Positions 1 to 64,000 of a stretch of 64,000 nucleotides of DNA are shown piece by piece. Position 1 is the first letter of the stretch. Each line of letters opens with the position of its first letter. The notes beneath the pieces are model-generated. The model saw nothing but the letters and a program-made list of their open reading frames with translations, was not told where the DNA came from and searched no databases. Source of the DNA: Oscillospiraceae bacterium (GTDB lineage: Bacteria > Bacillota > Clostridia > Oscillospirales > Acutalibacteraceae); NCBI GenBank assembly GCA_902774035.1, contig CACYHA010000015.1, positions 1-64,000 of the forward strand. The letters are read 5' to 3'. Made by a program: the position numbers and the translations under genes.

Positions 1-204
1 TGAGCCTTCATACGGATAACGCAGTTCGGAATCTGCAAGCAGCCTGTCCGATGTCGGCGTTCTCTTCAAAAACAGTTCATTACCGCAAATGTCACCTATC
101 AGCTTACCATTGAGGTAGATAAGATATCCGCCCATCATGGGTTTTATGATAATATCACCGGCTGCGGAAAAAACCTCGCAAACAAATTCGTTAAATTCAT
201 TCAC
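1..204 (-). CDS. TfoX/Sxy N-terminal domain protein (3' part missing)
   Basis: The reading frame is open from a GTG at 202-204 to the window edge, giving 68 residues of N-terminus; the rest lies outside. A GGAGGT site sits 5-6 bases before the GTG, which decides the start. The residues show the TfoX N-terminal pattern: an opening helix, then KPMMGGYLIYLNGKLIG followed by an ELFLKRT strand. TfoX_N proteins are small; some are linked to competence regulation in Proteobacteria, but in Firmicutes the role is mostly unknown. Family call is by motif; function is not inferred. Confidence 0.72.
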   Translation of the reverse strand, partial: MNEFNEFVCEVFSAAGDIIIKPMMGGYLIYLNGKLIGDICGNELFLKRTPTSDRLLADSELRYPYEGS

Positions 205-653
205 GATGATTACCTCCTTCAAATCGAATTTGTATTTCAACTCCATTATACACAAATCTACTTATTTTTCAAGCAAAAACAAACAATCCAACCATCCGGC
301 GCGACGCCCTATAGATAGCTTTTGGCTGCTGCAAATGCAGCATGGCTGGAAAGCGAAAGCGCAAAATCCATTCACAACAAAGGAGGCAAAATGCTTTTTT
401 TAGGGAAACAGCTTCCTTTGTTTAGGCGGCGATTTCAGCGAGAAGTCAAAAGCTTCTGTCGGTTCAACGCCTCGTTTTTCCCGCTCGGAGAGACTGTGTA
501 TTTTCAAAACACATAATCTGCCGGCCGGCGAGTCGCCTGCCTTTGCAAGTCGTTTATTCTTCTTTTCTGTGCGCTTTCTTCCGCCCGCTCTCCTTGACAT
601 TTCCCAAAAATCGCACTACAATGCAACCAGAAGCAGACAAAGGAGGTAAACCG
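205..653. other. Intergenic region between divergent genes
   Basis: About 450 bases separate the TfoX-like gene (minus) from the FAD oxidoreductase (plus). It holds a small palindrome at 327-342 (TGCTGC-AAAT-GCAGCA) and one short frame with a strong ribosome site (391-516, listed separately). I see no convincing sigma-70 promoter or terminator, although one promoter must exist for each flanking gene. Confidence 0.5.
391..516 (+). CDS. Possible 41-residue small protein
   Basis: An ATG at 391 follows AAAGGAGG with ideal spacing and opens a 41-codon frame (starts MLFLGKQLPL, ends VYFQNT). The product is basic and hydrophobic at the N-terminus with many Arg and Phe. I do not recognise it. The ribosome site is the only positive evidence; the frame could be chance or a leader peptide for the downstream oxidoreductase. 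Confidence 0.25.
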   Translation: MLFLGKQLPLFRRRFQREVKSFCRFNASFFPLGETVYFQNT

Positions 654-1997
654 ATGCAAACCTATGATCTGATCATCCTTGGCGCGGGCACGTCCGGCGC
701 CTATCTCGCCAAGCGCATGGCTCACCGCGGCCACAAGGTGCTGGTGCTTGAAACGCTCGATCGCAGCAAGGTCGGCACAAAGTATGACATCTTCCATATC
801 GAGCGCCGCGAGTTCGACCGGCTGGAGATTCCCCGCCCCGCGAAGGGCGACGCGGCCTGGGCGTTTGAATTCGAAAAAAACTACAACGCCGACCCGCTCA
901 CGAAGTTCCCCAAGTGCCAACTGAACCCCATCGTCGGGCTGCACATGCACGAATATACCCTGCTGCTGATTGCACAGGCCGAGGCCGAAGGCGCCGTGTT
1001 CCGGTTCGGCTGCGCGTTCGAAGACTTCCTGTTTGACAACAAGGGGAAAATCTGCGGCGTAAAGGCGAAACAGAACGACAAGGAAATCAGCCTCGGCGCG
1101 CGGATCGTGGCGGACTGCTCCGGCATGGCGGCGGTCGGACGGCTCAGGCTGCCCGACGGCTATGGCGTGGAGAACACCCCGCTGACCGACGAGGACATGT
1201 TCTACGTCATTTTGCGCTACGTGACGCTCAAAAACCCGAAGGATTATCTGGACGGCTCCACCTTCTGGGCCTATTACAAAACGTGGATCGCCCCCTGTGC
1301 CGATCCGCACGGCGCCATCATCGGCATCGGCGCCTGCCATTCGTTCGAATACGCCGAGCAGATCTATGCCGAAATGGAGCGGGTCGTGCCCCTGCCGGAC
1401 TACGATCTGGTGCGCGTCGAGCGCGGCCGCACACCCTACACGCGCAACGTCCACTCCATGGTGGCCGACAACTTCTTTGTTTCGGGCGACGCGGGCAACC
1501 TGACCAAATCGGTCAACGGCGAAGGCGTCACCTCGGCCATGGTACAGCTCAAAACGGCAACCGAGGTACTCGACCGCGCGCTGAAGCTGGGCGACACCTC
1601 GCGCCGTGCGCTGTGGGACGTCAACCGCAACTACAACACGACCCAGGGCGCGGAATTCGCCATGCTGCGCGCACTTTTGGTGGGCGTGGTCAACGCCGCC
1701 GGGTTCAACGAGTTCCAATACGTCTTTGAAAGCGGCATCATCAGCGACGAGCTGCTGAATGCGCTCAGCGGCGCGCCCGTGCCGGTCAAAGCGATTCTTG
1801 GTGCGGCCAAGGGCTTTGTGGCGGGTATCGTGAAAAGGAAGCTGCGCCCGGCCACGATCAAGGCCGCCGCAGTGGCGTTCAAAAACGCCGTGGAAATCTC
1901 GAACCACTATAAGCGCTTCCCCGCCACGGAAGACGGCTTCGACGCCTGGTGCAAAAAGGCGGACGAAATCTATAAACGGATCGGAAAGATCAAGTAA
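654..1997 (+). CDS. FAD-dependent oxidoreductase, geranylgeranyl-reductase-like
   Basis: 447-residue cytoplasmic flavoprotein. The N-terminus carries a Rossmann FAD-binding motif GAGTSGAYLA (residues 9-18, GxGxxG) ending in an acidic residue after the second strand (VLVLE). A second FAD signature, FFVSGDAGNL, sits near residue 280, as in GGR/FixC-type flavoproteins. An AAAGGAGG site seven bases before ATG 654 decides the start; the frame is open further upstream without signals. The substrate cannot be read from sequence: relatives reduce isoprenoids or act on quinones or fatty acids. It stands alone between two intergenic gaps. Confidence 0.75.
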   Translation: MQTYDLIILGAGTSGAYLAKRMAHRGHKVLVLETLDRSKVGTKYDIFHIERREFDRLEIPRPAKGDAAWAFEFEKNYNADPLTKFPKCQLNPIVGLHMHEYTLLLIAQAEAEGAVFRFGCAFEDFLFDNKGKICGVKAKQNDKEISLGARIVADCSGMAAVGRLRLPDGYGVENTPLTDEDMFYVILRYVTLKNPKDYLDGSTFWAYYKTWIAPCADPHGAIIGIGACHSFEYAEQIYAEMERVVPLPDYDLVRVERGRTPYTRNVHSMVADNFFVSGDAGNLTKSVNGEGVTSAMVQLKTATEVLDRALKLGDTSRRALWDVNRNYNTTQGAEFAMLRALLVGVVNAAGFNEFQYVFESGIISDELLNALSGAPVPVKAILGAAKGFVAGIVKRKLRPATIKAAAVAFKNAVEISNHYKRFPATEDGFDAWCKKADEIYKRIGKIK

Positions 1998-2079
1998 GTG
2001 AACATTAGAACGACCTCGCCAGGAGCTGCACTCCGCAAAGATGTTCTTTCCCTTCCGCTTTTGTAATCAGCCGAAATGA

Positions 2080-2514
2080 TTGAAAAAAACAGGACAATTT
2101 CAATCTAATTCTACTGAGAATTCCTACAATGAAAGGGTATTATATCGATATATCGATGAACGCACTGGCATTTTCTACAGGCGTCAGAGTGTCTCTTATC
2201 CACCAGATCCGAAAGTATCCGATCGGGACTGCCCTTCCATCGGCAAGTACGGCCTGATGCGCAAAACGTATTTGAAGGAGCACCACAAAGGATATTATGC
2301 CCTGCTGCAGGCACGCGGTGAACTATGGCAGCATCTGCATGAAGTAGACAAGCAAGCCCAAAGCATGGTAGACGCCATCGTTGCCCGGATGGCGGAGATC
2401 GACGGCGTGTCGGAAGAGCTCAAGGCGACCGATCAGATGACTTGGGTCGGCCTGATGAACAACTATCGGCAGTGCGCCGAAGAACTGGTGCTGGGGGATG
2501 TCGTGTACGGGTGA
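2080..2514 (+). CDS. tnpV: TnpV family transposon-encoded protein
   Basis: The C-terminal ~100 residues match the TnpV family carried by Tn4451-type and other Clostridia transposons: YGLMRKTYLKEHHKGYY, then a helix-rich stretch with VDAIVARMAEIDGVSEEL and TWVGLMNNYRQCAEELV. The protein's role in transposition is unknown. The start is uncertain: TTG 2080 gives 144 residues but has no clear ribosome site. No recombinase gene lies alongside, so this is probably an orphan left by a decayed element. A truncated paralogue lies at 28427-28696. A hairpin at 2542-2567 closes the gene. Confidence 0.75.
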   Translation: MKKTGQFQSNSTENSYNERVLYRYIDERTGIFYRRQSVSYPPDPKVSDRDCPSIGKYGLMRKTYLKEHHKGYYALLQARGELWQHLHEVDKQAQSMVDAIVARMAEIDGVSEELKATDQMTWVGLMNNYRQCAEELVLGDVVYG

Positions 2515-2541
2515 GAGCACAAAGACTGTACAACCAAATTC

Positions 2542-2567
2542 AAAAGCGGGACTTCGGCCCCGCTTTG
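2542..2567 (+). terminator. Hairpin after tnpV, member of a dispersed hairpin family
   Basis: AAAGCGGG-acttcg-(G)CCCCGCTTT forms a stem of about 8 bp with a tetraloop-like TTCG, followed by a mixed T/G run (GCGTTGTGTTTGTG) rather than pure T. Related hairpins with similar flanks occur at 4908-4930 and 14391-14410. Confidence 0.5.
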
Positions 2568-2741
2568 CGTTGTGTTTGTGTTATGCTTGATTAATAGGTC
2601 TGCGATTCTTATCATACATTTACTTAACTGAAAAGATTCGTGTTGACGTCTCCGGTCGTTATAGGGCGGAGGCGGCTTGTTCATGCCTTAAGATATCAAA
2701 ACAAATAAAACATCTTGATGTAGCATTATCCAACGACGCTA

Positions 2742-2770
2742 TTGACAAAAGCATGTGTCCAATATATAAT
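2742..2770 (+). promoter_or_regulatory. Consensus sigma-70/A promoter
   Basis: TTGACA (2742-2747) and TATAAT (2765-2770) are separated by exactly 17 bp, a perfect match to the housekeeping consensus. It reads into the small Cys-rich gene starting at 2809. Confidence 0.85.
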
Positions 2771-2808
2771 ACATACTAAAATAGTAGGTAAATATGCAGG
2801 GGTGGCAT

Positions 2809-3033
2809 ATGAACAACAAACGGTCTATTCTGATCAAAGACACCACGCGGGAAGAACGCGTAAAAATCGTTCAGCAGGCTCTGTGGGGAAACTGCGGTGC
2901 GGATTGTGAGTTCTGTTCCGGCTGTGATATCCGCGGCGGCGGGAGATGGGAAAGCATCTATCAGCCATATATCGACGGAGAGAAAGAAATCAGCGAGATC
3001 AACGCGTCGTACAGCGCGCCGTTTGTTCGTTGA
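2809..3033 (+). CDS. Small Cys-rich protein (often misnamed 'PurH' in Clostridia)
   Basis: 74 residues. The pattern is LIKDTTREERVKIVQQAL, then GNCGADCEFCSGC (three Cys pairs), then YQPYIDGEKEISEIN. This is a recurrent small Firmicutes family sometimes labelled purine biosynthesis protein PurH, though it has no PurH domain. The Cys spacing suggests metal or Fe-S binding, which is inference. ATG 2809 is preferred because GGGGTGG lies at ribosome-site distance; an in-frame ATG at 2794 is the alternative. The gene follows a perfect promoter at 2742-2770. Confidence 0.65.
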   Translation: MNNKRSILIKDTTREERVKIVQQALWGNCGADCEFCSGCDIRGGGRWESIYQPYIDGEKEISEINASYSAPFVR

Positions 3034-3066
3034 ACATAGGCAACGAACAACCAAAGGGAAAACAGA

Positions 3067-3249
3067 AAGCTCTGCTTCAAACAATGTCGGTGTCGGCGTG
3101 TTGCTGATCAATGCATTTGTCCACTCTGTACCGTTATCTGTCTGCACCAATTCAATCTTGAACGGAAAGAACTTTACGACTTTTCGAATGAAGTCCTGTG
3201 AACTGTAGGTGCTATGTTCGTCATACATTTCACGGTAAGTAATCGCTGA
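3067..3249 (-). pseudogene. Fragment of a DDE-type transposase/integrase core
   Basis: About 60 codons on the minus strand read as part of a transposase catalytic domain: TYREMYDEHSTYSS, a basic helix (KVVKFFPFKIE), then LVQTDNGTEWTNALI, where the D of TDNGTEW is the second catalytic Asp of rve-fold DDE enzymes. Similarity stops at about 3067 and upstream at a stop next to an inverted repeat, so both ends of the gene are gone. It is IS481/IS3-like debris with no intact partner. Confidence 0.7.
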
Positions 3250-3268
3250 GTTAATCAGCGATTACTTA
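3236..3268. repeat. Perfect 14-bp inverted repeat at the transposase fragment edge
   Basis: TAAGTAATCGCTGA (3236-3249), spacer GTTAA, TCAGCGATTACTTA (3255-3268). One arm lies inside transposase coding sequence, so the other arm is a mirrored copy of it made at the breakpoint. Confidence 0.7.
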
Positions 3269-3329
3269 TAGATTGTCTGTGTTCAAAATAAAGCAATAGA
3301 GCGTTTGGACGCAGAAACAACGAACTGTT

Positions 3330-3440
3330 TGTGGGGTGAATTGCATGTAATGCAATCGTATGATTCAGTACCGGGAGTAAGCTGACAGCCCCTAAGAGGC
3401 TCAGAACAAACCGCTGGCGGAATCGGCGGTTTTGATTTGT
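3330..3440 (+). repeat. Possible IS200-like 3' end remnant with hairpin
   Basis: The order GCATGTAATGCAA, CAGCCCCTAAGAGG, CAGAACAAACCGC, hairpin, GGCGGTTTTGATT is paralleled at 54120-54226, directly after an IS200/IS605 transposase remnant (GAATGTAATGCGA, AGCCCCTTATAGGG, CAGAAAAAACCACC, GGTGGTTTTGATT). Shared order and partial identity suggest both are ends of the same element type. The hairpin ACCGC/GCGGT with a T-rich tail could also serve as a weak terminator. Confidence 0.3.
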
Positions 3441-3489
3441 TTTTGTTCGTTAAAACAATCATCCTAAAGCAGAAAAAATCAGAAACAGA

Positions 3490-3518
3490 TTGCAAACGAA
3501 AATGAGATTGCTTATAAT
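3490..3518 (+). promoter_or_regulatory. Sigma-70/A-type promoter for the metallophosphoesterase
   Basis: TTGCAA (3490-3495), 17-bp spacer, TATAAT (3513-3518), about 35 bases before the chosen start at 3553. Confidence 0.75.
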
Positions 3519-3552
3519 AGATACAAATAACCTTTATAAGAGGATGAGAAAA

Positions 3553-4734
3553 ATGAAGCCTTTGAAAAGAGTGTTTTGCGTTCTCCTGGCTTTTTTGATG
3601 GCCGCCCTCATGCAGCCGATCTGTTTCGCGTTGCGTGAGGGACCGGCCCTGCAATTTCATGCTGACGGCGATTTTGTCATATTGCACTTGACTGACTGGC
3701 ACTGTGACTATCCGCTTCCGGCCGTTCACAAACAGTTGGTGCTCGAATCCGTCGCCGAGGCAAAGCCGGATCTCGTTGTGCTGGGCGGCGACCTTTCCGA
3801 GGCATTACCGGAGGATCAGCCCGCGGCCATCAAAGAGATTTGTGACATCTTTGTGCAAGCTGAAATCCCCTTTGTAATCACCTTCGGCAATCACGATTAT
3901 TTCCATGAATATACGATTGACGAGATGTTTGCGTTTTATCAAAAGTTCGGCGGCAAATACTTCATCGGCACGGATGAGAAACCGGAGCTCTTCGGCTGCG
4001 GCACCTGCAGCATCCCCGTTTATTCGAATAACAGCACACGCGTTGCGTATAACATTTATTGTTTTGATTCCGGCTGTGAGGTCGAGGACAAGGGCTATGA
4101 GTCCGTGCATCCCGACCAGATCGCGTGGTATCGGGAAAAAGCCGAGGCGCTGAAAAACCAAAACGGCGGAAACTATGTGCCCTCGGTTGTGTTTCAGCAT
4201 ATCATCGTGCAGGAAATCTATGACAAGCTCTATCCCGTTGCCAAAGCCGGCAGCAGAAAAAACGTGATGCAGTATGACGGCAAGGCCTACAAGCTGAAAA
4301 AGCTCCCGAACCTTTCCAACACCAAAGACGGCTATATTTTTGAGCATCCCTGCCCGGGCTATTATAATTACGGACAGCTCAAAGCCATGAGCGAAAACGG
4401 CGATGTGAGAGCGATCTTCAACGGTCACGACCACTACAACAGTTTTACCGTGGAAATCGACGGCGTGGACATTGTCAACACGCCCAGCGTGAAGCCGCAC
4501 AACTTGCGCATGAAGATCAACTGGGGGTCAAGGGTCATCACTCTGCACGAGGACGGCACATATGAAAGCGAAGTTCTTCTGGGCTGTGATCTTGCAGGGA
4601 AGAAAGGCTCGCAGCTGATTTCAGCAGGCGGCGTTTCACGCGTGGGACTGTTTGTTGTCAAGATTTGGAAAGCAATTGCGGATTTTTCTCTGCTTTTCTG
4701 GAAGAAAGTCACGCATCTGATTTACAAATTCTGA
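3553..4734 (+). CDS. Secreted metallophosphoesterase (calcineurin-like)
   Basis: 393 residues. An N-terminal signal peptide (basic MKPLKR, hydrophobic core, Ala-rich end) is followed by the binuclear-metal phosphoesterase motifs in order: HLTDWH (DxH), VVLGGDLSE (GD), TFGNHDY (GNHD), FQHI, and FNGHDH (GHxH). The residues needed for metal binding and catalysis are intact. The substrate is unknown; PPT1/Dcr2-like relatives act on phosphate esters. ATG 3553 follows AGAGG at 9 bases; the in-frame ATG at 3544 touches that site. The C-terminus ends in a hydrophobic stretch followed by Lys, perhaps a membrane tail. A paralogue with altered motifs is at 42018-43220. Confidence 0.82.
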   Translation: MKPLKRVFCVLLAFLMAALMQPICFALREGPALQFHADGDFVILHLTDWHCDYPLPAVHKQLVLESVAEAKPDLVVLGGDLSEALPEDQPAAIKEICDIFVQAEIPFVITFGNHDYFHEYTIDEMFAFYQKFGGKYFIGTDEKPELFGCGTCSIPVYSNNSTRVAYNIYCFDSGCEVEDKGYESVHPDQIAWYREKAEALKNQNGGNYVPSVVFQHIIVQEIYDKLYPVAKAGSRKNVMQYDGKAYKLKKLPNLSNTKDGYIFEHPCPGYYNYGQLKAMSENGDVRAIFNGHDHYNSFTVEIDGVDIVNTPSVKPHNLRMKINWGSRVITLHEDGTYESEVLLGCDLAGKKGSQLISAGGVSRVGLFVVKIWKAIADFSLLFWKKVTHLIYKF

Positions 4735-4907
4735 ACGCACAAGCAACCGGGCAGAAAATGCGGCGTGCAAGCAGGCAGATCTTCCACAACAAAGATTTTC
4801 CGACGATTGGCGAAAGGCTTTTTCGACAATTGGCAAAATAATCCATAATGATCATGCCGATTGCATACGCATTGTCCGAAAAAGCAAGTATTATTTAACC
4901 TAATTCA

Positions 4908-4930
4908 AGAGCGGGGCTTTTGCTCCGCTT
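4908..4930 (+). terminator. Hairpin after the metallophosphoesterase, dispersed family copy 2
   Basis: AGCGGGGC-tttt-GCTCCGCT is followed by TTGCTTTACTG. The preceding bases AACCTAATTCAAG match those before the hairpins at 2542 and 14391. Confidence 0.5.
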
Positions 4931-5095
4931 TGCTTTACTGTAACCCATGCCATAAACTTGCTTTTTCGTTCACTTTCATACGGATTAAGAAAGCGTTCAT
5001 CGTCAAAAAACATGAAAAAACCTTAACCTCAAAAGACCGTGCCGTCCGGCGCGGCACAGATATCTATAAAGAATACTTAAATCTTTCGTCTTTCG

Positions 5096-5125
5096 TTGAC
5101 AACCATGTTTGACAACCTATATAAT
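5096..5125 (+). promoter_or_regulatory. Promoter for the SGNH hydrolase operon
   Basis: TTGACA (5096-5101), 18-bp spacer, TATAAT (5120-5125). A second TTGACA at 5109-5114 lies too close to serve as the -35 box and makes a short direct repeat (GTTTGACAACC / CGTTGACAACC). Confidence 0.7.
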
Positions 5126-5228
5126 GAAGAAAAAGCGCAGCGCGGGAACGGACACTGCGTTTTGAACCCGGACAGCGCGTCTGCGTGAATCAGCGGTTAC
5201 CCAAGCATTCTTTCAGGAGGTCTTATCT

Positions 5229-6077
5229 ATGAAACGAAGCGTCATTTCTATCCTTCTTTGCATCACCTTGCTTTTCGGCATGCTGAGCCTGAACGCGGGC
5301 GCAGCGAAGCAGGCCCACTATCTGATGCTCGGCGATTCGATCGCCTACGGCTCAGGGCTGGCCAATCCGAAGGCGGCGGTTTACGGCAAGATCGTTGCCG
5401 ACACAAACGGCTACGCTTATGAAAACGATGCCGTTCCCGGCTACACCACAGACGATTTGATGCGCCGCATGGAGGCTGACGCGGTGCGCGACGAAATCGC
5501 AGGCGCCGACATCATCAACATCTCCATTGGCGGGAACAATTTTCTGCGCGGCAATCTCAGCGGTCTGCTTTTCGAAAGCATCGTCAAAGGCGAGTACGCC
5601 CGCCTAGATGAGATCGCCGCCGGATTCTATGACGACCTTGTCAAGATCGTTGACACAATCCGCACGCTGAACTCGAACGCAGCGATCCTTTTGCAGACGC
5701 TTTACAATCCACAAACCGGCGATGTGGGCAAGGTCTATCAGCAGGGTGCCGACCGACTCAACGCGAAAATACGGGACTACGAAAAAAAGAATCCGGGACA
5801 GATTTTGATCGCCGACGTTGCAAAGGCGCTGACCGATTCCGAGCACGACTTTGCGGCAGACCGCATTCACCCCAGCGCGGCCGGCAACGAAAAAATTGCA
5901 AAGGTCATTTTGCAGACGCTTTTTGACAACGGACTCGGCAGCAAAACGGAACCTGTCATCCACACAAAGGGCGTTGATACGTCCGGCGCAGTCATGTTTT
6001 CATGGTTTGTCGATCTTTACGGCAGGTTCTTCCACCTGCTCGGTGTGCTCTGCGGCCTGCTTCAGAAGCTCGGTTGA
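5229..6077 (+). CDS. Secreted SGNH/GDSL-family esterase
   Basis: 282 residues with a signal peptide (MKRSVISILL to NAGAA) and the SGNH blocks: GDSIAYG (nucleophile Ser, residue about 37), a Gly in the NDAVPGYT region, SIGGNNF (block III Asn), and DRIHPSAAG (catalytic Asp/His). These enzymes hydrolyse esters of lipids or acylated carbohydrates; the substrate here is not readable. AGGAGG ends eight bases before the ATG. A hydrophobic tail (FSWFVDLYGRFFHLLGVL) may hold it at the membrane. It begins a run with a nitroreductase (19-base gap) and a MATE transporter. Confidence 0.82.
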   Translation: MKRSVISILLCITLLFGMLSLNAGAAKQAHYLMLGDSIAYGSGLANPKAAVYGKIVADTNGYAYENDAVPGYTTDDLMRRMEADAVRDEIAGADIINISIGGNNFLRGNLSGLLFESIVKGEYARLDEIAAGFYDDLVKIVDTIRTLNSNAAILLQTLYNPQTGDVGKVYQQGADRLNAKIRDYEKKNPGQILIADVAKALTDSEHDFAADRIHPSAAGNEKIAKVILQTLFDNGLGSKTEPVIHTKGVDTSGAVMFSWFVDLYGRFFHLLGVLCGLLQKLG

Positions 6078-6096
6078 TTTCAGAAGGAGAATGCAC

Positions 6097-6906
6097 ATGG
6101 ATGTTTTTGAAGTGATTCGCAACCGAAGAAGCGTTCGCACCTTTGACGGCACACCTTTGCGCGCACAGGATGCGCAAAGGATTCTGGATTTTGCCAACGC
6201 TGCGGAAAATCCGTATCAGTTGCCGATCGATTGGGTCCTTCTGGATGCAAAAACGACCGGATTGTCCAGTCCGGTGATCGTCGGCGCGGATACTTTCCTC
6301 GCCGGCAAGCTGCAGCGCGTTCCGTGCGCGGAAGAAGCGTTCGGTTATGCATTCGAAAGCGTCGTGCTGTATGCCGCGTCCATCGGCGTCGGCACCACAT
6401 GGATCGCCGGAACGATGGATCGTGCCGCTTTTGAAAAGGCTGTCGGCCTTTCCGACAGTGAATTTATGCCGTGCATCACGCCGCTCGGCTACCCCGCCGA
6501 TAAAATGTCTCTGCGCGAAACGCTGATGCGCAAGGGCGTAAAAGCCGACACGCGGCTCTCGTTCGGCGAAGTGTTCTTTGACGCGTCGTTCAGCAGGCCG
6601 CTCACGCCGGAAACGGCCGGGAAGCTGCTGCCGATGCTTGAGGCAGTGCGCCTCGCGCCCTCCGCGGTGAACAAACAGCCGTGGCGCGTTGTTGTCAGCG
6701 GCGACCGGGTTCATTTCTTTGAAAAGCGAAACAAGCGCCGAAGCGGCGACACCTGGGATGTTCAAAAGGTCGATCTCGGTATCGCCCTGTGCCATTTTGC
6801 GCTTGCGGCAATGGAATGCGGCATTCCCATTACCTTTGAAAGAGAGGATCCCGCGCTTTCCTGCAACGAAGACACATTCTATATTGCGACCTACCGTCTC
6901 GGATAA
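6097..6906 (+). CDS. Nitroreductase family FMN protein (TM1586-type)
   Basis: 269 residues. The N-terminus DVFEVIRNRRSVRTFDG is the typical FMN-phosphate-binding opening of nitroreductases. The second half contains EAVRLAPSAVNKQPWRVVVSG, the usual APSxxNxQPW block, here placed late as in the TM1586 subfamily, and the C-terminus has DLGIALCHFALAAMECG. Probably a cytoplasmic NAD(P)H-dependent oxidoreductase; the acceptor is unknown. AAGGAG lies seven bases before ATG 6097; ATG 6091 is too close to it. Same transcription unit as the flanking genes. Confidence 0.8.
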   Translation: MDVFEVIRNRRSVRTFDGTPLRAQDAQRILDFANAAENPYQLPIDWVLLDAKTTGLSSPVIVGADTFLAGKLQRVPCAEEAFGYAFESVVLYAASIGVGTTWIAGTMDRAAFEKAVGLSDSEFMPCITPLGYPADKMSLRETLMRKGVKADTRLSFGEVFFDASFSRPLTPETAGKLLPMLEAVRLAPSAVNKQPWRVVVSGDRVHFFEKRNKRRSGDTWDVQKVDLGIALCHFALAAMECGIPITFEREDPALSCNEDTFYIATYRLG

Positions 6907-6912
6907 AAAGCG

Positions 6913-8271
6913 ATGAAGAAGACCAACGCTTCTGAAATGACGGAAGGACCGTTTTTCAAAAAAATCCTGCACTTTGCCATACCGGTCACGCTCACCGGTC
7001 TGTTGCAGATCGTCTACAACACGGCGGACACCGCTGTGGTCGGCCGCTTTGCAGGCAAGATGGCTCTTGCCGCCGTCGGCTCCACGGGTTCGATGATCGG
7101 CCTGATCGTTAATCTGTTCACCGGCCTCGCCATGGGCGCAGGCGTGCTCTCGGCGCGGATGCTGGGCGCAAAAGATAAGGAGGGTGTGCGCCGTTCCGTG
7201 CAGACCGCAATGGGGCTGAGCGTGTTGAGCGGACTGCTGATTTCCGTGATCGGGATTCTCCTTTCGCCGACATTGCTGAAATGGATGCAGGCCCCGGCAG
7301 ACACGATCAACCTGTCCACTCTTTATGTGCGCATCTATTTCCTCGGTGCGCCGGGCGCCATGGTTTTCAACTTCGGCGCGGCAATCATTCGCTCCACCGG
7401 CGACACCCGACGTCCCCTGCAGTACCTTGCGGTCTCCGGTTTTTTGAACATTGCGCTGAACCTGTTCACCATCGTTGTGCTGCACTGGGGCGTGGCCGGG
7501 GTCGCGATCGCCACCATCGCGTCGCAGTATCTGACCGCTGTGCTTGCAGTACGCTATCTGACCAGAACACAGTCAGCCGTTCATCTTGATCTGCGTGCCG
7601 TCCGGTTCTTCAAGGCGGAGCTGAAAGAGATCCTTCACATCGGCGTGCCTGCCGGGCTGCAGAACGCCCTGTTTTCTATCTCAAACGTGATCATTCAGTC
7701 CAATGTCAATTCGTTCGGCTCCGATGCCATGGCCGGCATCTCCGCCGGCTCCAACTACGACGCCTATATCTACACCGCAACCAACGGCTTTGCGCAGGCT
7801 GCAATGACGTTTGTTTCGCAAAATGTCGGCGCAAAGCGGGCAGAGAATCTGCGCCGCGTTTGGCTGGTCTCGGTCGGCAGCGCTGCGGTGGCGGCGATTT
7901 CGCTGCAGACGATTGGTCTGCTGCTGCGCGAACCAATCGTCTTGCTGTTTTCATCCGATCCGGCCGTGATCGCCGTTGGCACAGAGCGAATGGCGCTCAT
8001 CATGCCGTTCTTTGTGTTTTGCTCCCTGCTCGACGTCACCTGCGGCGCGGTGCGCGGACTCGGCCGCTCGTTCCAGATCATGCTTGTCTCGCTGTTCGGC
8101 GCCTGCGGACTGCGGCTGCTTTGGGTGTTCTGCTTTTTGCCAATGCGGCGAACGCTTCCGTTTCTTTACATCTCCTATCCCCTTTCATGGGGCATCACTT
8201 TCCTGATCGCAGCCACTCTCTTTCTGGTGTTCACTCAGCCGACGCGACTGCGCAAAGAGTTTGAAGCATAA
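6913..8271 (+). CDS. MATE family efflux transporter
   Basis: 452 residues and about 12 hydrophobic segments in two similar halves, the normal MATE length. Recognisable parts are the opening GPFFKKILHFAIPVTLTGLLQ, NTADTAVVGRFAG in TM1-2, and the second-half LHIGVPAGLQNALFS. MATE proteins export cationic drugs or metabolites using Na+ or H+ gradients. The start is six bases after the nitroreductase stop, so the two are almost certainly cotranscribed. A strong terminator follows at 8341. Confidence 0.9.
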   Translation: MKKTNASEMTEGPFFKKILHFAIPVTLTGLLQIVYNTADTAVVGRFAGKMALAAVGSTGSMIGLIVNLFTGLAMGAGVLSARMLGAKDKEGVRRSVQTAMGLSVLSGLLISVIGILLSPTLLKWMQAPADTINLSTLYVRIYFLGAPGAMVFNFGAAIIRSTGDTRRPLQYLAVSGFLNIALNLFTIVVLHWGVAGVAIATIASQYLTAVLAVRYLTRTQSAVHLDLRAVRFFKAELKEILHIGVPAGLQNALFSISNVIIQSNVNSFGSDAMAGISAGSNYDAYIYTATNGFAQAAMTFVSQNVGAKRAENLRRVWLVSVGSAAVAAISLQTIGLLLREPIVLLFSSDPAVIAVGTERMALIMPFFVFCSLLDVTCGAVRGLGRSFQIMLVSLFGACGLRLLWVFCFLPMRRTLPFLYISYPLSWGITFLIAATLFLVFTQPTRLRKEFEA

Positions 8272-8340
8272 AATATTTATAAACAACACAACAGCCAATC
8301 CGGTCATTATTTCTTCGGCACAACAAGGCAAAAACAAGTA

Positions 8341-8372
8341 CGGCAGCGTCCGATTCTGGCGCTGCCGTTTTA
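8341..8372 (+). terminator. Rho-independent terminator after the MATE gene
   Basis: CGGCAGCG (8341-8348) pairs with CGCTGCCG (8360-8367), followed by TTTTATT. The gene on the other side converges on it (stop at 8402), so it may act for both strands. Confidence 0.85.
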
Positions 8373-8401
8373 TTTGATTGGTTTATAACCATAGAGGATC
8401 A

Positions 8402-8875
8402 TCACTTTTCATGCACGCGTTTTCCGCTCATGTGCTCAAGCGCGATCTCCATTATCTGAACACGGTTAAAGTCCCGCTCCAGTTCCCGGTCAAGTTCTTC
8501 TTCGCTCGGATAATACTTCATGCCGAACGTCTTCGCCTTCTCGCACTTCACCGCAGGATCAGTCACCGGCCGCGTACGGCCGAAAGCAATCACACTTTTG
8601 ACAAAAAACGACCAATCATCGCTTTTTTCTCCGGCGTCGTGAACGGTGAAACAGACCTTGTCACAAGCCTTTATGGCGTCGATTTTGTGACCCTCGCGGG
8701 CGGTGTGAAAGAAGATCTTGTTCTCCGGTTCGTCGTAGTAAAAATTGATCGGAACTGCATACGGATACCCGTCGTCGCCGATCACGGCAAGCGTGCCCCG
8801 TTTTTCGGTTTTGAGGATCCGGATGCATTCTGCGTCGGAAAGCGCCTGCTTGAAGCGCCGCATCGGTCTGAACAT
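8402..8875 (-). CDS. PNPOx-fold flavin/PLP-binding protein (NimA-like)
   Basis: 157 residues. RRFKQALSDAECIRILKTEKRGTLAVIGDDGYPYAVPINF is the classic start of the pyridoxamine 5'-phosphate oxidase-like split-barrel family that includes NimA; a His in FHTAREGHKIDAI follows. Such proteins bind FMN or related cofactors and often reduce nitro compounds or handle flavins. GGAGAG lies at spacing eight before ATG 8875; longer upstream frames lack a site. It is the last gene of a five-gene minus-strand operon. Confidence 0.8.
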   Translation of the reverse strand: MFRPMRRFKQALSDAECIRILKTEKRGTLAVIGDDGYPYAVPINFYYDEPENKIFFHTAREGHKIDAIKACDKVCFTVHDAGEKSDDWSFFVKSVIAFGRTRPVTDPAVKCEKAKTFGMKYYPSEEELDRELERDFNRVQIMEIALEHMSGKRVHEK

Positions 8876-8907
8876 TGTTTTCTCTCCGTTTCTTTTCATT
8901 GCCGAGG

Positions 8908-9795
8908 TCAAAAATACTTCTCGCAGTATTCAAAGAGCTTTGCGGAATACTTTTTTGCGGCCGGTGTAATATGATTGAGTTTGAGGCCGTGTCCGGAAAC
9001 AGGATAAAACACAAAATCATAGGTCGCCCCCGCGTTTTTGAAGGCGTTTATTATAGATTCCCGGTTCCCGGCAGGAACAACGACGTCAAGCGCGCCGTAG
9101 CCGAACAGCGACGGAACGCTGTCTTTGGTCACATATGTGACGGGAGAAACGTATGCAACGATCTCGTCTTCCCTGCCTTCCGCGGTCAGCCTGTCCACAA
9201 CTTCCTTCCCCGCAAGAGAGCGGGCCAGCGAGGGTCCGTTTTTTCCCCATGCTTCGGCGCTGAAATCCGAAGGCCCCACCCGGTTGGCGGTGAAATCGAT
9301 TGGAACCGGGCTTTCATCCGCTCTTGCATAGGAATACATCATGGCAAGATGCGCGCCCGAAGAATAGCCCGAAAGGGCGACCTTTGTGATTTTGATGCCT
9401 TTTTCCGCGGCAAATGCCTGGACCTTTGCAATGGCAAGACCGATTTCATCAAGCACCGTGTCGATCGAATAGGTTTCCTCCGTTTTGCCGGAGCGCAGGG
9501 TAAAGCTCATGGTTGCAGCGATATAGCCCCTGGCCGCAGCCTCAATGCAATCGGCCGCTTTGTCCTCTTTGTTGCCCGTTCTCCAGGAGCCGCCGTGAAT
9601 GAACAGAAGAAAACCGTTTTCTTCCCGGTCGTATGCCGCTTTGGGAATATAGACGTCAAGCACGTTCCTTTCGCTTTCGTCGGAATATACAAGATCGGTA
9701 AAGACTTCATAATCGGTGCTGTAGCCGCCGATTCCGAGCAGCGAACCGAGAACGGTTATCATTGTCATATAGACAGCCAAGAGTTTGTCAAGCAT
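8908..9795 (-). CDS. Alpha/beta hydrolase (esterase/acetylesterase-like)
   Basis: 295 residues with an N-terminal hydrophobic segment (signal anchor or signal peptide). Motifs: FLLFIHGGSWRTG (oxyanion HGGxW), VALSGYSSGAHLA (nucleophile GxSxG), a late Asp in GYGALDVVVP and the catalytic His in VSGHGLKLN. This layout is that of BD-FAE/HSL-type esterases that deacylate carbohydrates or small esters. GGAGA precedes ATG 9795. Downstream of a GH3 glycosidase in the same operon, a role in removing ester groups from glycans is plausible but inferred. Confidence 0.78.
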   Translation of the reverse strand: MLDKLLAVYMTMITVLGSLLGIGGYSTDYEVFTDLVYSDESERNVLDVYIPKAAYDREENGFLLFIHGGSWRTGNKEDKAADCIEAAARGYIAATMSFTLRSGKTEETYSIDTVLDEIGLAIAKVQAFAAEKGIKITKVALSGYSSGAHLAMMYSYARADESPVPIDFTANRVGPSDFSAEAWGKNGPSLARSLAGKEVVDRLTAEGREDEIVAYVSPVTYVTKDSVPSLFGYGALDVVVPAGNRESIINAFKNAGATYDFVFYPVSGHGLKLNHITPAAKKYSAKLFEYCEKYF

Positions 9796-9809
9796 CTGTC
9801 TTTCTCCTT

Positions 9810-10853
9810 TTAAGCTTTCTTTTGCAGTTCCCGCACGCGGTTCAAAAAAGCGCTGACATCGGATTCCTTTGACCCCCACGCCGTTACAAGTCGGATCGGG
9901 ATCGACCCGTTCTTTTCCGGCGCCCATTCATAAAAGAAGAACTCTTTTTCAAGCGAGCGAACCACGTTCACCGGAAGCACCGGAAACACCTGATTGGTTT
10001 GGGAATCGCTGTAAAATGAAATTTGCATCGCGGCAAGACCGTCTCTGAGAATCGCAGCCAGGCGATTTGCGTGCGCGGCCATGGAAAAGTAGATACTGTC
10101 CATGCCCCCGTCAAGCAGCACTTCGAACTGAACGCCGATCAATCTGCCTTTTGCCAAAAGGCTGCATTGCCGTTTCATCATATGGCGAAAATGATCGTTC
10201 ATCTGTTTGTTTTTGATCACCAGTGCTTCCCCGAACAAAGCGCCGTTTTTCGTTCCGCCGATGTAAAACGCATCACAAAGGGCAGCCAGCTCTTTGATCG
10301 ACAAATCATTCCCCTCACATGTAAGCGCAGAACCGAGCCGTGCGCCGTCCACATAGAGCAGCATATCCCGCGCGCGGCATTTCTCCGCCAGCGCCGTCAT
10401 CTCCGCTTTGCTGTAAACCGAACCGATCTCCGTGGGCTGAGAGATATAAACCATGCGAGGCAGCGGTGTGTGCTCATCCTCATATTCTTCCCATGCAAGG
10501 TCAATCAGTTCCGGCGCCAGTTTTCCATTGACACTGTCCATCGCTACAATACGATGGCCGGTTGCCTCTACGGCGCCGGTTTCATGGGAATAGGCGTGGC
10601 CGCTTTTGGCTGCAACCACAGATTCATACGGCCTGAGACTTGCGGCGATCACGGTGACGTTGCAAGGCGTGCCGCCCGTCATCATGTGGACCCCGCAATC
10701 CGGAATCCCGATCAGATCCCGAATCATTTGCCCCGCGTGTTCACAGTGCATATCCAAACCGTACCCGTCTGTGTGCTCCAAATTCGTTTTCATCAAAGCT
10801 TCCAGCACTTTCGGGTGTGCGCCCTGGCTGTAATCTGAACGAAAGTATATCAT
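9810..10853 (-). CDS. ltaE: Low-specificity L-threonine aldolase
   Basis: 347 residues, a fold-type I PLP enzyme. Features include FRSDYSQGAHPKVLEAL at the N-terminus, MMTGGTPCNVTVIAA, the beta-eliminating-lyase block LLYVDGARLGSAL with the PLP-nitrogen-binding Asp, and YIGGTKNGALFGEA, in which the Lys forms the Schiff base. The reaction is L-threonine to glycine and acetaldehyde. AAGGAGG precedes the ATG. The gap to its neighbours is 14 and 39 bases, so it is part of the GH3 operon, an unusual partner. Confidence 0.87.
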   Translation of the reverse strand: MIYFRSDYSQGAHPKVLEALMKTNLEHTDGYGLDMHCEHAGQMIRDLIGIPDCGVHMMTGGTPCNVTVIAASLRPYESVVAAKSGHAYSHETGAVEATGHRIVAMDSVNGKLAPELIDLAWEEYEDEHTPLPRMVYISQPTEIGSVYSKAEMTALAEKCRARDMLLYVDGARLGSALTCEGNDLSIKELAALCDAFYIGGTKNGALFGEALVIKNKQMNDHFRHMMKRQCSLLAKGRLIGVQFEVLLDGGMDSIYFSMAAHANRLAAILRDGLAAMQISFYSDSQTNQVFPVLPVNVVRSLEKEFFFYEWAPEKNGSIPIRLVTAWGSKESDVSAFLNRVRELQKKA

Positions 10854-10892
10854 CTGATCTGATCCTCCTTGTTTCCTTTGCTGCCTGTGTTC

Positions 10893-11621
10893 TCAATTCG
10901 AACCTGCGTCGCCGAAGGCGCGGATCTCTTTTGGTTGAAACTGCAGCGAAGCGTTGCCGCCTTTTTCGCCGAACACATCATAGCTGCCCCAAACGTCATT
11001 TCGCGCATAAGAAAGGTTGTGCGCGCCGTCAGGGTTCAGGAAGTAGCCGCCGTTTTCCCGGTGTGCGGTGCGGATCTGCCGCAGAAAATTGCAAAAGGAA
11101 CTGCCGGCAATATACGGGATCATATCAAACGTATCTGTCAGCCGGTGCAGCGTGCCCTCCGGTGTCCGCGATTCTTCCATCAAAGGTGAGCCGCCGCACA
11201 GCACATTCAAAAGCTCATAGGCTTCCTGCAGTTCTTCGTCGCAGCGCAAAAGCTGCGCGGTCATGCCGCCGAGGCTGTGGCCGGCAAAGACCAGCGCCGA
11301 CCCTGCGGGAACCGTTTCAAAGAGAACGTTTTTCACCAGCGCGGCATAGGCTGTCGTTCCGCCGCCTTTTGCGCTGTTGACCTGCCCTTCCACATTCTTC
11401 ATCCCCAACATGGCAATCAGATAAACGCTGCGGCTTTCGCCGTCTTTTGTCAGAACGGCAGGCACAATGCGCAGCGGGGTGGTAAAGGATTTGCCGACCA
11501 TTACAAAATCCAGCAAGTCGGCCGCTGTCTTAAAATCGGTCTGCGGCGTTTGTGCAAATGCGGAAAGCGCAAAAACAAAGCACAGCAACAGACTAAGGAA
11601 TCCGGTCAAGGCTTTTTTCAT
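10893..11621 (-). CDS. Secreted lipase-like (class 3) alpha/beta hydrolase
   Basis: 242 residues: a signal peptide (MKKALTGFLSLLLCFVFALSAFA) and the nucleophile elbow VFAGHSLGGMTAQ near residue 115, with an Asp in TDTFDMIPY and a His in DGAHNLSY as likely triad members. The GHSLGG form is typical of lipase class 3. It probably acts outside the membrane on lipid or acyl esters. GAGAGGTG six bases before ATG 11621 supports this start over the upstream ATG. It lies 12 bases after the GH3 stop. Confidence 0.72.
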   Translation of the reverse strand: MKKALTGFLSLLLCFVFALSAFAQTPQTDFKTAADLLDFVMVGKSFTTPLRIVPAVLTKDGESRSVYLIAMLGMKNVEGQVNSAKGGGTTAYAALVKNVLFETVPAGSALVFAGHSLGGMTAQLLRCDEELQEAYELLNVLCGGSPLMEESRTPEGTLHRLTDTFDMIPYIAGSSFCNFLRQIRTAHRENGGYFLNPDGAHNLSYARNDVWGSYDVFGEKGGNASLQFQPKEIRAFGDAGSN

Positions 11622-11633
11622 ATTGATCACCTC

Positions 11634-14222
11634 TCAAAGAATATAGCGGAACGCAAAGATCACAACATTGGCAAGATTGTTCAGCAGGTAGCGCAGCGCA
11701 GAGAACAGATACGGAAACGTGAAGTTCCATTCGCGCGGACTGTCCAGCGAGCCGAGGAATGAATCGTCATAGATGCGTTCCGGGTGCAAAAAGGCTTTGG
11801 TCTGCATCTTGGCCTTGCAAAGGTGGCGCACTGCCGCCCGAAGCGCTGTGCCGAAACCGACCGGGTCGCGCCGATAAGCCTGCCGCATGGCAAGGATATG
11901 CGACGGCTTTTGCAGCAGCCACACGCCGGTCAGCATGGTGTCGTTGCCGTTGTAAACGCCGAGTACCGGGCTCATGTAGCCGGTGCCGGTAAAGTTGGAA
12001 GAATAATCGGAGATGACATAGCCGTCAAAGCCCCATTCTTTTCGCAGCAGATCCTGCAGCAGCGCACTGCTTGCGCCGCACCAGTCGGGGCCGATCCGGT
12101 TATATGCGCTCATCACGCCGACGGTGCCGCCTTCCTTGATCGCCCGCTCAAACGCGCGCAAATACAGCTCGCGCATCGTTTGCTCGTCAGCCCAGGTAAA
12201 CAGGCCGTTCCGATACGATTCCTGATCGTTCAGTGCAAAATGCTTAACAGTCGTTACAAGCTCAAATCGGTTGGCACCGCGGATGATTGCCGCGCCGAAC
12301 ACACCGGAAAGCAGCGGATCTTCCGAAAAGAATTCGAAGTTTCTGCCGCCCATCGGATTGCGGTGCAGGTTCACGGCGGGTGCATACCAGATGTCCTCGC
12401 CCATATCCGCCGCTTCTTTGCCGGCCCCTTCTCCCAGCCGCTCTGCCAGCGCGGCGTTCCAGGTGCAGGCGATGGCAGTTTCGCAGGGATAGGCCGTGCC
12501 GCTGTCCACATAGACCAGCCCGTGCCGTCCTTTGACAGACGACGGTCCGTCATTGTCTTCGGTTGCCGGAACGCCGAGCCGTGCAACGCCCTGGGTTTCA
12601 TAGCCGGAGTGGATGACGAGATCGATCATTTCGTCGAGTGTGAATTGATCGAGAAATGCATCCCACTTGCTTTCATCTGCGGCAACATCCCGCAGCAGAA
12701 TCGGCTCGTCATATTTGACGCCTGTTTTCGGTGCCTGTCCTGCGGCCGCAGGCTCGGGAAGGACATCTTTGTTTTTTACATCGCTTTCTACAGGGAGTTT
12801 TCGCAGCGCCGGAACAGCGCCGTCTTTTCGTGAGAGGACAGTGAGGCCGTTGTCGGCAGCCGAAAACAGATTTCGGATCGGTGCGCCGGTCACGTCGTCT
12901 GTTTGATAGACCGTCTCTTCCAGTGCAATTGATGTTTCTGCATACGGTGTGCGCACATTGTCGCCGAGGAAAAGGCGGTAGTCGCCTTGCTCCAGTACAT
13001 ATGCCTGCCGGTTCTTCTGATCATAGGACGCCATCTCGCGCAGCGGAAGTGTCAGCGTCACGCGTTGGCTCTTGCCGGGCAAAAGCAGTTTTGTTTTCGT
13101 AAAAGCGCCGAGCACAACCGCGCTCTTTTCGATCCCGCCGGGCGTGTAAGGTGCGCTGTAATACAGCTGAACGACCTCCTTGCCGGGGCAGCCGCCCGTG
13201 TTGCGGACTGTGACCTGCACCCGGATACTGTCACCGGAGCAGGTAAAGGACGCCTTCGTTTTTTCAAAGGTCGTATAGGACAAACCGTAGCCGAACGGAT
13301 ACTGGACTTTTTCCGGTGCAAAGGTTTCAAAATAGCGATAGCCGACATAGATGCCCTCGCTGTATTCCACGTAGTGGTCGCCGTTATTATAGGCATGGGA
13401 GCCGAAGCAGACCGAGGAGGGGTGATCTTCAACGCTGTATGCGACGGTATCCGCCAGTCTTCCGGAAGGGGAGACTTCCCCCGACAGCACCTTTGCCGCG
13501 CCCTCGAAGCCGAATTCGCCGGGAATCCAGACCATCAGCGCGGCTTTGATGTTCTCGTACTGATCCAGCCAGCCCATCTCCATCACGTTTCCCGTGTTGA
13601 ACAGCACGATCACCTCGGAAAAAGCAGCGGTCACTTTTTCCACAAGCCGTTTTTCTTCGCCGGAAAGCCGCAGCGTATCGGCAGAAAGATCTTTGCCCTC
13701 CGCGCTGGTGCGGCTGATGACGAGCAGCGCCGTGTCGGAAAACGCGGCCGCCTGATGCAGAACATCTTTGGTGAGATACTTCACCGGCATTTCGTCAAGC
13801 GAGCTTCTTGCCAGCGCCAGCTGCAGCAGATTATTGATCACGGTGTTGTCTGTTTTCGGCGTAAACGCGCGCACATGTTTTTCATAGAGTTTTTTCAACG
13901 ACGGGTTATAGACGATTCCGGCGCTGTCGAACGCTTCATACAAACTGACAGGATCATCCGTCGTGACTGCGCCCGAACCTGCCCCACCGTAAAACGGCTG
14001 CACAGAGCCCGCGCCGAAGACGTTGACACGCTTCCCCTGCAGCGGCAGCGCGCCGTCTTCGTTTTTGAGCAATACCACACCTTCGCTCTCGATCTCAACG
14101 GCGAGCGATCGCGTTTCGGCAGCCACGTCGGCGTTCAGCGTGCCGCTTTTTGCTGCGGCAAACAAAGTCACAACAGGCAGGAAAAGCAGGCAAACCAGGC
14201 CGGCAGCAAGTCTCTTTTTCAT
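11634..14222 (-). CDS. Secreted GH3 beta-glycosidase with swapped domain order
   Basis: 862 residues with a signal peptide (MKKRLAAGLVCLLFLPVVTLFAAA). The domain order is the reverse of classical GH3: the alpha/beta 'C' domain comes first (SEGVVLLKNEDGALPL, about residues 30-290), then a fibronectin-III-like part (FGYGLSYTTF, about 310-430), and the TIM barrel last (PATEDNDGPSSVKG, TVKHFALNDQE, VGVMSAYNRI), with the nucleophile Asp in GYVISDYSSN. This permuted form is known from Ruminococcus and Butyrivibrio beta-glucosidases. The C-terminus is hydrophobic and may anchor it. First gene of the operon, behind the promoter at 14256. Confidence 0.88.
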   Translation of the reverse strand: MKKRLAAGLVCLLFLPVVTLFAAAKSGTLNADVAAETRSLAVEIESEGVVLLKNEDGALPLQGKRVNVFGAGSVQPFYGGAGSGAVTTDDPVSLYEAFDSAGIVYNPSLKKLYEKHVRAFTPKTDNTVINNLLQLALARSSLDEMPVKYLTKDVLHQAAAFSDTALLVISRTSAEGKDLSADTLRLSGEEKRLVEKVTAAFSEVIVLFNTGNVMEMGWLDQYENIKAALMVWIPGEFGFEGAAKVLSGEVSPSGRLADTVAYSVEDHPSSVCFGSHAYNNGDHYVEYSEGIYVGYRYFETFAPEKVQYPFGYGLSYTTFEKTKASFTCSGDSIRVQVTVRNTGGCPGKEVVQLYYSAPYTPGGIEKSAVVLGAFTKTKLLLPGKSQRVTLTLPLREMASYDQKNRQAYVLEQGDYRLFLGDNVRTPYAETSIALEETVYQTDDVTGAPIRNLFSAADNGLTVLSRKDGAVPALRKLPVESDVKNKDVLPEPAAAGQAPKTGVKYDEPILLRDVAADESKWDAFLDQFTLDEMIDLVIHSGYETQGVARLGVPATEDNDGPSSVKGRHGLVYVDSGTAYPCETAIACTWNAALAERLGEGAGKEAADMGEDIWYAPAVNLHRNPMGGRNFEFFSEDPLLSGVFGAAIIRGANRFELVTTVKHFALNDQESYRNGLFTWADEQTMRELYLRAFERAIKEGGTVGVMSAYNRIGPDWCGASSALLQDLLRKEWGFDGYVISDYSSNFTGTGYMSPVLGVYNGNDTMLTGVWLLQKPSHILAMRQAYRRDPVGFGTALRAAVRHLCKAKMQTKAFLHPERIYDDSFLGSLDSPREWNFTFPYLFSALRYLLNNLANVVIFAFRYIL

Positions 14223-14255
14223 AGGAAATCCCTCTGCTTTCTCAAATCTGTTTCC

Positions 14256-14285
14256 ATTATAGCGGGTTTTGAATTCAGCTGTCAA
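14256..14285 (-). promoter_or_regulatory. Promoter of the GH3 operon
   Basis: On the minus strand TTGACA (14285-14280), 18-bp spacer, TATAAT (14261-14256), about 34 bases before the GH3 start. Confidence 0.78.
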
Positions 14286-14390
14286 CGAAAAAGAAGCGTT
14301 TTAAATGTTTTTAAGTCTTTCCGAAGAAATTCCGTAATGATAGGGATTTGAAGATGATGAACAAGTGAAAAACGCAACCTAGTTTTTAAA

Positions 14391-14410
14391 AGAGGGGCTT
14401 CGGCCTCGCT
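14391..14410 (+). repeat. Dispersed hairpin family copy 3
   Basis: AGAGGGGC-ttcg-GCCTCGCT. The flanks TTTGTGTTGTG and TATAGGTCTTCTG match those of the copy at 2542 (TTTGCGTTGTG, AATAGGTCTGC). It is not downstream of a plus-strand gene, which argues for a mobile repeat rather than a simple terminator. Confidence 0.5.
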
Positions 14411-14612
14411 TTGTGTTGTGCTGGATTTATAGGTCTTCTGTTATGAAGACAGCGTATCTCTCGCAGGAGAAAAAGACAAGTCGTTTGCATAGTTTATTGC
14501 TTGACTATTTGCAGCGTTTATTGGTCGACTACGAAAGTGAAAATCTAAGCTTGTTTTTCGTGATTAATGATTTTTTACCCAAAACCAGCGCGTGCAGAGA
14601 CCAACACGGTTC

Positions 14613-14651
14613 TTTAATTGCATCATTTAAAATTGAAATGATGCAATTAAA
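14613..14651. promoter_or_regulatory. Candidate operator: perfect 16-bp inverted repeat
   Basis: TTTAATTGCATCATTT (14613-14628), 7-base loop, AAATGATGCAATTAAA (14636-14651). It ends two bases before the -35 box of the Fic/restriction operon, a position suited to a dimeric regulator. Confidence 0.6.
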
Positions 14652-14653
14652 TC

Positions 14654-14682
14654 TTGACAATGAAGCGGTTTCAGACTATAAT
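14654..14682 (+). promoter_or_regulatory. Consensus promoter of the Fic/type I RM operon
   Basis: TTGACA (14654-14659), exactly 17 bp, TATAAT (14677-14682), 41 bases before the Fic start. Confidence 0.88.
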
Positions 14683-14723
14683 ATCATTGAATCAGTTTCA
14701 CCGCAACGAAATGAGGGACCGCC

Positions 14724-15782
14724 ATGAGAGATTTTCATTATAAAAGCGAATACCGCAAGCTGTTGACGGCAGATATTGTTGCCCTGCTCTCACAGATTCA
14801 CGAGCAAAAAGGCCAACAAGTCACCCTTGGCAACGCTAAGCCCGAAGCGCTCCGGGCGCTGCTTGAAGTTGCAAAGATCCAGAGCACAGAGGCTTCCAAC
14901 CGGATCGAGGGGATCATCACGACGGACGTGCGCTTAAAGCAACTGGTGCGCGAAAAAACCATGCCACGCACACGAAGCGAAAAAGAAATCGCCGGCTACC
15001 GGGATGTGCTCTCCACCATCCACGAAAGCTACAACTATATTCCGCCGCGGCCGTCTCTGATCCTGCAGCTTCACCGCGATCTGTATAAATACAGCGGCAT
15101 GTCCATCGGTGGGAGCTACAAAAGCAGCGACAACGTGATTGCCGAAGACCACGCCGACGGCACACGGACCATCCGCTTTCAGCCGGTTCCGGCGTGGGAA
15201 ACAGCGGAAGCGATGCAGAGCCTTTGCGATGCGTTTGACGCCGCGCTGGGTGACGCCGACCTCGATCCGCTGGTGCTCATTCCGATGTTCATCCTTGACT
15301 TTCTCTGCATCCATCCGTTCAACGATGGGAACGGGCGCATGAGCCGCCTGCTGACGCTGCTTTTGCTTTACCGCGCGGGCTATTTCGTCGGGAAGTATAT
15401 CAGTATTGAAAAGCTGATCGCAGACAGCAAGGAGACCTATTGCGAGGCACTGCAGGCAAGCTCTTATGACTGGCACGAGGCCAAAAATGATTATGTGCCA
15501 TTTGTCAGATATCTGCTCGGCGTTGTCGCCGCCGCATACCGTGATTTCACAAGCAGGGTCGAACTGCTGACAAAAGAGAAGGCGACGAAGGCCGACCGTG
15601 TGCGCGAAGCCATCAAAAACCACCTTGGACCAATCACCAAAGCCGAGATTGCCACGCAATGCCCGGACATCAGCGAAGTGACAATTGAACGCACACTGGC
15701 CGCGTTGAAAACGAACGGCGAAATCCTGAAAATCGGCGGCGGCAGATACACGAAATATGTTTGGAACCACGAAGAGAATTAA
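14724..15782 (+). CDS. Fic family protein (AMP-transferase type)
   Basis: 352 residues. The Fic active-site loop HPFNDGNGRMSR is complete (His base, Asn, Arg). An inhibitory helix motif of the (S/T)xxxE(G/N) type, SNRIEG, is at about residues 58-63, so this is a class II, self-inhibited Fic protein. A winged-helix-like C-terminus (ITKAEIATQCPDISEVTIERTLAALKTNGEI) suggests DNA binding and possible autoregulation. Fic enzymes transfer AMP or other nucleotides to target hydroxyls. GAGGG precedes ATG 14724. It is the first gene of an operon with type I restriction genes, where Fic proteins are common companions of unclear role. Confidence 0.88.
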   Translation: MRDFHYKSEYRKLLTADIVALLSQIHEQKGQQVTLGNAKPEALRALLEVAKIQSTEASNRIEGIITTDVRLKQLVREKTMPRTRSEKEIAGYRDVLSTIHESYNYIPPRPSLILQLHRDLYKYSGMSIGGSYKSSDNVIAEDHADGTRTIRFQPVPAWETAEAMQSLCDAFDAALGDADLDPLVLIPMFILDFLCIHPFNDGNGRMSRLLTLLLLYRAGYFVGKYISIEKLIADSKETYCEALQASSYDWHEAKNDYVPFVRYLLGVVAAAYRDFTSRVELLTKEKATKADRVREAIKNHLGPITKAEIATQCPDISEVTIERTLAALKTNGEILKIGGGRYTKYVWNHEEN

Positions 15783-15804
15783 GAATTAGGAATTAAGAAT
15801 TAAG
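15776..15804. repeat. AT-rich heptamer-like repeat, left flank of the four-helix-bundle gene
   Basis: Tandem GAATTA-type units (GAATTAAGAATTAG then GAATTAAGAATTAAG). It contains the Fic stop codon. The reverse-complement type repeat lies at 16161-16187. Confidence 0.7.
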
Positions 15805-15816
15805 AGGTGTTTTTCG

Positions 15817-16170
15817 TTGGATAATGCGATATTGAATAAAAGCAAGGCTTTTGCAATCAGGATCATCAGGCTTTATCAATACTTGAAAGACGAGAAGAAA
15901 GAGTTTGTTCTTTCCAAACAGCTATTGCGCAGCGGAACAAGCATCGGCGCCAATTGCCGCGAAGCATATCGTGCGCAGAGCCCGGCCGATTTCACAGCGA
16001 AACTCGGCATTGCGCTAAAAGAAGCAGAGGAATCCGCCTACTGGCTTGAACTGCTGGCAGAAACAAATTATCTGACAAAAGACCAGTTCGGCAGCATCTA
16101 CGCTGACAACGAAGAACTCATCAAGCTGCTCGTCAGCATCATCAAAACCACCAAACTTCATAATTCATAA
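15817..16170 (+). CDS. Four-helix-bundle protein (23S rRNA intervening-sequence protein family)
   Basis: 117 residues, nearly all helical. Signature stretches: [63 protein letters not shown]. This S23/IVP family is found inside rRNA insertions and next to Avd/retroelement genes and restriction loci; its biochemical role is unknown. The start is TTG 15817, supported by AAGAGGTG seven bases before it. It sits between Fic and HsdM, and both its edges carry AATTA-rich repeats in opposite orientation that also supply the neighbouring stop codons, so it looks like an inserted cassette. Confidence 0.82.
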
Positions 16171-16187
16171 TTCTTAATTCATAATTA
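16161..16187. repeat. AT-rich repeat, right flank of the four-helix-bundle gene
   Basis: TAATTCATAATTC then TTAATTCATAATTA, the inverted counterpart of the repeat at 15776-15804. The stop codon of the four-helix-bundle gene lies inside it. Confidence 0.7.
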
Positions 16188-16208
16188 TTGTAAAGGAGCG
16201 CAGCGACT

Positions 16209-17705
16209 ATGATTACCGGAGAACTGAAAAACAAAATCGACGCACTTTGGGAGATCTTCTGGACGGGCGGCCTTACCAACCCGCTGGACGTGATCGAGCA
16301 GATCACCTATCTGATGTTTATCCACGACCTTGACGAAAGCGACGACCGCAGCGCCAAAGAAAGCGTCATGCTCGGCCTGCCCTATCAGAGCATCTTTTCC
16401 GGCGAAGTGCAGATCGGCGAACGCACCGTTGACGGCAACCAGCTCAAATGGTCGGTGTTCCACGACTTCCCCGCCGCGCGGATGTACTCCGTGATGCAGG
16501 ACATGGTGTTCCCGTTCATCAAGAACCTGCACGACGACAAAAACAGCGCCTACTCCAAATACATGAGCGACGCCATTTTCAAGCTGCCAACGCCGCTGAT
16601 GCTTTCCAAAGTTGTGGACGCCCTCGACGGCATCTATGACCTGATGGGCGGCCCGCAGGCCGGCGACGTGCGCGGCGACGTCTATGAATATCTGCTTGCC
16701 AAAATCGCCACGGCGGGCGTCAACGGCCAGTTCCGCACCCCGCGCCACATCATCCGCATGATGGTGGAGCTGATGGACCCCGGCGCCGACGACGTGATCT
16801 GCGACCCGGCGTGCGGCACGTCCGGCTTTCTTGTCACGGCCGGCGAGTACCTCAAAGAGACGCGCAAGGAAGAGATCTTCTTTGACCGCCGGAAGAAAGC
16901 GCACTACATGAACCGCATGTTCCACGGCTACGACATGGACCGCACCATGCTGCGCATCGGCGCCATGAACATGATGACCCACGGGATCGACAACCCGTTC
17001 ATCGAATACCGCGACAGTCTTTCCGACCAGAACCCCGACCGCGACGCCTATTCGCTGATTCTGGCCAACCCGCCGTTCAAGGGCAGCCTTGACGCCGACA
17101 CGGTCTCGCCCGACCTGCTCAAGGTCTGCAAGACAAAGAAAACCGAGCTGCTGTTTTTGGCGCTGTTCCTGCGGATGCTGCGCGTGGGCGGCCGCTGCGC
17201 CTGCATCGTACCCGACGGCGTTTTGTTCGGCTCTTCCACGGCGCACAAGGCGATCCGCAAAGAGCTGATTGAAAACAACCGGCTCGAAGCCGTCATCTCC
17301 ATGCCCTCCGGCGTGTTCAAGCCCTATGCGGGCGTGTCCACGGCGGTATTGGTGTTCACCAAAACCGGCCACGGCGGCACCGACAACGTCTGGTTCTATG
17401 ACATGCACGCCGACGGTTTTTCGCTGGACGACAAACGGACCCCCGTCAAGGAAAACGACATTCCCGACATTGTGGCGCGGTTCCGCAGCCTTGAAGCCGA
17501 AGCCGACCGCAAGCGCACCGAGCAGTCCTTCTTTGTGCCGAAGGCGGAGATCGTGGAAAACGGCTATGACCTTTCCATCAACAAATACAAACAGACAGAA
17601 TACAAGCCCGTGGAGTATCCGCCGACAAGCGAACTTCTGGCCGAGCTGAACGAGATCGAAATGGAGATCACCAAGGCGCTCGCGGAGCTGGAGGAGATGG
17701 TGTGA
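16209..17705 (+). CDS. hsdM: Type I restriction-modification methyltransferase subunit
   Basis: 498 residues. The N-terminal helical domain (about 1-140, with [22 protein letters not shown]) is followed by an N6-adenine methyltransferase: [19 protein letters not shown], motif [12 protein letters not shown] and motif IV NPPF. It methylates adenine in the sequence chosen by HsdS and forms the M2S core of the complex. AAAGGAG precedes ATG 16209. The stop overlaps the hsdS start (TGATG), so translation is coupled. Full family length with no damage seen. Confidence 0.94.
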
Positions 17706-18811
17706 TGGCAAAGTTGGGAGATATTGCAACATATATAAACGGCTACGCTTTTAAGCCGTCTGATTGGTCGGATGAAGGCGTTCCAATTATTCGCATTCAA
17801 GACCTCACAGGAAACTCTTACCAACTCAACAGATTCAACGGAGAGTATGACAAAAAATACGAAGTCAAGGACGGCGATGTTTTAATCTCATGGTCTGCCA
17901 GTTTGGGCGTTTATGTTTGGCATGGTGAAACAGCCGTTTTAAATCAACACATTTTTAAAGTGGTTTTTGATAAAGTCGATGTAGATAAAGACTTCTTTAT
18001 TAGTCAAGTTGACTCTATTCTTTCTGCGTCTGCTTCCCAAGCGCATGGCGCAACTATGAAACACCTAACAAAAAAAGTTTTTGATGATCTTGAATTCTAT
18101 TTGCCTGATATTGCTCTGCAAAAAACGATTGCAAAACAAATAGGCGCTGTCGACCGCCTCATTTCTCTGCGGAAGCAGCAGCTTGCCAAGCTGGACGAGC
18201 TCATCAAAGCCCGCTTTGTTGAGATGTTTGGGGATTTCAAAACAAACTCCATGAACTGGCCTGTTAAGAGCTTTGATGAAATAGCAGTCATTGACGGCAA
18301 TATGACAACAGATTATAAAAAATATGCTGATTATCCTCATATTGGAATTGATAGTATAGAGAAAGAAACTGGACTTCTTAAAGGATATAGAACCGTTGCT
18401 GAGGATGGCGTAATAAGCGGCAAATATGTGTTTTCACCATCGCATATCATATACAGCAAGATACGCCCAAACTTGAATAAGGTTGCATTGCCTAGCTTTG
18501 AAGGGCTTTGCTCGGCAGATGCTTATCCGATTCTCCCGATAGAAGGAAAATGCAATCGTGTTTTCTTAGCTTACGATATGCGTTCTGAGTTCTTTTTGGA
18601 TTATATACTACAGTTTTGCAATAGAACTAATTTGCCAAAGGTAAACCGCAAGGAAGTTGCTGGATTTAGAACCCCATTACCACCAATAGCACTTCAAAAC
18701 GAGTTTGCAGCTTTTGTCACACAGGTTGACAAATCAAAAGCCGTTGTACAACAATCGCTCGACAAACTGGAAACATTGAAAGCTGCTTTAATGCAACAAT
18801 ACTTTGGATGA
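17705..18811 (+). CDS. hsdS: Type I restriction specificity subunit
   Basis: 368 residues with two target-recognition domains, each followed by a conserved helical spacer: RKQQLAKLDELIKARFVEMFGD at mid-protein (about residues 157-178) and SLDKLETLKAALMQQYFG at the C-terminus. It determines the bipartite DNA target and bridges HsdM and HsdR. ATG 17705 overlaps the hsdM stop. The second recognition domain (about 18240-18770) is visibly AT-richer than hsdM and hsdR, as expected for a domain gained by recombination. Only one hsdS is present in the window, so no inversion partner is seen. Confidence 0.92.
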   Translation: MAKLGDIATYINGYAFKPSDWSDEGVPIIRIQDLTGNSYQLNRFNGEYDKKYEVKDGDVLISWSASLGVYVWHGETAVLNQHIFKVVFDKVDVDKDFFISQVDSILSASASQAHGATMKHLTKKVFDDLEFYLPDIALQKTIAKQIGAVDRLISLRKQQLAKLDELIKARFVEMFGDFKTNSMNWPVKSFDEIAVIDGNMTTDYKKYADYPHIGIDSIEKETGLLKGYRTVAEDGVISGKYVFSPSHIIYSKIRPNLNKVALPSFEGLCSADAYPILPIEGKCNRVFLAYDMRSEFFLDYILQFCNRTNLPKVNRKEVAGFRTPLPPIALQNEFAAFVTQVDKSKAVVQQSLDKLETLKAALMQQYFG

Positions 18812-18818
18812 AAGCCCT

Positions 18819-18841
18819 CTCAGTCAGCTGCGCTGACTGAG
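18819..18841. repeat. Perfect hairpin between hsdS and hsdR
   Basis: CTCAGTCAGC-tgc-GCTGACTGAG, 10-bp stem and 3-base loop, with no T-run on the plus strand. It starts 7 bases after the hsdS stop. Likely an RNA stem that tunes hsdR expression or mRNA stability, which is inference. Confidence 0.6.
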
Positions 18842-18877
18842 ACAAACAAAGAACCACTTATGAAAAAAGGTGATACC

Positions 18878-21800
18878 ATGACCAACTTTGATTTTCTCCT
18901 TGCGGACAAGCAGTTTTCCTCCTTCGCCTCTGTGGCGGTCGCGGCGGAAAACCTGCTGCACATCGACGCGGACGCCTGCGTCCTGAACTGCCGGCGCGCC
19001 ATGGAGTTCGCCGTCAAATGGATGTACTCGGTGGACCGCGACCTGTGTCTGCCCTATCAGGACACGCTGGTTGCGCTGATGAACGACGGCAGCTTCCGCG
19101 ACATCGTCGGCCCCGACATATGGCGGCGGATGGATTTCATCCGCAGGCTCGGCAACACCGTTGCCCACGGCGGCAAAAAGATCACCGCCGACCAGGCGGA
19201 GCTGTGTTTGGAAAACCTGTTTTATTTCATGGATCAGGTGGCCTGCTTCTATGCGGAAAGCTACACCGAGGGCAAGTTTGACCGTTCGCTTTTGACCCTC
19301 ACCCCGCAGGAGGCGCTGAACTTCGTTTCCGACGAAAAAATCGACCTTGCCGCGCTGATCGAAGAGAACAAAAACCTCAAGGCCGAGCTCACCGCCCGCC
19401 GCGCCGAAGGCCAGCAGACCTATGTGCCGAAGCCGCTGGAGCAGTCGGAAATCGAAACGCGCAAGATCTATATCGACTTTATGCTGCAGGACGCCGGCTG
19501 GGTCGAGGGCAAGGACTGGCTGAACGAAGTGGAGCTGCACGGCATGCCCAACCCAAGCGGCGTGGGCTACGCGGATTATGTGCTCTATGACGACGACGGG
19601 CGCGCCCTCGCCGTTCTGGAAGCCAAGCGCACCTGTGTGGACGTTGCCAAGGGTCGCCAGCAGGCAAAGCTGTATGCCGACCTGTTGGAAAAGAAATACG
19701 GCCGCCGCCCGGTGATCTTCCTGAGCAACGGCTTTGAAACGCGGATGCAGGACAACTGCTATCCCGAGCGTAAGGTCGCGTCGGTGTATTCCAAGCGCGA
19801 TTTGAAAAAGCTGTTCAACCTGCAAAGCTTCCGCACAAGTCTGCGGCACATCTCGGTCAACAAAGCCATCGCCGGCCGGTACTATCAGGGGGCGGCGATC
19901 AAGGCAACGTGTGACGCCTTCGATCAGGACAACCGCCGCAAAGCGCTGCTCGTCATGGCGACCGGTTCCGGCAAGACCCGCACGGTGATCGCGCTGTGTG
20001 ATGTATTGCTGCAGCACGGCTGGGTCAAAAACATCCTCTTCCTCGCCGACCGCAACTCCCTTGTGACGCAGGCGAAGCGCAGCTTTGTCAATCTTCTGCC
20101 CGATCTGTCGGTGACGAACCTTTGCGAGGACAAGGAAAACTACACGGCGCACTGCGTCTTTTCGACCTATCAGACGATGATGAACGTCATCGACACCGCC
20201 AAGGACGACGAGGGCAAGCTGTTCACCGTGGGCCACTTTGACCTTGTGATCTGTGACGAGGCGCACCGCTCCATCTACAACAAATACCGCGACATCTTCA
20301 ACTACTTTGACGCGCCGCTGGTGGGTCTGACCGCCACGCCAAAGGACGAGATCGACAAAAACACCTATGACGTGTTCGAACTGCAAAGCGGCGTGCCGAC
20401 CTATGGGTACGAACTGGCACAGGCGGTCAAGGACGGCTATCTTGTCGATTTCATGTCGGTGGAAACGCAGCTGAAATACATTGAGCAGGGCATCGTTTAC
20501 GACGAGCTTTCCGACGAAGACAAGGCACAGTATGAAGACACCTTCAAAGACGAAGACGGCAACATGCCGGAAAGCATCGCGTCCTCCGCGCTGAACGAAT
20601 GGGTGTTCAACAAAGACACGATCCGCCAGGTGCTGCACATCCTGATGGAGCACGGGCTGAAGATCGATTACGGCGCCAAGCTCGGCAAGACGATCATTTT
20701 TGCAAAAAGCCACACCCACGCGGAGGAGATCTTCAAGGTATTCAACGAGGAATACCCCCACCTGCCCGGCTTTGCAATGGTCATCGACAACTACATGACC
20801 TATGCCCAGAGCGCCATCGACGACTTTTCCGACCCGCACAAGCTGCCGCAGATTGCAATCTCTGTCGATATGCTTGACACCGGCATCGACGTGCCGGAAG
20901 TGCTGAACCTCGTCTTTTTCAAAAAAGTGCTCAGCAAAGCAAAATTCTGGCAGATGATCGGCCGCGGCACCAGACTCTGTCCTGCTCTGCTGGACGGCAA
21001 GGATAAAGAAAAGTTTTACATTTTCGACTTCTGCGGCAACTTTGAATTTTTCCGCATGAACCAGGGCAAGCCGACCGTGAACATGATCGCGCTGCAGGGC
21101 GCCATCTTCCGCCTGAAGGCGGAGATCGTGTATAAGCTGCAGGATCTGGCGTATCAGACCGAGGAATTGATCGCTTTCCGCAAATCGCTGGTGGACGACA
21201 TGGTGAAAAAGGTGCGCGAGCTGAACAAGGAAAACTTCGCCGTCCGGCAGCATCTGAAATATGTGGAACTGTACGCGAACCCGGACAATTATCAGACCCT
21301 GACATACGAGGATACGCTGATGATCTGGCAGGAGCTTGCGCCGCTGATCATCCCCGATGATGACGACGCAAAGGCGATGCGCTTTGACGCGCTGATGTAC
21401 GGCATTGAGCTCGCTTATCTGGCCGGAAAGAAATACGGACGGCACCGCAGCGACCTTTTCAAAAAGGTCAACGCGGTCGCAAGCGTTGCCAACATTCCGG
21501 AGATCATGATGCAGGCGGAGCTGATCAACAAGATTTTGCACACCGATTATTTCAACAACGCCGGCATCAACGAGTTTGAGCATATCCGCGAAAACCTGCG
21601 CGATCTGATGAAGTACATCCCGCAAACCGGCCCGCGCTATGACACAAACTTTGAAGAAGACATCCTGTCCATTGACTGGAAGGAATCGGATCTGGAAAAT
21701 GACGATCTGAAAAACTACAAAGCCAAGGTGGAGTTTTACATCCGCCAGCATCAGGACAACGAGGTCATTTCCAAGCTGAAAGGCAACCGGCCGCTTACGA

Positions 21801-22171
21801 CGAACGATATCAAAGCGCTCGAGTCTCTGCTTTGGAACGAAATCGGCACCAAGGACGAGTATGAAGCCGAATACGGGAAAAAGCCGCTTGGTGAACTGGT
21901 GCGTGAGATCGTCGGCCTCGACATGAATGCGGCAAAAGAGGCGTTTTCCGAATATCTGAATGACACCAGCCTCGACAGCAGACAGATCTATTTTGTCAAT
22001 CAGATTGTGGAGTATATTGTACATAACGGATTGCTGAAAGACCTGACCGTGCTGCAGGAGCCGCCGTTTACCGACCGCGGCAGCATTGTGGATGTCTTCA
22101 CCGACGTTACGGTGTGGTTCGGCATCAAGAAGATTATTGACCGCGTGAACGCGAACGCGCTGGCGGCGTGA
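18878..22171 (+). CDS. hsdR: Type I restriction endonuclease/translocase subunit
   Basis: 1097 residues. Domains: a DUF4145-like N-terminal region (about 15-110), the HsdR nuclease fold with ADYVLYDDDGRALAVLEAKR (D...ExK), a SF2 motor with MATGSGKTRTVIAL (Walker A), VICDEAHRS (DEAH box) and QMIGRGTRL (motif VI), then the C-terminal helical domain. It cuts unmethylated DNA after ATP-driven translocation. AAAAAAGGTG precedes ATG 18878; the in-frame ATG at 18860 lacks a site. Last gene of the Fic/RM operon. Confidence 0.93.
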   Translation: MTNFDFLLADKQFSSFASVAVAAENLLHIDADACVLNCRRAMEFAVKWMYSVDRDLCLPYQDTLVALMNDGSFRDIVGPDIWRRMDFIRRLGNTVAHGGKKITADQAELCLENLFYFMDQVACFYAESYTEGKFDRSLLTLTPQEALNFVSDEKIDLAALIEENKNLKAELTARRAEGQQTYVPKPLEQSEIETRKIYIDFMLQDAGWVEGKDWLNEVELHGMPNPSGVGYADYVLYDDDGRALAVLEAKRTCVDVAKGRQQAKLYADLLEKKYGRRPVIFLSNGFETRMQDNCYPERKVASVYSKRDLKKLFNLQSFRTSLRHISVNKAIAGRYYQGAAIKATCDAFDQDNRRKALLVMATGSGKTRTVIALCDVLLQHGWVKNILFLADRNSLVTQAKRSFVNLLPDLSVTNLCEDKENYTAHCVFSTYQTMMNVIDTAKDDEGKLFTVGHFDLVICDEAHRSIYNKYRDIFNYFDAPLVGLTATPKDEIDKNTYDVFELQSGVPTYGYELAQAVKDGYLVDFMSVETQLKYIEQGIVYDELSDEDKAQYEDTFKDEDGNMPESIASSALNEWVFNKDTIRQVLHILMEHGLKIDYGAKLGKTIIFAKSHTHAEEIFKVFNEEYPHLPGFAMVIDNYMTYAQSAIDDFSDPHKLPQIAISVDMLDTGIDVPEVLNLVFFKKVLSKAKFWQMIGRGTRLCPALLDGKDKEKFYIFDFCGNFEFFRMNQGKPTVNMIALQGAIFRLKAEIVYKLQDLAYQTEELIAFRKSLVDDMVKKVRELNKENFAVRQHLKYVELYANPDNYQTLTYEDTLMIWQELAPLIIPDDDDAKAMRFDALMYGIELAYLAGKKYGRHRSDLFKKVNAVASVANIPEIMMQAELINKILHTDYFNNAGINEFEHIRENLRDLMKYIPQTGPRYDTNFEEDILSIDWKESDLENDDLKNYKAKVEFYIRQHQDNEVISKLKGNRPLTTNDIKALESLLWNEIGTKDEYEAEYGKKPLGELVREIVGLDMNAAKEAFSEYLNDTSLDSRQIYFVNQIVEYIVHNGLLKDLTVLQEPPFTDRGSIVDVFTDVTVWFGIKKIIDRVNANALAA

Positions 22172-22410
22172 TGCTATCAAACACTGGAAAAAATATCCGT
22201 TAAGCTTGTGTATGAAGATCAGAAATGCGATTTTTCACCGCTGAATCGACAGTGCATAAAAGCAAGAAATGAAAAACATGGATTCAAAAAAGAAAAACAA
22301 TTGATTTTCAGATATACAACGAAAAAGGAGCAAATAATCATGACTAGCAGACTGCTTTGGGATTGAAAGGTGGGACTATATGGAGGGGTAACCACAGGAC
22401 AGCAGATACA

Positions 22411-22439
22411 GAAAAACGGCAGCACGTTCGGTGCTGCCG
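22411..22439 (-). terminator. Terminator of the fructose PTS operon
   Basis: Read on the minus strand: CGGCAGCAC-cgaac-GTGCTGCCG followed by TTTTTCTG. It lies about 95 bases beyond the ptsI stop. Confidence 0.85.
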
Positions 22440-22445
22440 TCAGAC

Positions 22446-22463
22446 TGTATACGTGCGTATACA
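22446..22463. repeat. 18-bp palindrome before the PTS terminator
   Basis: TGTATACG-TG-CGTATACA, perfect dyad, adjacent to the terminator hairpin. Function unknown; it could be a protein site or a second RNA stem. Confidence 0.45.
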
Positions 22464-22532
22464 GGCATTTTTATTTTCGTTTGATGTAAAATTCCTTCCT
22501 TTCGAAGGATGCTCTATGCGGTGGGCTTTCCT

Positions 22533-24146
22533 TTATTCGCATTCGCAGATGTTGCGCCGTGTCTGCAAAATGGACGACGGCGTTACCGAAAACTCATCCA
22601 GTCCCCAGGCAACAAGCTTTGGAATCAGGCGTTCGTCCGCTGCCGCTTCGCCGCACATGCCAACCGGAATACCCGCTGCCTTTGCGTTTTTAATCGTCAT
22701 TTCAATCGCACGCAGCACCGCGGGCTGGAACGTGTCATACAAGTGGCTGACATTTGCATTGCCGCGGTCAACCGCCATCGTATAGCCTGTCAGGTCGTTC
22801 GTGCCGATGGAGAAAAACGCAGCTTCTTTTGCAAGCAAATCGGAAATCAATGCTGCCGAAGGCGTTTCAATCATCACGCCGAGCGGCGCCATACGGTAGT
22901 GCAGGCCTTCGCTTTCAAGCTCTGCGGCACATTCGTTGATCAGCGCCTTGGCCGCATGAACCTCGTCCAGAGACGTCACAAGCGGAAGCATGATTTTGAT
23001 ATCGCCGAAATAGGCTGCGCGAAGCAGCGCGCGGATCTGCTTTTTGTAAAGCTCTGTGTTTTTCAAACAGAAACGGATTGCGCGGAACCCGAGGAACGGG
23101 TTCTCTTCCTTTTCGATTTTGAGATAATCAATCGCCTTGTCTCCGCCGATGTCGAGCGTCCGGATGATGACTTCTTTGCCGTCCATGGCCTTTGCAACGG
23201 TTGAATATGCTTCAAACTGCTCTTCTTCAGTCGGCGCGTGGTCTCTGTCCATAAAGAGGAATTCCGTTCTGAAAAGTCCGATGCCTTCGCCGCCGTTCTG
23301 AATCACATTCTGTGCGTCTTCGGCTTTTCCGATGTTGCCGTAAACAGCCTTTTTCACGCCGCTCTTTGTGACCGTCGGTTTGTTGAAATAGACCATCAGC
23401 CCTTCTTTTTCATCCAGATAAGCCTTTTGCTTGCCTGTGTATTCAGCAATTTCGGCCTCGCTCGGCTGTGTGAAAACCTTCCCCTTAAAGCCGTCAACAA
23501 TCAATGTGCTGCCGGTTTCGATAATCTGGGTTGCGTTGATCACGGAAAGCGCAGCGGGAATTCCCATTGCGCGTGCAAGAATTGCACTGTGACTTGTAAC
23601 GCCGCCGACCTCTGTCACGATTGCACTGACGTTTTCCTTGTTGATCTGACTTGTCATCGAAGGCGTAAAGTCCTTTGCGATCAGAACGGTGCCCTTCGGC
23701 ACAGAAGCAATGTCTATGCTTTTGACGCCAAGGAGGATTCTGATCATGCTGTCCCTGATATCCTTCACATCAGACGCGCGCTGGCGCATCATTTCGTCGT
23801 CAACGCCTGCAAACATATCGTAAAACATGGTGCACACATCGTCAACCGCGGCTTCCGCAACGGCGCCGCCGTCAATTTTGTCGTTCATCTGTGAGAGCAT
23901 AAACGGGTCGGCAAGCATGGTGAGATGGCCTTCCAGAATTTCCGCTTCTTTTTCGCCTGCGCTCGCTTTCAGCCCTTCCGCCATTGCTCTGGTTTCAACG
24001 GTGAACGCCTCCACCGCTTTTGCAAGGCGCGCTTTTTCTTCCTGTGCGGTTGTGTATTTCACAGCAGAATAATCAAGGTTGATATCCTCAATAATCACTG
24101 CTTTACCGATACCGTAGCCCTGAGAAGCGCCTATACCCTGTAACAT
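22533..24146 (-). CDS. ptsI: PTS enzyme I (PEP-protein phosphotransferase)
   Basis: 537 residues. The N-terminal phosphohistidine domain has GGVTSHSAILARAMGIPA, in which the His takes phosphate from PEP. The HPr-binding helices precede it (about 30-140), and the C-terminal PEP-binding barrel includes GEGIGLFRTEFLFMDRD and FFSIGTNDLTGYTMAVDR with a Cys in VGMCGEAAAD. It starts the PTS phosphate chain in the cytoplasm. Length is slightly below the usual 570. Last gene of the fructose operon, 45 bases after ptsH, so the general PTS proteins here are tied to fructose uptake. Confidence 0.94.
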   Translation of the reverse strand: MLQGIGASQGYGIGKAVIIEDINLDYSAVKYTTAQEEKARLAKAVEAFTVETRAMAEGLKASAGEKEAEILEGHLTMLADPFMLSQMNDKIDGGAVAEAAVDDVCTMFYDMFAGVDDEMMRQRASDVKDIRDSMIRILLGVKSIDIASVPKGTVLIAKDFTPSMTSQINKENVSAIVTEVGGVTSHSAILARAMGIPAALSVINATQIIETGSTLIVDGFKGKVFTQPSEAEIAEYTGKQKAYLDEKEGLMVYFNKPTVTKSGVKKAVYGNIGKAEDAQNVIQNGGEGIGLFRTEFLFMDRDHAPTEEEQFEAYSTVAKAMDGKEVIIRTLDIGGDKAIDYLKIEKEENPFLGFRAIRFCLKNTELYKKQIRALLRAAYFGDIKIMLPLVTSLDEVHAAKALINECAAELESEGLHYRMAPLGVMIETPSAALISDLLAKEAAFFSIGTNDLTGYTMAVDRGNANVSHLYDTFQPAVLRAIEMTIKNAKAAGIPVGMCGEAAADERLIPKLVAWGLDEFSVTPSSILQTRRNICECE

Positions 24147-24191
24147 AAAATCACCTCATAGAGGGCGGATTTCTCCGCCCCGTTTCATGGA

Positions 24192-24458
24192 TTATTCTTC
24201 GCCGAATCCGCTTTCAATCAAAGATGCCGCTTCGTTGAGCATGGCCTCTTCGTCAGCGCCGTTGCAGGTAACCGTGATTTCGCTGCCGCATTTCATGCAG
24301 GCGGCCATAATGGTCATGATGCTTTTGCCGCTGATGTCCTTACCGCCGAAGTTGATCGTGATTTCGGAGGCGTACTTTGCCATTGCAGTGACGAAAACCT
24401 GTGCGGGACGCATATGAAATCCCATTTTGTTCGTGAGTGTAAATGTCTTTGATACCAT
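24192..24458 (-). CDS. ptsH: HPr phosphocarrier protein
   Basis: 88 residues. The active-site block NKMGFHMRPAQVFV contains the phospho-accepting His, and GKSIMTIMA holds the regulatory Ser of the HPr kinase site. It carries phosphate from enzyme I to EIIA. Present between fruA and ptsI with short gaps. The presence of the Ser motif fits Firmicutes carbon-catabolite control; no HPr kinase gene is in the window. Confidence 0.94.
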   Translation of the reverse strand: MVSKTFTLTNKMGFHMRPAQVFVTAMAKYASEITINFGGKDISGKSIMTIMAACMKCGSEITVTCNGADEEAMLNEAASLIESGFGEE

Positions 24459-24486
24459 ACTGATAACCTCTTTCTGTCGTTAAGAT

Positions 24487-26424
24487 TTACGCTGCTTTCT
24501 TTGCAGCCTTGTTTTGGTTTTTCTTGAGTACCGTGAGCATCAGTGCGCCTGCAACGGAGCCTGCGATCAGAGAAATGATGTAGCCGAGCGGATGTTCAAC
24601 CACTGCGAAGGTAAAGATGCCGCCGTGCGGTGCCGGGCAGGCACAGTTGAAGAGTGCGCACACAGCGCCCGAAACACCTGCGCCGACCATGCAGGACGGG
24701 ATGACGCGCAGCGGGTCGGATGCCGCGTAGGGAATTGCGCCTTCGGTGATGAAGCACAGACCCATCAAATAGTTTACGGGGCCGCTCTTGAGCTCCTGTG
24801 CCGTCCACTTGTTCTTGTTGAAGGTGGTGGAAAGTGCAATTGCAATCGGAGGAACCATACCGCCGATCATAACGGCCGCCATGATCCATGTGTTGCCTGC
24901 CGCGATTGCCGCTGTGCCGAAGACGTAGGCCGCTTTGTTGAACGGGCCGCCCATATCAATCGCCATCATCGCCGCGAGAACGATGGAGAGCAGGAGTCTG
25001 CTGGTGTCGCCAAGGTTTGTAAGGAAGTTGGAAAGTCCGGTGTTGAGAAGGCCGACAACGGGGTTGATCAGAAGCATGACAACACCGATCAGCAGGGTGC
25101 CGAAAAGCGGATAGATGAAGACCGGCTTGATGCCGTCCATCGACTTCGGCAGCCAGTTGAACGCTTTTTTCAAAAGGTTGACAAGCAGACCTGCAACGAA
25201 ACCGGCGAGCAGTGCGCCGAGGAAGCCGGAAACGGCCGTGTCGTCGCCTGTCGGCATGGTAAGCGTTGCGCCTGTTGTTGCAAGATAGCCGCCGACAATA
25301 CCGGGCAGAAGACCGGGACGGTCTGCGATCGACATGGAGATATAACCGGCAAGAACGGGAAGCATAAACGCGAACGCCGCTTTACCGATCCAGAAGACAA
25401 CCGCAGCCACGGGGTTGGTGAAGCCGAAGTTGCCGCCGACGTCTGCGTTGCCTGCGATCGTATCGATCAGGAAGCCGAGCGCGATCAGAACACCGCCGCC
25501 GACAACGAAAGGAAGCATATGGGAAACGCCGTTCATCAAATGCTTGTAAACCTTGCGTCCGAAGCCTTCGCCGTCGCCTGCCGCATCCTCCGACGCGTCT
25601 GCGGAATCGCTGTGATACACAGGCGCCTGCTTGTTGAGGATTTTGTTGATCAGCTCTTCGGGTTTGTTGATGCCGTTGGAAACTGCCGTCTTGTAAACGG
25701 GTTTGCCGTCAAATCGTGCCATTTCAACGTTTCTGTCCACCGCGCAGATAATGCCGTCGCAGTTGGCGATTTCCTCTTTGGTAAGCACGTTCTTTGCGCC
25801 GCCGGAGCCATCGGTTTCAACCTTAATGGTAACGCCCATTTTTTCAGCCGCCTTTTCCAGCGCTTCGGCTGCCATATAGGTGTGGGCGATGCCGGTCGGG
25901 CAGGCGGTGACTGCGAGGATCTGATAGCCCGTTTTGGGTGCCTCTTTTACAACAGGCTCCTCGGGATATTTCTCAGCCTCGGCCTTGTCGATGATTGCGA
26001 GATATTCCGCGGGCGTTTTTGCCGCACGCAGCTTTGCGCAAAACGCGGGATCCATGAGCATGACCATCAGACGCGAGAGAATTTCAAGATGAAGATCTCC
26101 GTCCAGCGGCGCCGCGATCATGAACAGGATGTCTGACGGCATACCGTCGGGTGCGCCGTAATCCACGCCGCCGGGCACCGTGATGGCGGCAAGGCCCGGC
26201 ACTTTCACGCTGTCGCTTTTTGCGTGAGGCACCGCGATGCCTTCGCCGATTGCCGTGGAACTCTGGCTTTCTCTTGCCAGGATCGCGCCTTTGTAGGTTT
26301 CGGCATCGTTGAGATTGCCGGCACCCGCATGCAGCGCAACCATTTTGTCAATCGCTTCGTCCTTTGTGGAAACGGAAGCGTTCAACGCAATGGCGTCAGC
26401 TTTGAGTAAATCGATGATTCTCAT
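24487..26424 (-). CDS. fruA: Fructose-type PTS transporter EIIABC
   Basis: 645 residues with three fused units: EIIA (about 1-150, with GIAVPHAKSD, the phospho-His), EIIB (about 165-265, VTACPTGIAHTYMAAEAL, the phospho-Cys), and the membrane EIIC (about 295-640, starting YKHLMNGVSHMLPFVVGGG, with roughly eight to ten membrane spans). It imports fructose with phosphorylation to fructose-1-phosphate. The gene follows fruK by 25 bases, and the kinase next door acts on exactly this product, which supports fructose as substrate. Confidence 0.93.
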   Translation of the reverse strand: MRIIDLLKADAIALNASVSTKDEAIDKMVALHAGAGNLNDAETYKGAILARESQSSTAIGEGIAVPHAKSDSVKVPGLAAITVPGGVDYGAPDGMPSDILFMIAAPLDGDLHLEILSRLMVMLMDPAFCAKLRAAKTPAEYLAIIDKAEAEKYPEEPVVKEAPKTGYQILAVTACPTGIAHTYMAAEALEKAAEKMGVTIKVETDGSGGAKNVLTKEEIANCDGIICAVDRNVEMARFDGKPVYKTAVSNGINKPEELINKILNKQAPVYHSDSADASEDAAGDGEGFGRKVYKHLMNGVSHMLPFVVGGGVLIALGFLIDTIAGNADVGGNFGFTNPVAAVVFWIGKAAFAFMLPVLAGYISMSIADRPGLLPGIVGGYLATTGATLTMPTGDDTAVSGFLGALLAGFVAGLLVNLLKKAFNWLPKSMDGIKPVFIYPLFGTLLIGVVMLLINPVVGLLNTGLSNFLTNLGDTSRLLLSIVLAAMMAIDMGGPFNKAAYVFGTAAIAAGNTWIMAAVMIGGMVPPIAIALSTTFNKNKWTAQELKSGPVNYLMGLCFITEGAIPYAASDPLRVIPSCMVGAGVSGAVCALFNCACPAPHGGIFTFAVVEHPLGYIISLIAGSVAGALMLTVLKKNQNKAAKKAA

Positions 26425-26449
26425 AGTATTTCCTCCTTGTTAATTAATA

Positions 26450-27367
26450 TCAGCTTTTGCTAATATCCAGTAATTCAAAAATGCGGTCAATGTCCGCTTT
26501 CTCCGCAAGCCCTTCGGAAAAGGCCGTTGCGTTTCCGCATACCGTGCCGAGCCGCAGCGCGTGGGCGTAATCGTTCGATTGGATGTAGCCTGCAATGAAG
26601 CCGCCCACCATACTGTCGCCGCAGCCGACGGAGTTGACAAGTGTTCCTTTTGCGTTGCCGATTTTGTACGCTTTGCCGGTTTCGTCAATCAGCATGGCGC
26701 CGTCCTTGGAACGCGAAACGAGCACATTTCGCGCACCCATTTTCTGCAGCTTTCTTGCGTAGGTTTCAATTTCTGCGTCCGTTTTGGTTGTAACACCGAA
26801 TAGATCTCCGAGCTCGTGATGATTGGGCTTTACGAGAAACGGCTTGTATTTCAGCACGTTCAAAAGCAAGCTTCCCGTTGTGTCAACCACAAAGTTTACG
26901 CCTTTTCCGTCCAGCCTTTGCAGCATACGCTCATAGATATCCGCAGGCAGTGTGCGCGGCACGGAGCCCGCAAGCACCAGATAATCGCCGGCTTTGATTT
27001 CGTCAAGCTTTTCGAGCAGTTCTTCAATTTCGCTTTCGGAAATGTCGGGACCCTGCGCGTTGATATCCAGTTCGGTGTCCGCCTTGATTTTAACATTGAT
27101 TCTTGTGCTTCCGCTTCTCAGCCGGTTGAAATCGCAGTTGATCGCGTCGTGTTTCAGCATGCGTTCGAGTGCATCACCCGTAAAACCTGCGACAAAGCCG
27201 AGCGCCTTGTTTTCAACGCCGAGCCTTGTGAGGATCACGGATACGTTGATGCCTTTGCCGCCGTAATACAGCGTTTCCTCTTTGGAACGGTTGATGTCGT
27301 CAAAACGGAGCGTTCCGACCTTCATCACGTAATCCAGCGCCGGATTCAGGGTTACTGTGTAAATCAT
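26450..27367 (-). CDS. fruK: 1-phosphofructokinase
   Basis: 305 residues, PfkB family. MIYTVTLNPALDYVM opens the protein, YYGGKGINVSVILTRLG is the first PfkB signature, and GTLVNSVGCGDSMVGGFIAG contains the GxGD catalytic Asp. It converts fructose-1-phosphate to fructose-1,6-bisphosphate. ATG 27367 follows AAGGAGGT, and its ATGA overlaps the regulator stop, so the two are translationally coupled. Confidence 0.93.
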   Translation of the reverse strand: MIYTVTLNPALDYVMKVGTLRFDDINRSKEETLYYGGKGINVSVILTRLGVENKALGFVAGFTGDALERMLKHDAINCDFNRLRSGSTRINVKIKADTELDINAQGPDISESEIEELLEKLDEIKAGDYLVLAGSVPRTLPADIYERMLQRLDGKGVNFVVDTTGSLLLNVLKYKPFLVKPNHHELGDLFGVTTKTDAEIETYARKLQKMGARNVLVSRSKDGAMLIDETGKAYKIGNAKGTLVNSVGCGDSMVGGFIAGYIQSNDYAHALRLGTVCGNATAFSEGLAEKADIDRIFELLDISKS

Positions 27368-28116
27368 GTTGCATCCACCTCCTTGATGACGGTTTTTGAT
27401 TGGATCTCGGGATCGGTGCATCTGTCGCAGATGATGCACGACGAATCGATCGGCGCAACGGTGACGGCGGATACCTTGCCGAACTTGGAGGCGTCCGTCA
27501 GCACGTAGCTGACAAAGCTTCGTTCCATCGCCACGGCTTTGATGGTTGCTTCTTCCATGTCGGTGGTTGTGAAGCCCTGCTTTTCGGTGATGCCGTTGAT
27601 CCCGATAAATGCTTTTGAAAAGTTATACTGCTGCAGATTCGTTGCGGCAACAACGCCCGTGATCGCTTCCGTGGAGCGTTTCAGCTCGCCGCCGAGCACG
27701 GTGACACGACAGCCCTTTGCCGCAAGCTCCTGTGCGTGCGCGATGCCGTTTGTAACATACCGTGCCTTGGTGTTTGTGATCGCGCAGGCAAGCAAAAATG
27801 TTGTGGAGCCCGCGTCAATGAACACATAATCATCGTCCCGGATGAGCGAAGAAGCGTATGCGGCAATTTTTGATTTTGCAGCATAGTTGGCGTTGACCTT
27901 TTTATTGATGGTTTCCTCCCGGTTGAGAAATTCCTGCGAGAGAAGCATAGCCCCGCCGCGAACCTTGTTGATTTTACCGATTGCGGTCAGCGCTGCCAGG
28001 TCGCGCCTGATGGTGGATTCGCTTGCGCCGAAAACATCGCAAAGCTCAGAGACGGTCACGCTCCCCTTGTTACTGATGAGCTCCAGTATTTTTCCGTATC
28101 TGTCCTGTGTAAGCAT
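27364..28116 (-). CDS. fruR: DeoR/GlpR-family repressor of the fructose operon
   Basis: 250 residues. N-terminal DeoR helix-turn-helix (RYGKILELISNKGSVTVSELCDVFGASESTIRRDLAAL, about residues 6-43) and a C-terminal sugar-phosphate sensing domain (DDYVFIDAGSTTFLLA, YVTNGIAHAQEL, FIGINGI). It probably senses fructose-1-phosphate and represses its own operon, as FruR relatives do. First gene after the promoter at 28147-28175. Confidence 0.88.
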   Translation of the reverse strand: MLTQDRYGKILELISNKGSVTVSELCDVFGASESTIRRDLAALTAIGKINKVRGGAMLLSQEFLNREETINKKVNANYAAKSKIAAYASSLIRDDDYVFIDAGSTTFLLACAITNTKARYVTNGIAHAQELAAKGCRVTVLGGELKRSTEAITGVVAATNLQQYNFSKAFIGINGITEKQGFTTTDMEEATIKAVAMERSFVSYVLTDASKFGKVSAVTVAPIDSSCIICDRCTDPEIQSKTVIKEVDAT

Positions 28117-28146
28117 GCTCAGGTCACCTCTGTATCTTCTGCCCTG

Positions 28147-28175
28147 ATTATACCAAATTCAATCAAATCGGTCAA
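28147..28175 (-). promoter_or_regulatory. Promoter of the fruR-fruK-fruA-ptsH-ptsI operon
   Basis: Minus strand TTGACC (28175-28170), 17-bp spacer, TATAAT (28152-28147), about 31 bases before the fruR start. Confidence 0.82.
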
Positions 28176-28253
28176 TAGTGAGCGGTTATTTTCAGCCAAA
28201 CAGCCAAAACCGCGCAATTTTATTTGAAAAATGTTACAAATACAGCGGTTCAC

Positions 28254-28273
28254 ATGACTGAAAATGACTGAAA
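28254..28273. promoter_or_regulatory. Tandem direct repeat, candidate FruR operator
   Basis: ATGACTGAAA occurs twice back to back (28254-28263 and 28264-28273), about 100 bp upstream of the promoter. DeoR-family repressors often bind short direct repeats; assignment to FruR is inference. Confidence 0.4.
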
Positions 28274-28388
28274 CTTTCCAACCGTTCACACGACCGGTCA
28301 CGGCTTGCGGCGTAAATATGGCGTGGCGGTGTGGCGCAAAGGAAACAGTCGCCCGTGTGGCAGGTGAAACATACGGATAAAAAGTCCG

Positions 28389-28419
28389 GCAGCCGCGACC
28401 TTTTTCAGATCGCGGCTGC
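28389..28419 (-). terminator. Hairpin after the broken tnpV copy
   Basis: GCAGCCGCGA pairs with TCGCGGCTGC (10 bp). On the minus strand it is followed by CGGACTTTTTATCC, after the stop at 28427. Confidence 0.65.
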
Positions 28420-28426
28420 GTTGCTT

Positions 28427-28696
28427 TTAATAGACAATTTCTCTTATCACCAGTTCTTCCGCGCAGTGGCGGTAGTTGTTCATCAGTCCGATCCAGCGCA
28501 TGGGATCGCTCGCCTTGAGTTCCTCTGTCACACCGTCGATCTCCGCCATGCCGACGATGATCGCGTCCACGGTGCTTTGCGCATGCGCGTCCACTTCATG
28601 CAGGTTCTGCCAAAGCGACCCGTCCATCAGCATCCGGCAGTACAGCCCTTTATGATGCACCATCAGGTAGGTTATGCGCATTCTGCCGTACTTACT
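28427..28696 (-). pseudogene. tnpV: Truncated TnpV gene
   Basis: The frame reads SKYGRMRITYLMVHHKGLY through VDAIIVGMAEIDGVTEEL to IGLMNNYRHCAEELVIREIVY, clearly homologous to the TnpV at 2080-2514, but its N-terminal third is missing. The upstream edge runs straight into an IS3-type transposase end (28693), so the element was broken there. The ATG at 28681 is internal to the family, not a true start. Confidence 0.75.
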
Positions 28697-28776
28697 ACAA
28701 TAATCGCAGAATCAAGCTAAAACTAAATGGCCTGACACCTGCTCAACACAGATCTCAAGCCATTTTAGCTGCTTAA
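28693..28776 (+). pseudogene. C-terminal fragment of an IS3-family transposase
   Basis: 27 codons ending in TAA read YYNNRRIKLKLNGLTPAQHR and then SQAILAA, the standard IS150/IS3 OrfB C-terminus (YYNxxRI...LxGLTPxQ). It is followed by an IS right end at 28810-28834. The rest of the transposase is gone. Confidence 0.8.
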
Positions 28777-28809
28777 TATTCAGTTTTAACAAAGTTCCTA
28801 TTTAAACTT

Positions 28810-28862
28810 TGTCCAACTTTTTGGGGTCAGTTCAAAATGAACTGCACCAAATTGTACGGACA
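28810..28862. mobile_element. Abutted IS3-type terminal repeats (right end, 3 bp, left end)
   Basis: The right end runs 28810-28834 (TGTCCAACTTTTTGGGG then TCAGTTCA). After AAA, a left-end-like repeat begins (28838-28862, TGAACTGCACCAAATTG then TACGGACA). Compared as inverted repeats they agree at 16 of 25 positions, with identical outer 7 and inner 5 bases. This is the layout of an IS3 circle junction or a tandem copy. Confidence 0.6.
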
Positions 28863-28886
28863 GTACAAAAACAGCCTAAATGGTAG

Positions 28887-29471
28887 GGCGGCTCCGCCGC
28901 CATCAACGCGGCCTCTGTCGGCAAGTATGAAAATGCGGCGCTGTATAAATCCATCTGCACCATCAGCGCGCCGCACAACGAATTGGCGGCTTCCCCGCTG
29001 CAGAACACGCCCTACGACGCTTCCGACGTGCAGGTTCCGGCGTTCCTGATCGGCGGTACAGGCGTTTTTGACGCGGGAACCAAAACCGCAAGCGGCATCA
29101 GCCCGCTCGGCATGGCGCTGATCGCCAATATGCAGGCAATCAACAATGACACCGTGATCATCGGTCGTATCAGGAACTCCGACCACGGCGATACGCAGCC
29201 GAAAAGTCTTGCCTATGTGACGGCATGGTTTTCCTATACGCTGCTCGGCGACGGATTTGCCGCAGGCGCGTTTGCGGAAGACGATGCGGAGATTTTTCGC
29301 AACGACAGCTGGCAGGACGTGTATAACAAACATTCCGACGATCTGCCGGAGGATCCCGATCCCTACGATCCCGACGCCGCAAACGACAACATCCTCACAC
29401 GTATTATCAACGCGACAAAAGCCTTGTTTTCAAAAATCAAAGATTTTTTCAGCGGGCTTTTCAGAGGATAA
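28887..29471 (+). pseudogene. 5'-truncated alpha/beta hydrolase
   Basis: About 194 codons are open. The fragment begins at GGSAAINAASVGKYE, which looks like the nucleophile elbow (GxSxx), and continues with SICTISAPHNE, VQVPAFLIGGTGVFDAG and a probable late His in RNSDHGD. The N-terminal half expected for such an enzyme is absent, and an in-frame TAG precedes the fragment right at the IS junction. An amphipathic basic tail (TKALFSKIKDFFSGLFRG) closes it, like other secreted proteins here. Probably an exported hydrolase destroyed by IS3 insertion or deletion. Confidence 0.65.
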
Positions 29472-29613
29472 CAAACTATATTCAGAGGATAACGAACGAT
29501 AAAAGAGGGGCTGCTTTCCGGCAATCCCTCTTTCAATTATTCCGGAAAAATATGCGGAGTCGTTGATTTCTTACGGTTTTTATCCCGGCATAAGAAAAAC
29601 CATCGGCTTTGTT

Positions 29614-29657
29614 ATTGACATAAGTCAGATATTGTACTATAATTGACATAAGTCAGA
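29614..29657. promoter_or_regulatory. Paired 16-bp direct repeats over the DUF134 promoter
   Basis: ATTGACATAAGTCAGA occurs perfectly at 29614-29629 and 29642-29657, 28 bp apart. Each contains the dyad TGAC-ATAA-GTCA. The first covers the -35 box and the second lies over and after the -10 box, an ideal repressor arrangement. Confidence 0.75.
29615..29643 (+). promoter_or_regulatory. Consensus promoter of the DUF134 operon
   Basis: TTGACA (29615-29620), 17-bp spacer, TATAAT (29638-29643), with the -35 box inside the direct repeat described at 29614. Confidence 0.85.
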
Positions 29658-29671
29658 AAGGGGATGCGGAT

Positions 29672-30415
29672 ATGCCGAGGCCTCAGAAATCACGCCGTAT
29701 CTGCTGCTATCCGGATTACTGGAGCTTTGCGCCCGATCAGGACAAGGCAAACGATACGGTCACCATGTCGCTCGACGAGTTTGAAGCGATACGTCTGATC
29801 GACTATCTGGGAAAAACACAGGAGCAGTGCGCCGCCGAAATGAACGTGGCGAGAACGACTGTCACTTCCATATACGACGGCGCAAGGAAAAAGCTGTCGC
29901 AGGCGTTGGTCGACGGCAGCCGCATCGTCATTTCAGGCGGAAACTATACGCTTGATAACACGGTCTCCGCGGAGATCGCAAGGAAAGGAAACGGTATTAT
30001 GAGAATCGCAGTGACTTATGAAAACGGGCAGATATTCCAGCACTTCGGCAAAACGGAGCAGTTCAAGCTCTATGACACGGCGGACGGAAAAGTGATCAAC
30101 GCGCAGGTCGTCGGGACCAACGGCGCGGGACACGGCGCGCTTGCCGGATTTCTCAAAAACGCGCAGGCGGACGTATTGATCTGCGGCGGGATCGGCGGCG
30201 GCGCCCAAATGGCTTTGCGGGAGGCGGGCATCACGCTCTACGGCGGCAATACGGGCGGCGCCGATGAGGCGGTCAAGGCTTTTCTTGCACAGACACTTGT
30301 GCAGAACGAAAACCCCACCTGTGACCACCACGGTCATGAGCACGGCGAAGACCATTCCTGCGGCAGCCTCGGCGAAGACCGTTCCTGCGGCAGCCACGGC
30401 TGCGGTAAACGCTGA
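29672..30415 (+). CDS. DUF134 DNA-binding / NifX-type metal-cofactor-binding fusion
   Basis: 247 residues. The N-terminal DUF134 helix-turn-helix (PRPQKSRRI at the start, SLDEFEAIRLIDYLGKTQEQCAAEMNVARTTV, about 30-70) is joined to a dinitrogenase iron-molybdenum cofactor-binding (NifX/NifB-C) domain (RIAVTYENGQIFQHFGKTEQFKLYD and ADVLICGGIGGGAQMAL, about 111-215). The tail is rich in Cys and His (CDHHGHEHGEDHSCGS) and may bind metal. AAAGGGG precedes ATG 29672. It probably senses a metal or redox cofactor and controls its own operon through the paired repeats; this is inference from layout. The stop overlaps the next start (TGATG). Confidence 0.85.
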   Translation: MPRPQKSRRICCYPDYWSFAPDQDKANDTVTMSLDEFEAIRLIDYLGKTQEQCAAEMNVARTTVTSIYDGARKKLSQALVDGSRIVISGGNYTLDNTVSAEIARKGNGIMRIAVTYENGQIFQHFGKTEQFKLYDTADGKVINAQVVGTNGAGHGALAGFLKNAQADVLICGGIGGGAQMALREAGITLYGGNTGGADEAVKAFLAQTLVQNENPTCDHHGHEHGEDHSCGSLGEDRSCGSHGCGKR

Positions 30416-30888
30416 TGAAATACGATCATGCTGAAAGGGCCGTCTCGCTTTTCACGCAGGGGTACAATTGCGCACAGTCAGTCTTCGTTGCTTTTTCTGA
30501 CGTGACAGGCATGGAAGAGGCGCTTGCGGCAAGGCTTTCATCCTCATTCGGCGGCGGTATGGGGCGTCTGCGGGAAGTCTGCGGAACCTGTTCCGCCATG
30601 TTCATGGCGGCAGGCATACTCTACGGAGAGGGAACCCAAAACGATCACACCGTAAAAACAGAGCATTACAAGCGTATCCAATATCTTGCGGAGGAATTCC
30701 GCAAGCGTCATGAGACGATCGTCTGCCGCGACCTGCTGAAAGGGCTGGCCGTCACGAGCACGCCGACGCCCGAAATACGGACGGAACAATACTACAAGGT
30801 GCGCCCCTGCGTCAAATTCGTCAGGACGGCTGCGGAGATCCTTGACCGCTATCTTGAGGAGCATCCGCCAGGAGGGATCGGCGTATGA
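30415..30888 (+). CDS. C_GCAxxG_C_C family putative redox-active protein
   Basis: 157 residues with the family pattern: GYNCAQSVFVAF, FGGGMGRLREVCGTCSAMFMA, then Cys residues at VCRDLL and RPCVKFV. The conserved Cys may bind a metal cluster or do disulfide chemistry; no activity is established for the family. Start and stop both overlap neighbours (TGATG and ATGA), so all three genes of this operon are translationally coupled. Confidence 0.87.
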   Translation: MKYDHAERAVSLFTQGYNCAQSVFVAFSDVTGMEEALAARLSSSFGGGMGRLREVCGTCSAMFMAAGILYGEGTQNDHTVKTEHYKRIQYLAEEFRKRHETIVCRDLLKGLAVTSTPTPEIRTEQYYKVRPCVKFVRTAAEILDRYLEEHPPGGIGV

Positions 30889-31694
30889 AGATCGTCACCC
30901 TTGTAGAAAACACCTGCGGTGCCGAAAACTGTATCGCGGAGCATGGACTCAGCATTTATATCGAGACCGAAAAGCACCGGCTCCTGCTTGATACGGGACA
31001 GACGGATGCGGTTGTCAGAAACGCCGAAGTGCTCGGCATTGATCTGCGGGCAGTCGATACGGTCATCCTCAGCCACGGGCATTACGACCACGCGGGCGGC
31101 GTCCTGCCGTTTTCAAGGCTGAACAGCTCCGCCCAGATCATTATGCAGCGCTCAGCCGCAGAGCCGCATTATAATGGCGAGCGCTATATCGGTATCGATA
31201 CGGCTATTCTGCGTCTGCCGAACGTTCGGCTGACGGACGGCGATCTGAAAATAGACGACGAGCTGTTTCTGTTCGGCAACGTCACGGGCAGGCGTTGCTA
31301 TCCGCAGGGAAACGGAAAGCTGTCCCGCCTGGAAAACGGCGAAAAGGTCTGCGACGATTTCCGCCACGAGCAATGCCTTGTTATTACGCAAAACGATAAA
31401 CACTGGCTGCTGTCGGGCTGCGCGCATAACGGCATCCTCAATATCCTCGACAGGTACCGCGAGCTGTTCGACAGCCATCCCGACTACGTCCTCACGGGCT
31501 TTCACATGATGAAGCGCGAGGGCGAGTATACCGCGGAAGAAAAAGCCGTCATCATTCAAACAGCACAGGAGCTTTCACGGCTTGATACGGTGTTTTACAG
31601 CGGCCACTGCACAGGCGCTCCTGCGTTTGCGCTGATGAAGGAGATCATGGGGGATAAGCTCATTGCCCTGCACAGCGGCGAAACAGTTATATAA
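30885..31694 (+). CDS. MBL-fold metallo-hydrolase
   Basis: 269 residues, metallo-beta-lactamase fold: LLLDTGQTDAVVRNA, then SHGHYDHAGG (HxHxDH metal site), HEQCLVITQ, a His in SGCAHNGILN, and YSGHCTG near the C-terminus. This layout matches the 7,8-dihydropterin-6-methyl-4-aminobenzene-phosphate-synthase-like group, often found with DUF134/NifX genes. Cytoplasmic, no signal peptide. The true reaction is unknown. A strong terminator follows. Confidence 0.85.
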   Translation: MKIVTLVENTCGAENCIAEHGLSIYIETEKHRLLLDTGQTDAVVRNAEVLGIDLRAVDTVILSHGHYDHAGGVLPFSRLNSSAQIIMQRSAAEPHYNGERYIGIDTAILRLPNVRLTDGDLKIDDELFLFGNVTGRRCYPQGNGKLSRLENGEKVCDDFRHEQCLVITQNDKHWLLSGCAHNGILNILDRYRELFDSHPDYVLTGFHMMKREGEYTAEEKAVIIQTAQELSRLDTVFYSGHCTGAPAFALMKEIMGDKLIALHSGETVI

Positions 31695-31699
31695 AAAAT

Positions 31700-31727
31700 C
31701 CGTGAGCGATAAACTCACGGTTTTTTA
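31700..31727 (+). terminator. Rho-independent terminator of the DUF134 operon
   Basis: CCGTGAG (31700-31706), 7-base loop, CTCACGG (31714-31720), then TTTTTTAT. Confidence 0.9.
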
Positions 31728-31932
31728 TAACAAGAAATAAAACCTGTTTAATGAATCATGCGTTTGATGGGCTGTTCTCACTTACAAACTGGCCAATAGA
31801 CTAATATCGGAAAAATGGATGCGATTGAATCCCCAATTCCAGCAATCGGAACCTTTGATGATACTTTTTAGCATTAAGAACTGTATTTCGGACCATAAAA
31901 TGATTTTGTCGAACATTTTTTCGAAACTTCTA

Positions 31933-31961
31933 TTGACAAGAATGAAAGACCTAATTATAAT
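31933..31961 (+). promoter_or_regulatory. Consensus promoter for the candidate small RNA
   Basis: TTGACA (31933-31938), exactly 17 bp, TATAAT (31956-31961), with no start codon and ribosome site behind it. Confidence 0.85.
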
Positions 31962-31967
31962 AATACT

Positions 31968-32123
31968 TGTGAGCAATCACAAAACAATCTAATATTCATT
32001 CTCGTTTGCACGTACCGAGCAACGGGTCCGTGAGTTGAAAAGCTCAGCGAGTCACCAAATGGCCGGACATGTATAACCCCAAGGGAGTAATCTGCCCTGA
32101 AGGTTAGCATGTCCGGTTTTTTG
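31968..32123 (+). ncRNA. Candidate structured small RNA, about 155 nt
   Basis: Starts about 7 bases after a perfect -10 box and ends at a strong terminator stem: CCGGACATG (32064-32072) with CATGTCCGG (32109-32117), then TTTTTT. The stem continues inward through TATAACC/GGTTAG and AGGG/CCCT. The 5' half can fold into CACG-CCG...CGG-CGTG and GAG...CTC hairpins. I cannot match it to a known family; the riboswitch classes I compared do not fit. Confidence 0.6.
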
Positions 32124-32172
32124 TTATTTCTAAAAGTATTTCAGAAAAAGCCTTGAAAAAATGCCCCGTTTT

Positions 32173-32368
32173 GTTCTTATCTTTGGAAGGCGTTTTCCAG
32201 TTCATAAAAATTTAACAACTTCAAAGGGAAAAACAGGTTAATTTTTGGGCCCTTTTTGTCCTTATATATGGAAGGTCTTTTTCCTTCACAAAAAAATTGA
32301 ATAATTTTTCTGAAAAAGGTTAACAAAACAGCCGTTATTGTCCTGATTAGTAGGAGGTGTTTTTCTCC
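32173..32368 (+). repeat. Three degenerate repeats with about 84-bp period
   Basis: Copies begin at 32173 (GTTCTTATCTTTGGAAGG), 32258 (GTCCTTATATATGGAAGG) and 32340 (GTCCTGATTAGTAGGAGG). Each continues into a T-rich strand ending in TTCC or CTCC that can pair with GGAA/GGAG, so each makes a small hairpin. Spacer segments share AAAAGGTTAA-like motifs. Confidence 0.6.
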
Positions 32369-32529
32369 GGCCAGTAAAAAATCAAAAACCCATCAAAAAA
32401 TCTTTGAAAAAAACACAAAAATGTCCAATGAGAAAGTGAGGGGACTTTTCAAAACTACTTATAAAAACCCTGAAAAAGTGTCTATAGGTGAGGGGCAAAA
32501 CAAACCTCACATGAACCTTGACAACTGAA

Positions 32530-32800
32530 TATCAAAAGCCTGCGTACATTCCTTGTATGCCGAGCCCGCACAGCGGTACGCCGAGACAACACCGAAATGG
32601 AGTTTCCGTTTCCGAGAAAGGTGTATAGCGAGAATCCCGGCTGTGAAGATCGGAGTTGCACCCGATCCGGCGACGACCCATGCAAGGCACAATGATACTT
32701 CAATCGAGCGTCCGGCGCGAAAGGCGGGAGGGTGAAATTCCCATGGAGACGGTGCAGCCGTCCGCGCAGGCTTTTACTAAAATCGCAGACAAACCCGATG
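32530..32800 (+). other. Structured, GC-richer non-coding block
   Basis: Several local stems can be drawn: CCGC-aca-GCGG, GATCGG...CCGATC, GGGA...TCCC and GACGG-tgcag-CCGTC, in a segment with no good reading frame and no ribosome site. The density of stems suggests a folded RNA or leader, but I cannot name a family. Confidence 0.35.
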
Positions 32801-32953
32801 ATTGAATACAAATCACCCAAACGACCCGTGCATCGTCCGCCGCAATCCTATTCGATAACGGTACAAAAACACGGGGCAAGGGCCGATGAAAAAAGCCGAA
32901 AATCGGGGGTCTCTCCAAAACTAAAAAATTTGTAAAGGAGTGAAAACAGCCTT

Positions 32954-33253
32954 ATGTCACGGGCCGAAAAAGAAACCACAATCAGTTACGTCCACGGAGA
33001 CGATGAGATCCACATCCGCAGCTGGGACAAGCATCTGAATGCAGCGATCCGCAAACTGAAAGCCGACGAGCCGGAAACAGTTTGGATCATGGAAACCGAC
33101 GAACCCGGCTTCCTGTGGGCAGCAGTCAAATGCGGTCACCTGACCTTCCGCACTGTCCGTACACCGAGCGACCGAAGCCGCGCGGAAATGTCCGAAGCCG
33201 GCAAGCAGCACACCGGCAATCTGAAACACCAAAAACAAAAAGCGCCGCCGTAG
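32954..33253 (+). CDS. Conserved hypothetical protein of Firmicutes conjugative elements
   Basis: 99 residues, beginning SRAEKETTISYVHGDDEIHIRSWD and ending with LTFRTVRTPSDRSRAEMSEAGK. This resembles a short protein very common in Clostridia conjugative elements (start SREEQETxI, later xLTFRxxxxxxxLxEEqR). Its function is unknown. AAAGGAG lies 13 bases upstream of ATG 32954, a little far. The flanking non-coding RNA-like region supports a mobile-element context. Confidence 0.6.
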   Translation: MSRAEKETTISYVHGDDEIHIRSWDKHLNAAIRKLKADEPETVWIMETDEPGFLWAAVKCGHLTFRTVRTPSDRSRAEMSEAGKQHTGNLKHQKQKAPP

Positions 33254-33274
33254 CGACGCGATTTGTGTTGATGA

Positions 33275-35365
33275 TTACGAATAGGAAATCGTTTGCACCA
33301 ACTCGTATGCTTGTTTGATCACGGTTTTCAGGCTGCCGACCTTGTCGCAGTCGCCCACGAAGTAAACCTGAGGCGTCTGCTGCAGTCGGTTCTTTTGTTC
33401 CTTCTGCGAGGTAAAGCGCGTGTCCGGCGTGTAGCCGACCGACAGGATCACGGAATCCGCAGGCACAGTCTGTTTGCCTTCCGGCGTTTGCAGAACTACG
33501 CCGTCCTCTGTGATCGCTTCGGTCACGGTGTTCAAATAGGCGGGCACGTTGTGATAACGCAGTAGCTCGCGCAGCATGGTCGAGTTCGCCATGCAGATGC
33601 CCTTTGCGCCGACCAGATGCGGCGTCATTTCCACAACGCAGGGATGCTTGTCCTGCAGGGCGAGTTCATAGGCGATCTCGCAGCCGGTCAGGCCGCCGCC
33701 GATGATCACGACCCTGTCGCCGACCGCCTGTTCGCCGTTCAAGAATGCTGTTGCCGTAATGGCGCGCTCTGCACCGGGGATGGGCAGCGTTTTCGCGTGC
33801 GCGCCGGTCGCCACGACTACGATCTGTGCGTCAAGCGTATGCAGATCGGTGATCTCCGTGTTCAGATGTATGACCGCGCCGCTTTCGCCGAGCTTGCGGC
33901 GGTACCATTCCAGCAGCGCCTGATCTTTTTCTTTGAAGGACATGGCCGCCGCCGCGCAGAACACGCCGCCCAGACGGTCGCTCTTTTCATAAAGATCGAC
34001 CTTGTGTCCGCGCAAAGAGGCCTGGATTGCCGTTTCCATGCCGCCAATCCCGCCACCGATGACAGCGATGCGCTTCAGCTGCTTTGTCGGCGCTTTGGAA
34101 TATCGGGTCTCGTTGTTCGTCCACGGGTTCAGCACGCAGCGACCCATCGCCACATGCAGCGGATCAACGTCCGTGCCCTTGCCGTTCAGTCCGTTGAAGG
34201 GCAGGCACGCGCCGTGGCAGGCGATGCAGGGACGCACGTCCTGCGGCCGGTCCTCTCTGATCTTAGTGATGAATTCCGGGTCGCACAGCAGCTGCCGCCC
34301 GATGCCCATTGCGTCGATCTTACCCGCGGCAATGGAGGCCGCCGCCGCATCGGGCTGCATACGTCCCGCGCAGACGACCGGCTTGGTGGTGAACTGCTTG
34401 ATATGTTCCACATAGGAGAGGTTGAGATTCAGAGGCGCATAGACCGGCGGATGCGCCCAGTACCAGGCGTCATAGGTGCCGTTGTCGCAGTTGAACAGAT
34501 CGTAGCCCGCTTCTTCGAGGATGCGGATCGCCTTTTCGGATTCCTCCATCGTGCGCCCAACCTCGGTGAACTGCTCGCCCGGGACCGCGCCGGCATTGAA
34601 GCCGCGGGTCATGGAGCAGACGGAATAACGCAGCGACACCGGATAATCCGCGCCGCAGACCTTTTTGATCTCTTTCACGATCTCGCACGCAAAGCGCAGC
34701 CGGTTTTCGAGCGAGCCGCCGTAGGCGTCCTGCCTGTGGTTCGTATAGGGCATGGCGAACTGATCCAGCAGATACCCTTCATGGACGGCATGGATCTCCA
34801 CGCCGTCCACGCCCGCTGCAATACACAGCTTTGCCGTCTGTCCGAACGCGTAGATGTATTTATGGATCATCTCCTCGGTGAAAAGATCCATCTTCACGTC
34901 GGGGTCCCAGACGTTCGGCTCATCGTCGTCCGGCGCGGACCACCACCACTTAGTCATCAGAAACGGCGACGCAAGGGTCTTGAGCGCGCCCTTCTTCACG
35001 AACGGACGCAAAATCGGCGGCAAAAGCATCGACCTGCCCGCGCCCGCGCTGAGCTGGAAAAAGATCTTCGCGCCGCTTTCGTGGATCTCGCGCACGACCG
35101 GCTTGACCGGTTCGAACACTTCGGGATGCTTATAGACCCATTTCTGCCCGATGATGCTGATCATCGGGATCAGACCGGGAATGAACAGGCCGATGTTGTT
35201 GTCCTTGCGATCGCGGTAAAACGCGTCGATGCCTTTCACGAAGCCCGTCTTGGCTTCCCACTGGATCATATTCGTTCCTTCCATGGGCAGCATGACGATG
35301 CGGTTCTTGATCTCAACGTTCCCGACCTTCCACGGCCGGAACAGTGGTTCATATTTCTGATCCAT
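33275..35365 (-). CDS. Old Yellow Enzyme-type enoate reductase with Fe-S and FAD domains
   Basis: 696 residues. The N-terminal TIM barrel of the NADH:flavin oxidoreductase family (about 1-380; LFRPWKVGNVEIKNRIVMLP, AGVDGVEIHAVHEGYLLDQF) binds FMN. A Cys cluster, CIACHGACL then GRCVLNP (about 383-415), should ligate a 4Fe-4S centre. The C-terminal half has IAVIGGGIGGMETAI and VVIIGGGLTGCEIAYEL, two dinucleotide folds for FAD and NAD(P)H. Relatives reduce C=C bonds of enoates, bile acids (BaiCD/BaiH) or 2,4-dienoyl-CoA. The substrate is open. It is opposite in strand to the mobile-element genes on both sides, so it may be cargo. Confidence 0.86.
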   Translation of the reverse strand: MDQKYEPLFRPWKVGNVEIKNRIVMLPMEGTNMIQWEAKTGFVKGIDAFYRDRKDNNIGLFIPGLIPMISIIGQKWVYKHPEVFEPVKPVVREIHESGAKIFFQLSAGAGRSMLLPPILRPFVKKGALKTLASPFLMTKWWWSAPDDDEPNVWDPDVKMDLFTEEMIHKYIYAFGQTAKLCIAAGVDGVEIHAVHEGYLLDQFAMPYTNHRQDAYGGSLENRLRFACEIVKEIKKVCGADYPVSLRYSVCSMTRGFNAGAVPGEQFTEVGRTMEESEKAIRILEEAGYDLFNCDNGTYDAWYWAHPPVYAPLNLNLSYVEHIKQFTTKPVVCAGRMQPDAAAASIAAGKIDAMGIGRQLLCDPEFITKIREDRPQDVRPCIACHGACLPFNGLNGKGTDVDPLHVAMGRCVLNPWTNNETRYSKAPTKQLKRIAVIGGGIGGMETAIQASLRGHKVDLYEKSDRLGGVFCAAAAMSFKEKDQALLEWYRRKLGESGAVIHLNTEITDLHTLDAQIVVVATGAHAKTLPIPGAERAITATAFLNGEQAVGDRVVIIGGGLTGCEIAYELALQDKHPCVVEMTPHLVGAKGICMANSTMLRELLRYHNVPAYLNTVTEAITEDGVVLQTPEGKQTVPADSVILSVGYTPDTRFTSQKEQKNRLQQTPQVYFVGDCDKVGSLKTVIKQAYELVQTISYS

Positions 35366-35520
35366 TTTTTCACCTGAGTTCTTTCAAATTAGATACTGTA
35401 TTTATTGTAATCCAATCCTCATTATTTTTCAAGTCCAAAAACCTATTCTCAAACCGACACGCCGCATTTTTACATAGCCTTTGCAAAGCAGAGGCGGACT
35501 AAAGAAAGGAGGTTTTCACA

Positions 35521-35693
35521 TGCTGAAAACCAACGAGCGAAAGCTCAGCCAACCACACGGTATGCTCCCGAAACTGGAAACATTGGGAACAAAGGGAACA
35601 TACCAAGTCCATCAAGGCGTGCCGGACAAGCAGTGTTTCCAATGTTTCCATTGTTCCCGCAGATGGGAAACTACCCCGGGAGGTGTAACATGA
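35521..35693 (+). CDS. Possible small Cys-rich protein upstream of the helicase gene
   Basis: 57 residues starting MLKTNERKLSQPHG and holding CFQCFHCSRRW near the end. AAGGAGG stands at good spacing before ATG 35521, and the stop overlaps the next start (ATGA), which supports translation. The CxxCxxC group could bind zinc. Not recognised. Confidence 0.45.
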
Positions 35694-37450
35694 CGTTTTC
35701 AGAGTTACACTACCCGGAACCCTACACCGTCCGGGACGGCCTCTTCGGCTATATGTCGGTCTCGCCGAAGGGCAAGGAGGTCTTCATTCCGCTGTGCAAC
35801 TTCTGTCCGTTCGTGCAGTCGCAGGTGCTGTGCGACAACGGACTTGAGGGGCATGTGCGCGTGGAGATCGGTGCGTTTCGGACAGACGGTACGCCGCTCC
35901 CGACCGTCACCGTCAACGACGAAAAGTTCACGTCCCTCGACTGGATACGTTCCGCTTGGGGATACGAGAACAACATCGAGACCGGCAAAAGCGTCAAGGA
36001 TCGTCTGCGGCACGCGATCCAGTCCACCGCGCAGTTCGCGTCCAAAACCTTCTGCTATGAAGCGACCGGCTGGCGGAAGATCGACGGCAAGTGGGAGTTT
36101 TTGATGCCCGGCGATGAGCAGCACACGGTCAAGCTTTTCGGCCGCGCCGTCAACTACGGATTTTGCCGCACCGGCGACATTTCTGCTGTGGCTTTCGCGT
36201 ATGAACTACTCTACCGCGTCGCGCCGGAACGGGTCATGTTCCCGTTGCTCGCCTTTACTTTTCTGTCGCCGTTAAACTCCTTTTTGCGGCAGGCAGACAA
36301 GGAACCGCAGACCGTCCTCATGCTCACCGGGAAGACCGGATTGAAGAAAAGCACGCTTGCCGCGCTCATGCTTTCTTTCTTCGGCAAGTTCTCAACGTCG
36401 CAGCTTCCGCTGTCGTTCCGTGACACAGCGAACAGCGTTTTGAAGCAGAGCTTTCTGCTCAAAGATGTACTGACCTGCGTCGATGATTACCACCCGTCCG
36501 GCGGCAGAGACGCCTCCGATCTGAACGACAAAATGCAGAAGCTTCTGCGCGCTTACGGCAACCGCTGCGGCCGTGGACGGATGAACGCCCGCGCCGAATT
36601 GATGCCCGATTACTACCCGCAGGGGAATGCGATCATGACCGCGGAATTCTCGCCCGACGTCAGCGAAAGCGGCACAGCGAGGTACTTATGTATGGAACTG
36701 AATCCGACGGACGTGATCAACGAAGAGCTGACAAGATTTCAGGAATACGCCGCGAACGGCGTGCTGTCCTACGCGATGTTCCGCTACACCGAATGGCTCA
36801 AAAAAGAGTTCCTTTCCGACGAGGATGAGTTTCAAAAGTACCTGCTGGAGCTGTATCGGAAAGCGAGCGTGCAGCTGCGCACACTGGCCGAAGAAGAGAA
36901 AGGAACGACTCTGCGTGACCGCCTCCTGAATGACATCGTTGTGCTCTCCATCGGCTTCAAATTCTTCACAGATTTCCTGTGGAGCGAGCGCGTCGTTACG
37001 CCGGAGAACCGCACGAATTTGCAGCTCGATTTCCGGGATATTTTGCTCGATCTTGCCGCAAAGCAGCAGCAGAAAACCGTCGCCGATCAGCCGACGCACA
37101 TCTTCCTGCGAAAGCTCTTTTCGCTCATCGAAAGCGGGCGCGTGACGCTGCTGCCGAAGCAGGACGCGACCGGCAGCATCTATGACCGGACTGTGATCGG
37201 ATACGTCGATGACGAGTACTATTATCTCTTTTCCGACCAGGCGCACCGGGAGGTCAAGCGCCTGTGCGCCGAGCAGGGAGAAGCGTTTTCGATCTCCGAA
37301 AACGGTCTTTTGAAAGCGCTTGCGGATGAGATGCTTTCCATCCACGACAGCGACGGTCGGACGAAAAAGACGGTGCGCATCGGCTCCAAAACCCAACGCT
37401 TGCTGTGCCTGAACAAGCTGGATGTACAGGCCATTGCCGGGGAGGTATGA
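35690..37450 (+). CDS. Mobile-element helicase/primase-like ATPase
   Basis: 586 residues. The central part has a P-loop, VLMLTGKTGLKKSTLAALML (about residues 208-227), followed by LTCVDDYHPSGG (Walker B-like acidic pair) and SGTARYLCMEL with an arginine-finger candidate. It resembles DUF927/primase-helicase proteins that start replication of plasmids and integrative elements. ATG 35690 overlaps the upstream small frame and follows GGGAGGTGT. Next to a relaxase, it most likely supports replication of the excised element. Confidence 0.7.
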   Translation: MTFSELHYPEPYTVRDGLFGYMSVSPKGKEVFIPLCNFCPFVQSQVLCDNGLEGHVRVEIGAFRTDGTPLPTVTVNDEKFTSLDWIRSAWGYENNIETGKSVKDRLRHAIQSTAQFASKTFCYEATGWRKIDGKWEFLMPGDEQHTVKLFGRAVNYGFCRTGDISAVAFAYELLYRVAPERVMFPLLAFTFLSPLNSFLRQADKEPQTVLMLTGKTGLKKSTLAALMLSFFGKFSTSQLPLSFRDTANSVLKQSFLLKDVLTCVDDYHPSGGRDASDLNDKMQKLLRAYGNRCGRGRMNARAELMPDYYPQGNAIMTAEFSPDVSESGTARYLCMELNPTDVINEELTRFQEYAANGVLSYAMFRYTEWLKKEFLSDEDEFQKYLLELYRKASVQLRTLAEEEKGTTLRDRLLNDIVVLSIGFKFFTDFLWSERVVTPENRTNLQLDFRDILLDLAAKQQQKTVADQPTHIFLRKLFSLIESGRVTLLPKQDATGSIYDRTVIGYVDDEYYYLFSDQAHREVKRLCAEQGEAFSISENGLLKALADEMLSIHDSDGRTKKTVRIGSKTQRLLCLNKLDVQAIAGEV

Positions 37451-37453
37451 AAT

Positions 37454-37654
37454 ATGATGCCGAAAGAAAAATATGCAGTGAAGCCGGGAAAAAGTGGTCG
37501 GCGCAAAGGGAATCAAGAGGGAAGCCCTCTTGCCCACGGACATCTTTGCGGCATGGCCGAAAGTGTCATAGTGGGTTACACACATTCGGCAGAATGTTGT
37601 GTAACCTGCTTCGCAGAAAAGCTGAAGGGAAGGAGGAAAGGCGATGGCAACTGA
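37454..37654 (+). CDS. Doubtful 66-residue frame over the candidate oriT
   Basis: ATG 37454 follows GGGAGGT at 6-7 bases, and the frame overlaps the relaxase start. The product has a His/Cys group (HSAECCVTCF) but is not recognised. The frame spans the oriT-like inverted repeat, so it may simply be open by chance. Confidence 0.25.
   Translation: MMPKEKYAVKPGKSGRRKGNQEGSPLAHGHLCGMAESVIVGYTHSAECCVTCFAEKLKGRRKGDGN
37569..37605 (+). other. oriT: Candidate origin of transfer (MobV type)
   Basis: TAGTGGGTTA (37569-37578) differs by one base from the pMV158-type nick region TAGTGTG/TTA and overlaps an inverted repeat GTTACACACATTC (37575-37587) / GAATGTTGTGTAAC (37592-37605, one bulged base). It lies about 40 bases before the MobV relaxase gene, the usual place. 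Confidence 0.6.
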
Positions 37655-38915
37655 AAAGAATATGAGCTGCGCCCGTGTGCAGACCTATTCGTCCACAAAA
37701 ATCGGTGCGTGTGAGCGGCATGTGGAACGCAAAAACAAGGACTATGGCAACGTCAATGTGGAACCGTCGCGCATTCCGATGAACGTCCATTTTAAAGATC
37801 CGGGCGAGAAATCGTATATGGATATTCTGCGGGAAATGGAAGACGCCGGCGAGGTTTCACGCAAGGGTTTGCGTGCCGATGCAGTACTTTTTGACGAAGT
37901 GATTTTCGATGTCAACACGATGTACTTTGAAGAAAACGGCGGGTATGATTTCGCGAAAAGATTCTATGCAGAAGCGTACCGATATGCCTGTGAGAAGTTC
38001 GGAAAACGCAATATCATTTCCGCTGTGATGCATGCGGACGAGATCAACATGGCGGCGAGCGACGATCTTGACAAGCCGGTGTATCACTATCATATGCACC
38101 TGGTTGCAATCCCCGTTGTTGAGAAAGAAGTGCGCTGGAGTAAACGCTGTAAAGACCCGGCGCTCGTCGGCACAGTCAAAGAAGTGATCCGTCAGATCAG
38201 TCATTCCAAAAAATGGGCGTCAAACGAACCGATGTATGACGATCGCGGCAACCAAATCTTTCGGGCAAACGGCAAGCCGAAATACAGAGCCTCTTACAGC
38301 ATTTTGCAGGATGAATTCTATCTGCACATGATCGGACACGGCTTCACCGGCTTTGACCGCGGAATGAGAGGCAGCCCCGTCGAGCATCTCTCTTCGCTCC
38401 AGTATCAAATCAAAAAAGACACGCAGCGTCTGGCGGACATTGAGCAAAAAACAAAGGATGCTGAACTCGTATATGAGCCGGCGAAGGCGATCCACAAGAC
38501 CTATCTTGAGATTGAAGAAGCCGGGAAAAAGAGTTCGATCACCGGCAAGTATTCTGTTTCAAAAGAGGACTATGAACAACTCACCGCGCTGGCCAAAGAG
38601 GGCATTTCCAGCCGCGGTGAGATCGACCGTCTGCAGGAGAGCGAACGCTATTATCGCGGTCTGTATTATGATGCGAAAAATGCTTTGGGCACGCTGCAGA
38701 AGAAGTATGAACAGCTCAAAGAAAAGTGCAAACCGTTTCTTGAAGCGCTGGAGCATTTTCCGACTGTGGTTCAGCAGTTTATCGATACGGTCAGAGATCT
38801 GCTTTTCAGAAAGGCTGCCGCTGAAAAAGCGGAACGGGAACGGGCACTGGCCGAAAAAAGAAATACCTATTACAACAGAAATTCAAGAACAAGAGGAGGA
38901 GATTACGAACGATGA
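37644..38915 (+). CDS. mobV: MobV/Pre family relaxase (plasmid mobilization protein)
   Basis: 423 residues. N-terminal relaxase fold with SCARVQTYSS, an NVEPSRIP segment and the His-rich metal motif VYHYHMHLVAIPV (about 145-157), then a long helical, charged C-terminal half (about 255-420; QYQIKKDTQRLADIEQKTK, EKAERERALAEKR) likely to be coiled coil. It nicks oriT and leads a DNA strand during mobilization by a helper conjugation system. AGGAGG precedes ATG 37644. No mating-pair genes are in the window, so the element is mobilizable rather than self-transferable. Confidence 0.85.
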   Translation: MATEKNMSCARVQTYSSTKIGACERHVERKNKDYGNVNVEPSRIPMNVHFKDPGEKSYMDILREMEDAGEVSRKGLRADAVLFDEVIFDVNTMYFEENGGYDFAKRFYAEAYRYACEKFGKRNIISAVMHADEINMAASDDLDKPVYHYHMHLVAIPVVEKEVRWSKRCKDPALVGTVKEVIRQISHSKKWASNEPMYDDRGNQIFRANGKPKYRASYSILQDEFYLHMIGHGFTGFDRGMRGSPVEHLSSLQYQIKKDTQRLADIEQKTKDAELVYEPAKAIHKTYLEIEEAGKKSSITGKYSVSKEDYEQLTALAKEGISSRGEIDRLQESERYYRGLYYDAKNALGTLQKKYEQLKEKCKPFLEALEHFPTVVQQFIDTVRDLLFRKAAAEKAERERALAEKRNTYYNRNSRTRGGDYER

Positions 38916-39187
38916 AAACAGAAATCCATTATGAAAGGAACGATGCAATGACAAATGTCGGCTTGCCGAGAATGAGAACGATTCCGCAAGCCATGAAAGA
39001 GATCAAAGCACTGGACCCGAACACCTCGATCACGACGTCTGCTCTTCGCCGTATGGTGAAGGAAGGCGCTGTGGAAACGGTGCAGGTCGCAAACAAACGG
39101 CTGCTCAATTTGGACTTGCTTTTTGACCGACTGGCGTGCTATAATGGCTCTGCTGTCACGCCTCGTTCTGTTCGAAATGAGGTGTAA
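38912..39187 (+). CDS. Small DNA-binding / excisionase-like protein
   Basis: 91 residues. The core RTIPQAMKEIKALDPNTSITTSALRRMVKEGAVETVQVANKRLLNLDLLFDRL has the helix-turn-helix plus wing layout of MerR/Xis-type excisionases (helix, recognition helix with LRRMVKEG, then V..ANKRL). GGAGG precedes ATG 38912, which overlaps the relaxase stop. Placed directly before the integrase, it probably directs excision. Confidence 0.65.
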   Translation: MKTEIHYERNDAMTNVGLPRMRTIPQAMKEIKALDPNTSITTSALRRMVKEGAVETVQVANKRLLNLDLLFDRLACYNGSAVTPRSVRNEV

Positions 39188-39190
39188 CCA

Positions 39191-40420
39191 ATGGCTCAAA
39201 TCAATAAACGTGTCAACAAGAAAGGAGAAGTCAGTTACGGCATCCGCGTCTCTAATGGTTATGACGGCCTCGGGAAACAGATCATTCATCAAATGACGTG
39301 GCACCCCGACCCATCAATGTCCGCCCGACAAGCCGAAAGAGAAGCGCTCAAACAAAGCATTCAGTTCGAAGAAAAAGTGAAATCCGGGCAGCTTTCGGAT
39401 TCCAAAATCTGCTTTCGCGAACTCGCCGAGGAGTATCTGCACCTGGTGGAACAGACCAATACGATGCGCATTTCCAGTCTGCAGCGTCTGCTCTCCTGCA
39501 GAGAACGTACCTACCGCGCGCTCGGTCATCTTCCGGTCGCGTCGATCCGTTACAGAGACGTGCAGTCATTCATCACTTCTCTGAGTGAGAACGGCATGAA
39601 CCGGCGTACGGGCGGCGGACTCGGCACAAAGTCGCAGATCCATCATCTGACGCTTGTGTCAAACGTCATGCGTTATGCGATCCGCTGCGGCATCCGGGAG
39701 ACCAATCCGTGCCAGGGCGTTGTTGTGAAGCAGCTTCCGACAAAGCCGCACAACATTTATTCACTGGCCGAAGAAAAGGCGTTGCTGGCAGCGCTCGCAA
39801 AAGACGCGCCGATGAAGTACTATGTGTTCTTCGTCCTCGTGATCTATACCGGCATGCGGATCGGCGAAGTCGCAGGACTGGAATGGTCCGACATCGACCT
39901 GACCACCGGGATTCTGAAGATTCAGCGAACCAGCGAGTATTGCAACAAGGCCACCGGCACCTTTACCAACGACCCGAAGACCAAGTCCAGCAAACGGGTT
40001 TTGAAACTGCCGGAGGAGGTCGTAGCTCTTCTCAAGCAGTTCAAGTTTCAGCAAAACACGGACAAGGTCAATCTCGGCGACCAGTGGTTTGAATGTGACC
40101 GTCTGTTCACCAAGACGTTCGGCGAGCCGATCAATCCGAACCAGCCGCGCAACTTTTTGCGGAAATTCTGCAAAGCGCACGATCTGCCCTACAAAGCCGT
40201 CCACAATATGCGGCACAGCTTTGCGACGGAACTGATCGTCGGCAAGCAGGTAGACCCGAAAACGATCAGCTCCGTGCTCGGACATTCCGATACGGCGACC
40301 ACGCTGAAGATCTACACGCACGAGTTGCAGGCGGCCAATGTGATGGCGATCGACTATGTTGCGGAGCTCTTCGGACACATGTCGCTGACACCTGCGAAAA
40401 CGGTGAGCAACGACCAATAA
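39191..40420 (+). CDS. int: Tyrosine-type site-specific integrase
   Basis: 409 residues. An N-terminal arm-binding domain (INKRVNKKGEVSYGIRVSNG), an SAM-like core-binding domain (about 60-165), and the catalytic domain with the active Arg in YTGMRIGEVAGLEW, the HxxR motif in HNMRHSFATELI, and the His and nucleophile Tyr in LGHSDTATTLKIYTHEL. All catalytic residues are present. The gene ends 97 bases from the 3' end of tRNA-Ser, typical of an element integrated at a tRNA gene. It starts three bases after the excisionase-like gene. Confidence 0.92.
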   Translation: MAQINKRVNKKGEVSYGIRVSNGYDGLGKQIIHQMTWHPDPSMSARQAEREALKQSIQFEEKVKSGQLSDSKICFRELAEEYLHLVEQTNTMRISSLQRLLSCRERTYRALGHLPVASIRYRDVQSFITSLSENGMNRRTGGGLGTKSQIHHLTLVSNVMRYAIRCGIRETNPCQGVVVKQLPTKPHNIYSLAEEKALLAALAKDAPMKYYVFFVLVIYTGMRIGEVAGLEWSDIDLTTGILKIQRTSEYCNKATGTFTNDPKTKSSKRVLKLPEEVVALLKQFKFQQNTDKVNLGDQWFECDRLFTKTFGEPINPNQPRNFLRKFCKAHDLPYKAVHNMRHSFATELIVGKQVDPKTISSVLGHSDTATTLKIYTHELQAANVMAIDYVAELFGHMSLTPAKTVSNDQ

Positions 40421-40471
40421 AACGGCCATAAGAACAAATAAGAATAATAATAAGAATAAAAAATGAAAAAA

Positions 40472-40514
40472 GCCCTGTTCACATGGGCTGAGACCGCATG
40501 AACAGGGCATTCTT
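40472..40514. terminator. Bidirectional terminator between integrase and tRNA-Ser
   Basis: GCCCTGTTCA (40472-40481) pairs with TGAACAGGGC (40499-40508). There is a T-rich tail on the plus strand (ATTCTTTTT) and TTTTTTC on the minus strand, so it can end both the integrase and the tRNA transcript. Confidence 0.8.
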
Positions 40515-40516
40515 TT

Positions 40517-40609
40517 TGGCGGAGAGCAAGGGATTCGAACCCTCGAAACCGCGTTGACGGTTTACACGATTTCCAGTCGTGCTCCTTCGACCAGCTCGGA
40601 CAACTCTCC
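40517..40609 (-). tRNA. tRNA-Ser(GGA) with encoded CCA
   Basis: The minus strand folds as a long-variable-arm tRNA: acceptor GGAGAGT/GCTCTCC, discriminator G, then CCA; anticodon loop CTGGAAA with GGA; extra arm of Ser type; T-loop TTCGAAT. Length with CCA is 93 nt. Confidence 0.95.
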
Positions 40610-40767
40610 GTGTCCGTTTCTTTGATTTTCTTTTCGGGCGCTTTTGGTTTTTCGGTTTTCTCTCCGCGTTTGCAAGGCGACGCCGAAGCCCGACGCTCCT
40701 TGCGCAAATGAAAAATGAAGAACGGCCGCCGCAAGCACGACAGCCGTTTTTTTCTTTGTTTGCCAAA

Positions 40768-40857
40768 TCAGAAGATCAGCGCAAGTTTCGCCATGAAGAC
40801 GTCGAATTTGATTGCAAGAACCAGAAGATTCACAAGTGCGGCAATCATGGTAATCAT
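40768..40857 (-). CDS. 29-residue hydrophobic peptide, toxin-like
   Basis: ATG 40857 to TGA 40768 encodes MITMIAALVNLLVLAIKF followed by DVFMAKLALIF, a single membrane-spanning helix with few charges. A GAAGGGAG site sits nine bases before the ATG and an extended -10 box (TGCTATACT, 40924-40932) about 70 bases upstream. Size, hydrophobicity and its own signals resemble type I toxin or holin-like peptides; no antisense RNA promoter was identified. It points toward tRNA-Ser, 160 bases away. Confidence 0.5.
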   Translation of the reverse strand: MITMIAALVNLLVLAIKFDVFMAKLALIF

Positions 40858-41004
40858 GTTCGTGACTCCCTTCTTTCTGTTTTCTTTCGTGTTTTCGTGT
40901 GTGGGTTTGCTTTCATCGTTTTCAGTATAGCAGAGGAATTCCGCAAGAAAATGAACAATCTGTGAATTTCTTGTTCTTTTTCTCTGCGGCGAGGGGGGTC
41001 TTCC

Positions 41005-42021
41005 TCAGACGCGGGCGACCATTTCGCCGTAGAGCTCTTTTTCCTCTTTGATGAAGGCTTCGATCTGTTCCACAGACGGCATCGCGGCCGAGCAGCTATG
41101 GGCGGAGATCAGCATGGAAGCGCTGGCCGTGCCGAATTCCAGAGCGTCGATGACCTCATAGCCGTCGAGCAGGCAGCGGATGAACGCGGAAGCGTAGCCG
41201 TCGCCGCCGCCGAAGCCCTTGAGCTTCTTGACGGGGAAGGGCTTGATGGAATAGCTCTTGCCGTCGTTGGTATAGGCGGTGGAGCCTTCCTTGCCGTGCT
41301 TGATGATGACGATCTTATTGCCGTAGCCGTGCCAGAGAGCGGCGCTCTCCTCGTCGGTCTTGCAGACGCCGGTGATGGCTTCGGTCAGGTCATATTCCTC
41401 GCGGGAGCCGAGAACGATGTCGCTGTTCCGGGCGACCATGGAATAATAGATGGAGATTTCGTCCGGGTTCTTCCAGGTGTAGGCGCGGTAGTCGATGTCG
41501 AAGATCACGACCACGCCGTTCTTTTTGGCGAGCATCATCGCTTTGAGGGCGGCTTCGCGGGAGGGGGACTGGGCGAGGGCCGTGCCGGAGATGACGATGG
41601 CCTTGGCGCTTTTGATGTAGTCCTCGCTGACTTCGCCGGGCTCGAGCATGAGGTCTGCCACACCGTCGCGGTACATGAGGATGCTGCTTTCCGTCGGGCT
41701 TTTGATCTCCGTGAAGGTCAGGCCGAGCTTTTCGCCGTTTTTGGCGCGGAAGATGTTCGACGTGTCGATGCCCTCGTTGTTAAAGTAGTTCACCACATAG
41801 TTGCCGTGCTGGTCGTCGCTCACCTTGCCGATGAAGCCGACCTTCTTGCCCAGACGGGCAAGGCCGACGGCGATGTTTGCCGGGGAGCCGCCGACATACT
41901 TGTTGAAGTTGCAGCTTTCCTCCAGCGGACGGTTCATGTCGGTGGGGTTGAAATCGATGGCGACGCGGCCGATGGGGATCACGTCAAGGGGCTTGCTTTG
42001 GTCAAATTCAATGTACTTCAT
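41005..42021 (-). CDS. iolC: 5-dehydro-2-deoxygluconokinase (IolC-like sugar kinase)
   Basis: 338 residues, PfkB/ribokinase family. The IolC-like features are RVAIDFNPTDMNRPLEES, FNKYVGGSPANIAVGLARLG, TFTEIKSPTESSILMYR and the catalytic block GFGGGDGYASAF. IolC phosphorylates 2-deoxy-5-keto-gluconate in inositol catabolism. Its start overlaps the phosphoesterase stop (ATGA). A 2-keto-3-deoxygluconate kinase is the alternative, given uxuA upstream, but the SPTESSILMYR segment favours IolC. Confidence 0.82.
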   Translation of the reverse strand: MKYIEFDQSKPLDVIPIGRVAIDFNPTDMNRPLEESCNFNKYVGGSPANIAVGLARLGKKVGFIGKVSDDQHGNYVVNYFNNEGIDTSNIFRAKNGEKLGLTFTEIKSPTESSILMYRDGVADLMLEPGEVSEDYIKSAKAIVISGTALAQSPSREAALKAMMLAKKNGVVVIFDIDYRAYTWKNPDEISIYYSMVARNSDIVLGSREEYDLTEAITGVCKTDEESAALWHGYGNKIVIIKHGKEGSTAYTNDGKSYSIKPFPVKKLKGFGGGDGYASAFIRCLLDGYEVIDALEFGTASASMLISAHSCSAAMPSVEQIEAFIKEEKELYGEMVARV

Positions 42022-43220
42022 ACGGGCAACACCTTTCTGATCAGAGTTTTCATGATATAGCGCAAGCTGTCAAAGAAGAGCTTGACTTTTTCCGTGGTTG
42101 ATTTTTCCGGCGCGCGGAAGGGGTCGGGCGTGAACGTGCCGTCGCTGTAAGAATAGAGCTGATTCTCGTAGTGCGTGACGTCGTCCTCGCTGAGCGTGAT
42201 CACCCGCATACCGTAGGGGCCGCTTTTGGCAAATTCGCAGCCGTAGGTCATGTTCAGCTCAATGCCCTCGTAGGCGCCGCTGTAGCCGTCCTGATGCATG
42301 TGGCCGAAGAAGGCGGCGATCACGTCGCCCTGTTCCTTCCAGGCGGTGAACTCATAGCTGTCGCCGTCTTCCCCGTAGTAGACGTTGTCAAAATAGCCGT
42401 GGGCGCCGTCAACGAGCTTGTAGTGCTTGATGCCGTTGAAGCTCGCGACCAGCACGCCGTCCGGGTCGTTCTTGTCGCAGGTCGTGAAAAGATGGCTGAG
42501 CTCTTCCACCGGGATATGCTGGAAGGCGAAGGCCGGTACGGTTTTGCCGTTTTGCGTCTTTTGGGCGGCGCTGTCCGCGGCGTACCATTCCACAGATTCC
42601 GGCCGCGCCATTTCCTCGCCGCTGTCCATGCAGTAGATGTTCAGCTTGACCTCTTTGCCGTCGGCGCCGTAGATCGGCAGACGGTAGTCGATGCCTTCGC
42701 TCGTTTCGCTCTGATCGGCGGTCAGGTTGTTTTGATAGTTCGCGTAAAACGCTTTCCAGTCCTCGTTGCTGATGCCGACCTTATAGTCGTTGTTGCCCTG
42801 CGTGAGCGCATAGGGAACGCCGCTTTCTTCAAAGATGTTCAGCACATAATCCGCCGCCATGAACGCGTTTTCGCGGGTCTTTTCCTTGTCCTTGCCCTTG
42901 ATCCCGAAGGCGAGGACGCCTTCCATGATGCCGAAATTATCCTTGAAATCGCCCAGACGGAAGTCTTCCACCAGATCGCCGGTGAAGATGATAAGATCCG
43001 GCTGCGCCTGTTCGATCGCTTTTTTCAGGAAGGGCTTGAGCTCGTGGGCGGGGTACTGGTCGTCCTGGGTGTCCGTCAGGTGAAGGATGGTGAATTTGCC
43101 GTCTTCGCCGAACTTCAGCGCGGGCGCGGCAGCCGGTTCGTCCGCGGCAAAGCAGAGCAGGGGACTGACTGTCAAAACCAGCACCAGGCAAAGGCACAGG
43201 CAGATGAGTTTGTTTTTCAT
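42018..43220 (-). CDS. Secreted metallophosphoesterase with altered metal motifs
   Basis: 400 residues with a signal peptide (MKNKLICLCLCLVLVLTVSP, cleavage near CFAADE). Motifs in order: HLTDTQDDQ (DxQ in place of DxH), IIFTGDLVE (GD), TQGNNDY (GNND in place of GNHD), FQHIPVE, and FFGHMHQDG (GHxH intact). So one metal-ligand His is Gln and the catalytic His of motif III is Asn. Start and stop overlap the aldolase and kinase genes by four bases each, so it is made with two cytoplasmic sugar enzymes. It may release a substrate outside the cell, which is inference. A paralogue with normal motifs is at 3553-4734. Confidence 0.8.
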   Translation of the reverse strand: MKNKLICLCLCLVLVLTVSPLLCFAADEPAAAPALKFGEDGKFTILHLTDTQDDQYPAHELKPFLKKAIEQAQPDLIIFTGDLVEDFRLGDFKDNFGIMEGVLAFGIKGKDKEKTRENAFMAADYVLNIFEESGVPYALTQGNNDYKVGISNEDWKAFYANYQNNLTADQSETSEGIDYRLPIYGADGKEVKLNIYCMDSGEEMARPESVEWYAADSAAQKTQNGKTVPAFAFQHIPVEELSHLFTTCDKNDPDGVLVASFNGIKHYKLVDGAHGYFDNVYYGEDGDSYEFTAWKEQGDVIAAFFGHMHQDGYSGAYEGIELNMTYGCEFAKSGPYGMRVITLSEDDVTHYENQLYSYSDGTFTPDPFRAPEKSTTEKVKLFFDSLRYIMKTLIRKVLPV

Positions 43221-44065
43221 TGGTTCGCGTGACCTCCCGTTTCAAAAATCTCGATATGTTGTTTTGCGTTTTGATAGGCGCCTTCGATCTCTGCGCAGTG
43301 GAGATCGTAATAGCCCTTGATCGTTCCGGCGGCGTAGGCGGCGCGGACGGTCTGCTCCACGCGGTCAAAGGTCGCCGTGGCGATGTTGATCTTCTTGATG
43401 CCGCTGTGGAAGCACTGCTTGAACTCCGTCGGCAAAATGCCCGTACCGCCGTGCAGCACAAGGGGAACGGCCACGCTTTCGCGCACTTTTTCGAGGATGT
43501 CAAAGCGCAGATGCGGCGTTTCCTTGTAGTTGCCGTGGGCGTTGCCGATCGCAACGGCAAGGGCGTCCACGCCGGTTTCTTCGGCAAAGCGTTTGGCCTG
43601 CGCGGGGTCGGTGCAGCGCATGGCGATGTCCTCGCTGCCGTCCTCGCTGCCGCCGACGCAGCCGATCTCGGCCTCCACCGCCGCGCCGTAGGGCTTCGCT
43701 ATGGCGACGACCTCTTGGGTCAGGCGGATGTTTTCCTCGAGCGGCAGATGGGAGCCGTCGAACATCACGGAGGTGAAACCCAGCTCCAGCGCCTGCCGGA
43801 TGCAGCCCGGGGTCGTGCCGTGGTCCAGATGGACCGCAACGGGAACCTTCGCCTCTTTTGCGGCGGCCAGCATGAGCGGGCCGATGAGGGCGAGGGGAGA
43901 GTGGTTCAGCCGCACCTCGGCGATCTGCAGGATGATGGGCGCGTTTGCTTCTTCGGCGGCTTTGACCACGCCGCGGACCATCTCCATGTTGGCGATGCTG
44001 AAGGAACCGACGGCGTAATCGCCCTTCTGCGCGTCGGCAAGTAAGGTCTTCATGTTCACAAGCAT
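43217..44065 (-). CDS. iolJ: Class II ketose-bisphosphate aldolase (IolJ/FbaA-like)
   Basis: 282 residues. VAVHLDHGTTPGCIRQAL holds the zinc His and Asp, EAEIGCVGGSEDG follows, AIGNAHGNYK has a further zinc His, and VLHGGTGILPTEFKQCF is the phosphate-binding loop. Class II aldolases of this type cleave 6-phospho-5-dehydro-2-deoxygluconate (IolJ), tagatose- or fructose-bisphosphate. The IolC-like kinase in the same coupled operon favours the IolJ role. AAGGAG precedes ATG 44065. Confidence 0.8.
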   Translation of the reverse strand: MLVNMKTLLADAQKGDYAVGSFSIANMEMVRGVVKAAEEANAPIILQIAEVRLNHSPLALIGPLMLAAAKEAKVPVAVHLDHGTTPGCIRQALELGFTSVMFDGSHLPLEENIRLTQEVVAIAKPYGAAVEAEIGCVGGSEDGSEDIAMRCTDPAQAKRFAEETGVDALAVAIGNAHGNYKETPHLRFDILEKVRESVAVPLVLHGGTGILPTEFKQCFHSGIKKINIATATFDRVEQTVRAAYAAGTIKGYYDLHCAEIEGAYQNAKQHIEIFETGGHANQ

Positions 44066-44104
44066 AAGCAGTTCTCCTTTTTGCCGATCCTTCGGCTTTT
44101 CGGA

Positions 44105-47100
44105 TTATTCAATGGATTTGAGCGATTCGACCATGTCGATCTTGCGCAGGTTCCGCATGAGCACGAGATTCACCAGCATTGTGAAGCCCATCGACAGCAG
44201 TGCGGCATAAACAAAGGACATGATGCCCGGGCTGCGGCCGAACATGATGATATCCACCTCGCCGACCAGCAGCACCAGCCGGTGCAGGCCGATGCCGAGC
44301 AGCAGACCGATGACGGTACCAATGACGCTCAGCAGCATGTTTTCGCGGAAGATATACGACGCGACCTCCCTCGGCGTAAAGCCGAGCACCTTGATCGTGG
44401 CGATCTCCTTCATGCGTTCGTGGATATTGATACTCGACAGGTTGTACATAACGATCAGCGACAGCAACGCGGCGGAAAGCACAAGCACAAGCACAATATA
44501 ACCCAGTGCATTGAACAAGTTTTCAAAGCCGGACTGAATGTCCTCCTGATAGGCGACCGCAGTGATGGTATAGTCGTTGATCAAATTCTGCGACAGCGTC
44601 GATTTCTGGTCGCCGTCCAGTGCGTAGGCAAGATTTGCAGTCACGTAATTGAACTGCGGGTTTACACCGAAGACCGCGGCGTAGACTTCCTTCGTCATAT
44701 AGATATAATGGAAGATATAGTTTTCCGCGATGGCGGCAATCGGCACACTGACGGCGTTGTCAGAATCGATCAAAACCGTAATGGAATCGCCGACGCCGAT
44801 CTTCAGCGTCTTCGCCAGCTTGCGGGTGATCACAGCGCCGTTCTGCGGCAGGTCGATCGGCTCGTCGGTATAATAATCATGCAGGAAGAAATAGTTCGGC
44901 AGCGCCGCACTGTCGTCCGGCACGACCAGATAGGTCTCCATCGTCTTCGGATCGTCGGGGTCGGTCCTATCGCTGGTGGTGTTGTAAATCTTCATATACG
45001 TCAGATTCGCCGTCGCGATCTCAGGCTGCGAACGCACATAGTTCAGCGCGTCGGATTCGCCGAGACTCAGGTCGTAACTGCCGTTGGTGACGATTTGCAT
45101 ATCATAGCGGAAGATACTGTCCTCGTTGGTGAACTGCTCTTCAAGACTGGTGTTGATGGACTTATCCAGACCGAAGGCGGCAACCAGCAGGGCGGCGCAG
45201 CCAAACACGCCGATGACCGCCATGATGAACCGCTTCTTGTTGCGGAACACATTGCGGAACGTGACCTTCCACTTGAAGGACAGTGAAGACCACAGCGTTG
45301 GGAAACGTTCGAGGAACACGCGTTTGCCGCCCTTCGGCGCCTTCGGGCGCATGAGCATGGATGCTGCACTCGTCAGGCTGCGATAGCTTGCGCCGTAAGC
45401 GGCAAGCACCGTCGTACCCACTGAGATGAGGATGCCGGGGACGGCGTATATCAGGCGGTACTTGATGATCAGCGGCGGCATCTCGAACATGATGCCGTAA
45501 GCGATGTTGATCGCCATCGGGAAGAGCACGAAACCGAGCAGGCTGCCCGCAACACCGCCGATCACACTGGCCGCGAGCGCATAGATGAGATACTTGCGCA
45601 CGATCTCGCGGTTGCGGAAGCCGAGGGCCTTGAGGGTACCGAGCTGGGTGCGTTCGTCCTCCACCATACGGGTCATGGTGTTCAGGCTGACCAGCGTGGA
45701 AACAATGAAGAAGAACCACGGGAAGATGATCGCAATGGCAGCAGTACGGTCCGCAGTGCCTTTGTAATCGGCATAGCCGCGCAGGCCGTCGTCGCGGTCG
45801 TTGACATACCATCTTGCGGAATCAAGGTCCAGCAAAAAGGCTTTGGCGTGGTCAAGCTGATTTTTTGCGTCCTCCAGCTTTTTATAGGCTTCGTCGCGCT
45901 GGGTCTCAAACTCCTGCTGCGCGGTGCCGGCCTTGGATTTAGCAAGCTGAAGATTCGTTTCGTAGTTGGTGATCTGGTTTTTATAGTCGGAAAGCTGGGA
46001 AAGGACCTCCAGTTCGCCGAAACGGATGTCGTCGTTCGCGTTGGTCAGTTCCTTTTCCGCCGCATCAAGCTGCGCCTGTGCGTTTTCCAGCGAGGTATTG
46101 ACGCCGTCGAGCTGGGAAACGAGCTGCTTGGCGCTGTCAAGTTCGACCTTCTTTTGGGCAAGGACGGTCTTGGTTTGATAAAGCTGCTGCTTTGTGCCGG
46201 CAAGCTGGATCTCGAGACTCTGGATCTGCGGTTCCAGATACGCAGCCATTTCCTCCGCCGTACCGACGGCAGTCAGAGAGTTGATGCCGGCCATGATCTG
46301 ATCGACCTCTGCGCCGACAAGACCGCTTTGCTCAAAGCGGCTGATGATGCCGCTCACATCGTTGCCCTGCCGCTGGTCGAGAGAAGTCATTGCGCCGCGG
46401 GTGGTGGCGATGAGCTGCTCAAGATAGTCGATCGTGGTCAGCAGGGAAGTGACCTGCAGGTTCGCGACGTTGTATTCCGTCTGGGCGTTTTTGAGGTCGG
46501 TCTCCGCGTTGGCGTATTGATCGACCTGGGCTTTTGCGGCCAGATATTCGGCGCGCTTCTGCTCCCATGCGGCATATTGGGTGGAATGCTCCAGCTTGGA
46601 AGCGTCGATCTTCCGGCTGGCTTCCTGCGCTTTTTCATTATACTGGCGCTTGTATTCCGCGAGCTTGGCGTCGCCGTTTTCCGCCATGTCGAGAATGGTC
46701 GCGACCTTTTCCTCGGCGGCCTTGACGGTGGCGTCGGTCTTTTCCTTGGCGCGGGCGTAATCGAGTTCGCCCTTTTCCACCATGGAGGTGTACTGTTCCT
46801 TCAGCTTCGCCACGCGGGAGACCAGACATTGCTGGGAGATGGACTGGATATAGTCCACATAGGGACGTACAAAGGTCTGATAGGAATCGGAGTAGGGATC
46901 CATGTTTTCCGTTCCGGCAAGTTTGACGGAAAGGCTGCTGTAATAATCGACCTTGAAGTTTTCCTGCGGCACAAAGATGAAGGTGCCGAGCTTGCCGGTG
47001 CCGATGCTCGTGGTGCCGCGGTCATAGGAGATGTACAGCGGCGTGCGGATGATGCCGACGATGTTGTATTCCGTGTTCTGCAGCGAACCGGCAATGTCGG

Positions 47101-47632
47101 TGCCCGAACCCTCGATGGAAACGGTTGCGCCGATCTTGAACTCGTCCGGCGCGGAAAGGTTGTCCGCTTCGACCACGCATTGGTTCATCTGGGTGGGCCA
47201 GGTGCCCTCCACAAGCTTCGGTCGGTTGAGGAAGGTCGGGTCGTTCAGCCCGGCGGAATCGTTGATCGCTCGCTGAATATCCAGCCCGAAGGCGCGCACG
47301 GTCAGCTCCGAGCCGTCAAGCTCGCTGATCTTTTCGCCGTTCACGCGCAAAACGCCATCGATGAATTTGACGCCCTCTACGGTTTCCACGCCCTGAATGC
47401 TGGAAATGACCGCCACGTCGTCGTCTGTCAGTCCGGCGGTGGAAAGCACCTGGATATCCATGATGTTGGTATCCTTGTAATATTGTCTGGCGGTGTCAAG
47501 CATATCAGGCGCGGCAGCGTTCACGCCGGCAAAAAAGCTCACGCCCAGCGCCACGATGGCGATGAGCGAAATAAAGCGCGAGCGCGTGCGTTCAATGGTG
47601 CGCCAGGTATCCTTTAAGAGTACATTGTTCAT
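44105..47632 (-). CDS. Large FtsX-type ABC permease with coiled-coil domain
   Basis: 1175 residues. One membrane span near the N-terminus (about 18-40), an extracytoplasmic region to about 240, then some 350 residues of charged heptad-like helix (KEKTDATVKAAEEKVATIL, LDAAEKELTNANDDIRF) predicted as coiled coil. After that come two FtsX-like membrane blocks (about 640-760, with NTMTRMVEDERTQLGTLKALGFRNREI, and about 1050-1170, with HERMKEIATIKVLGFTPREV). Such permeases do not usually transport solutes; they pass mechanical signals, for example to wall hydrolases, or export lipoproteins. The ATPase gene lies 45 bases upstream. Confidence 0.87.
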   Translation of the reverse strand: MNNVLLKDTWRTIERTRSRFISLIAIVALGVSFFAGVNAAAPDMLDTARQYYKDTNIMDIQVLSTAGLTDDDVAVISSIQGVETVEGVKFIDGVLRVNGEKISELDGSELTVRAFGLDIQRAINDSAGLNDPTFLNRPKLVEGTWPTQMNQCVVEADNLSAPDEFKIGATVSIEGSGTDIAGSLQNTEYNIVGIIRTPLYISYDRGTTSIGTGKLGTFIFVPQENFKVDYYSSLSVKLAGTENMDPYSDSYQTFVRPYVDYIQSISQQCLVSRVAKLKEQYTSMVEKGELDYARAKEKTDATVKAAEEKVATILDMAENGDAKLAEYKRQYNEKAQEASRKIDASKLEHSTQYAAWEQKRAEYLAAKAQVDQYANAETDLKNAQTEYNVANLQVTSLLTTIDYLEQLIATTRGAMTSLDQRQGNDVSGIISRFEQSGLVGAEVDQIMAGINSLTAVGTAEEMAAYLEPQIQSLEIQLAGTKQQLYQTKTVLAQKKVELDSAKQLVSQLDGVNTSLENAQAQLDAAEKELTNANDDIRFGELEVLSQLSDYKNQITNYETNLQLAKSKAGTAQQEFETQRDEAYKKLEDAKNQLDHAKAFLLDLDSARWYVNDRDDGLRGYADYKGTADRTAAIAIIFPWFFFIVSTLVSLNTMTRMVEDERTQLGTLKALGFRNREIVRKYLIYALAASVIGGVAGSLLGFVLFPMAINIAYGIMFEMPPLIIKYRLIYAVPGILISVGTTVLAAYGASYRSLTSAASMLMRPKAPKGGKRVFLERFPTLWSSLSFKWKVTFRNVFRNKKRFIMAVIGVFGCAALLVAAFGLDKSINTSLEEQFTNEDSIFRYDMQIVTNGSYDLSLGESDALNYVRSQPEIATANLTYMKIYNTTSDRTDPDDPKTMETYLVVPDDSAALPNYFFLHDYYTDEPIDLPQNGAVITRKLAKTLKIGVGDSITVLIDSDNAVSVPIAAIAENYIFHYIYMTKEVYAAVFGVNPQFNYVTANLAYALDGDQKSTLSQNLINDYTITAVAYQEDIQSGFENLFNALGYIVLVLVLSAALLSLIVMYNLSSINIHERMKEIATIKVLGFTPREVASYIFRENMLLSVIGTVIGLLLGIGLHRLVLLVGEVDIIMFGRSPGIMSFVYAALLSMGFTMLVNLVLMRNLRKIDMVESLKSIE

Positions 47633-47677
47633 GGAAAAGCTCCCGAAAAACGAAGAATTGATTTCGCTGCGGCAAAA

Positions 47678-48379
47678 TTACCATTCAAGCAGATCGACCG
47701 AGACCGGGTGGTCGTTGACGGCAATCTGCACCACGCGGCCGGAGCGCATGGTGATGATGCGGTCGGCCATGCCGGCAAGGGCGTGGTTGTGGGTGATGAC
47801 GATCACGGTCGTGCCGGTTTCGCGGCAGGTGCGCTGCAGCAGACGCAAAATCTGCTTGCCGGTTTTGTAGTCCAGCGCGCCGGTCGGTTCGTCGCACAGC
47901 AGCAGCTTCGGGTTTTTCGCCAGTGCGCGGGCGATGGAAACGCGCTGCTGCTCGCCGCCGGAAAGCTGGGAGGGGAAGTTGTCGAGCCGGTCGCGCAGGC
48001 CGACTTTTTCCAGAATCTTGCGCGGGTTCTGCGCCTTTTTGCAAAGCTGGGTCGCCAGCTCCACGTTTTCCAGCGCGGTCAGGTTCGGCACAAGGTTATA
48101 GAACTGGAAGACGAAGCCGATGTCGTTGCGGCGGTAATCCACCAGCTCCTCCTTAGAAAGCCCGTTGATCAGGCGGCCCGCCACGCGGATCTTGCCGTCG
48201 TCGCAGGTGTCCATGCCGCCGAGCATGTTCAAAACGGTGGATTTGCCGGCGCCGCTGGTGCCGACGATCAGGCAGAATTCGCCTTTTTCCACGCTGAAAG
48301 TCACGCCGTCCACGGCGGGGATGATGACCTCGCCGGCGGTGTAACGCTTATAGACGGAATCAAATTCGATAAAGCTCAC
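47678..48379 (-). CDS. ABC transporter ATP-binding protein (LolD/MacB/FtsE type)
   Basis: 233 residues. Walker [16 protein letters not shown]-loop region [20 protein letters not shown], signature [15 protein letters not shown], Walker [13 protein letters not shown] and switch ITHN are all intact. It energises the FtsX-type permease encoded 45 bases downstream. Confidence 0.93.
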
Positions 48380-48399
48380 AAAAAAACTCCTTCGTCGTT

Positions 48400-48612
48400 T
48401 TTTAGATATTAGATGGTAGATTTTAGATGTTAGAAGAGGGGCGCCACGCTGCGCGTGATGCGCCGAAGGATATGCGGGAAGAACCCGCCTTTAGAAAACC
48501 GACGGATGCTCTGTGTTTTCCGGCCTTCTTTCGCGGAGGAAGCGTTCGGATGCAAAACTCCGCACACCCGCGACCTATATCTAACGTCTAACGTCTAATA
48601 TCTACTATCTGG
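48400..48612. repeat. Inverted TTAGA-type repeats bounding a 200-bp spacer (MITE-like)
   Basis: Left block (about 48400-48436): units such as AGATATTAGATGG and TTTTAGATGTTAGA. Right block (about 48573-48612): ATCTAACGTCTAACGTCTAA then TATCTACTATCT, the inverted form. The right block supplies the uxuA stop codon. Architecture parallels the AATTA-repeat-bounded cassette at 15776-16187. Confidence 0.5.
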
Positions 48613-49672
48613 CTTTCGCCTTCGCGCAAGCCTCCCAGACGCCGTTGATGTAGGCAGCGCCGAGGGCACGGTCGAACAGGCCGTAGCCCGGACGGGCGAC
48701 CTCGCCCCAGATCATACGGCCGTGGTCGGGCCGGATGTAGCCGTCGAAGCCCACGTCCTGCAGGGCCTTGACGATCTCGTAGATATCGAGGGAGCCGGCG
48801 GCGGAAAGATGTGCCGTTTCGTGGAAATGGCGGCCTTCCACCTTGACGTTGCGGATGTGGGCAAAATAGATGCGGTCGCCCACTTCGCGGATCATGGCCG
48901 GCAGGTCGTTTTCGGCCGAAGCGCCCAGCGAGCCGGTGCAGAAGGTCAGACCGTTGCAGGGACTGTCCACCAGCTTGAGGAAGCGCTTGAGGGAGGGCAG
49001 GTCGCGGATGATGCGCGGCAGGCCGAAGATGTCCCATGGGGGATCGTCCGGATGGATGGCCATCTTCACGCCGACTTCCTCGCAGACCGGAATGATTTTT
49101 TCCAGAAAATACTGCAGATTTGTCCACAGATCCTCCGCGGTGATGTTCTTGTATTTTTCGAACAGCTCCCGGATCTCGCCCATGCGCTCGGTTTCCCAGC
49201 CCGGCATGGCATAGCCGTTGGAGTTGTCGTCGATCTCGCGGAACATCTCGTCGGGGCTTTTGCCTTCGATCTGCAGGCCGTTGTAGGAAAGGCAGGTCGC
49301 GCCGTCGCCCATCTCCATGGCGAGGTCGGTGCGCGTCCAGTCGAACACCGGCATGAAATTATAGCAGATCACCTTCACGCCGGCTTTTGCCAGATTGCGG
49401 ATGGAGGTGATGTAGTTTTCGATATAGCGCTCGCGGGAGGGGAGTCCCAGTTTGATATCCTCGTGGACATTGACGGATTCGATGCACTCCATCGTGAGCC
49501 CCGCGCGTTCGATCTGCGCTTTCATCTCCAGAATCTGATCGAGCGGCCAGGGCTCTCCGCACGGAAGCTTGTGCAGCGCCGGAACCACGCCGACCACGCC
49601 GGGGATCTGCCGGATCTGTTCCAGCGAAACGGTGTCCTTGCCGTCGCCGAACCAGCGGAATGTCATTTGCAT
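48605..49672 (-). CDS. uxuA: Mannonate dehydratase
   Basis: 355 residues, TIM-barrel family. MTFRWFGDGKDTVSLEQIRQIPGVVGVV is the typical start; VKVICYNFMPVFDWTRTDL, KMAIHPDDPPWDIFGLPRI, HIRNVK and YIRPDHGRMIW carry the conserved His, Asp and Arg of the active site. It dehydrates D-mannonate to 2-keto-3-deoxygluconate in glucuronate breakdown. GGAGCG precedes ATG 49672. No uxaC or kdgA is nearby; the kinase and aldolase at 41-44 kb could be linked pathways. Confidence 0.92.
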   Translation of the reverse strand: MQMTFRWFGDGKDTVSLEQIRQIPGVVGVVPALHKLPCGEPWPLDQILEMKAQIERAGLTMECIESVNVHEDIKLGLPSRERYIENYITSIRNLAKAGVKVICYNFMPVFDWTRTDLAMEMGDGATCLSYNGLQIEGKSPDEMFREIDDNSNGYAMPGWETERMGEIRELFEKYKNITAEDLWTNLQYFLEKIIPVCEEVGVKMAIHPDDPPWDIFGLPRIIRDLPSLKRFLKLVDSPCNGLTFCTGSLGASAENDLPAMIREVGDRIYFAHIRNVKVEGRHFHETAHLSAAGSLDIYEIVKALQDVGFDGYIRPDHGRMIWGEVARPGYGLFDRALGAAYINGVWEACAKAKAR

Positions 49673-50007
49673 ATTGCGCTCCTTTCCTGCTTTTCAGCAT
49701 ATAAAAAGAAATAAAGTTAAACCTAAAAAACACAGTTGCCATAATTAAGCAATTTATCATACCATAAAATTATGAAGATTTCCACTAAAACAGGAAATTT
49801 TTTCAACTTTCAACCGCCTTTTTTTCGCGCCGCGGGGGAAGGATTCCTGAAATCGTAAAATTTTACAATTTTTTAATGTTTTTCCCGGAATCTATATGGA
49901 AAAAATCAATAGACAAGCTTCGGATTATTTGGTAGAATTGTCTAAATGTGCAAAGTATATCTGTGCGCTTTTAAATCAGTAAATTTTTATCAGGAGGAAT
50001 GATTCCG
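49673..50007. other. Divergent promoter region between uxuA and ppdK
   Basis: AT-rich. It contains the ppdK promoter (49910-49938) and the palindrome GTAAAATTTTAC (49855-49866), which could be a protein site. No gene is seen. Confidence 0.6.
49910..49938 (+). promoter_or_regulatory. Probable ppdK promoter
   Basis: TAGACA (49910-49915), 17-bp spacer, TAGAAT (49933-49938), 70 bases before the start; each box has one mismatch to consensus. Confidence 0.6.
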
Positions 50008-52632
50008 ATGAGCAAAAAATTCGTTTACTTGTTCAAAGAGGGCAACGCGAACATGAGGGAACTCCTTGGCGGCAAAGGCGCGAACCTTGCCGAAATGACG
50101 AACCTCGGTCTGCCCGTGCCCCAGGGCTTCACCATCACCACCGAAGCCTGCACCCAGTACTATGAAGACGGCCGCCGCATCAACGACGACATCCAGGCCG
50201 AAATCATGGCGACGATCCCGAAGCTGGAAGAGATCACCGGCAAAAAGTTCGGCGACGAGGAGAACCCGCTGCTCGTTTCCGTGCGTTCCGGCGCCCGCGC
50301 TTCCATGCCCGGTATGATGGACACGATCCTCAACCTCGGTCTCAACGAGCGCGTGGTCAATGTCATCGCCGAAAAATCGAACAATCCCCGCTGGGCGTGG
50401 GACTGCTACCGCCGTTTCATCCAGATGTTCTCCGACGTCGTGATGGAAGTCGGCAAGAAGTACTTTGAACAGCTCATCGACAAGATGAAGGAAGAAAAGG
50501 GCGTGAAGCAGGACGTTGAGCTCACCGCCGACGACCTCAAGACCCTTGCCGGCCAGTTCAAGGCCGAATATAAAAACCAGCTCGGCAAAGATTTCCCGGA
50601 CGATCCGAAAGAGCAGCTCTTCGAGGCCATCAAGGCCGTGTTCCGTTCCTGGGACAACCCGCGTGCAAACGTCTATCGCCGCGACAACGACATCCCCTAT
50701 TCCTGGGGCACCGCCGTCAACGTCCAGGCCATGGCGTTCGGCAACATGGGCGACGACTGCGGCACCGGCGTTGCCTTCACCCGTGACCCGGCCACCGGCG
50801 CAAAGGGCCTGTTCGGCGAATTCCTGACCAACGCTCAGGGCGAAGACGTGGTCGCCGGCGTGCGCACCCCGATGCACATCTCCGAGATGGAAGACAAGTT
50901 CCCCGAAGCCTTCGCGCAGTTCAAGGATGTCTGCCAGAAGCTCGAAAACCACTACAGAGACATGCAGGACATGGAGTTCACCGTGGAGCACGGCAAGCTT
51001 TATATGCTGCAGACCCGTAACGGCAAGCGCACCGCGCAGGCCGCGCTGAAGATCGCCTGCGACCTTGTGGACGAAGGTATGCGCACCGAGCAGGAAGCCG
51101 TTCTCATGATCGACCCGCGTAACCTTGACACCCTGCTGCACCCGCAGTTCGACGCGAAAGCCCTCAAGGCCGCCACGCCGATGGGCAAGGGCCTCGGCGC
51201 TTCTCCGGGCGCTGCCTGCGGCCAGATCGTCTTCACCGCCGACGACGCCGAAAAATGGAACAACGACGGCAAGAAAGTCATCCTCGTCCGTCTGGAGACC
51301 TCTCCGGAAGACATCACCGGCATGAAAGCCGCGCAGGGCATCCTGACCGTCCGCGGCGGCATGACCTCCCACGCGGCCGTTGTGGCCCGCGGCATGGGCA
51401 CCTGCTGCGTCTCCGGCTGCTCCGACATCGTGATGGATGAAGAAAACAAGAAGTTCACCCTCGCCGGCAAGGAATTCCATGAGGGCGACGTGATCTCCAT
51501 CGACGGCTCCACCGGCAACATCTATGACGGCGCGATCCCGACTGTGGACGCTTCCATCGCCGGCGAATTCGGCCGCGTCATGGCTTGGGCCGACAAATAC
51601 CGCACCCTGAAGGTCCGCACGAACGCCGACACGCCGGCCGACGCGAAGAAAGCCCGCGAGCTTGGCGCCGAAGGCATCGGCCTTTGCCGCACCGAGCACA
51701 TGTTCTTCGATCCCGAGCGCATCGCCGCGTTCCGCGAAATGATCTGCTCCGACACCGTGGAAGAGCGCGAAGCCGCCCTTGCCAAGATCCTGCCGATGCA
51801 GCAGTCCGACTTTGAAAAGCTCTATGAAGCGCTTGAAGGCTGCCCGGTCACCATCCGCTTCCTGGATCCCCCGCTGCATGAGTTCGTGCCCACCGAAGAG
51901 GCCGACATCGAAGCCCTCGCCGCCGCGCAGGGAAAGAGCGTTGAGACCATCAAGGGCATCATCCAGGGTCTCCACGAGTTCAACCCGATGATGGGTCACC
52001 GCGGCTGCCGTCTGGCTGTCACCTATCCCGAGATCGCGAAGATGCAGACCGCTGCCGTCATTCGCGCCGCCATCAACGTCAAGAAGGCGCATCCCGACTG
52101 GAACATCGTTCCCGAGATCATGATCCCGCTGGTCGGCGACACCAAGGAACTCAAGTATGTCAAGAAGTTTGTGGTGGAGACCGCTGACGCCGAGATCGCC
52201 GCTGCCGAAAGCGACCTTAAGTACGAAGTCGGCACGATGATCGAGATCCCGCGTGCGGCGCTCACCGCTGACGAGATCGCAAAGGACGCCGAGTTCTTCT
52301 GCTTCGGCACCAACGACCTCACCCAGATGACCTACGGCTTCAGCCGTGACGACGCGAGCAAGTTCCTTGACGCTTATTACAACGCCAAGATCTTCGAAAA
52401 CGATCCGTTCGCGAAGCTCGACCAGATCGGCGTCGGCCGTCTGATGGAAATGGCTGTCGAAATGGGCAAGAAGGTTCGCCCGGACTTGCATTGCGGCATC
52501 TGCGGCGAGCACGGCGGCGACCCGACCTCTGTGGAGTTCTGCCACAAGATCGGCCTCGACTACGTCTCCTGCTCCCCGTTCCGCGTGCCCATCGCCCGTC
52601 TGGCCGCTGCCCAGGCTGCGATCAAGGACTGA
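50008..52632 (+). CDS. ppdK: Pyruvate, phosphate dikinase
   Basis: 874 residues. Opening FVYLFKEGNANMRELLGGKGANLAEM and SVRSGARASMPGMMDTILNLG mark the ATP-grasp domain. GGMTSHAAVVARGMG in the swivelling domain holds the phospho-His. GIGLCRTEHMFF, FGTNDLTQMTYGFSRDD and GICGEHGGDP mark the PEP-binding barrel with the catalytic Cys. It interconverts pyruvate, ATP and phosphate with PEP, AMP and PPi, a central glycolytic step in many anaerobes. AGGAGG is 10 bases before ATG 50008; ATG 49999 touches it. The codons are strongly biased, as for a highly expressed gene. Its 3' end lies in a repeat copied at 63646. Confidence 0.96.
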   Translation: MSKKFVYLFKEGNANMRELLGGKGANLAEMTNLGLPVPQGFTITTEACTQYYEDGRRINDDIQAEIMATIPKLEEITGKKFGDEENPLLVSVRSGARASMPGMMDTILNLGLNERVVNVIAEKSNNPRWAWDCYRRFIQMFSDVVMEVGKKYFEQLIDKMKEEKGVKQDVELTADDLKTLAGQFKAEYKNQLGKDFPDDPKEQLFEAIKAVFRSWDNPRANVYRRDNDIPYSWGTAVNVQAMAFGNMGDDCGTGVAFTRDPATGAKGLFGEFLTNAQGEDVVAGVRTPMHISEMEDKFPEAFAQFKDVCQKLENHYRDMQDMEFTVEHGKLYMLQTRNGKRTAQAALKIACDLVDEGMRTEQEAVLMIDPRNLDTLLHPQFDAKALKAATPMGKGLGASPGAACGQIVFTADDAEKWNNDGKKVILVRLETSPEDITGMKAAQGILTVRGGMTSHAAVVARGMGTCCVSGCSDIVMDEENKKFTLAGKEFHEGDVISIDGSTGNIYDGAIPTVDASIAGEFGRVMAWADKYRTLKVRTNADTPADAKKARELGAEGIGLCRTEHMFFDPERIAAFREMICSDTVEEREAALAKILPMQQSDFEKLYEALEGCPVTIRFLDPPLHEFVPTEEADIEALAAAQGKSVETIKGIIQGLHEFNPMMGHRGCRLAVTYPEIAKMQTAAVIRAAINVKKAHPDWNIVPEIMIPLVGDTKELKYVKKFVVETADAEIAAAESDLKYEVGTMIEIPRAALTADEIAKDAEFFCFGTNDLTQMTYGFSRDDASKFLDAYYNAKIFENDPFAKLDQIGVGRLMEMAVEMGKKVRPDLHCGICGEHGGDPTSVEFCHKIGLDYVSCSPFRVPIARLAAAQAAIKD

Positions 52633-52835
52633 GGGACAACGCGTTAAGCGACACCCGAAGATATGTCCGTTTTGCCGGATTTACCCTCACAAAATTGGAT
52701 GCGGAAGCGTATTTTCGCGCCCGCGACCCGAAGCGAAGGGTGAAAAACTGGCAGGACATCACAGTCAATTTGTTCATTTAAAAAGACTCCGTCGGAGAAA
52801 TCCGGCGGAGTTTTTGTGTGTGAAGGATATTCACG
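52615..52835 (+). repeat. 221-bp duplicated block, copy 1 (ppdK tail and downstream)
   Basis: Copy 2 is at 63646-63866. Shared landmarks are GCTGCGATCAAG, CTGAGGGAC, TTAAGCGACACCCGA, GTGAAAAACTGGCAGGACAT, the terminator and GTGTGTGAAGGAT. A short frame continues through both copies with the peptide VKNWQDITVNLFI conserved. Confidence 0.85.
52786..52815 (+). terminator. ppdK terminator
   Basis: ACTCCGTCGGA-gaaa-TCCGGCGGAGT followed by TTTTGTG, about 150 bases after the ppdK stop and inside the duplicated block. Confidence 0.85.
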
Positions 52836-52886
52836 TACCAAAATGCTTTTTCGATCTTCCTTTTCTGAAACGAATCCTTTTTGAAG

Positions 52887-53693
52887 CTATTTGATAATGC
52901 TTTTGACCCAGTCTAAAAGACCTTCTGATTCGTTAATTACTAATTCTTGCCAAATTCCATTGTAATACAATCCTCTTTCCTTGGCAGCATTTTTCCTTTT
53001 TCCATAAATGTGTTCAGGCAAAAGAAAGGGCAACTCGTTCCATGTTGCACGATTCTGTCCCTTCATGGTTAACACGCGGTCTGTGCGATAATTAAGAGTG
53101 CCATAACCGGGAAAGCCGGGAAGGATGGACAATGTTTCCGAGGGTAGGTACAAAGTATTGGAGTTGTTTTCTAAACGGGTATTTCCAGAATGCGGATGCC
53201 ATGTAAATTTTGCAATTTGATCTTTGTCAGTGATAATTTCACCTATCTGCATATATCCATATATGATGTGCAAATCAGAATGCTCATAAAAGTCTCCATT
53301 GCTTTTGCGTATAAAACGAAACTGTCCGTTGTAAAACTCTGTTTTTCGAAACCAGCCGAAGAAAAGAAAAATATCACCGATTTCGACATTTGCATGATTC
53401 AAAACACCTTGTGCAGATCCTATTTGTCCAAAAGCTGGGATCCATTGTTGTATTCTTTCTTTTCTACAGTTTTCTCTTATATCAGGGTCAACATGACATT
53501 GACTGAACCTTTTGCGAGGAGCAAGCTGGCCTAATATTTCAGAATAAGTCATTTCATCATAAAGCAAGTCGTCATAGCACACATTGTCATCGGATGGAAT
53601 TGGCATTGACAAAAGGGTTCCGTTGGGCATGATCGGACTGGGTATACCGCCGTTTGCTGAATCAAAGCCTTTTCTGGAAAGAATGATTTTCAT
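52887..53693 (-). CDS. Nmad3-like (nucleotide-modification-associated domain 3) protein
   Basis: 268 residues. The start MKIILSRKGFDSANGGIPSP, the PNGTLLSMPIP segment and the DPDIRENCR, GDIFLFFGWFR and WHPHSGNT blocks match the Nmad3 domain, found beside DNA-modification and phage genes; its reaction is unproven. AGGAG precedes the ATG. The gene is much richer in A+T than ppdK and lies between a repeated block and a tRNA scar, so it was probably acquired. I see no partner modification enzyme next to it. Confidence 0.72.
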   Translation of the reverse strand: MKIILSRKGFDSANGGIPSPIMPNGTLLSMPIPSDDNVCYDDLLYDEMTYSEILGQLAPRKRFSQCHVDPDIRENCRKERIQQWIPAFGQIGSAQGVLNHANVEIGDIFLFFGWFRKTEFYNGQFRFIRKSNGDFYEHSDLHIIYGYMQIGEIITDKDQIAKFTWHPHSGNTRLENNSNTLYLPSETLSILPGFPGYGTLNYRTDRVLTMKGQNRATWNELPFLLPEHIYGKRKNAAKERGLYYNGIWQELVINESEGLLDWVKSIIK

Positions 53694-53918
53694 GTTTGAT
53701 TGCTCCTAACGAAGCTTGGGCTTCTTATGATTTCGTTTGCTTCTTTCTGTTTGTTTTTTCTGACAGGATAACTATACATCGAAACAAGAATAAAAGCAAG
53801 CGAATCTTTTTTCGCACATTTGCCTCCTTTTTGATTCTATGCTACACTTTGCGTGAAATCAAACAAGGCTGAAAAATCGACAATCCCAGTATAAGAAGGA
53901 TTGTCGGCCATCGCGCTA

Positions 53919-53962
53919 TGGCACACCCAGCGGGAATCGAACCAGCAACACTCACTTAGGAG
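53919..53962 (-). pseudogene. 3' half of tRNA-Arg(CCT), attachment-site scar
   Basis: On the minus strand the anticodon loop CTCCTAA, stem GTGAG, T-arm GCTGG-TTCGATT-CCCGC (one mismatch), the 3' acceptor strand, G and CCA are present, but the D-arm half is absent. Homology stops exactly at the 5' side of the anticodon loop, a common crossover point of tyrosine integrases. Confidence 0.65.
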
Positions 53963-54128
53963 GGATGTGTTCTATCCGTCATCCTATGGAAACCGACATT
54001 TTTGGTGCAGAGGATATTATGTAGATACGGTTGGGAAAAACAAGCGAATCATAGCAGAGTATATCCGAAACCAGTTGGAAGAAGACTACGCAATAACAGC
54101 CGCTCGTGAGCGGCTGCTGGGAATGTAA
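53963..54128 (+). pseudogene. C-terminal remnant of an IS200/IS605 TnpA transposase
   Basis: The frame ending at 54128 reads SSYGNRHFWCRGYYVDTVG, then IAEYIRNQLEEDYA. This is the C-terminal part of Y1 HUH transposases, including the YIRNQ helix with the catalytic Tyr. The N-terminal HUH half is missing, and the fragment joins a tRNA scar. Confidence 0.75.
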
Positions 54129-54193
54129 TGCGATGCTAATCCTTCAAAGCCCCTAACAGGAGTTTAGCCAGCAATAGCCCCTTATAGGGACAG

Positions 54194-54220
54194 AAAAAAC
54201 CACCGAATTGACCGGTGGTT
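54194..54220 (-). terminator. Terminator of the secreted modular protein gene
   Basis: AACCACCG (54198-54205 on the plus strand) pairs with CGGTGGTT (54213-54220). On the minus strand it is followed by TTTTTTCTG, about 40 bases beyond the stop at 54256. Confidence 0.7.
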
Positions 54221-54255
54221 TTGATTCTGCCCCAAAGAGGGGGGTGTATTTCAGC

Positions 54256-56103
54256 TTACTTTCTCAGGCCGAACAGAGCCAGAATCATGTGGATGATTTT
54301 GACGAAGAAGCCGCCGAATCCAGTGTGATCCTCACCGCAGTATTTGCAGGAGCCGGTCTTGGCGGGTTTCTGGTCTTCGCCGCCCTGGGGATTTTCCGGG
54401 TTGGTCGGATTTTCCGGGGTCAGCTTGTCGATGGTGACCTTGTCAAGCTGCTGGGTGCCGGCGGCGTCGGAGAAGTTCTTGCCGCAGGCGCCGCAGTGGA
54501 AGTAATGCACGTTGCCTTCCTGTTCGGTGGTGGCAGTGACCGCGGGAACCTCGGTCAGGTCATGGGCAGCCGTTTTTTCGCCGAGCAGCACCTGCGCAAA
54601 CAAGCCATCGCCGACCAGGGTCACGTCCGTAGCTTTTACGCCGTTGACATAGAAAACGGCATTTTCATTGAATGCATAGGTTGTGCTATTAAGCGAAATG
54701 ATCGCATAGTACTTATAGGTCTTGCCGAGTTCATAGTTGCCCGCGCTGTACTCGCCTCTGTTGCCGAGTTCGCCGGTCGGGTCGGAACCGTTTGCAGGAG
54801 CCTTCTGCGGTGCAAAGTTCCAATTTCTCCACGTATAGCCCGGATAGAGCAGATTGTCGGATTCATAGATCGCAACAAAGGAGGAATTATAATCATGAGT
54901 ACCATAGCTGCCGGCCGGTGCTTCCGGAAGGTTGATCAGCGGCCTGCCCATTCCCAGCGTGACGTCCAAATCCGGGGTGATCGTGACATCATAATCGCTG
55001 CCGACGGGTTTTCCTTCCTTCGGATCGGCGGAGAAGTCGATGTTGACGGTGTTCACTTTTGTTGTTGCATACTTATTATCAACATTGACCACAAGAAGTC
55101 GCTCTTCTTTATACTCTGCACGGAAACCGGTCGTTAAAAATTTACCGTTCAGATAGATCGCTGTATCGTCCGTAAACTTATAGCCTGGACGCAGGCCAAC
55201 GGTTGCATAATAGCAATAATATGTGCCGACTTCATAAGTTTCGCTGATGCCGTTCGCATTTTCATCGTGCAGTACGGGAGAAGAAACCTTCTTCGGCGGC
55301 GCAAAGTTCAACTGATATGGTTTCGGATATACAATTGTCCATCCGTCTGTGATTGCCACACCGGAAAACCGAAATACCCAACCCTCGTTGGACGCGTAAT
55401 CCGGGGCAACGCCCATCGCTTCTACCACATCGGATCTCGCATTATATGCAGCATTGTAAAGCTCCAAGTCGGCAAATTTTGCCTGAGTGGCAGCGGTCGC
55501 TTTCATATCGATGGAATAATCGGAGCCGATGTTGGCGCCGGGAACCGGATTGGCGGAGAAGGTGATGTCAAGTCTGTCGACAGGTTTCACGTCGAAATCC
55601 GCCGATACGATCCTGGGATAGTTGACCCAGTAGCCCCTGGCGTTTTTCGTCAAGGGAACATAAGTTTGCGTACCGAAGTTTAAGCTTGAGATTACAAGCT
55701 CAACGGAGGAATAACTGCTTGCATTCTTAATAACAAAGATGAAACCAGTCGCGTTTTCGGGGAGATAATAGAAATCATCATATTCTGCAAAACTGCTCAA
55801 CGGTACAGAATTAAAATTGCCACTGTCTCCATAATAATATTCAACCGAAATATCATCGGAGAACCAATATGTATCATTGGTGTCTTTAAACTGATCTGTA
55901 ACATTCGTTTCGCCGGAAGTGCCGCGATTTTTGATGAAGTAAGCGTCGTATGGGTCGCAAAGGAAGCCCATTTTTCCGTTATACTTTTGCACATAGAAAC
56001 CGTAAATGGTCAGTGTGTCACCTGCCGCACTGGCAGAGAAGCAGACACTCATGCAGCCAACGAGCATGAGGACCGCAAGGAGAATTGAAAGTGTTTTCTT
56101 CAT
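54256..56103 (-). CDS. Secreted modular protein with CKYCGEDHTG membrane tail
   Basis: 615 residues. A signal peptide (MKKTLSILLAVLMLVGCMSV to ASA) also contains an LVGC lipobox-like sequence. Two similar modules of about 170 residues follow, each opening with an FSANPVPGANIGSDY / FSADPKEGKPVGSDY motif (about 190 and 365). Near the C-terminus come TATTEQEGNVHYFHCGACGKNFSD and the tail GSCKYCGEDHTGFGGF followed by a hydrophobic helix ending in basic residues, a C-terminal signature of secreted proteins in this bacterial group. It is probably anchored and faces outward; the ligand is unknown. Its promoter carries the same palindromes as the two-component operon next door. Confidence 0.75.
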   Translation of the reverse strand: MKKTLSILLAVLMLVGCMSVCFSASAAGDTLTIYGFYVQKYNGKMGFLCDPYDAYFIKNRGTSGETNVTDQFKDTNDTYWFSDDISVEYYYGDSGNFNSVPLSSFAEYDDFYYLPENATGFIFVIKNASSYSSVELVISSLNFGTQTYVPLTKNARGYWVNYPRIVSADFDVKPVDRLDITFSANPVPGANIGSDYSIDMKATAATQAKFADLELYNAAYNARSDVVEAMGVAPDYASNEGWVFRFSGVAITDGWTIVYPKPYQLNFAPPKKVSSPVLHDENANGISETYEVGTYYCYYATVGLRPGYKFTDDTAIYLNGKFLTTGFRAEYKEERLLVVNVDNKYATTKVNTVNIDFSADPKEGKPVGSDYDVTITPDLDVTLGMGRPLINLPEAPAGSYGTHDYNSSFVAIYESDNLLYPGYTWRNWNFAPQKAPANGSDPTGELGNRGEYSAGNYELGKTYKYYAIISLNSTTYAFNENAVFYVNGVKATDVTLVGDGLFAQVLLGEKTAAHDLTEVPAVTATTEQEGNVHYFHCGACGKNFSDAAGTQQLDKVTIDKLTPENPTNPENPQGGEDQKPAKTGSCKYCGEDHTGFGGFFVKIIHMILALFGLRK

Positions 56104-56256
56104 AGTAGTTTTTCCTTTCTTGAGAAATGTAGTGTTGTTCATTGTCTGTGGAAGCAAGGACTTCTGCCTTGCCGGTTCGGGGTCGGTTCGTGTTTTTTTC
56201 CTGTCGCCTCCTTTTGGTCAAGATGGTGTTTTTTCGGTTATTATTTCACCACCATT

Positions 56257-56285
56257 ATTATACAAATTGCACGCATAAAAGTAAA
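56257..56285 (-). promoter_or_regulatory. Activator-type promoter of the secreted modular protein
   Basis: On the minus strand TATAAT (56262-56257) with no good -35 box at 17 bp, followed by palindromic sites just upstream (56286-56329). A strong -10 with weak -35 fits activation by a response regulator. Confidence 0.55.
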
Positions 56286-56329
56286 TTCCCACAAGTGATT
56301 AACCATTTATGAGTAATCACTTGTGGGTA
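56286..56329. promoter_or_regulatory. Two inverted response-regulator sites upstream of the secreted protein gene
   Basis: CCCACAAGTGATTA (56288-56301) and its exact inverse TAATCACTTGTGGG (56314-56327). Each matches the TAATCACTTGTGATTA site at 60080-60095 at 14 or 13 of 16 positions. Their centres are 28 bp apart, about -44 and -72 from the likely transcription start. Confidence 0.7.
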
Positions 56330-56352
56330 GTGTTCTTCGCGGCAGGCGCGGC

Positions 56353-57021
56353 TCAGTGTTTGGCTTCTCCATTCGACGCGCCCATGACCTCGCTGACGGC
56401 AGCAACGCCCAGCGCCCGGGCTTTGATGGCAAGCTCCGTGCGGCTGGAAAGCTGGGTCTTGCGCAGCATGTTGCGCACGTGCACCTTGACCGTGTTTTCG
56501 CTGATGCCGAGCCGCGCGGCCACCTCCGCGTTGGAAGCGCCGGTGGTCATCTCGCGCAGAACGGAAAGCTCGCGCTCGGAAAACGAATCGTTATCGACCC
56601 GGCCGATGTTGAAGTGCGGCACAAAGGAGGGATATACCGATTCGCCCGCCATCGTGCGGTCCATGACGTCTAAAAGCTCCATTTCACCCGCTTCCTTGAA
56701 CCAAAAGGAATCCACCCCGGCGGCACGGGCGCGTTCCAAAAAGCTGCGATCCACCAGGCTGGTGACGGTAATGATTTTGATTTCGGGGTGCTTTTTCTTC
56801 ACTTCGGCCGCAGCGGTCAGGCCGTCGGAGCCGTCGTTCATCAGAATGTCGAGCAAAATCAGGTCCACCTTGTATTGCAGCAGATAGATGTCCAGCGCAT
56901 AGGCCGACGGCACCGACACCGCCAGCTCATAGTGGTCGGAATGCTTCACATACTGTTCAAACAGTTCGCGCGGGATCGACTGATCGTCCACGATCATGAC
57001 CCGGGTTTTCGTTTTTTTCAT
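56353..57021 (-). CDS. NarL/LuxR-family response regulator
   Basis: 222 residues. Receiver domain with MIVDDQ (acidic pair), DLILLDILM (phospho-accepting Asp) and SFWFKEAG (Lys), then a LuxR helix-turn-helix (LSVLREMTTGASNAEVAARLGISENTVKVHVRNML, about 155-190). It is phosphorylated by the kinase encoded 12 bases upstream and binds DNA as a dimer. ATG 57021 has GAGAGG at nine bases; the in-frame GTG 57030 overlaps the site. Palindromes upstream of its own operon and of the secreted gene are the likely targets. Confidence 0.87.
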   Translation of the reverse strand: MKKTKTRVMIVDDQSIPRELFEQYVKHSDHYELAVSVPSAYALDIYLLQYKVDLILLDILMNDGSDGLTAAAEVKKKHPEIKIITVTSLVDRSFLERARAAGVDSFWFKEAGEMELLDVMDRTMAGESVYPSFVPHFNIGRVDNDSFSERELSVLREMTTGASNAEVAARLGISENTVKVHVRNMLRKTQLSSRTELAIKARALGVAAVSEVMGASNGEAKH

Positions 57022-57033
57022 GGCTGTCACCTC

Positions 57034-58320
57034 TCAGAATTCAAACTTCAACTGCAGCCGGAACGCCGGTGCGCTTTCAATCGTCAGCGCCACGCCGTTC
57101 TGTTCGGCCAGCTTGCGCAAATCGGCAAGTCCGCCGGTTTCTTTGACCGGCCCCGCGGGCGGGTCGCCGTCGTTGGTCAGCGAAACGGTGGTCTGGCCGT
57201 TTTCTTGCGTGACGCGGACAAACAGGTTCTTGCCGCCGGCGTGCTTCACCGTGTTGGTCAGGCATTCATGGATCGCAATGGTCACCACGTCGCGGTGGAG
57301 CTTCGGCAGGGCTCCTTCATAATGGATGGACGCGCCGATCATAGCCGCCGCCTGTTCCACCGCAAACAGCGGGTCGTCGCTGCGGTCGGGCGTGTTCTGC
57401 GTTTGCAGAATTTTCGTTTCCGTCCGAATCAGGTCGATTAGCGCTTTCCGGTCGCTGCCGGGGTGCGAAAGATAGTTGCGGATGGCCAGCAGGGTGTTGC
57501 CCAGCTCGTCGTGCAGCCGGATCTTCGCGCGCAGGATCTCGCGTTCGCGCATAATGCGATCCATCTGCTGCATATAGTCGCGCAGCTTCCGGTTCACCTT
57601 TTCCAAACGGGCATTGCGCTTGCGCAGCTCAACAAGCGCGCGGTAACGCTCGGTCGTGTCAAAGGCGACGGTTTCGGTCATCTGTTTCCCGTCGATCGTG
57701 ACGGTTTGCTGTTTCAGCCGCCAGACGGTTGCATCGGGCAGCAGCAGGAAGGTGTTGTTTTCATCTTTGTCCACGCTGCAGCCAGGTTGCAGATCGCCCG
57801 TCTCCAGCCGACGGTTCATTCGGTGGGCGTCTGAGACGTTTTCGCCGAAGGCCGCGTGGCTGATGCCCTGCATCCGGTCGTTCACCAGCCGCGGGAATCC
57901 GTCGGTCAGGCTGAAGCAGATACCGTCCGGCAACTGGTCGAATCCTTCGCAAACCGACCGGGCAGAAAGCGTGCGGCGCGACAGCCGCATCAGATGGACG
58001 GCAAGCGCTGTTTCCGCCGCCAACAACAGCAGCGCCAGCAGGACGAACACCCATATCGGGAGCTCCAGCGTCGGCTCCGCCCAGGACGGAACCGGAGCGG
58101 CATAGTCGGCAAGATCGTGCATATACACGGAATAGATCTCGATCATCCATTCCGGCCAGAATGCAAGCAGCGCAAAAACGGCGCAGATGATTTTATGGGG
58201 CAGCGTCTTCGGCTTACCCACGGCATACAGCGCGCAGAGCACGGCGCCGAGGCAAAGCAGCAAAAACGCAAAGCCCAAGCCGCGCATGGCGCTGAGCGGG
58301 AGGTCAATCAATCGCATCAT
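57034..58320 (-). CDS. Membrane sensor histidine kinase (HisKA_3/NarX-like)
   Basis: 428 residues. Three or four membrane spans (about 10-125), a linker, then a dimerization helix with RLHDELGNTLLAIRNYL (phospho-His) and the ATPase domain with HECLTNTVKHAGG (N box) and GGLADLRKLAEQNG (G box). It phosphorylates the regulator encoded next. Its start lies inside the end of the upstream gene (17-base overlap). GGAGG precedes the ATG pair. The core matches the layout of the upstream 562-residue protein, suggesting duplication. Confidence 0.83.
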   Translation of the reverse strand: MMRLIDLPLSAMRGLGFAFLLLCLGAVLCALYAVGKPKTLPHKIICAVFALLAFWPEWMIEIYSVYMHDLADYAAPVPSWAEPTLELPIWVFVLLALLLLAAETALAVHLMRLSRRTLSARSVCEGFDQLPDGICFSLTDGFPRLVNDRMQGISHAAFGENVSDAHRMNRRLETGDLQPGCSVDKDENNTFLLLPDATVWRLKQQTVTIDGKQMTETVAFDTTERYRALVELRKRNARLEKVNRKLRDYMQQMDRIMREREILRAKIRLHDELGNTLLAIRNYLSHPGSDRKALIDLIRTETKILQTQNTPDRSDDPLFAVEQAAAMIGASIHYEGALPKLHRDVVTIAIHECLTNTVKHAGGKNLFVRVTQENGQTTVSLTNDGDPPAGPVKETGGLADLRKLAEQNGVALTIESAPAFRLQLKFEF

Positions 58321-59992
58321 GCTGTACCTCCTCCCCGCTGTTTTTCGATGTTAGAACAAAACGGACAGAAATTTTTTCCAGGTTGCGCCTTGCTTCTTTT
58401 TCCGCGCACCGCAGCCGCTGCAGGATCTGCTGCGAGGGCTCCTGCAAAAGATCCGCCGTCATATGAAAGACGCTGCCGCCCTCGGCCTCGGGTGCAAGTT
58501 CAACCGTGACCCGCCGCAGCACGGGCAGCACAGATTCCAGCACCGATTCAAACGCTTCATACAGCAGGACCGTGTCCTGCACCGGGGCCTGCCAGGCCGG
58601 AGCCACGGAAATCTCGCAAAAAACGCCGCCCAACGACAGGGCCTTTGCCGATTCCGTCAGGCAAAGCTGCATATCGGCGCCGGTCAGCACCGGGTGGGTA
58701 TCCGCCTGCAGCAGCAAACTGCTGCGGCGCTTGCAATAGGCCAGCAAGACGCTCACACGGTACAGCACTGCGCAAAACGCTTTCTCCTCTTCGGGCAGCG
58801 TGTGCAGCCATTTGCTCAGCGTTTCCAGTTGGGGATGAAGAGAATCGATCACGCTGTCATACAACTGGATCTGCGCGGCGGTTTGTTTGCGGCTTTCTTC
58901 CATTTCGGCAATCGCACGCAGCATATTGTTTTCTTCGGCCAGCTCTTCGGCGGCGTTGTCGAGCGCTTCGTTCAGCCGCCGCAGCTCGGCAACATCCTCT
59001 GTCCAATAGAACCATCCGCCCTGCACGGGGCGCACCTTGAGCAGCGTGCTGCCGTTGGGCAGCAGCAGCTCGCCGTTGCCGGCCCGGCGCAATTGTTCCG
59101 GCGTCGGGCGGACCCCTTCGGCAGAGGTTTGCTGCACCTGGTATTGCAGATCGGAAAGACCGACGCGCAGCGAAGACGCGGCAAACGCCGCCGGATAGCC
59201 CTTGTTGCTTGCCACAATTCGCGAAACAACAAGGCTTTCCCAAAACGCAATGGTACAAAGACAGATGTATTCGGGCAGATTGACGATTCTGTCTAACCAC
59301 GAGATGACGCCGAAATCAAAGACGTAACCGAGTCCGAACAGGCCGGTGACCGCCAGCACAAGCAGCGGCAGCCATGCCGTTTTGAACAGACGACGGTTGA
59401 CGGCGGACTGAACCGCCAGCGCGAGCACACTGCTCACCAGCAGGGCGACCCAGACGACAACGGCAATATAGAGCGGACCGCGAGTGTAACTGCTTTGCCA
59501 GTTTGCAAAGTCCGGCGCGAAGCGGAACGCAGCCTGATGAAAATCGTTGGTCAAAACGCCGGCAACAAGCAGCATGGCGGGCAGATACAGCCAGTTCCAA
59601 TACCAGGAAGCACAATAAGCGTTCGGCTTGCCGATATTCAGCGCGGCGCGGAACATCATCAGCGCGCCAAAGATGATGGGAACGTAATAGCCGTACCACA
59701 GATAGCGCTGCAGGGGACTGTCCCACATCACGAAGGTGTATTTTGCTGTACGCAGAAGATTCAGCAGCACGAAAGCCGCCACCAGAAGGGACATATAGGC
59801 ACGCATCTGCTTTTGCGGAAACCGGCGGTAAACGCTGTAGCCCCAGACAACATAGATGGAGTTGAAAATGAGGCAGTTGAAAAGCACGCCCGGAAAATGC
59901 AAACCGAGCTTGATATTGTTGAACAGGCCGGCCCCGACCACCAGCGCAAAGCTGACCAAAAGAGCGCGCAGGCCTTTTTTGCTGAAATCCAC
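58304..59992 (-). CDS. 7TM-type sensor with degenerate kinase core
   Basis: 562 residues. About seven hydrophobic spans in the first 260 residues, a PAS-like segment (about 270-340, QGGWFYWTEDVAELRRLNE), a helix and a kinase-like C-terminus. Alignment to the downstream kinase puts LYDSVIDSLHPQLETL against LHDELGNTLLAIRNYL, so Tyr replaces the phospho-His, and the N box is unrecognisable (YEAFESVLESVLPVL). It may be a pseudokinase sensor that partners the active kinase. The start is GTG 59992 with a purine-rich GAAGGGGG site upstream. Confidence 0.7.
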   Translation of the reverse strand: MDFSKKGLRALLVSFALVVGAGLFNNIKLGLHFPGVLFNCLIFNSIYVVWGYSVYRRFPQKQMRAYMSLLVAAFVLLNLLRTAKYTFVMWDSPLQRYLWYGYYVPIIFGALMMFRAALNIGKPNAYCASWYWNWLYLPAMLLVAGVLTNDFHQAAFRFAPDFANWQSSYTRGPLYIAVVVWVALLVSSVLALAVQSAVNRRLFKTAWLPLLVLAVTGLFGLGYVFDFGVISWLDRIVNLPEYICLCTIAFWESLVVSRIVASNKGYPAAFAASSLRVGLSDLQYQVQQTSAEGVRPTPEQLRRAGNGELLLPNGSTLLKVRPVQGGWFYWTEDVAELRRLNEALDNAAEELAEENNMLRAIAEMEESRKQTAAQIQLYDSVIDSLHPQLETLSKWLHTLPEEEKAFCAVLYRVSVLLAYCKRRSSLLLQADTHPVLTGADMQLCLTESAKALSLGGVFCEISVAPAWQAPVQDTVLLYEAFESVLESVLPVLRRVTVELAPEAEGGSVFHMTADLLQEPSQQILQRLRCAEKEARRNLEKISVRFVLTSKNSGEEVQHDAID

Positions 59993-60049
59993 GGTTCCGC
60001 CCCCTTCCTCGCAAGCGCGTGTTCCGGAAAATACACTTTTCCATTTACA

Positions 60050-60095
60050 ATTATATCACAAACAATAACTAAAAGTATATAATCACTTGTGATTA
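60050..60095 (-). promoter_or_regulatory. Two-component operon promoter with 16-bp palindromic activator site
   Basis: TATAAT on the minus strand (60055-60050), weak -35, and the perfect palindrome TAATCAC-TT-GTGATTA at 60080-60095, centred about 44 bp upstream of the expected transcription start. The site recurs at 56286-56329. Confidence 0.7.
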
Positions 60096-60409
60096 GTTGG
60101 AACGGAGGCATTTTGTCGATTTCTGCTCGCAAGGAATGATGTTTGATCGAGTGGATACCGCAGTCGAATTCTTCCATCATCGTTACAGCCGAAAGCAATC
60201 GTTCCGTATGCACCGGCGCAACAGATGGTACGGTCGTTTTTCAGAACCATGACGCGGCCGCATGCACGCTCTGTCGGTTTTACGCCGTCTTCAAAGCGGA
60301 ATCCGGCGCTTTCCGCTTCCGCAAGGAACTGCTTGCCGGACGCCTCGTCTGTCAGTTCAACGTAAATGGGTTTGTTTGGGTTTTCGAGTTGTTTCAGGAT
60401 GTTTTTCAT
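60083..60409 (-). CDS. Hypothetical protein under SAM riboswitch control
   Basis: 108 residues beginning MKNILKQLENPNKPIYVELTD. The central part has a conserved look (GKQFLAEAESAGFRFEDGVKPTERACGRVMVL, then TICCAGAYGTIAFG) with two adjacent Cys. Not recognised as a known enzyme. GAGGT precedes ATG 60409. It is the first gene after a promoter, SAM riboswitch and terminator on the same strand, so its expression should follow methionine or SAM supply. The stop overlaps the palindrome of the next operon. Confidence 0.65.
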   Translation of the reverse strand: MKNILKQLENPNKPIYVELTDEASGKQFLAEAESAGFRFEDGVKPTERACGRVMVLKNDRTICCAGAYGTIAFGCNDDGRIRLRYPLDQTSFLASRNRQNASVPTNHK

Positions 60410-60454
60410 GGGTAATACCTCTCTTAATAATATATTTTCCAAAAGAGTGACACG

Positions 60455-60483
60455 AAAAAACACCCCATCGTCCCGATGAGGTG
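60455..60483 (-). terminator. Riboswitch expression-platform terminator
   Basis: Minus strand CACCTCATCG-gga-CGATGGGGTG followed by TTTTTTCG, directly after the SAM aptamer. Confidence 0.85.
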
Positions 60484-60590
60484 TCTGCTGCAGTCAGTTG
60501 CCCATCGGTCAAGCTTTAGCACCTTACCCTGCGGCAGGTTGCTGTGCGGTCAATGGGCTTGTCCCTCGCGCACTCTTTATAGGCTGGCTA
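60484..60590 (-). promoter_or_regulatory. SAM riboswitch (S-box, SAM-I clan)
   Basis: Minus strand shows the S-box order: AAAGAG, GCGAGGGACAAGCCC, ATTGACC, CAGCAACC, then AAGGTGCTAAA. GAGGGA, GCAACC and GGTGCTAA are the hallmark conserved parts. GCCCATTG can also pair with CGATGGGC further on. A terminator follows at 60455-60483. Confidence 0.85.
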
Positions 60591-60591
60591 T

Positions 60592-60619
60592 ATTATAGTT
60601 GTTTTTCGGAATTTGTCAA
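60592..60619 (-). promoter_or_regulatory. Promoter of the SAM-riboswitch transcript
   Basis: Minus strand TTGACA (60619-60614), 16-bp spacer, TATAAT (60597-60592). Confidence 0.8.
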
Positions 60620-60663
60620 GTACTGCTTTTGCTCAATTATTTCTTTTCGGCGCGGGCAATAGT

Positions 60664-61041
60664 TTATGGCAAGTCGTCATGAAACACACATTGTTTGCAG
60701 ACCTGACGCATGTCCTCATCCCACGCAACACTAAATTCTTCAAATAGAAGAATTGGTTTAATCATTTCATCGGCAATATCGCAAATAATGAAACAATCAC
60801 CACCGTCAATTTGCCGTTTGATCACCGGACAAAAAACTGTTCCATCATCACTGATAATCCCCCATCTTCCGCCCGTGCTGCTTTCGTCCAGCGGCGCAGG
60901 GTTAATTTTTGAATACAGATAATCTTCCACACTGTCATCTACGACACGATAGTAGTCTTCATCTTCGATTTCTGCTTCGTAAATCTTTCCGTTTGTCAGG
61001 GAATCAACGCCAAAGCTCTCGCCTCTATATAGCAGTTTCAT
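60664..61041 (-). CDS. Hypothetical protein
   Basis: 125 residues beginning MKLLYRGESFGVDSLTNGKIYEAEI, then VDDSVEDYLYSKINPAP and GRWGIISDDG. This first part looks like a small beta-rich module found in several Clostridia hypothetical proteins. The second half (GGDCFIICDIADEMIKPI) ends in CKQCVFHDDLP, a possible metal site. Cytoplasmic, no signal peptide. Function unknown. Confidence 0.6.
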   Translation of the reverse strand: MKLLYRGESFGVDSLTNGKIYEAEIEDEDYYRVVDDSVEDYLYSKINPAPLDESSTGGRWGIISDDGTVFCPVIKRQIDGGDCFIICDIADEMIKPILLFEEFSVAWDEDMRQVCKQCVFHDDLP

Positions 61042-61086
61042 TTATATCATTCCTGTTGATTTTACTGCGCAAGCATCAACAGACGC

Positions 61087-61257
61087 TTACCATTGGTTTT
61101 GCTTCTTCTTGCGTTCTTCCTCTTCTTTCTGCTGTTTTGTCAGAAGATCAGCATCACGCACGATGGTCTCCAACCCGGTCAGTTTGTTGTCTCCGTCAGC
61201 ATCATACCAGAAGTCGTCCAGTCTCGGAAGCGGAAAAAGGGTGCTATCATTTTTCAT
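61087..61257 (-). CDS. Small hypothetical acidic/basic protein
   Basis: 56 residues: SLFPLP-like start (STLFPLPRLDDFWYDADGD), then NKLTGLETIVRD and a highly charged tail (KQQKEEEERKKKQNQW). GGAGAAA stands before ATG 61257. The DDFWYDADGDxKLTGLE motif seems conserved in Clostridia hypothetical proteins; the DADGD part resembles a Ca-binding loop, though a single loop is weak evidence. Confidence 0.55.
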   Translation of the reverse strand: MKNDSTLFPLPRLDDFWYDADGDNKLTGLETIVRDADLLTKQQKEEEERKKKQNQW

Positions 61258-61405
61258 GATGATTTCTCCTTGTTTCAATCTTTTTTGATCGAGCTCAATA
61301 TATCACATTTTTCAGTGCTTTGCAATGGGCTTGCCACAAGAAGAACAAACGTCCAAAGCAAACTACGAAATGTGGGACTTTGAAAGAAGGCGCTTCAAAT
61401 AATTG

Positions 61406-61434
61406 TTGCAAACACAAGGGTGGCGTGGTATGAT
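61406..61434 (+). promoter_or_regulatory. Promoter of the ATP-grasp operon
   Basis: TTGCAA (61406-61411), 17-bp spacer, TATGAT (61429-61434), about 88 bases before the ATP-grasp start. Confidence 0.6.
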
Positions 61435-61521
61435 GAAGAAAAGAATTAATGGAGCAGCAAAGCAAATAATAACAGCCGCCTACTATACAAGCGTTGAGAG
61501 GGCGTGGCAAAGGAGTAGAAG

Positions 61522-62250
61522 ATGAGAGCATTTATTCATGGATTTCGGGGCAAGCCATATAACACTGATTGCAGAATTGCGGCAGATGGTTTTCAAAAGC
61601 TTGGCGTAGAAACAGTTTTATTCACAACAAACGAAGAGTTCGATATGAGAAATCCTGAAGATGTTGTCGTTGGAGGTACAATTATCACCTGGCATGCCTT
61701 AAATCAAAGAGGAATCACAGCGGAGTCTTTTGATTATCCAGAAGAGCTGATGGAGTTTTGTGGCAGAAAAATATGGGATACAAAATTGAAGGACATCAAA
61801 AAAGAAACGATCCCGTTTTTCATGAAGCCTGTTGAGGACAAGCTTGCTCCGGCAATCGTAGTTCATTCTTGGGAGGATCTTAAGCCGTATGCACTTTTGG
61901 ATCCTAAAACAGAGATTCATTGCAGTGATGTTGTTGAGTTTATTTCCGAATGGAGATGTTTCCTGCTCTATGGCAGAATTATTGGGCTGGAGTTTTATTA
62001 TGGAGATCAAAATGAACCATGTGATCGCAGCGTCATTGAAAACGCAGCCCAAGCGTTTCCTAATATGCCTGCAGGGTTTGCGCTGGATTTCGGTGTGACA
62101 AAAGATGGACGGACACTGCTTGTTGAAGCAAATGATGGATATTCATTGGGAGCATATGGGTTGGAAGCCACACTATATGTGAGATTGCTGACAGCTCGAT
62201 GGGCAGAGTTGAATGGTACAGAGGATATATTCAAGTCATTTAAGGAGTGA
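61522..62250 (+). CDS. ATP-grasp domain protein (R2K-type, DUF4343-like)
   Basis: 242 residues. The C-terminal half has ATP-grasp character: PFFMKPVEDKLAP (nucleotide-binding Lys), VVEFISEWRCFLLYGRIIGLEFYYGD, and the metal-binding end FALDFGVTKDGRTLLVEANDGYSLG (Asp, Glu, Asn). Such enzymes join an acyl-phosphate to an amine and often modify peptides or proteins. AAGGAG precedes the ATG. The next gene starts six bases after its stop and encodes a repeat protein that could be its substrate, which is inference. Confidence 0.78.
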   Translation: MRAFIHGFRGKPYNTDCRIAADGFQKLGVETVLFTTNEEFDMRNPEDVVVGGTIITWHALNQRGITAESFDYPEELMEFCGRKIWDTKLKDIKKETIPFFMKPVEDKLAPAIVVHSWEDLKPYALLDPKTEIHCSDVVEFISEWRCFLLYGRIIGLEFYYGDQNEPCDRSVIENAAQAFPNMPAGFALDFGVTKDGRTLLVEANDGYSLGAYGLEATLYVRLLTARWAELNGTEDIFKSFKE

Positions 62251-62255
62251 ATCTT

Positions 62256-62849
62256 ATGGCCAACAAGGGACACACTGAGCCGGATCTGTTCGGCGGCGGC
62301 TACACACACTACGACGAAAAAGGGAATAAGATCGGCCGCAGCGAACCGAACTTCTTCGGCGGCGGGTATACGAATTACGATTCCAAAGGCAACAAAATCG
62401 GCACCAGCGAGCCGAACCTCTTCGGCACCGGGTACGCGAATTACGACACGAAGCACAACAAGGTTGGCCGCTCCGATGAAAACCTGTTCGGCGGCGGGTA
62501 CACACACTATGACAGCAAGGGCAACAAAATCGGCTCAAGCGACCCCCAGCTCTTTGGAAGCGGATACACCAATTCCGACAGTTCGGGCGGCTGCTACATC
62601 GCCACCTGCGTCTGCGGTTCCTATGACTGTCCGCAAGTGTGGACACTGCGCCGTTTCCGCGACGATACCCTGAAACAGTCCGCGCCCGGTCGTGCCTTTG
62701 TGCGCATCTATTACGCCCTCAGTCCGACGCTTGTCCGCCGCTTCGGCAGCACGAAGGTGTTCCGGCGCTTCTGGCGAGGATGGCTGGACCGGATGGTGAA
62801 GCGGCTGAACGAGAAAGGCGTGGCCGATACGAAGTATGAGGATCGGTGA
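62256..62849 (+). CDS. 22-residue repeat protein with CFI-box C-terminal domain
   Basis: 197 residues. Four full and one partial 22-residue repeat (pattern SEPNLFGGGYTNYDSKGNKIG, residues about 6-105) precede a CFI-box-type domain: GGCYIATCVCGSYDCPQVW, then TLRRFRDDTL and RAFVRIYYALSPTLVRRFG. That C-terminal type is found on surface or sorted proteins. There is no N-terminal signal peptide. AAGGAG eight bases before ATG 62256 decides the start over 62247. Six bases after the ATP-grasp gene. Confidence 0.8.
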   Translation: MANKGHTEPDLFGGGYTHYDEKGNKIGRSEPNFFGGGYTNYDSKGNKIGTSEPNLFGTGYANYDTKHNKVGRSDENLFGGGYTHYDSKGNKIGSSDPQLFGSGYTNSDSSGGCYIATCVCGSYDCPQVWTLRRFRDDTLKQSAPGRAFVRIYYALSPTLVRRFGSTKVFRRFWRGWLDRMVKRLNEKGVADTKYEDR

Positions 62850-62888
62850 ATCCAAAACGACGTTACGTTATGAGAAAGGAGCTTCAAC

Positions 62889-63404
62889 ATGAACATGACA
62901 AAACAAGTTCTTGCGTTGCTGATCGTGATTATCATCGCCGCTTGTGCAGTAGCTTGTATGAATTCGTCGAAGGAACCGACCGACGAAACCACCACAGCGT
63001 CTTCAGTATCAACAACTGCAAAGCTGACAGCCAAAACCACTACTACGACACGGCCTACAACCACCAAACATCCTACGACGACTGCTCGTCCGACTACAAC
63101 AAAGCCGACTACTACCAAACGCCCCACAACCACAGCTCGGCCCACAACTACACAGCATACGACCCGCAGAGATTATGGCATCTCCGGTTCATGGAACCCG
63201 AACGGCACTACGACTGAAAAGGCTACAACCAAAGCACCGACGACAGCAAGGCTGACAACAACAAAGCCGACAACGACTACGACACATCCTTACGATCCCT
63301 ACGACGTCTATGATTATTGGGACCCCGAGGATTTCTATGAGGATCACTGGGACGATTTCTTTGACTACTATGACGCGGAGGAGTATTTTTATGATCATCA
63401 GTAG
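62889..63404 (+). CDS. Thr-rich surface lipoprotein with acidic aromatic tail
   Basis: 171 residues. N-terminal hydrophobic signal ending in IAACAVACMNSS, with lipobox-like Cys (AVAC). A linker of about 100 residues is dominated by Thr, Pro, Lys and Arg (TTTRPTTTKHPTTTARPTTT) and resembles a wall-spanning, possibly glycosylated stalk. The C-terminus is Asp/Tyr/Trp-rich (YDVYDYWDPEDFYEDHWDD). AAAGGAG precedes ATG 62889. Probably exported and anchored; follows the ATP-grasp and repeat genes on the same strand. Confidence 0.68.
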   Translation: MNMTKQVLALLIVIIIAACAVACMNSSKEPTDETTTASSVSTTAKLTAKTTTTTRPTTTKHPTTTARPTTTKPTTTKRPTTTARPTTTQHTTRRDYGISGSWNPNGTTTEKATTKAPTTARLTTTKPTTTTTHPYDPYDVYDYWDPEDFYEDHWDDFFDYYDAEEYFYDHQ

Positions 63405-63493
63405 AGTTGAAAGTCAACTCATGTAATTCAGCATAGATATACATAAACACTTCACTTTCATAAAACAGCCAGCAATAAGATGTACAACTTGGA

Positions 63494-63646
63494 TTATGAA
63501 CAAGCTGTCAGCTTTGCCCGTTCGGCAAATTCTTCCGTGATGTTGCCGCGGTTCACATCCTGTCGGATGCCGCCTCTGCGGGTCTTATAGATCTTCGTCA
63601 CCGGACTGTCTCTTTCGGCGCGAGTTTTGTATTTCAGCGCGGCAAG
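63494..63646 (-). pseudogene. Unidentified coding remnant
   Basis: A minus-strand frame of about 50 codons ending at TAA 63494 reads LAALKYKTRAERDSPVTKIY, then TRRGGIRQDVNRGNITEEFAERAKL. It has no start codon or ribosome site and is closed upstream by a stop at the duplicated block. It looks like real protein sequence but I cannot name the family. Confidence 0.3.
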
Positions 63647-63866
63647 CTGCGATCAAGAGCTGAGGGACTGCGGCTTAAGCGACACCCGAGGATATGTCCG
63701 TTTTGCGGTAGTTACCCTGACAAAATCGGACGCCAAGGCGTATTTTCGCGCCAAAGACCCGAACCGAAGGGTGAAAAACTGGCAGGACATCACAGTCAAT
63801 TTGTTCATTTAAAAAGACTCCGTCGGAGAAATCCGGCGGAGTTTTTGTGTGTGAAGGATGTTCACG
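63646..63866 (+). repeat. 221-bp duplicated block, copy 2
   Basis: Same length and landmarks as 52615-52835, beginning with GCTGCGATCAAG (equal to the last ppdK codons) although no ppdK precedes it here. Includes a second copy of the terminator. Confidence 0.85.
63817..63846 (+). terminator. Terminator hairpin in copy 2 of the duplicated block
   Basis: ACTCCGTCGGA-gaaa-TCCGGCGGAGT then TTTTGTG, identical to the ppdK terminator. Confidence 0.7.
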
Positions 63867-63920
63867 CTCATAGATTCTGAATAGAAATTAGATAAAATCA
63901 TAAAAATTAACCTAAAAAGG

Positions 63921-63949
63921 TTGACAAACATAACCTTTTGTGATATACT
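63921..63949 (+). promoter_or_regulatory. Promoter with inverted repeats at the window end
   Basis: TTGACA (63921-63926), 17-bp spacer, TATACT (63944-63949). AAGGTT and AACCTT flank the -35 box and spacer, and a further AACC...GGTT pair lies upstream, suggesting an operator of MerR-like spacing. Confidence 0.75.
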
Positions 63950-63982
63950 TAATCGTGCCGAATAAGAAAAGGAGGAATATCT

Positions 63983-64000
63983 ATGCTTACTAGCGTAGGG
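63983..64000 (+). CDS. Start of an unidentified gene (truncated by window end)
   Basis: ATG 63983 follows AAAGGAGG and the promoter at 63921-63949. Only six codons (MLTSVG) are visible. Confidence 0.6.

Follow-up and report, generated by a model that had tools for sequence, protein, structure and literature searches.

In a 64,000-nt stretch of an Oscillospiraceae genome (contig CACYHA010000015.1; hereafter the window) we have found a palindrome that is shared by the promoter of a three-gene operon, encoding two kinase-like proteins (HK1 and HK2) and a response regulator, and the promoter of a neighboring gene for a predicted secreted protein. The palindromes are probably operators of the operon's own NarL/FixJ-type regulator, acting in an HK1-HK2-regulator circuit that activates the operon as well as genes for secreted or surface proteins.

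The palindrome ahead of the operon, TAATCACTTGTGATTA, is located at 60080-60095 on the minus strand (0 mismatches) and overlaps the final codons (N-H-K-stop) of a small upstream ORF ending at 60083. The secreted-protein gene is preceded by two near-copies of the 16-mer, inverted relative to one another: a proximal one at 56286-56301 (minus strand, three mismatches), which abuts the −35 position, and a distal one at 56314-56329 (plus strand, two mismatches). All three elements were found at the places and in the orientations given in the original prediction. A scan of the window allowing up to three mismatches returned four rows, corresponding to three places as the palindrome is counted on both strands; 0.22 rows were expected, and four or more were seen in none of 100 shuffles. 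The original prediction had proposed a whole-genome motif scan, and in the genome sequence (2.3 Mb, 85% complete) the core of the motif is not scattered: the 12-mer common to the three sites occurs three times, only at these promoters, and its reversed control does not occur. Matches to the 16-mer with up to two mismatches are confined to the same two loci; at three mismatches, scattered extra matches appear (nine rows in all, four for the reversed control). Two of the three-mismatch matches, C6:108088 and C6:189418, were set aside since they have no TATAAT at the right distance.

The sites are 7-2-7 inverted repeats, 23–24 bp ahead of TATAAT at the two promoters. With the last base of TATAAT numbered −7, the operon site is centered at −44.5 (minus-strand TATAAT at 60055-60050), and the proximal and distal sites of the secreted-protein gene at −43.5 and −71.5 (minus-strand TATAAT at 56262-56257), in agreement with the anticipated positions of about −44 for the operon and about −44 and −72 for the secreted-protein gene. 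The expectation of good −10 and poor −35 boxes was borne out for the −10 boxes, which are perfect at both promoters, and for the −35 box of the operon (best match 3/6, with TGn preceding the −10; the extended −10, TGA TATAAT, lies at 60050-60058, minus strand), and only partly for the secreted-protein gene, whose −35-like TTTACT (56280-56285, minus strand) matches at four of six positions. Among perfect 7-2-7 repeats, the distance distribution peaks at 22–24 bp ahead of TATAAT (26 of 42 repeats, 20 of the 26 belonging to the CTACA clade described below).

The regulator (225 aa; 56353-57030, minus strand) consists of a receiver domain and a LuxR/GerE helix-turn-helix, both over the Pfam cut-offs (Response_reg, 3.1e-15; GerE, 4e-19), with the phospho-acceptor D61 invariant in all 20 aligned rows and the recognition helix NTVKVHVRN. 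This is the architecture of NarL/FixJ regulators, and judging by sequence and spacing the 7-2-7 repeats would suit a member of this family. Among the best 25 of 63 NCBIfam families none reached its cut-off, the equivalogs MadR, NarP and NarL scoring 88.5 (cut-off 300), 82.9 (343) and 80.5 (250), respectively. In a literature search, with subscription papers mostly outside its reach, no title or abstract opening among the papers listed dealt with this gene triad.

Site class is associated with the type of recognition helix in the adjacent regulator. TCAC sites are present in all nine loci with the helix TVK[VAK][HY]VR, records titled Lachnospira and Eubacterium among them, and in 0 of 69 other loci; these counts are not independent, because the helix class was defined once the sites were known and the loci are related. 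The TCAC site combined with the spacing and TATAAT has eight matches in 3 of 34 genomes of the genus, four of them in the genome of the window, and two matches in the reversed control. Seven genomes with TCAC-positive loci contain 14 matches, six at new places (two of the six are chance-like); that all seven are positive is no test, because they were chosen for loci already having sites. For seven loci without TCAC sites, the pattern is absent from all seven whole genomes. A sister clade with the helix TVRDY carries CCCTACAttTGTAGGG at equal spacing; 12 of 34 genomes have this CTACA version, at 24 sites in total, and the reversed control gave none. Two genomes, G009 (98% complete) and G005 (72%), contain CTACA sites and yielded no regulator at E ≤ 1e-30.

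Conservation in relatives that keep both loci, the other check put forward at the outset, was also observed. In the system G011:C59, whose regulator is 85% identical, the downstream pair of sites is kept and the upstream end is lost to a contig edge; the strong arm of its distal site is TAGTCAC, an arm found at several other loci. In G030 a matching palindrome is present at both promoters. The word TGTGCCgtttGGCACA of Ruminococcus bromii was found twice at each of two loci, and is a lead only, because the relaxed pattern also matches other genomes (one match each in two of four, with other letters). Ten further loci, including the R. albus group (L103, L106, L107, L117 and L119), showed no convincing 7-2-7 class.

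Of seven testable loci in the TVK[VAK][HY]VR class, four have a site upstream of the operon, the exceptions being L094, L102 and L120, and the palindrome is found in none of nine testable operon promoters of the CTACA clade; autoregulation is therefore not universal, and positive autoregulation would be a property of the lineage of the window.

The neighboring target gene encodes a protein of 615 aa (54256-56103, minus strand) with an N-terminal signal-like segment and a C-terminus made of a CKYCGEDHTGF tail, a hydrophobic stretch and a basic end. A Pfam search with this protein gave no family over cut-off, and its structure model (two-row alignment, pLDDT 33) was dropped. Further site-bearing candidate targets in the same genome are genes for a 992-aa protein on contig C4 and an 891-aa LRR/InlB-repeat protein on contig C20. 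A signal-like N-terminal segment is present in 21 of 29 non-operon targets and absent in eight; the targets inspected in the L102 genome do not look secreted. One CTACA-clade target has a Band_7_1 domain (PF13421) and presumably resembles the YdjI-type SPFH/zinc-ribbon proteins of B. subtilis, for which we know of no regulatory link to the triad.

The operon itself is a conserved triad: among 87 HK1 loci, HK2 is encoded in 85 and a LuxR-type regulator in 78. Records containing the triad include those titled Ruminococcus albus, R. bromii, Blautia glucerasea and Faecalicatena contorta, all of them species with named strains. HK2 (428 aa; 57034-58320, minus strand) has the motifs of an active sensor kinase (H270, an N box with N356 and a GG box): the phospho-accepting His is present in 81 of 81 aligned sequences and the N-box Asn in 80, the remaining one having a gap, although its scores against Pfam HATPase models are under the cut-offs. 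HK1 (562 aa; 58304-59992, minus strand) combines a transmembrane bundle with a kinase-like part and has neither motif. Its Tyr378 stands at the column of the phospho-His of the partner kinase, a column with Tyr in 75 of 86 sequences and His in five; no ATP-binding N box is recognizable, and the aligned, variable N-box column has Asn in 6 of 86. The HisKA_7TM model scored 17.8 bits, under its cut-off of 28.6. HK1 looks like a sensor pseudokinase, a prediction based on its degenerate motifs. In a fold search both matches at E ≤ 0.001 were to one blue-light photoreceptor, 4gcz (which we take to be a PAS-histidine kinase), with TM-scores of at most 0.2. A histidine kinase by title came at rank 17, followed by many GPCRs with poor superposition, and we take this result only as a kinase-like part plus a transmembrane bundle. 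Profile comparison of HK1 with HK2 was weak with 13 versus 14 rows (probability 2%) and strong when redone with 86 versus 81 rows.

The site pair at 56286-56329 could form a hairpin with a 14-bp stem and a 12-nt loop, and some of its features would suit an intrinsic terminator for the regulator operon rather than operators: it stands directly behind the regulator stop codon, and the 91-nt stretch folds well (−31.2 kcal/mol, z −4.6). Yet the arms occur again at 60080-60095, away from any operon end, other loci carry a single palindrome at equal distance from the −10, and the tail, AATTTACTTTT, has no T run. The G011 version has lost one pair of the stem, its arm having become the TAGTCAC of other loci. 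The pair is also omitted by a terminator scan, which takes loops of 3–8 nt only. We consider a mainly terminator function quite unlikely. Chance similarity, suggested by the shortness of the motif and the weak three-mismatch matches elsewhere, is practically negligible given the shuffles, the reversed controls (12-mer, CTACA, site plus TATAAT) and the 22–24 bp distance peak.

If the sites belonged to another regulator governing both the operon and the secreted-protein gene, the CTACA sites of G005 and G009 would be accounted for; this is very unlikely, as the site class tracks the helix of the adjacent regulator and the sites are located at this very operon. That the regulator binds the sites and represses is unlikely as well. 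Site promoters do have a higher mean −35 score (3.33/6) than other TATAAT contexts (2.72, many of them non-promoters), but in 32 of 36 the −35 matches number four of six or fewer, and none has six; by contrast, TTGATA-17-TATAAT is present in seven of the nine CTACA-clade operon promoters that have no palindrome. Moreover, a center at −44.5 is an activator position of NarL at ogt (PMC7419079). Activation is the more probable direction.

In the proposed activating circuit, HK1, with its transmembrane bundle and no phospho-His, would sense an extracellular or membrane signal and control its catalytic partner HK2, which would phosphorylate the regulator. A regulator dimer would bind the 7-2-7 sites centered near −44 and aid RNA polymerase where the −10 is good and the −35 mediocre, raising expression of its own operon in this lineage and of secreted or surface proteins (the neighbor and the candidates on C4 and C20). 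A broader reading, to which we give an even chance, is that of a widespread, unnamed three-component system of Clostridia in which a membrane Tyr-for-His pseudokinase acts as the sensor and steers a partner kinase, and in which operator word and recognition helix of a NarL-type regulator have changed together, with spacing and target type kept; the words would be TCACnnGTGA and CCCTACAnnTGTAGGG, with TACCTACnnGTAGGTA and the R. bromii word TGTGCCnnnnGGCACA as possible additions. From these results, a signaling system present in Clostridia of the rumen and gut gains a candidate operator together with a promoter geometry and a list of targets. With the helix-site pairs, the specificity code of NarL-type regulators can be tested on short DNA; if the broader reading is true, the pairs form a natural series for reading this protein-DNA code. 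The conserved Tyr-bearing protein beside its kinase offers an independent case for asking about pseudokinase roles.

The closest known arrangement of sites is that of E. coli NarL (PMC7419079): ogt has two 7-2-7 sites, at −44.5 and −77.5, and yeaR-yoaG has a single one just upstream of the −35. Shared with the window are the NarL-type regulator, the inverted heptamers, the second site further upstream and, for the operon, the extended −10 of ogt; the heptamers differ, the second site is at about −71.5 rather than −77.5, the sensors and targets are unrelated and a nitrate link is absent. With respect to HK1, Caulobacter DivL is likewise a kinase-like protein with Tyr replacing the phospho-His. 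DivL acts via DivK~P and the CckA phosphorelay (PMC4211667), whereas HK1 has a transmembrane bundle and no conserved N-box Asn, and shares its operon with a kinase of its own and a NarL-type regulator. Several PAS domains and binding of a phosphorylated DivK-type regulator are further marks of the DivL family. The FasBCA locus of group A Streptococcus also encodes two kinase-like proteins and one regulator; one of the former has been proposed to be a pseudokinase, and two-hybrid data back a heterodimer (PMC12675982). FasA, however, is ComE-like, unlike the GerE/LuxR-type regulator here, FasC retains a His needed for activity, and the output is the small RNA FasX. Finally, a catalytically dead form of Corynebacterium glutamicum ChrS acts through the partner kinase HrrS (PMC9491836), as HK1 may act through HK2; the ChrS variant is a laboratory-evolved frameshift, whereas HK1 is a conserved gene.

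The window's triad, encoded on the minus strand, comprises HK1 (59992-58304), a kinase-like protein with a transmembrane bundle, the sensor kinase HK2 (58320-57034) and a LuxR-type response regulator (57030-56353), and is followed on the same strand by the gene for a secreted protein (56103-54256). Sequence matches confirm a palindrome, TAATCACTTGTGATTA (60080-60095), upstream of the operon and two mutually inverted near-copies (56286-56301 and 56314-56329) before the secreted gene. Each 16-mer consists of two 7-base arms and a 2-base centre. TATAAT follows after 24 bp at the operon and, from the proximal site, after 23 bp at the secreted gene; with the last base of TATAAT set as −7, the centres fall at −44.5 (operon) and at −43.5 and −71.5 (secreted gene), bearing out the original prediction of about −44 and −44/−72. 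The poor −35 box expected at both promoters was found at the operon (best match 3/6, with TGn preceding the −10), while the secreted gene has a −35-like TTTACT at 4/6.

The operon palindrome is partly made of the last codons of a 108-aa ORF without a Pfam family (60083-60409, minus strand), which is preceded by a SAM riboswitch (Rfam RF00162, 61.8 bits; 60462-60585, minus strand) behind a perfect TTGACA-16-TATAAT. Since the terminator scan gave no terminator-like site between this ORF and HK1, read-through of its transcript into the triad operon is possible on sequence grounds. The window also holds a pemK RNA motif (RF02913; 32689-32746, plus strand) and a tRNA-Ser gene (40517-40609, minus strand).

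A whole-genome scan found that the motif core is not scattered: the three sites have a 12-mer in common, and in the own assembly (2,295,736 bases, 85% complete) it is present three times, always at these two promoters, with none for the reversed control. The pattern TCACNNGTGRN{24,28}TATAAT yields eight matches in three of 34 genus genomes versus two with the reversed pattern; four are in the own genome, namely both window promoters and two on contig C4. The C4 copy (L083, 3309-9292) is a decayed paralogous triad with HK1 interrupted, HK2 truncated and the regulator nearly gone, which despite this decay keeps both palindromes and the secreted gene. An additional site at C20:18892, TAGTCACTTGTGACGA (three mismatches; 23 bp, then TAAAAT), precedes a gene for an 891-aa LRR/InlB-repeat protein whose C-terminal tail is like that of the window's secreted protein. 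A further own-genome triad (L048, contig C1, 8506-11857; helix TVAFHIK) has neither a TCAC nor a CTACA site in its surroundings.

The sites are conserved in relatives keeping both loci. In G011:C59 (regulator 85% and HK2 87% identical to the window's) the pair is kept and the secreted gene that follows it is 61% identical, the upstream end being cut by the contig; in G030 a matching palindrome stands at both the operon promoter and the next secreted gene. A TCAC site with a −10 accompanies 9/9 loci with the recognition helix TVK[VAK][HY]VR and 0/69 others (78 loci with a readable helix), a helix class drawn after the sites had been seen; within the 20-row clade to which these loci belong, whose support of 94/87 is not firm, 9/9 contrast with 0/11. 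One of the nine is from a record with the title Eubacterium (L102), another from one titled Lachnospira (L120). The association is tempered by locus L099 (helix TVKVHIR), which carries a different word, TACCTACTTGTAGGTA, at its operon promoter. Behind the regulator of the Ruminococcus bromii loci L118 and L122, TGTGCCGTTTGGCACA stands at 13483, 22 bp before TATAAT, and a similar sequence with TACAAT follows at about 14165.

The full site pattern matched nowhere in seven genomes whose loci are without TCAC sites and 14 times (reversed control 1) in seven positive genomes, where its presence in 7/7 is no independent test, these having been chosen because their loci had sites. Six of the 14 lie at new places: two before secreted proteins (L175, L180), one before a 187-aa protein (L178) and one before an 85-aa frame (L183); the remaining two, L170 and L181, look like chance.

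At the equivalent place a sister clade within the genus has CCCTACAttTGTAGGG, the CTACA site, with 24 sites in 12/34 genomes and none for the reversed control. It is present in 10/10 genomes with a TVRDY regulator versus 2/24 others, and within 1600 bp behind the regulator in 8/10 TVRDY loci and 0/68 others. In the two exceptions, G005 (72% complete) and G009 (98% complete), no regulator reached E ≤ 1e-30, an argument against strict coupling of site and regulator.

The window and the loci, 108 sources in all, supplied 1443 distinct TATAAT contexts with 42 perfect 7-2-7 repeats, and 26 of these sit 22–24 bp upstream. The loci behind this peak are mutually related and the counts not independent, so a binomial value computed for it makes the evidence look stronger than it is. 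Twenty of the 26 belong to the CTACA clade and three are AT-rich repeats of different types (L136, L125, L142); the rest come from the window, L099 and L169. When the search is relaxed to at least 6/7 pairs and a less strict −10, the maximum behind the regulator stays at 22–23 bp (nine and seven matches), and upstream of HK1 it is only slight (24 bp, four; 14 bp, six; 29 bp, five).

An upstream site with a −10 was found in 4/7 testable TCAC-helix loci (window, L033, L095, L096), L094, L102 and L120 having none at the operon promoter, and also at L091 and L097, two loci that do not include the regulator. None of nine testable CTACA-clade operon promoters has a palindrome; seven show TTGATA-17-TATAAT. 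The predicted autoregulation thus appears, from these promoter sequences, to be a lineage trait and not universal.

A simple hydrophobicity rule detects a signal-like segment in 21 of 29 non-operon targets. Pfam searches of nine gave LRR_5, InlB-type repeats, fn3, Big_2, HEAT, 5′-nucleotidase and a Band_7_1/zinc-ribbon protein, with no family in two. The secreted protein ends in CKYCGEDHTGF...FGLRK (54259-54360, minus strand), a tail with 12 own-genome matches at E < 1e-5, itself included, and 23 at E ≤ 10; it resembles a signal for C-terminal sorting or anchoring.

An HK1-alignment scan gave 188 relatives, including at least 80 named loci, among Oscillospiraceae and Lachnospiraceae of rumen and gut and in Ruminococcus albus, R. 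bromii, Blautia, Faecalicatena, Allobaculum and others. Of 250 genomes sampled within the family, 34 have HK1 relatives. Among 87 loci with HK1 (from 101 minus 12 duplicates, some ending before the regulator), HK2 is present in 85 and the downstream regulator in 78. One triad sits in a record titled Micrarchaeota archaeon (L134), probably on a mis-binned contig, and hardly differs from the triad of the Clostridiales record L129.

Profiles of HK1 (86 rows) and HK2 (81 rows) align over PAS-like, DHp and ATPase-like parts (pairwise E 1e-9), placing an HK1 tyrosine on the HK2 phospho-histidine column. That column holds His in 81/81 HK2 rows, and in HK1 Tyr in 75, His in five, Phe in two, Val, Leu and Met in one each and one gap; the N-box Asn is found in 80/81 HK2 rows (one gap) and, the column being variable, in 6/86 of HK1. 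A structure model of HK1 (pLDDT 76.5, pTM 0.46) combines a transmembrane bundle with a PAS-like part and long DHp-like helices, and ends in an ATPase-like region. We infer that HK1 is a pseudokinase sensor acting through HK2.

None of the titles and abstracts listed by the literature searches deals with this triad. Tyr occupies the phospho-site of DivL (PMC4211667), FasBCA is a three-component system including a proposed pseudokinase (PMC12675982), and in Corynebacterium the ChrS pseudokinase works together with HrrS (PMC9491836). We consider it likely that the palindromes are operators of the triad's own regulator, a reading well supported by comparison and made slightly less firm because the seven positive genomes provide no independent test. 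The binding sites of NarL are 7-2-7 inverted repeats, which lie at −44.5 and −77.5 at ogt and directly upstream of the −35 at yeaR (PMC7419079; PMC4549865).
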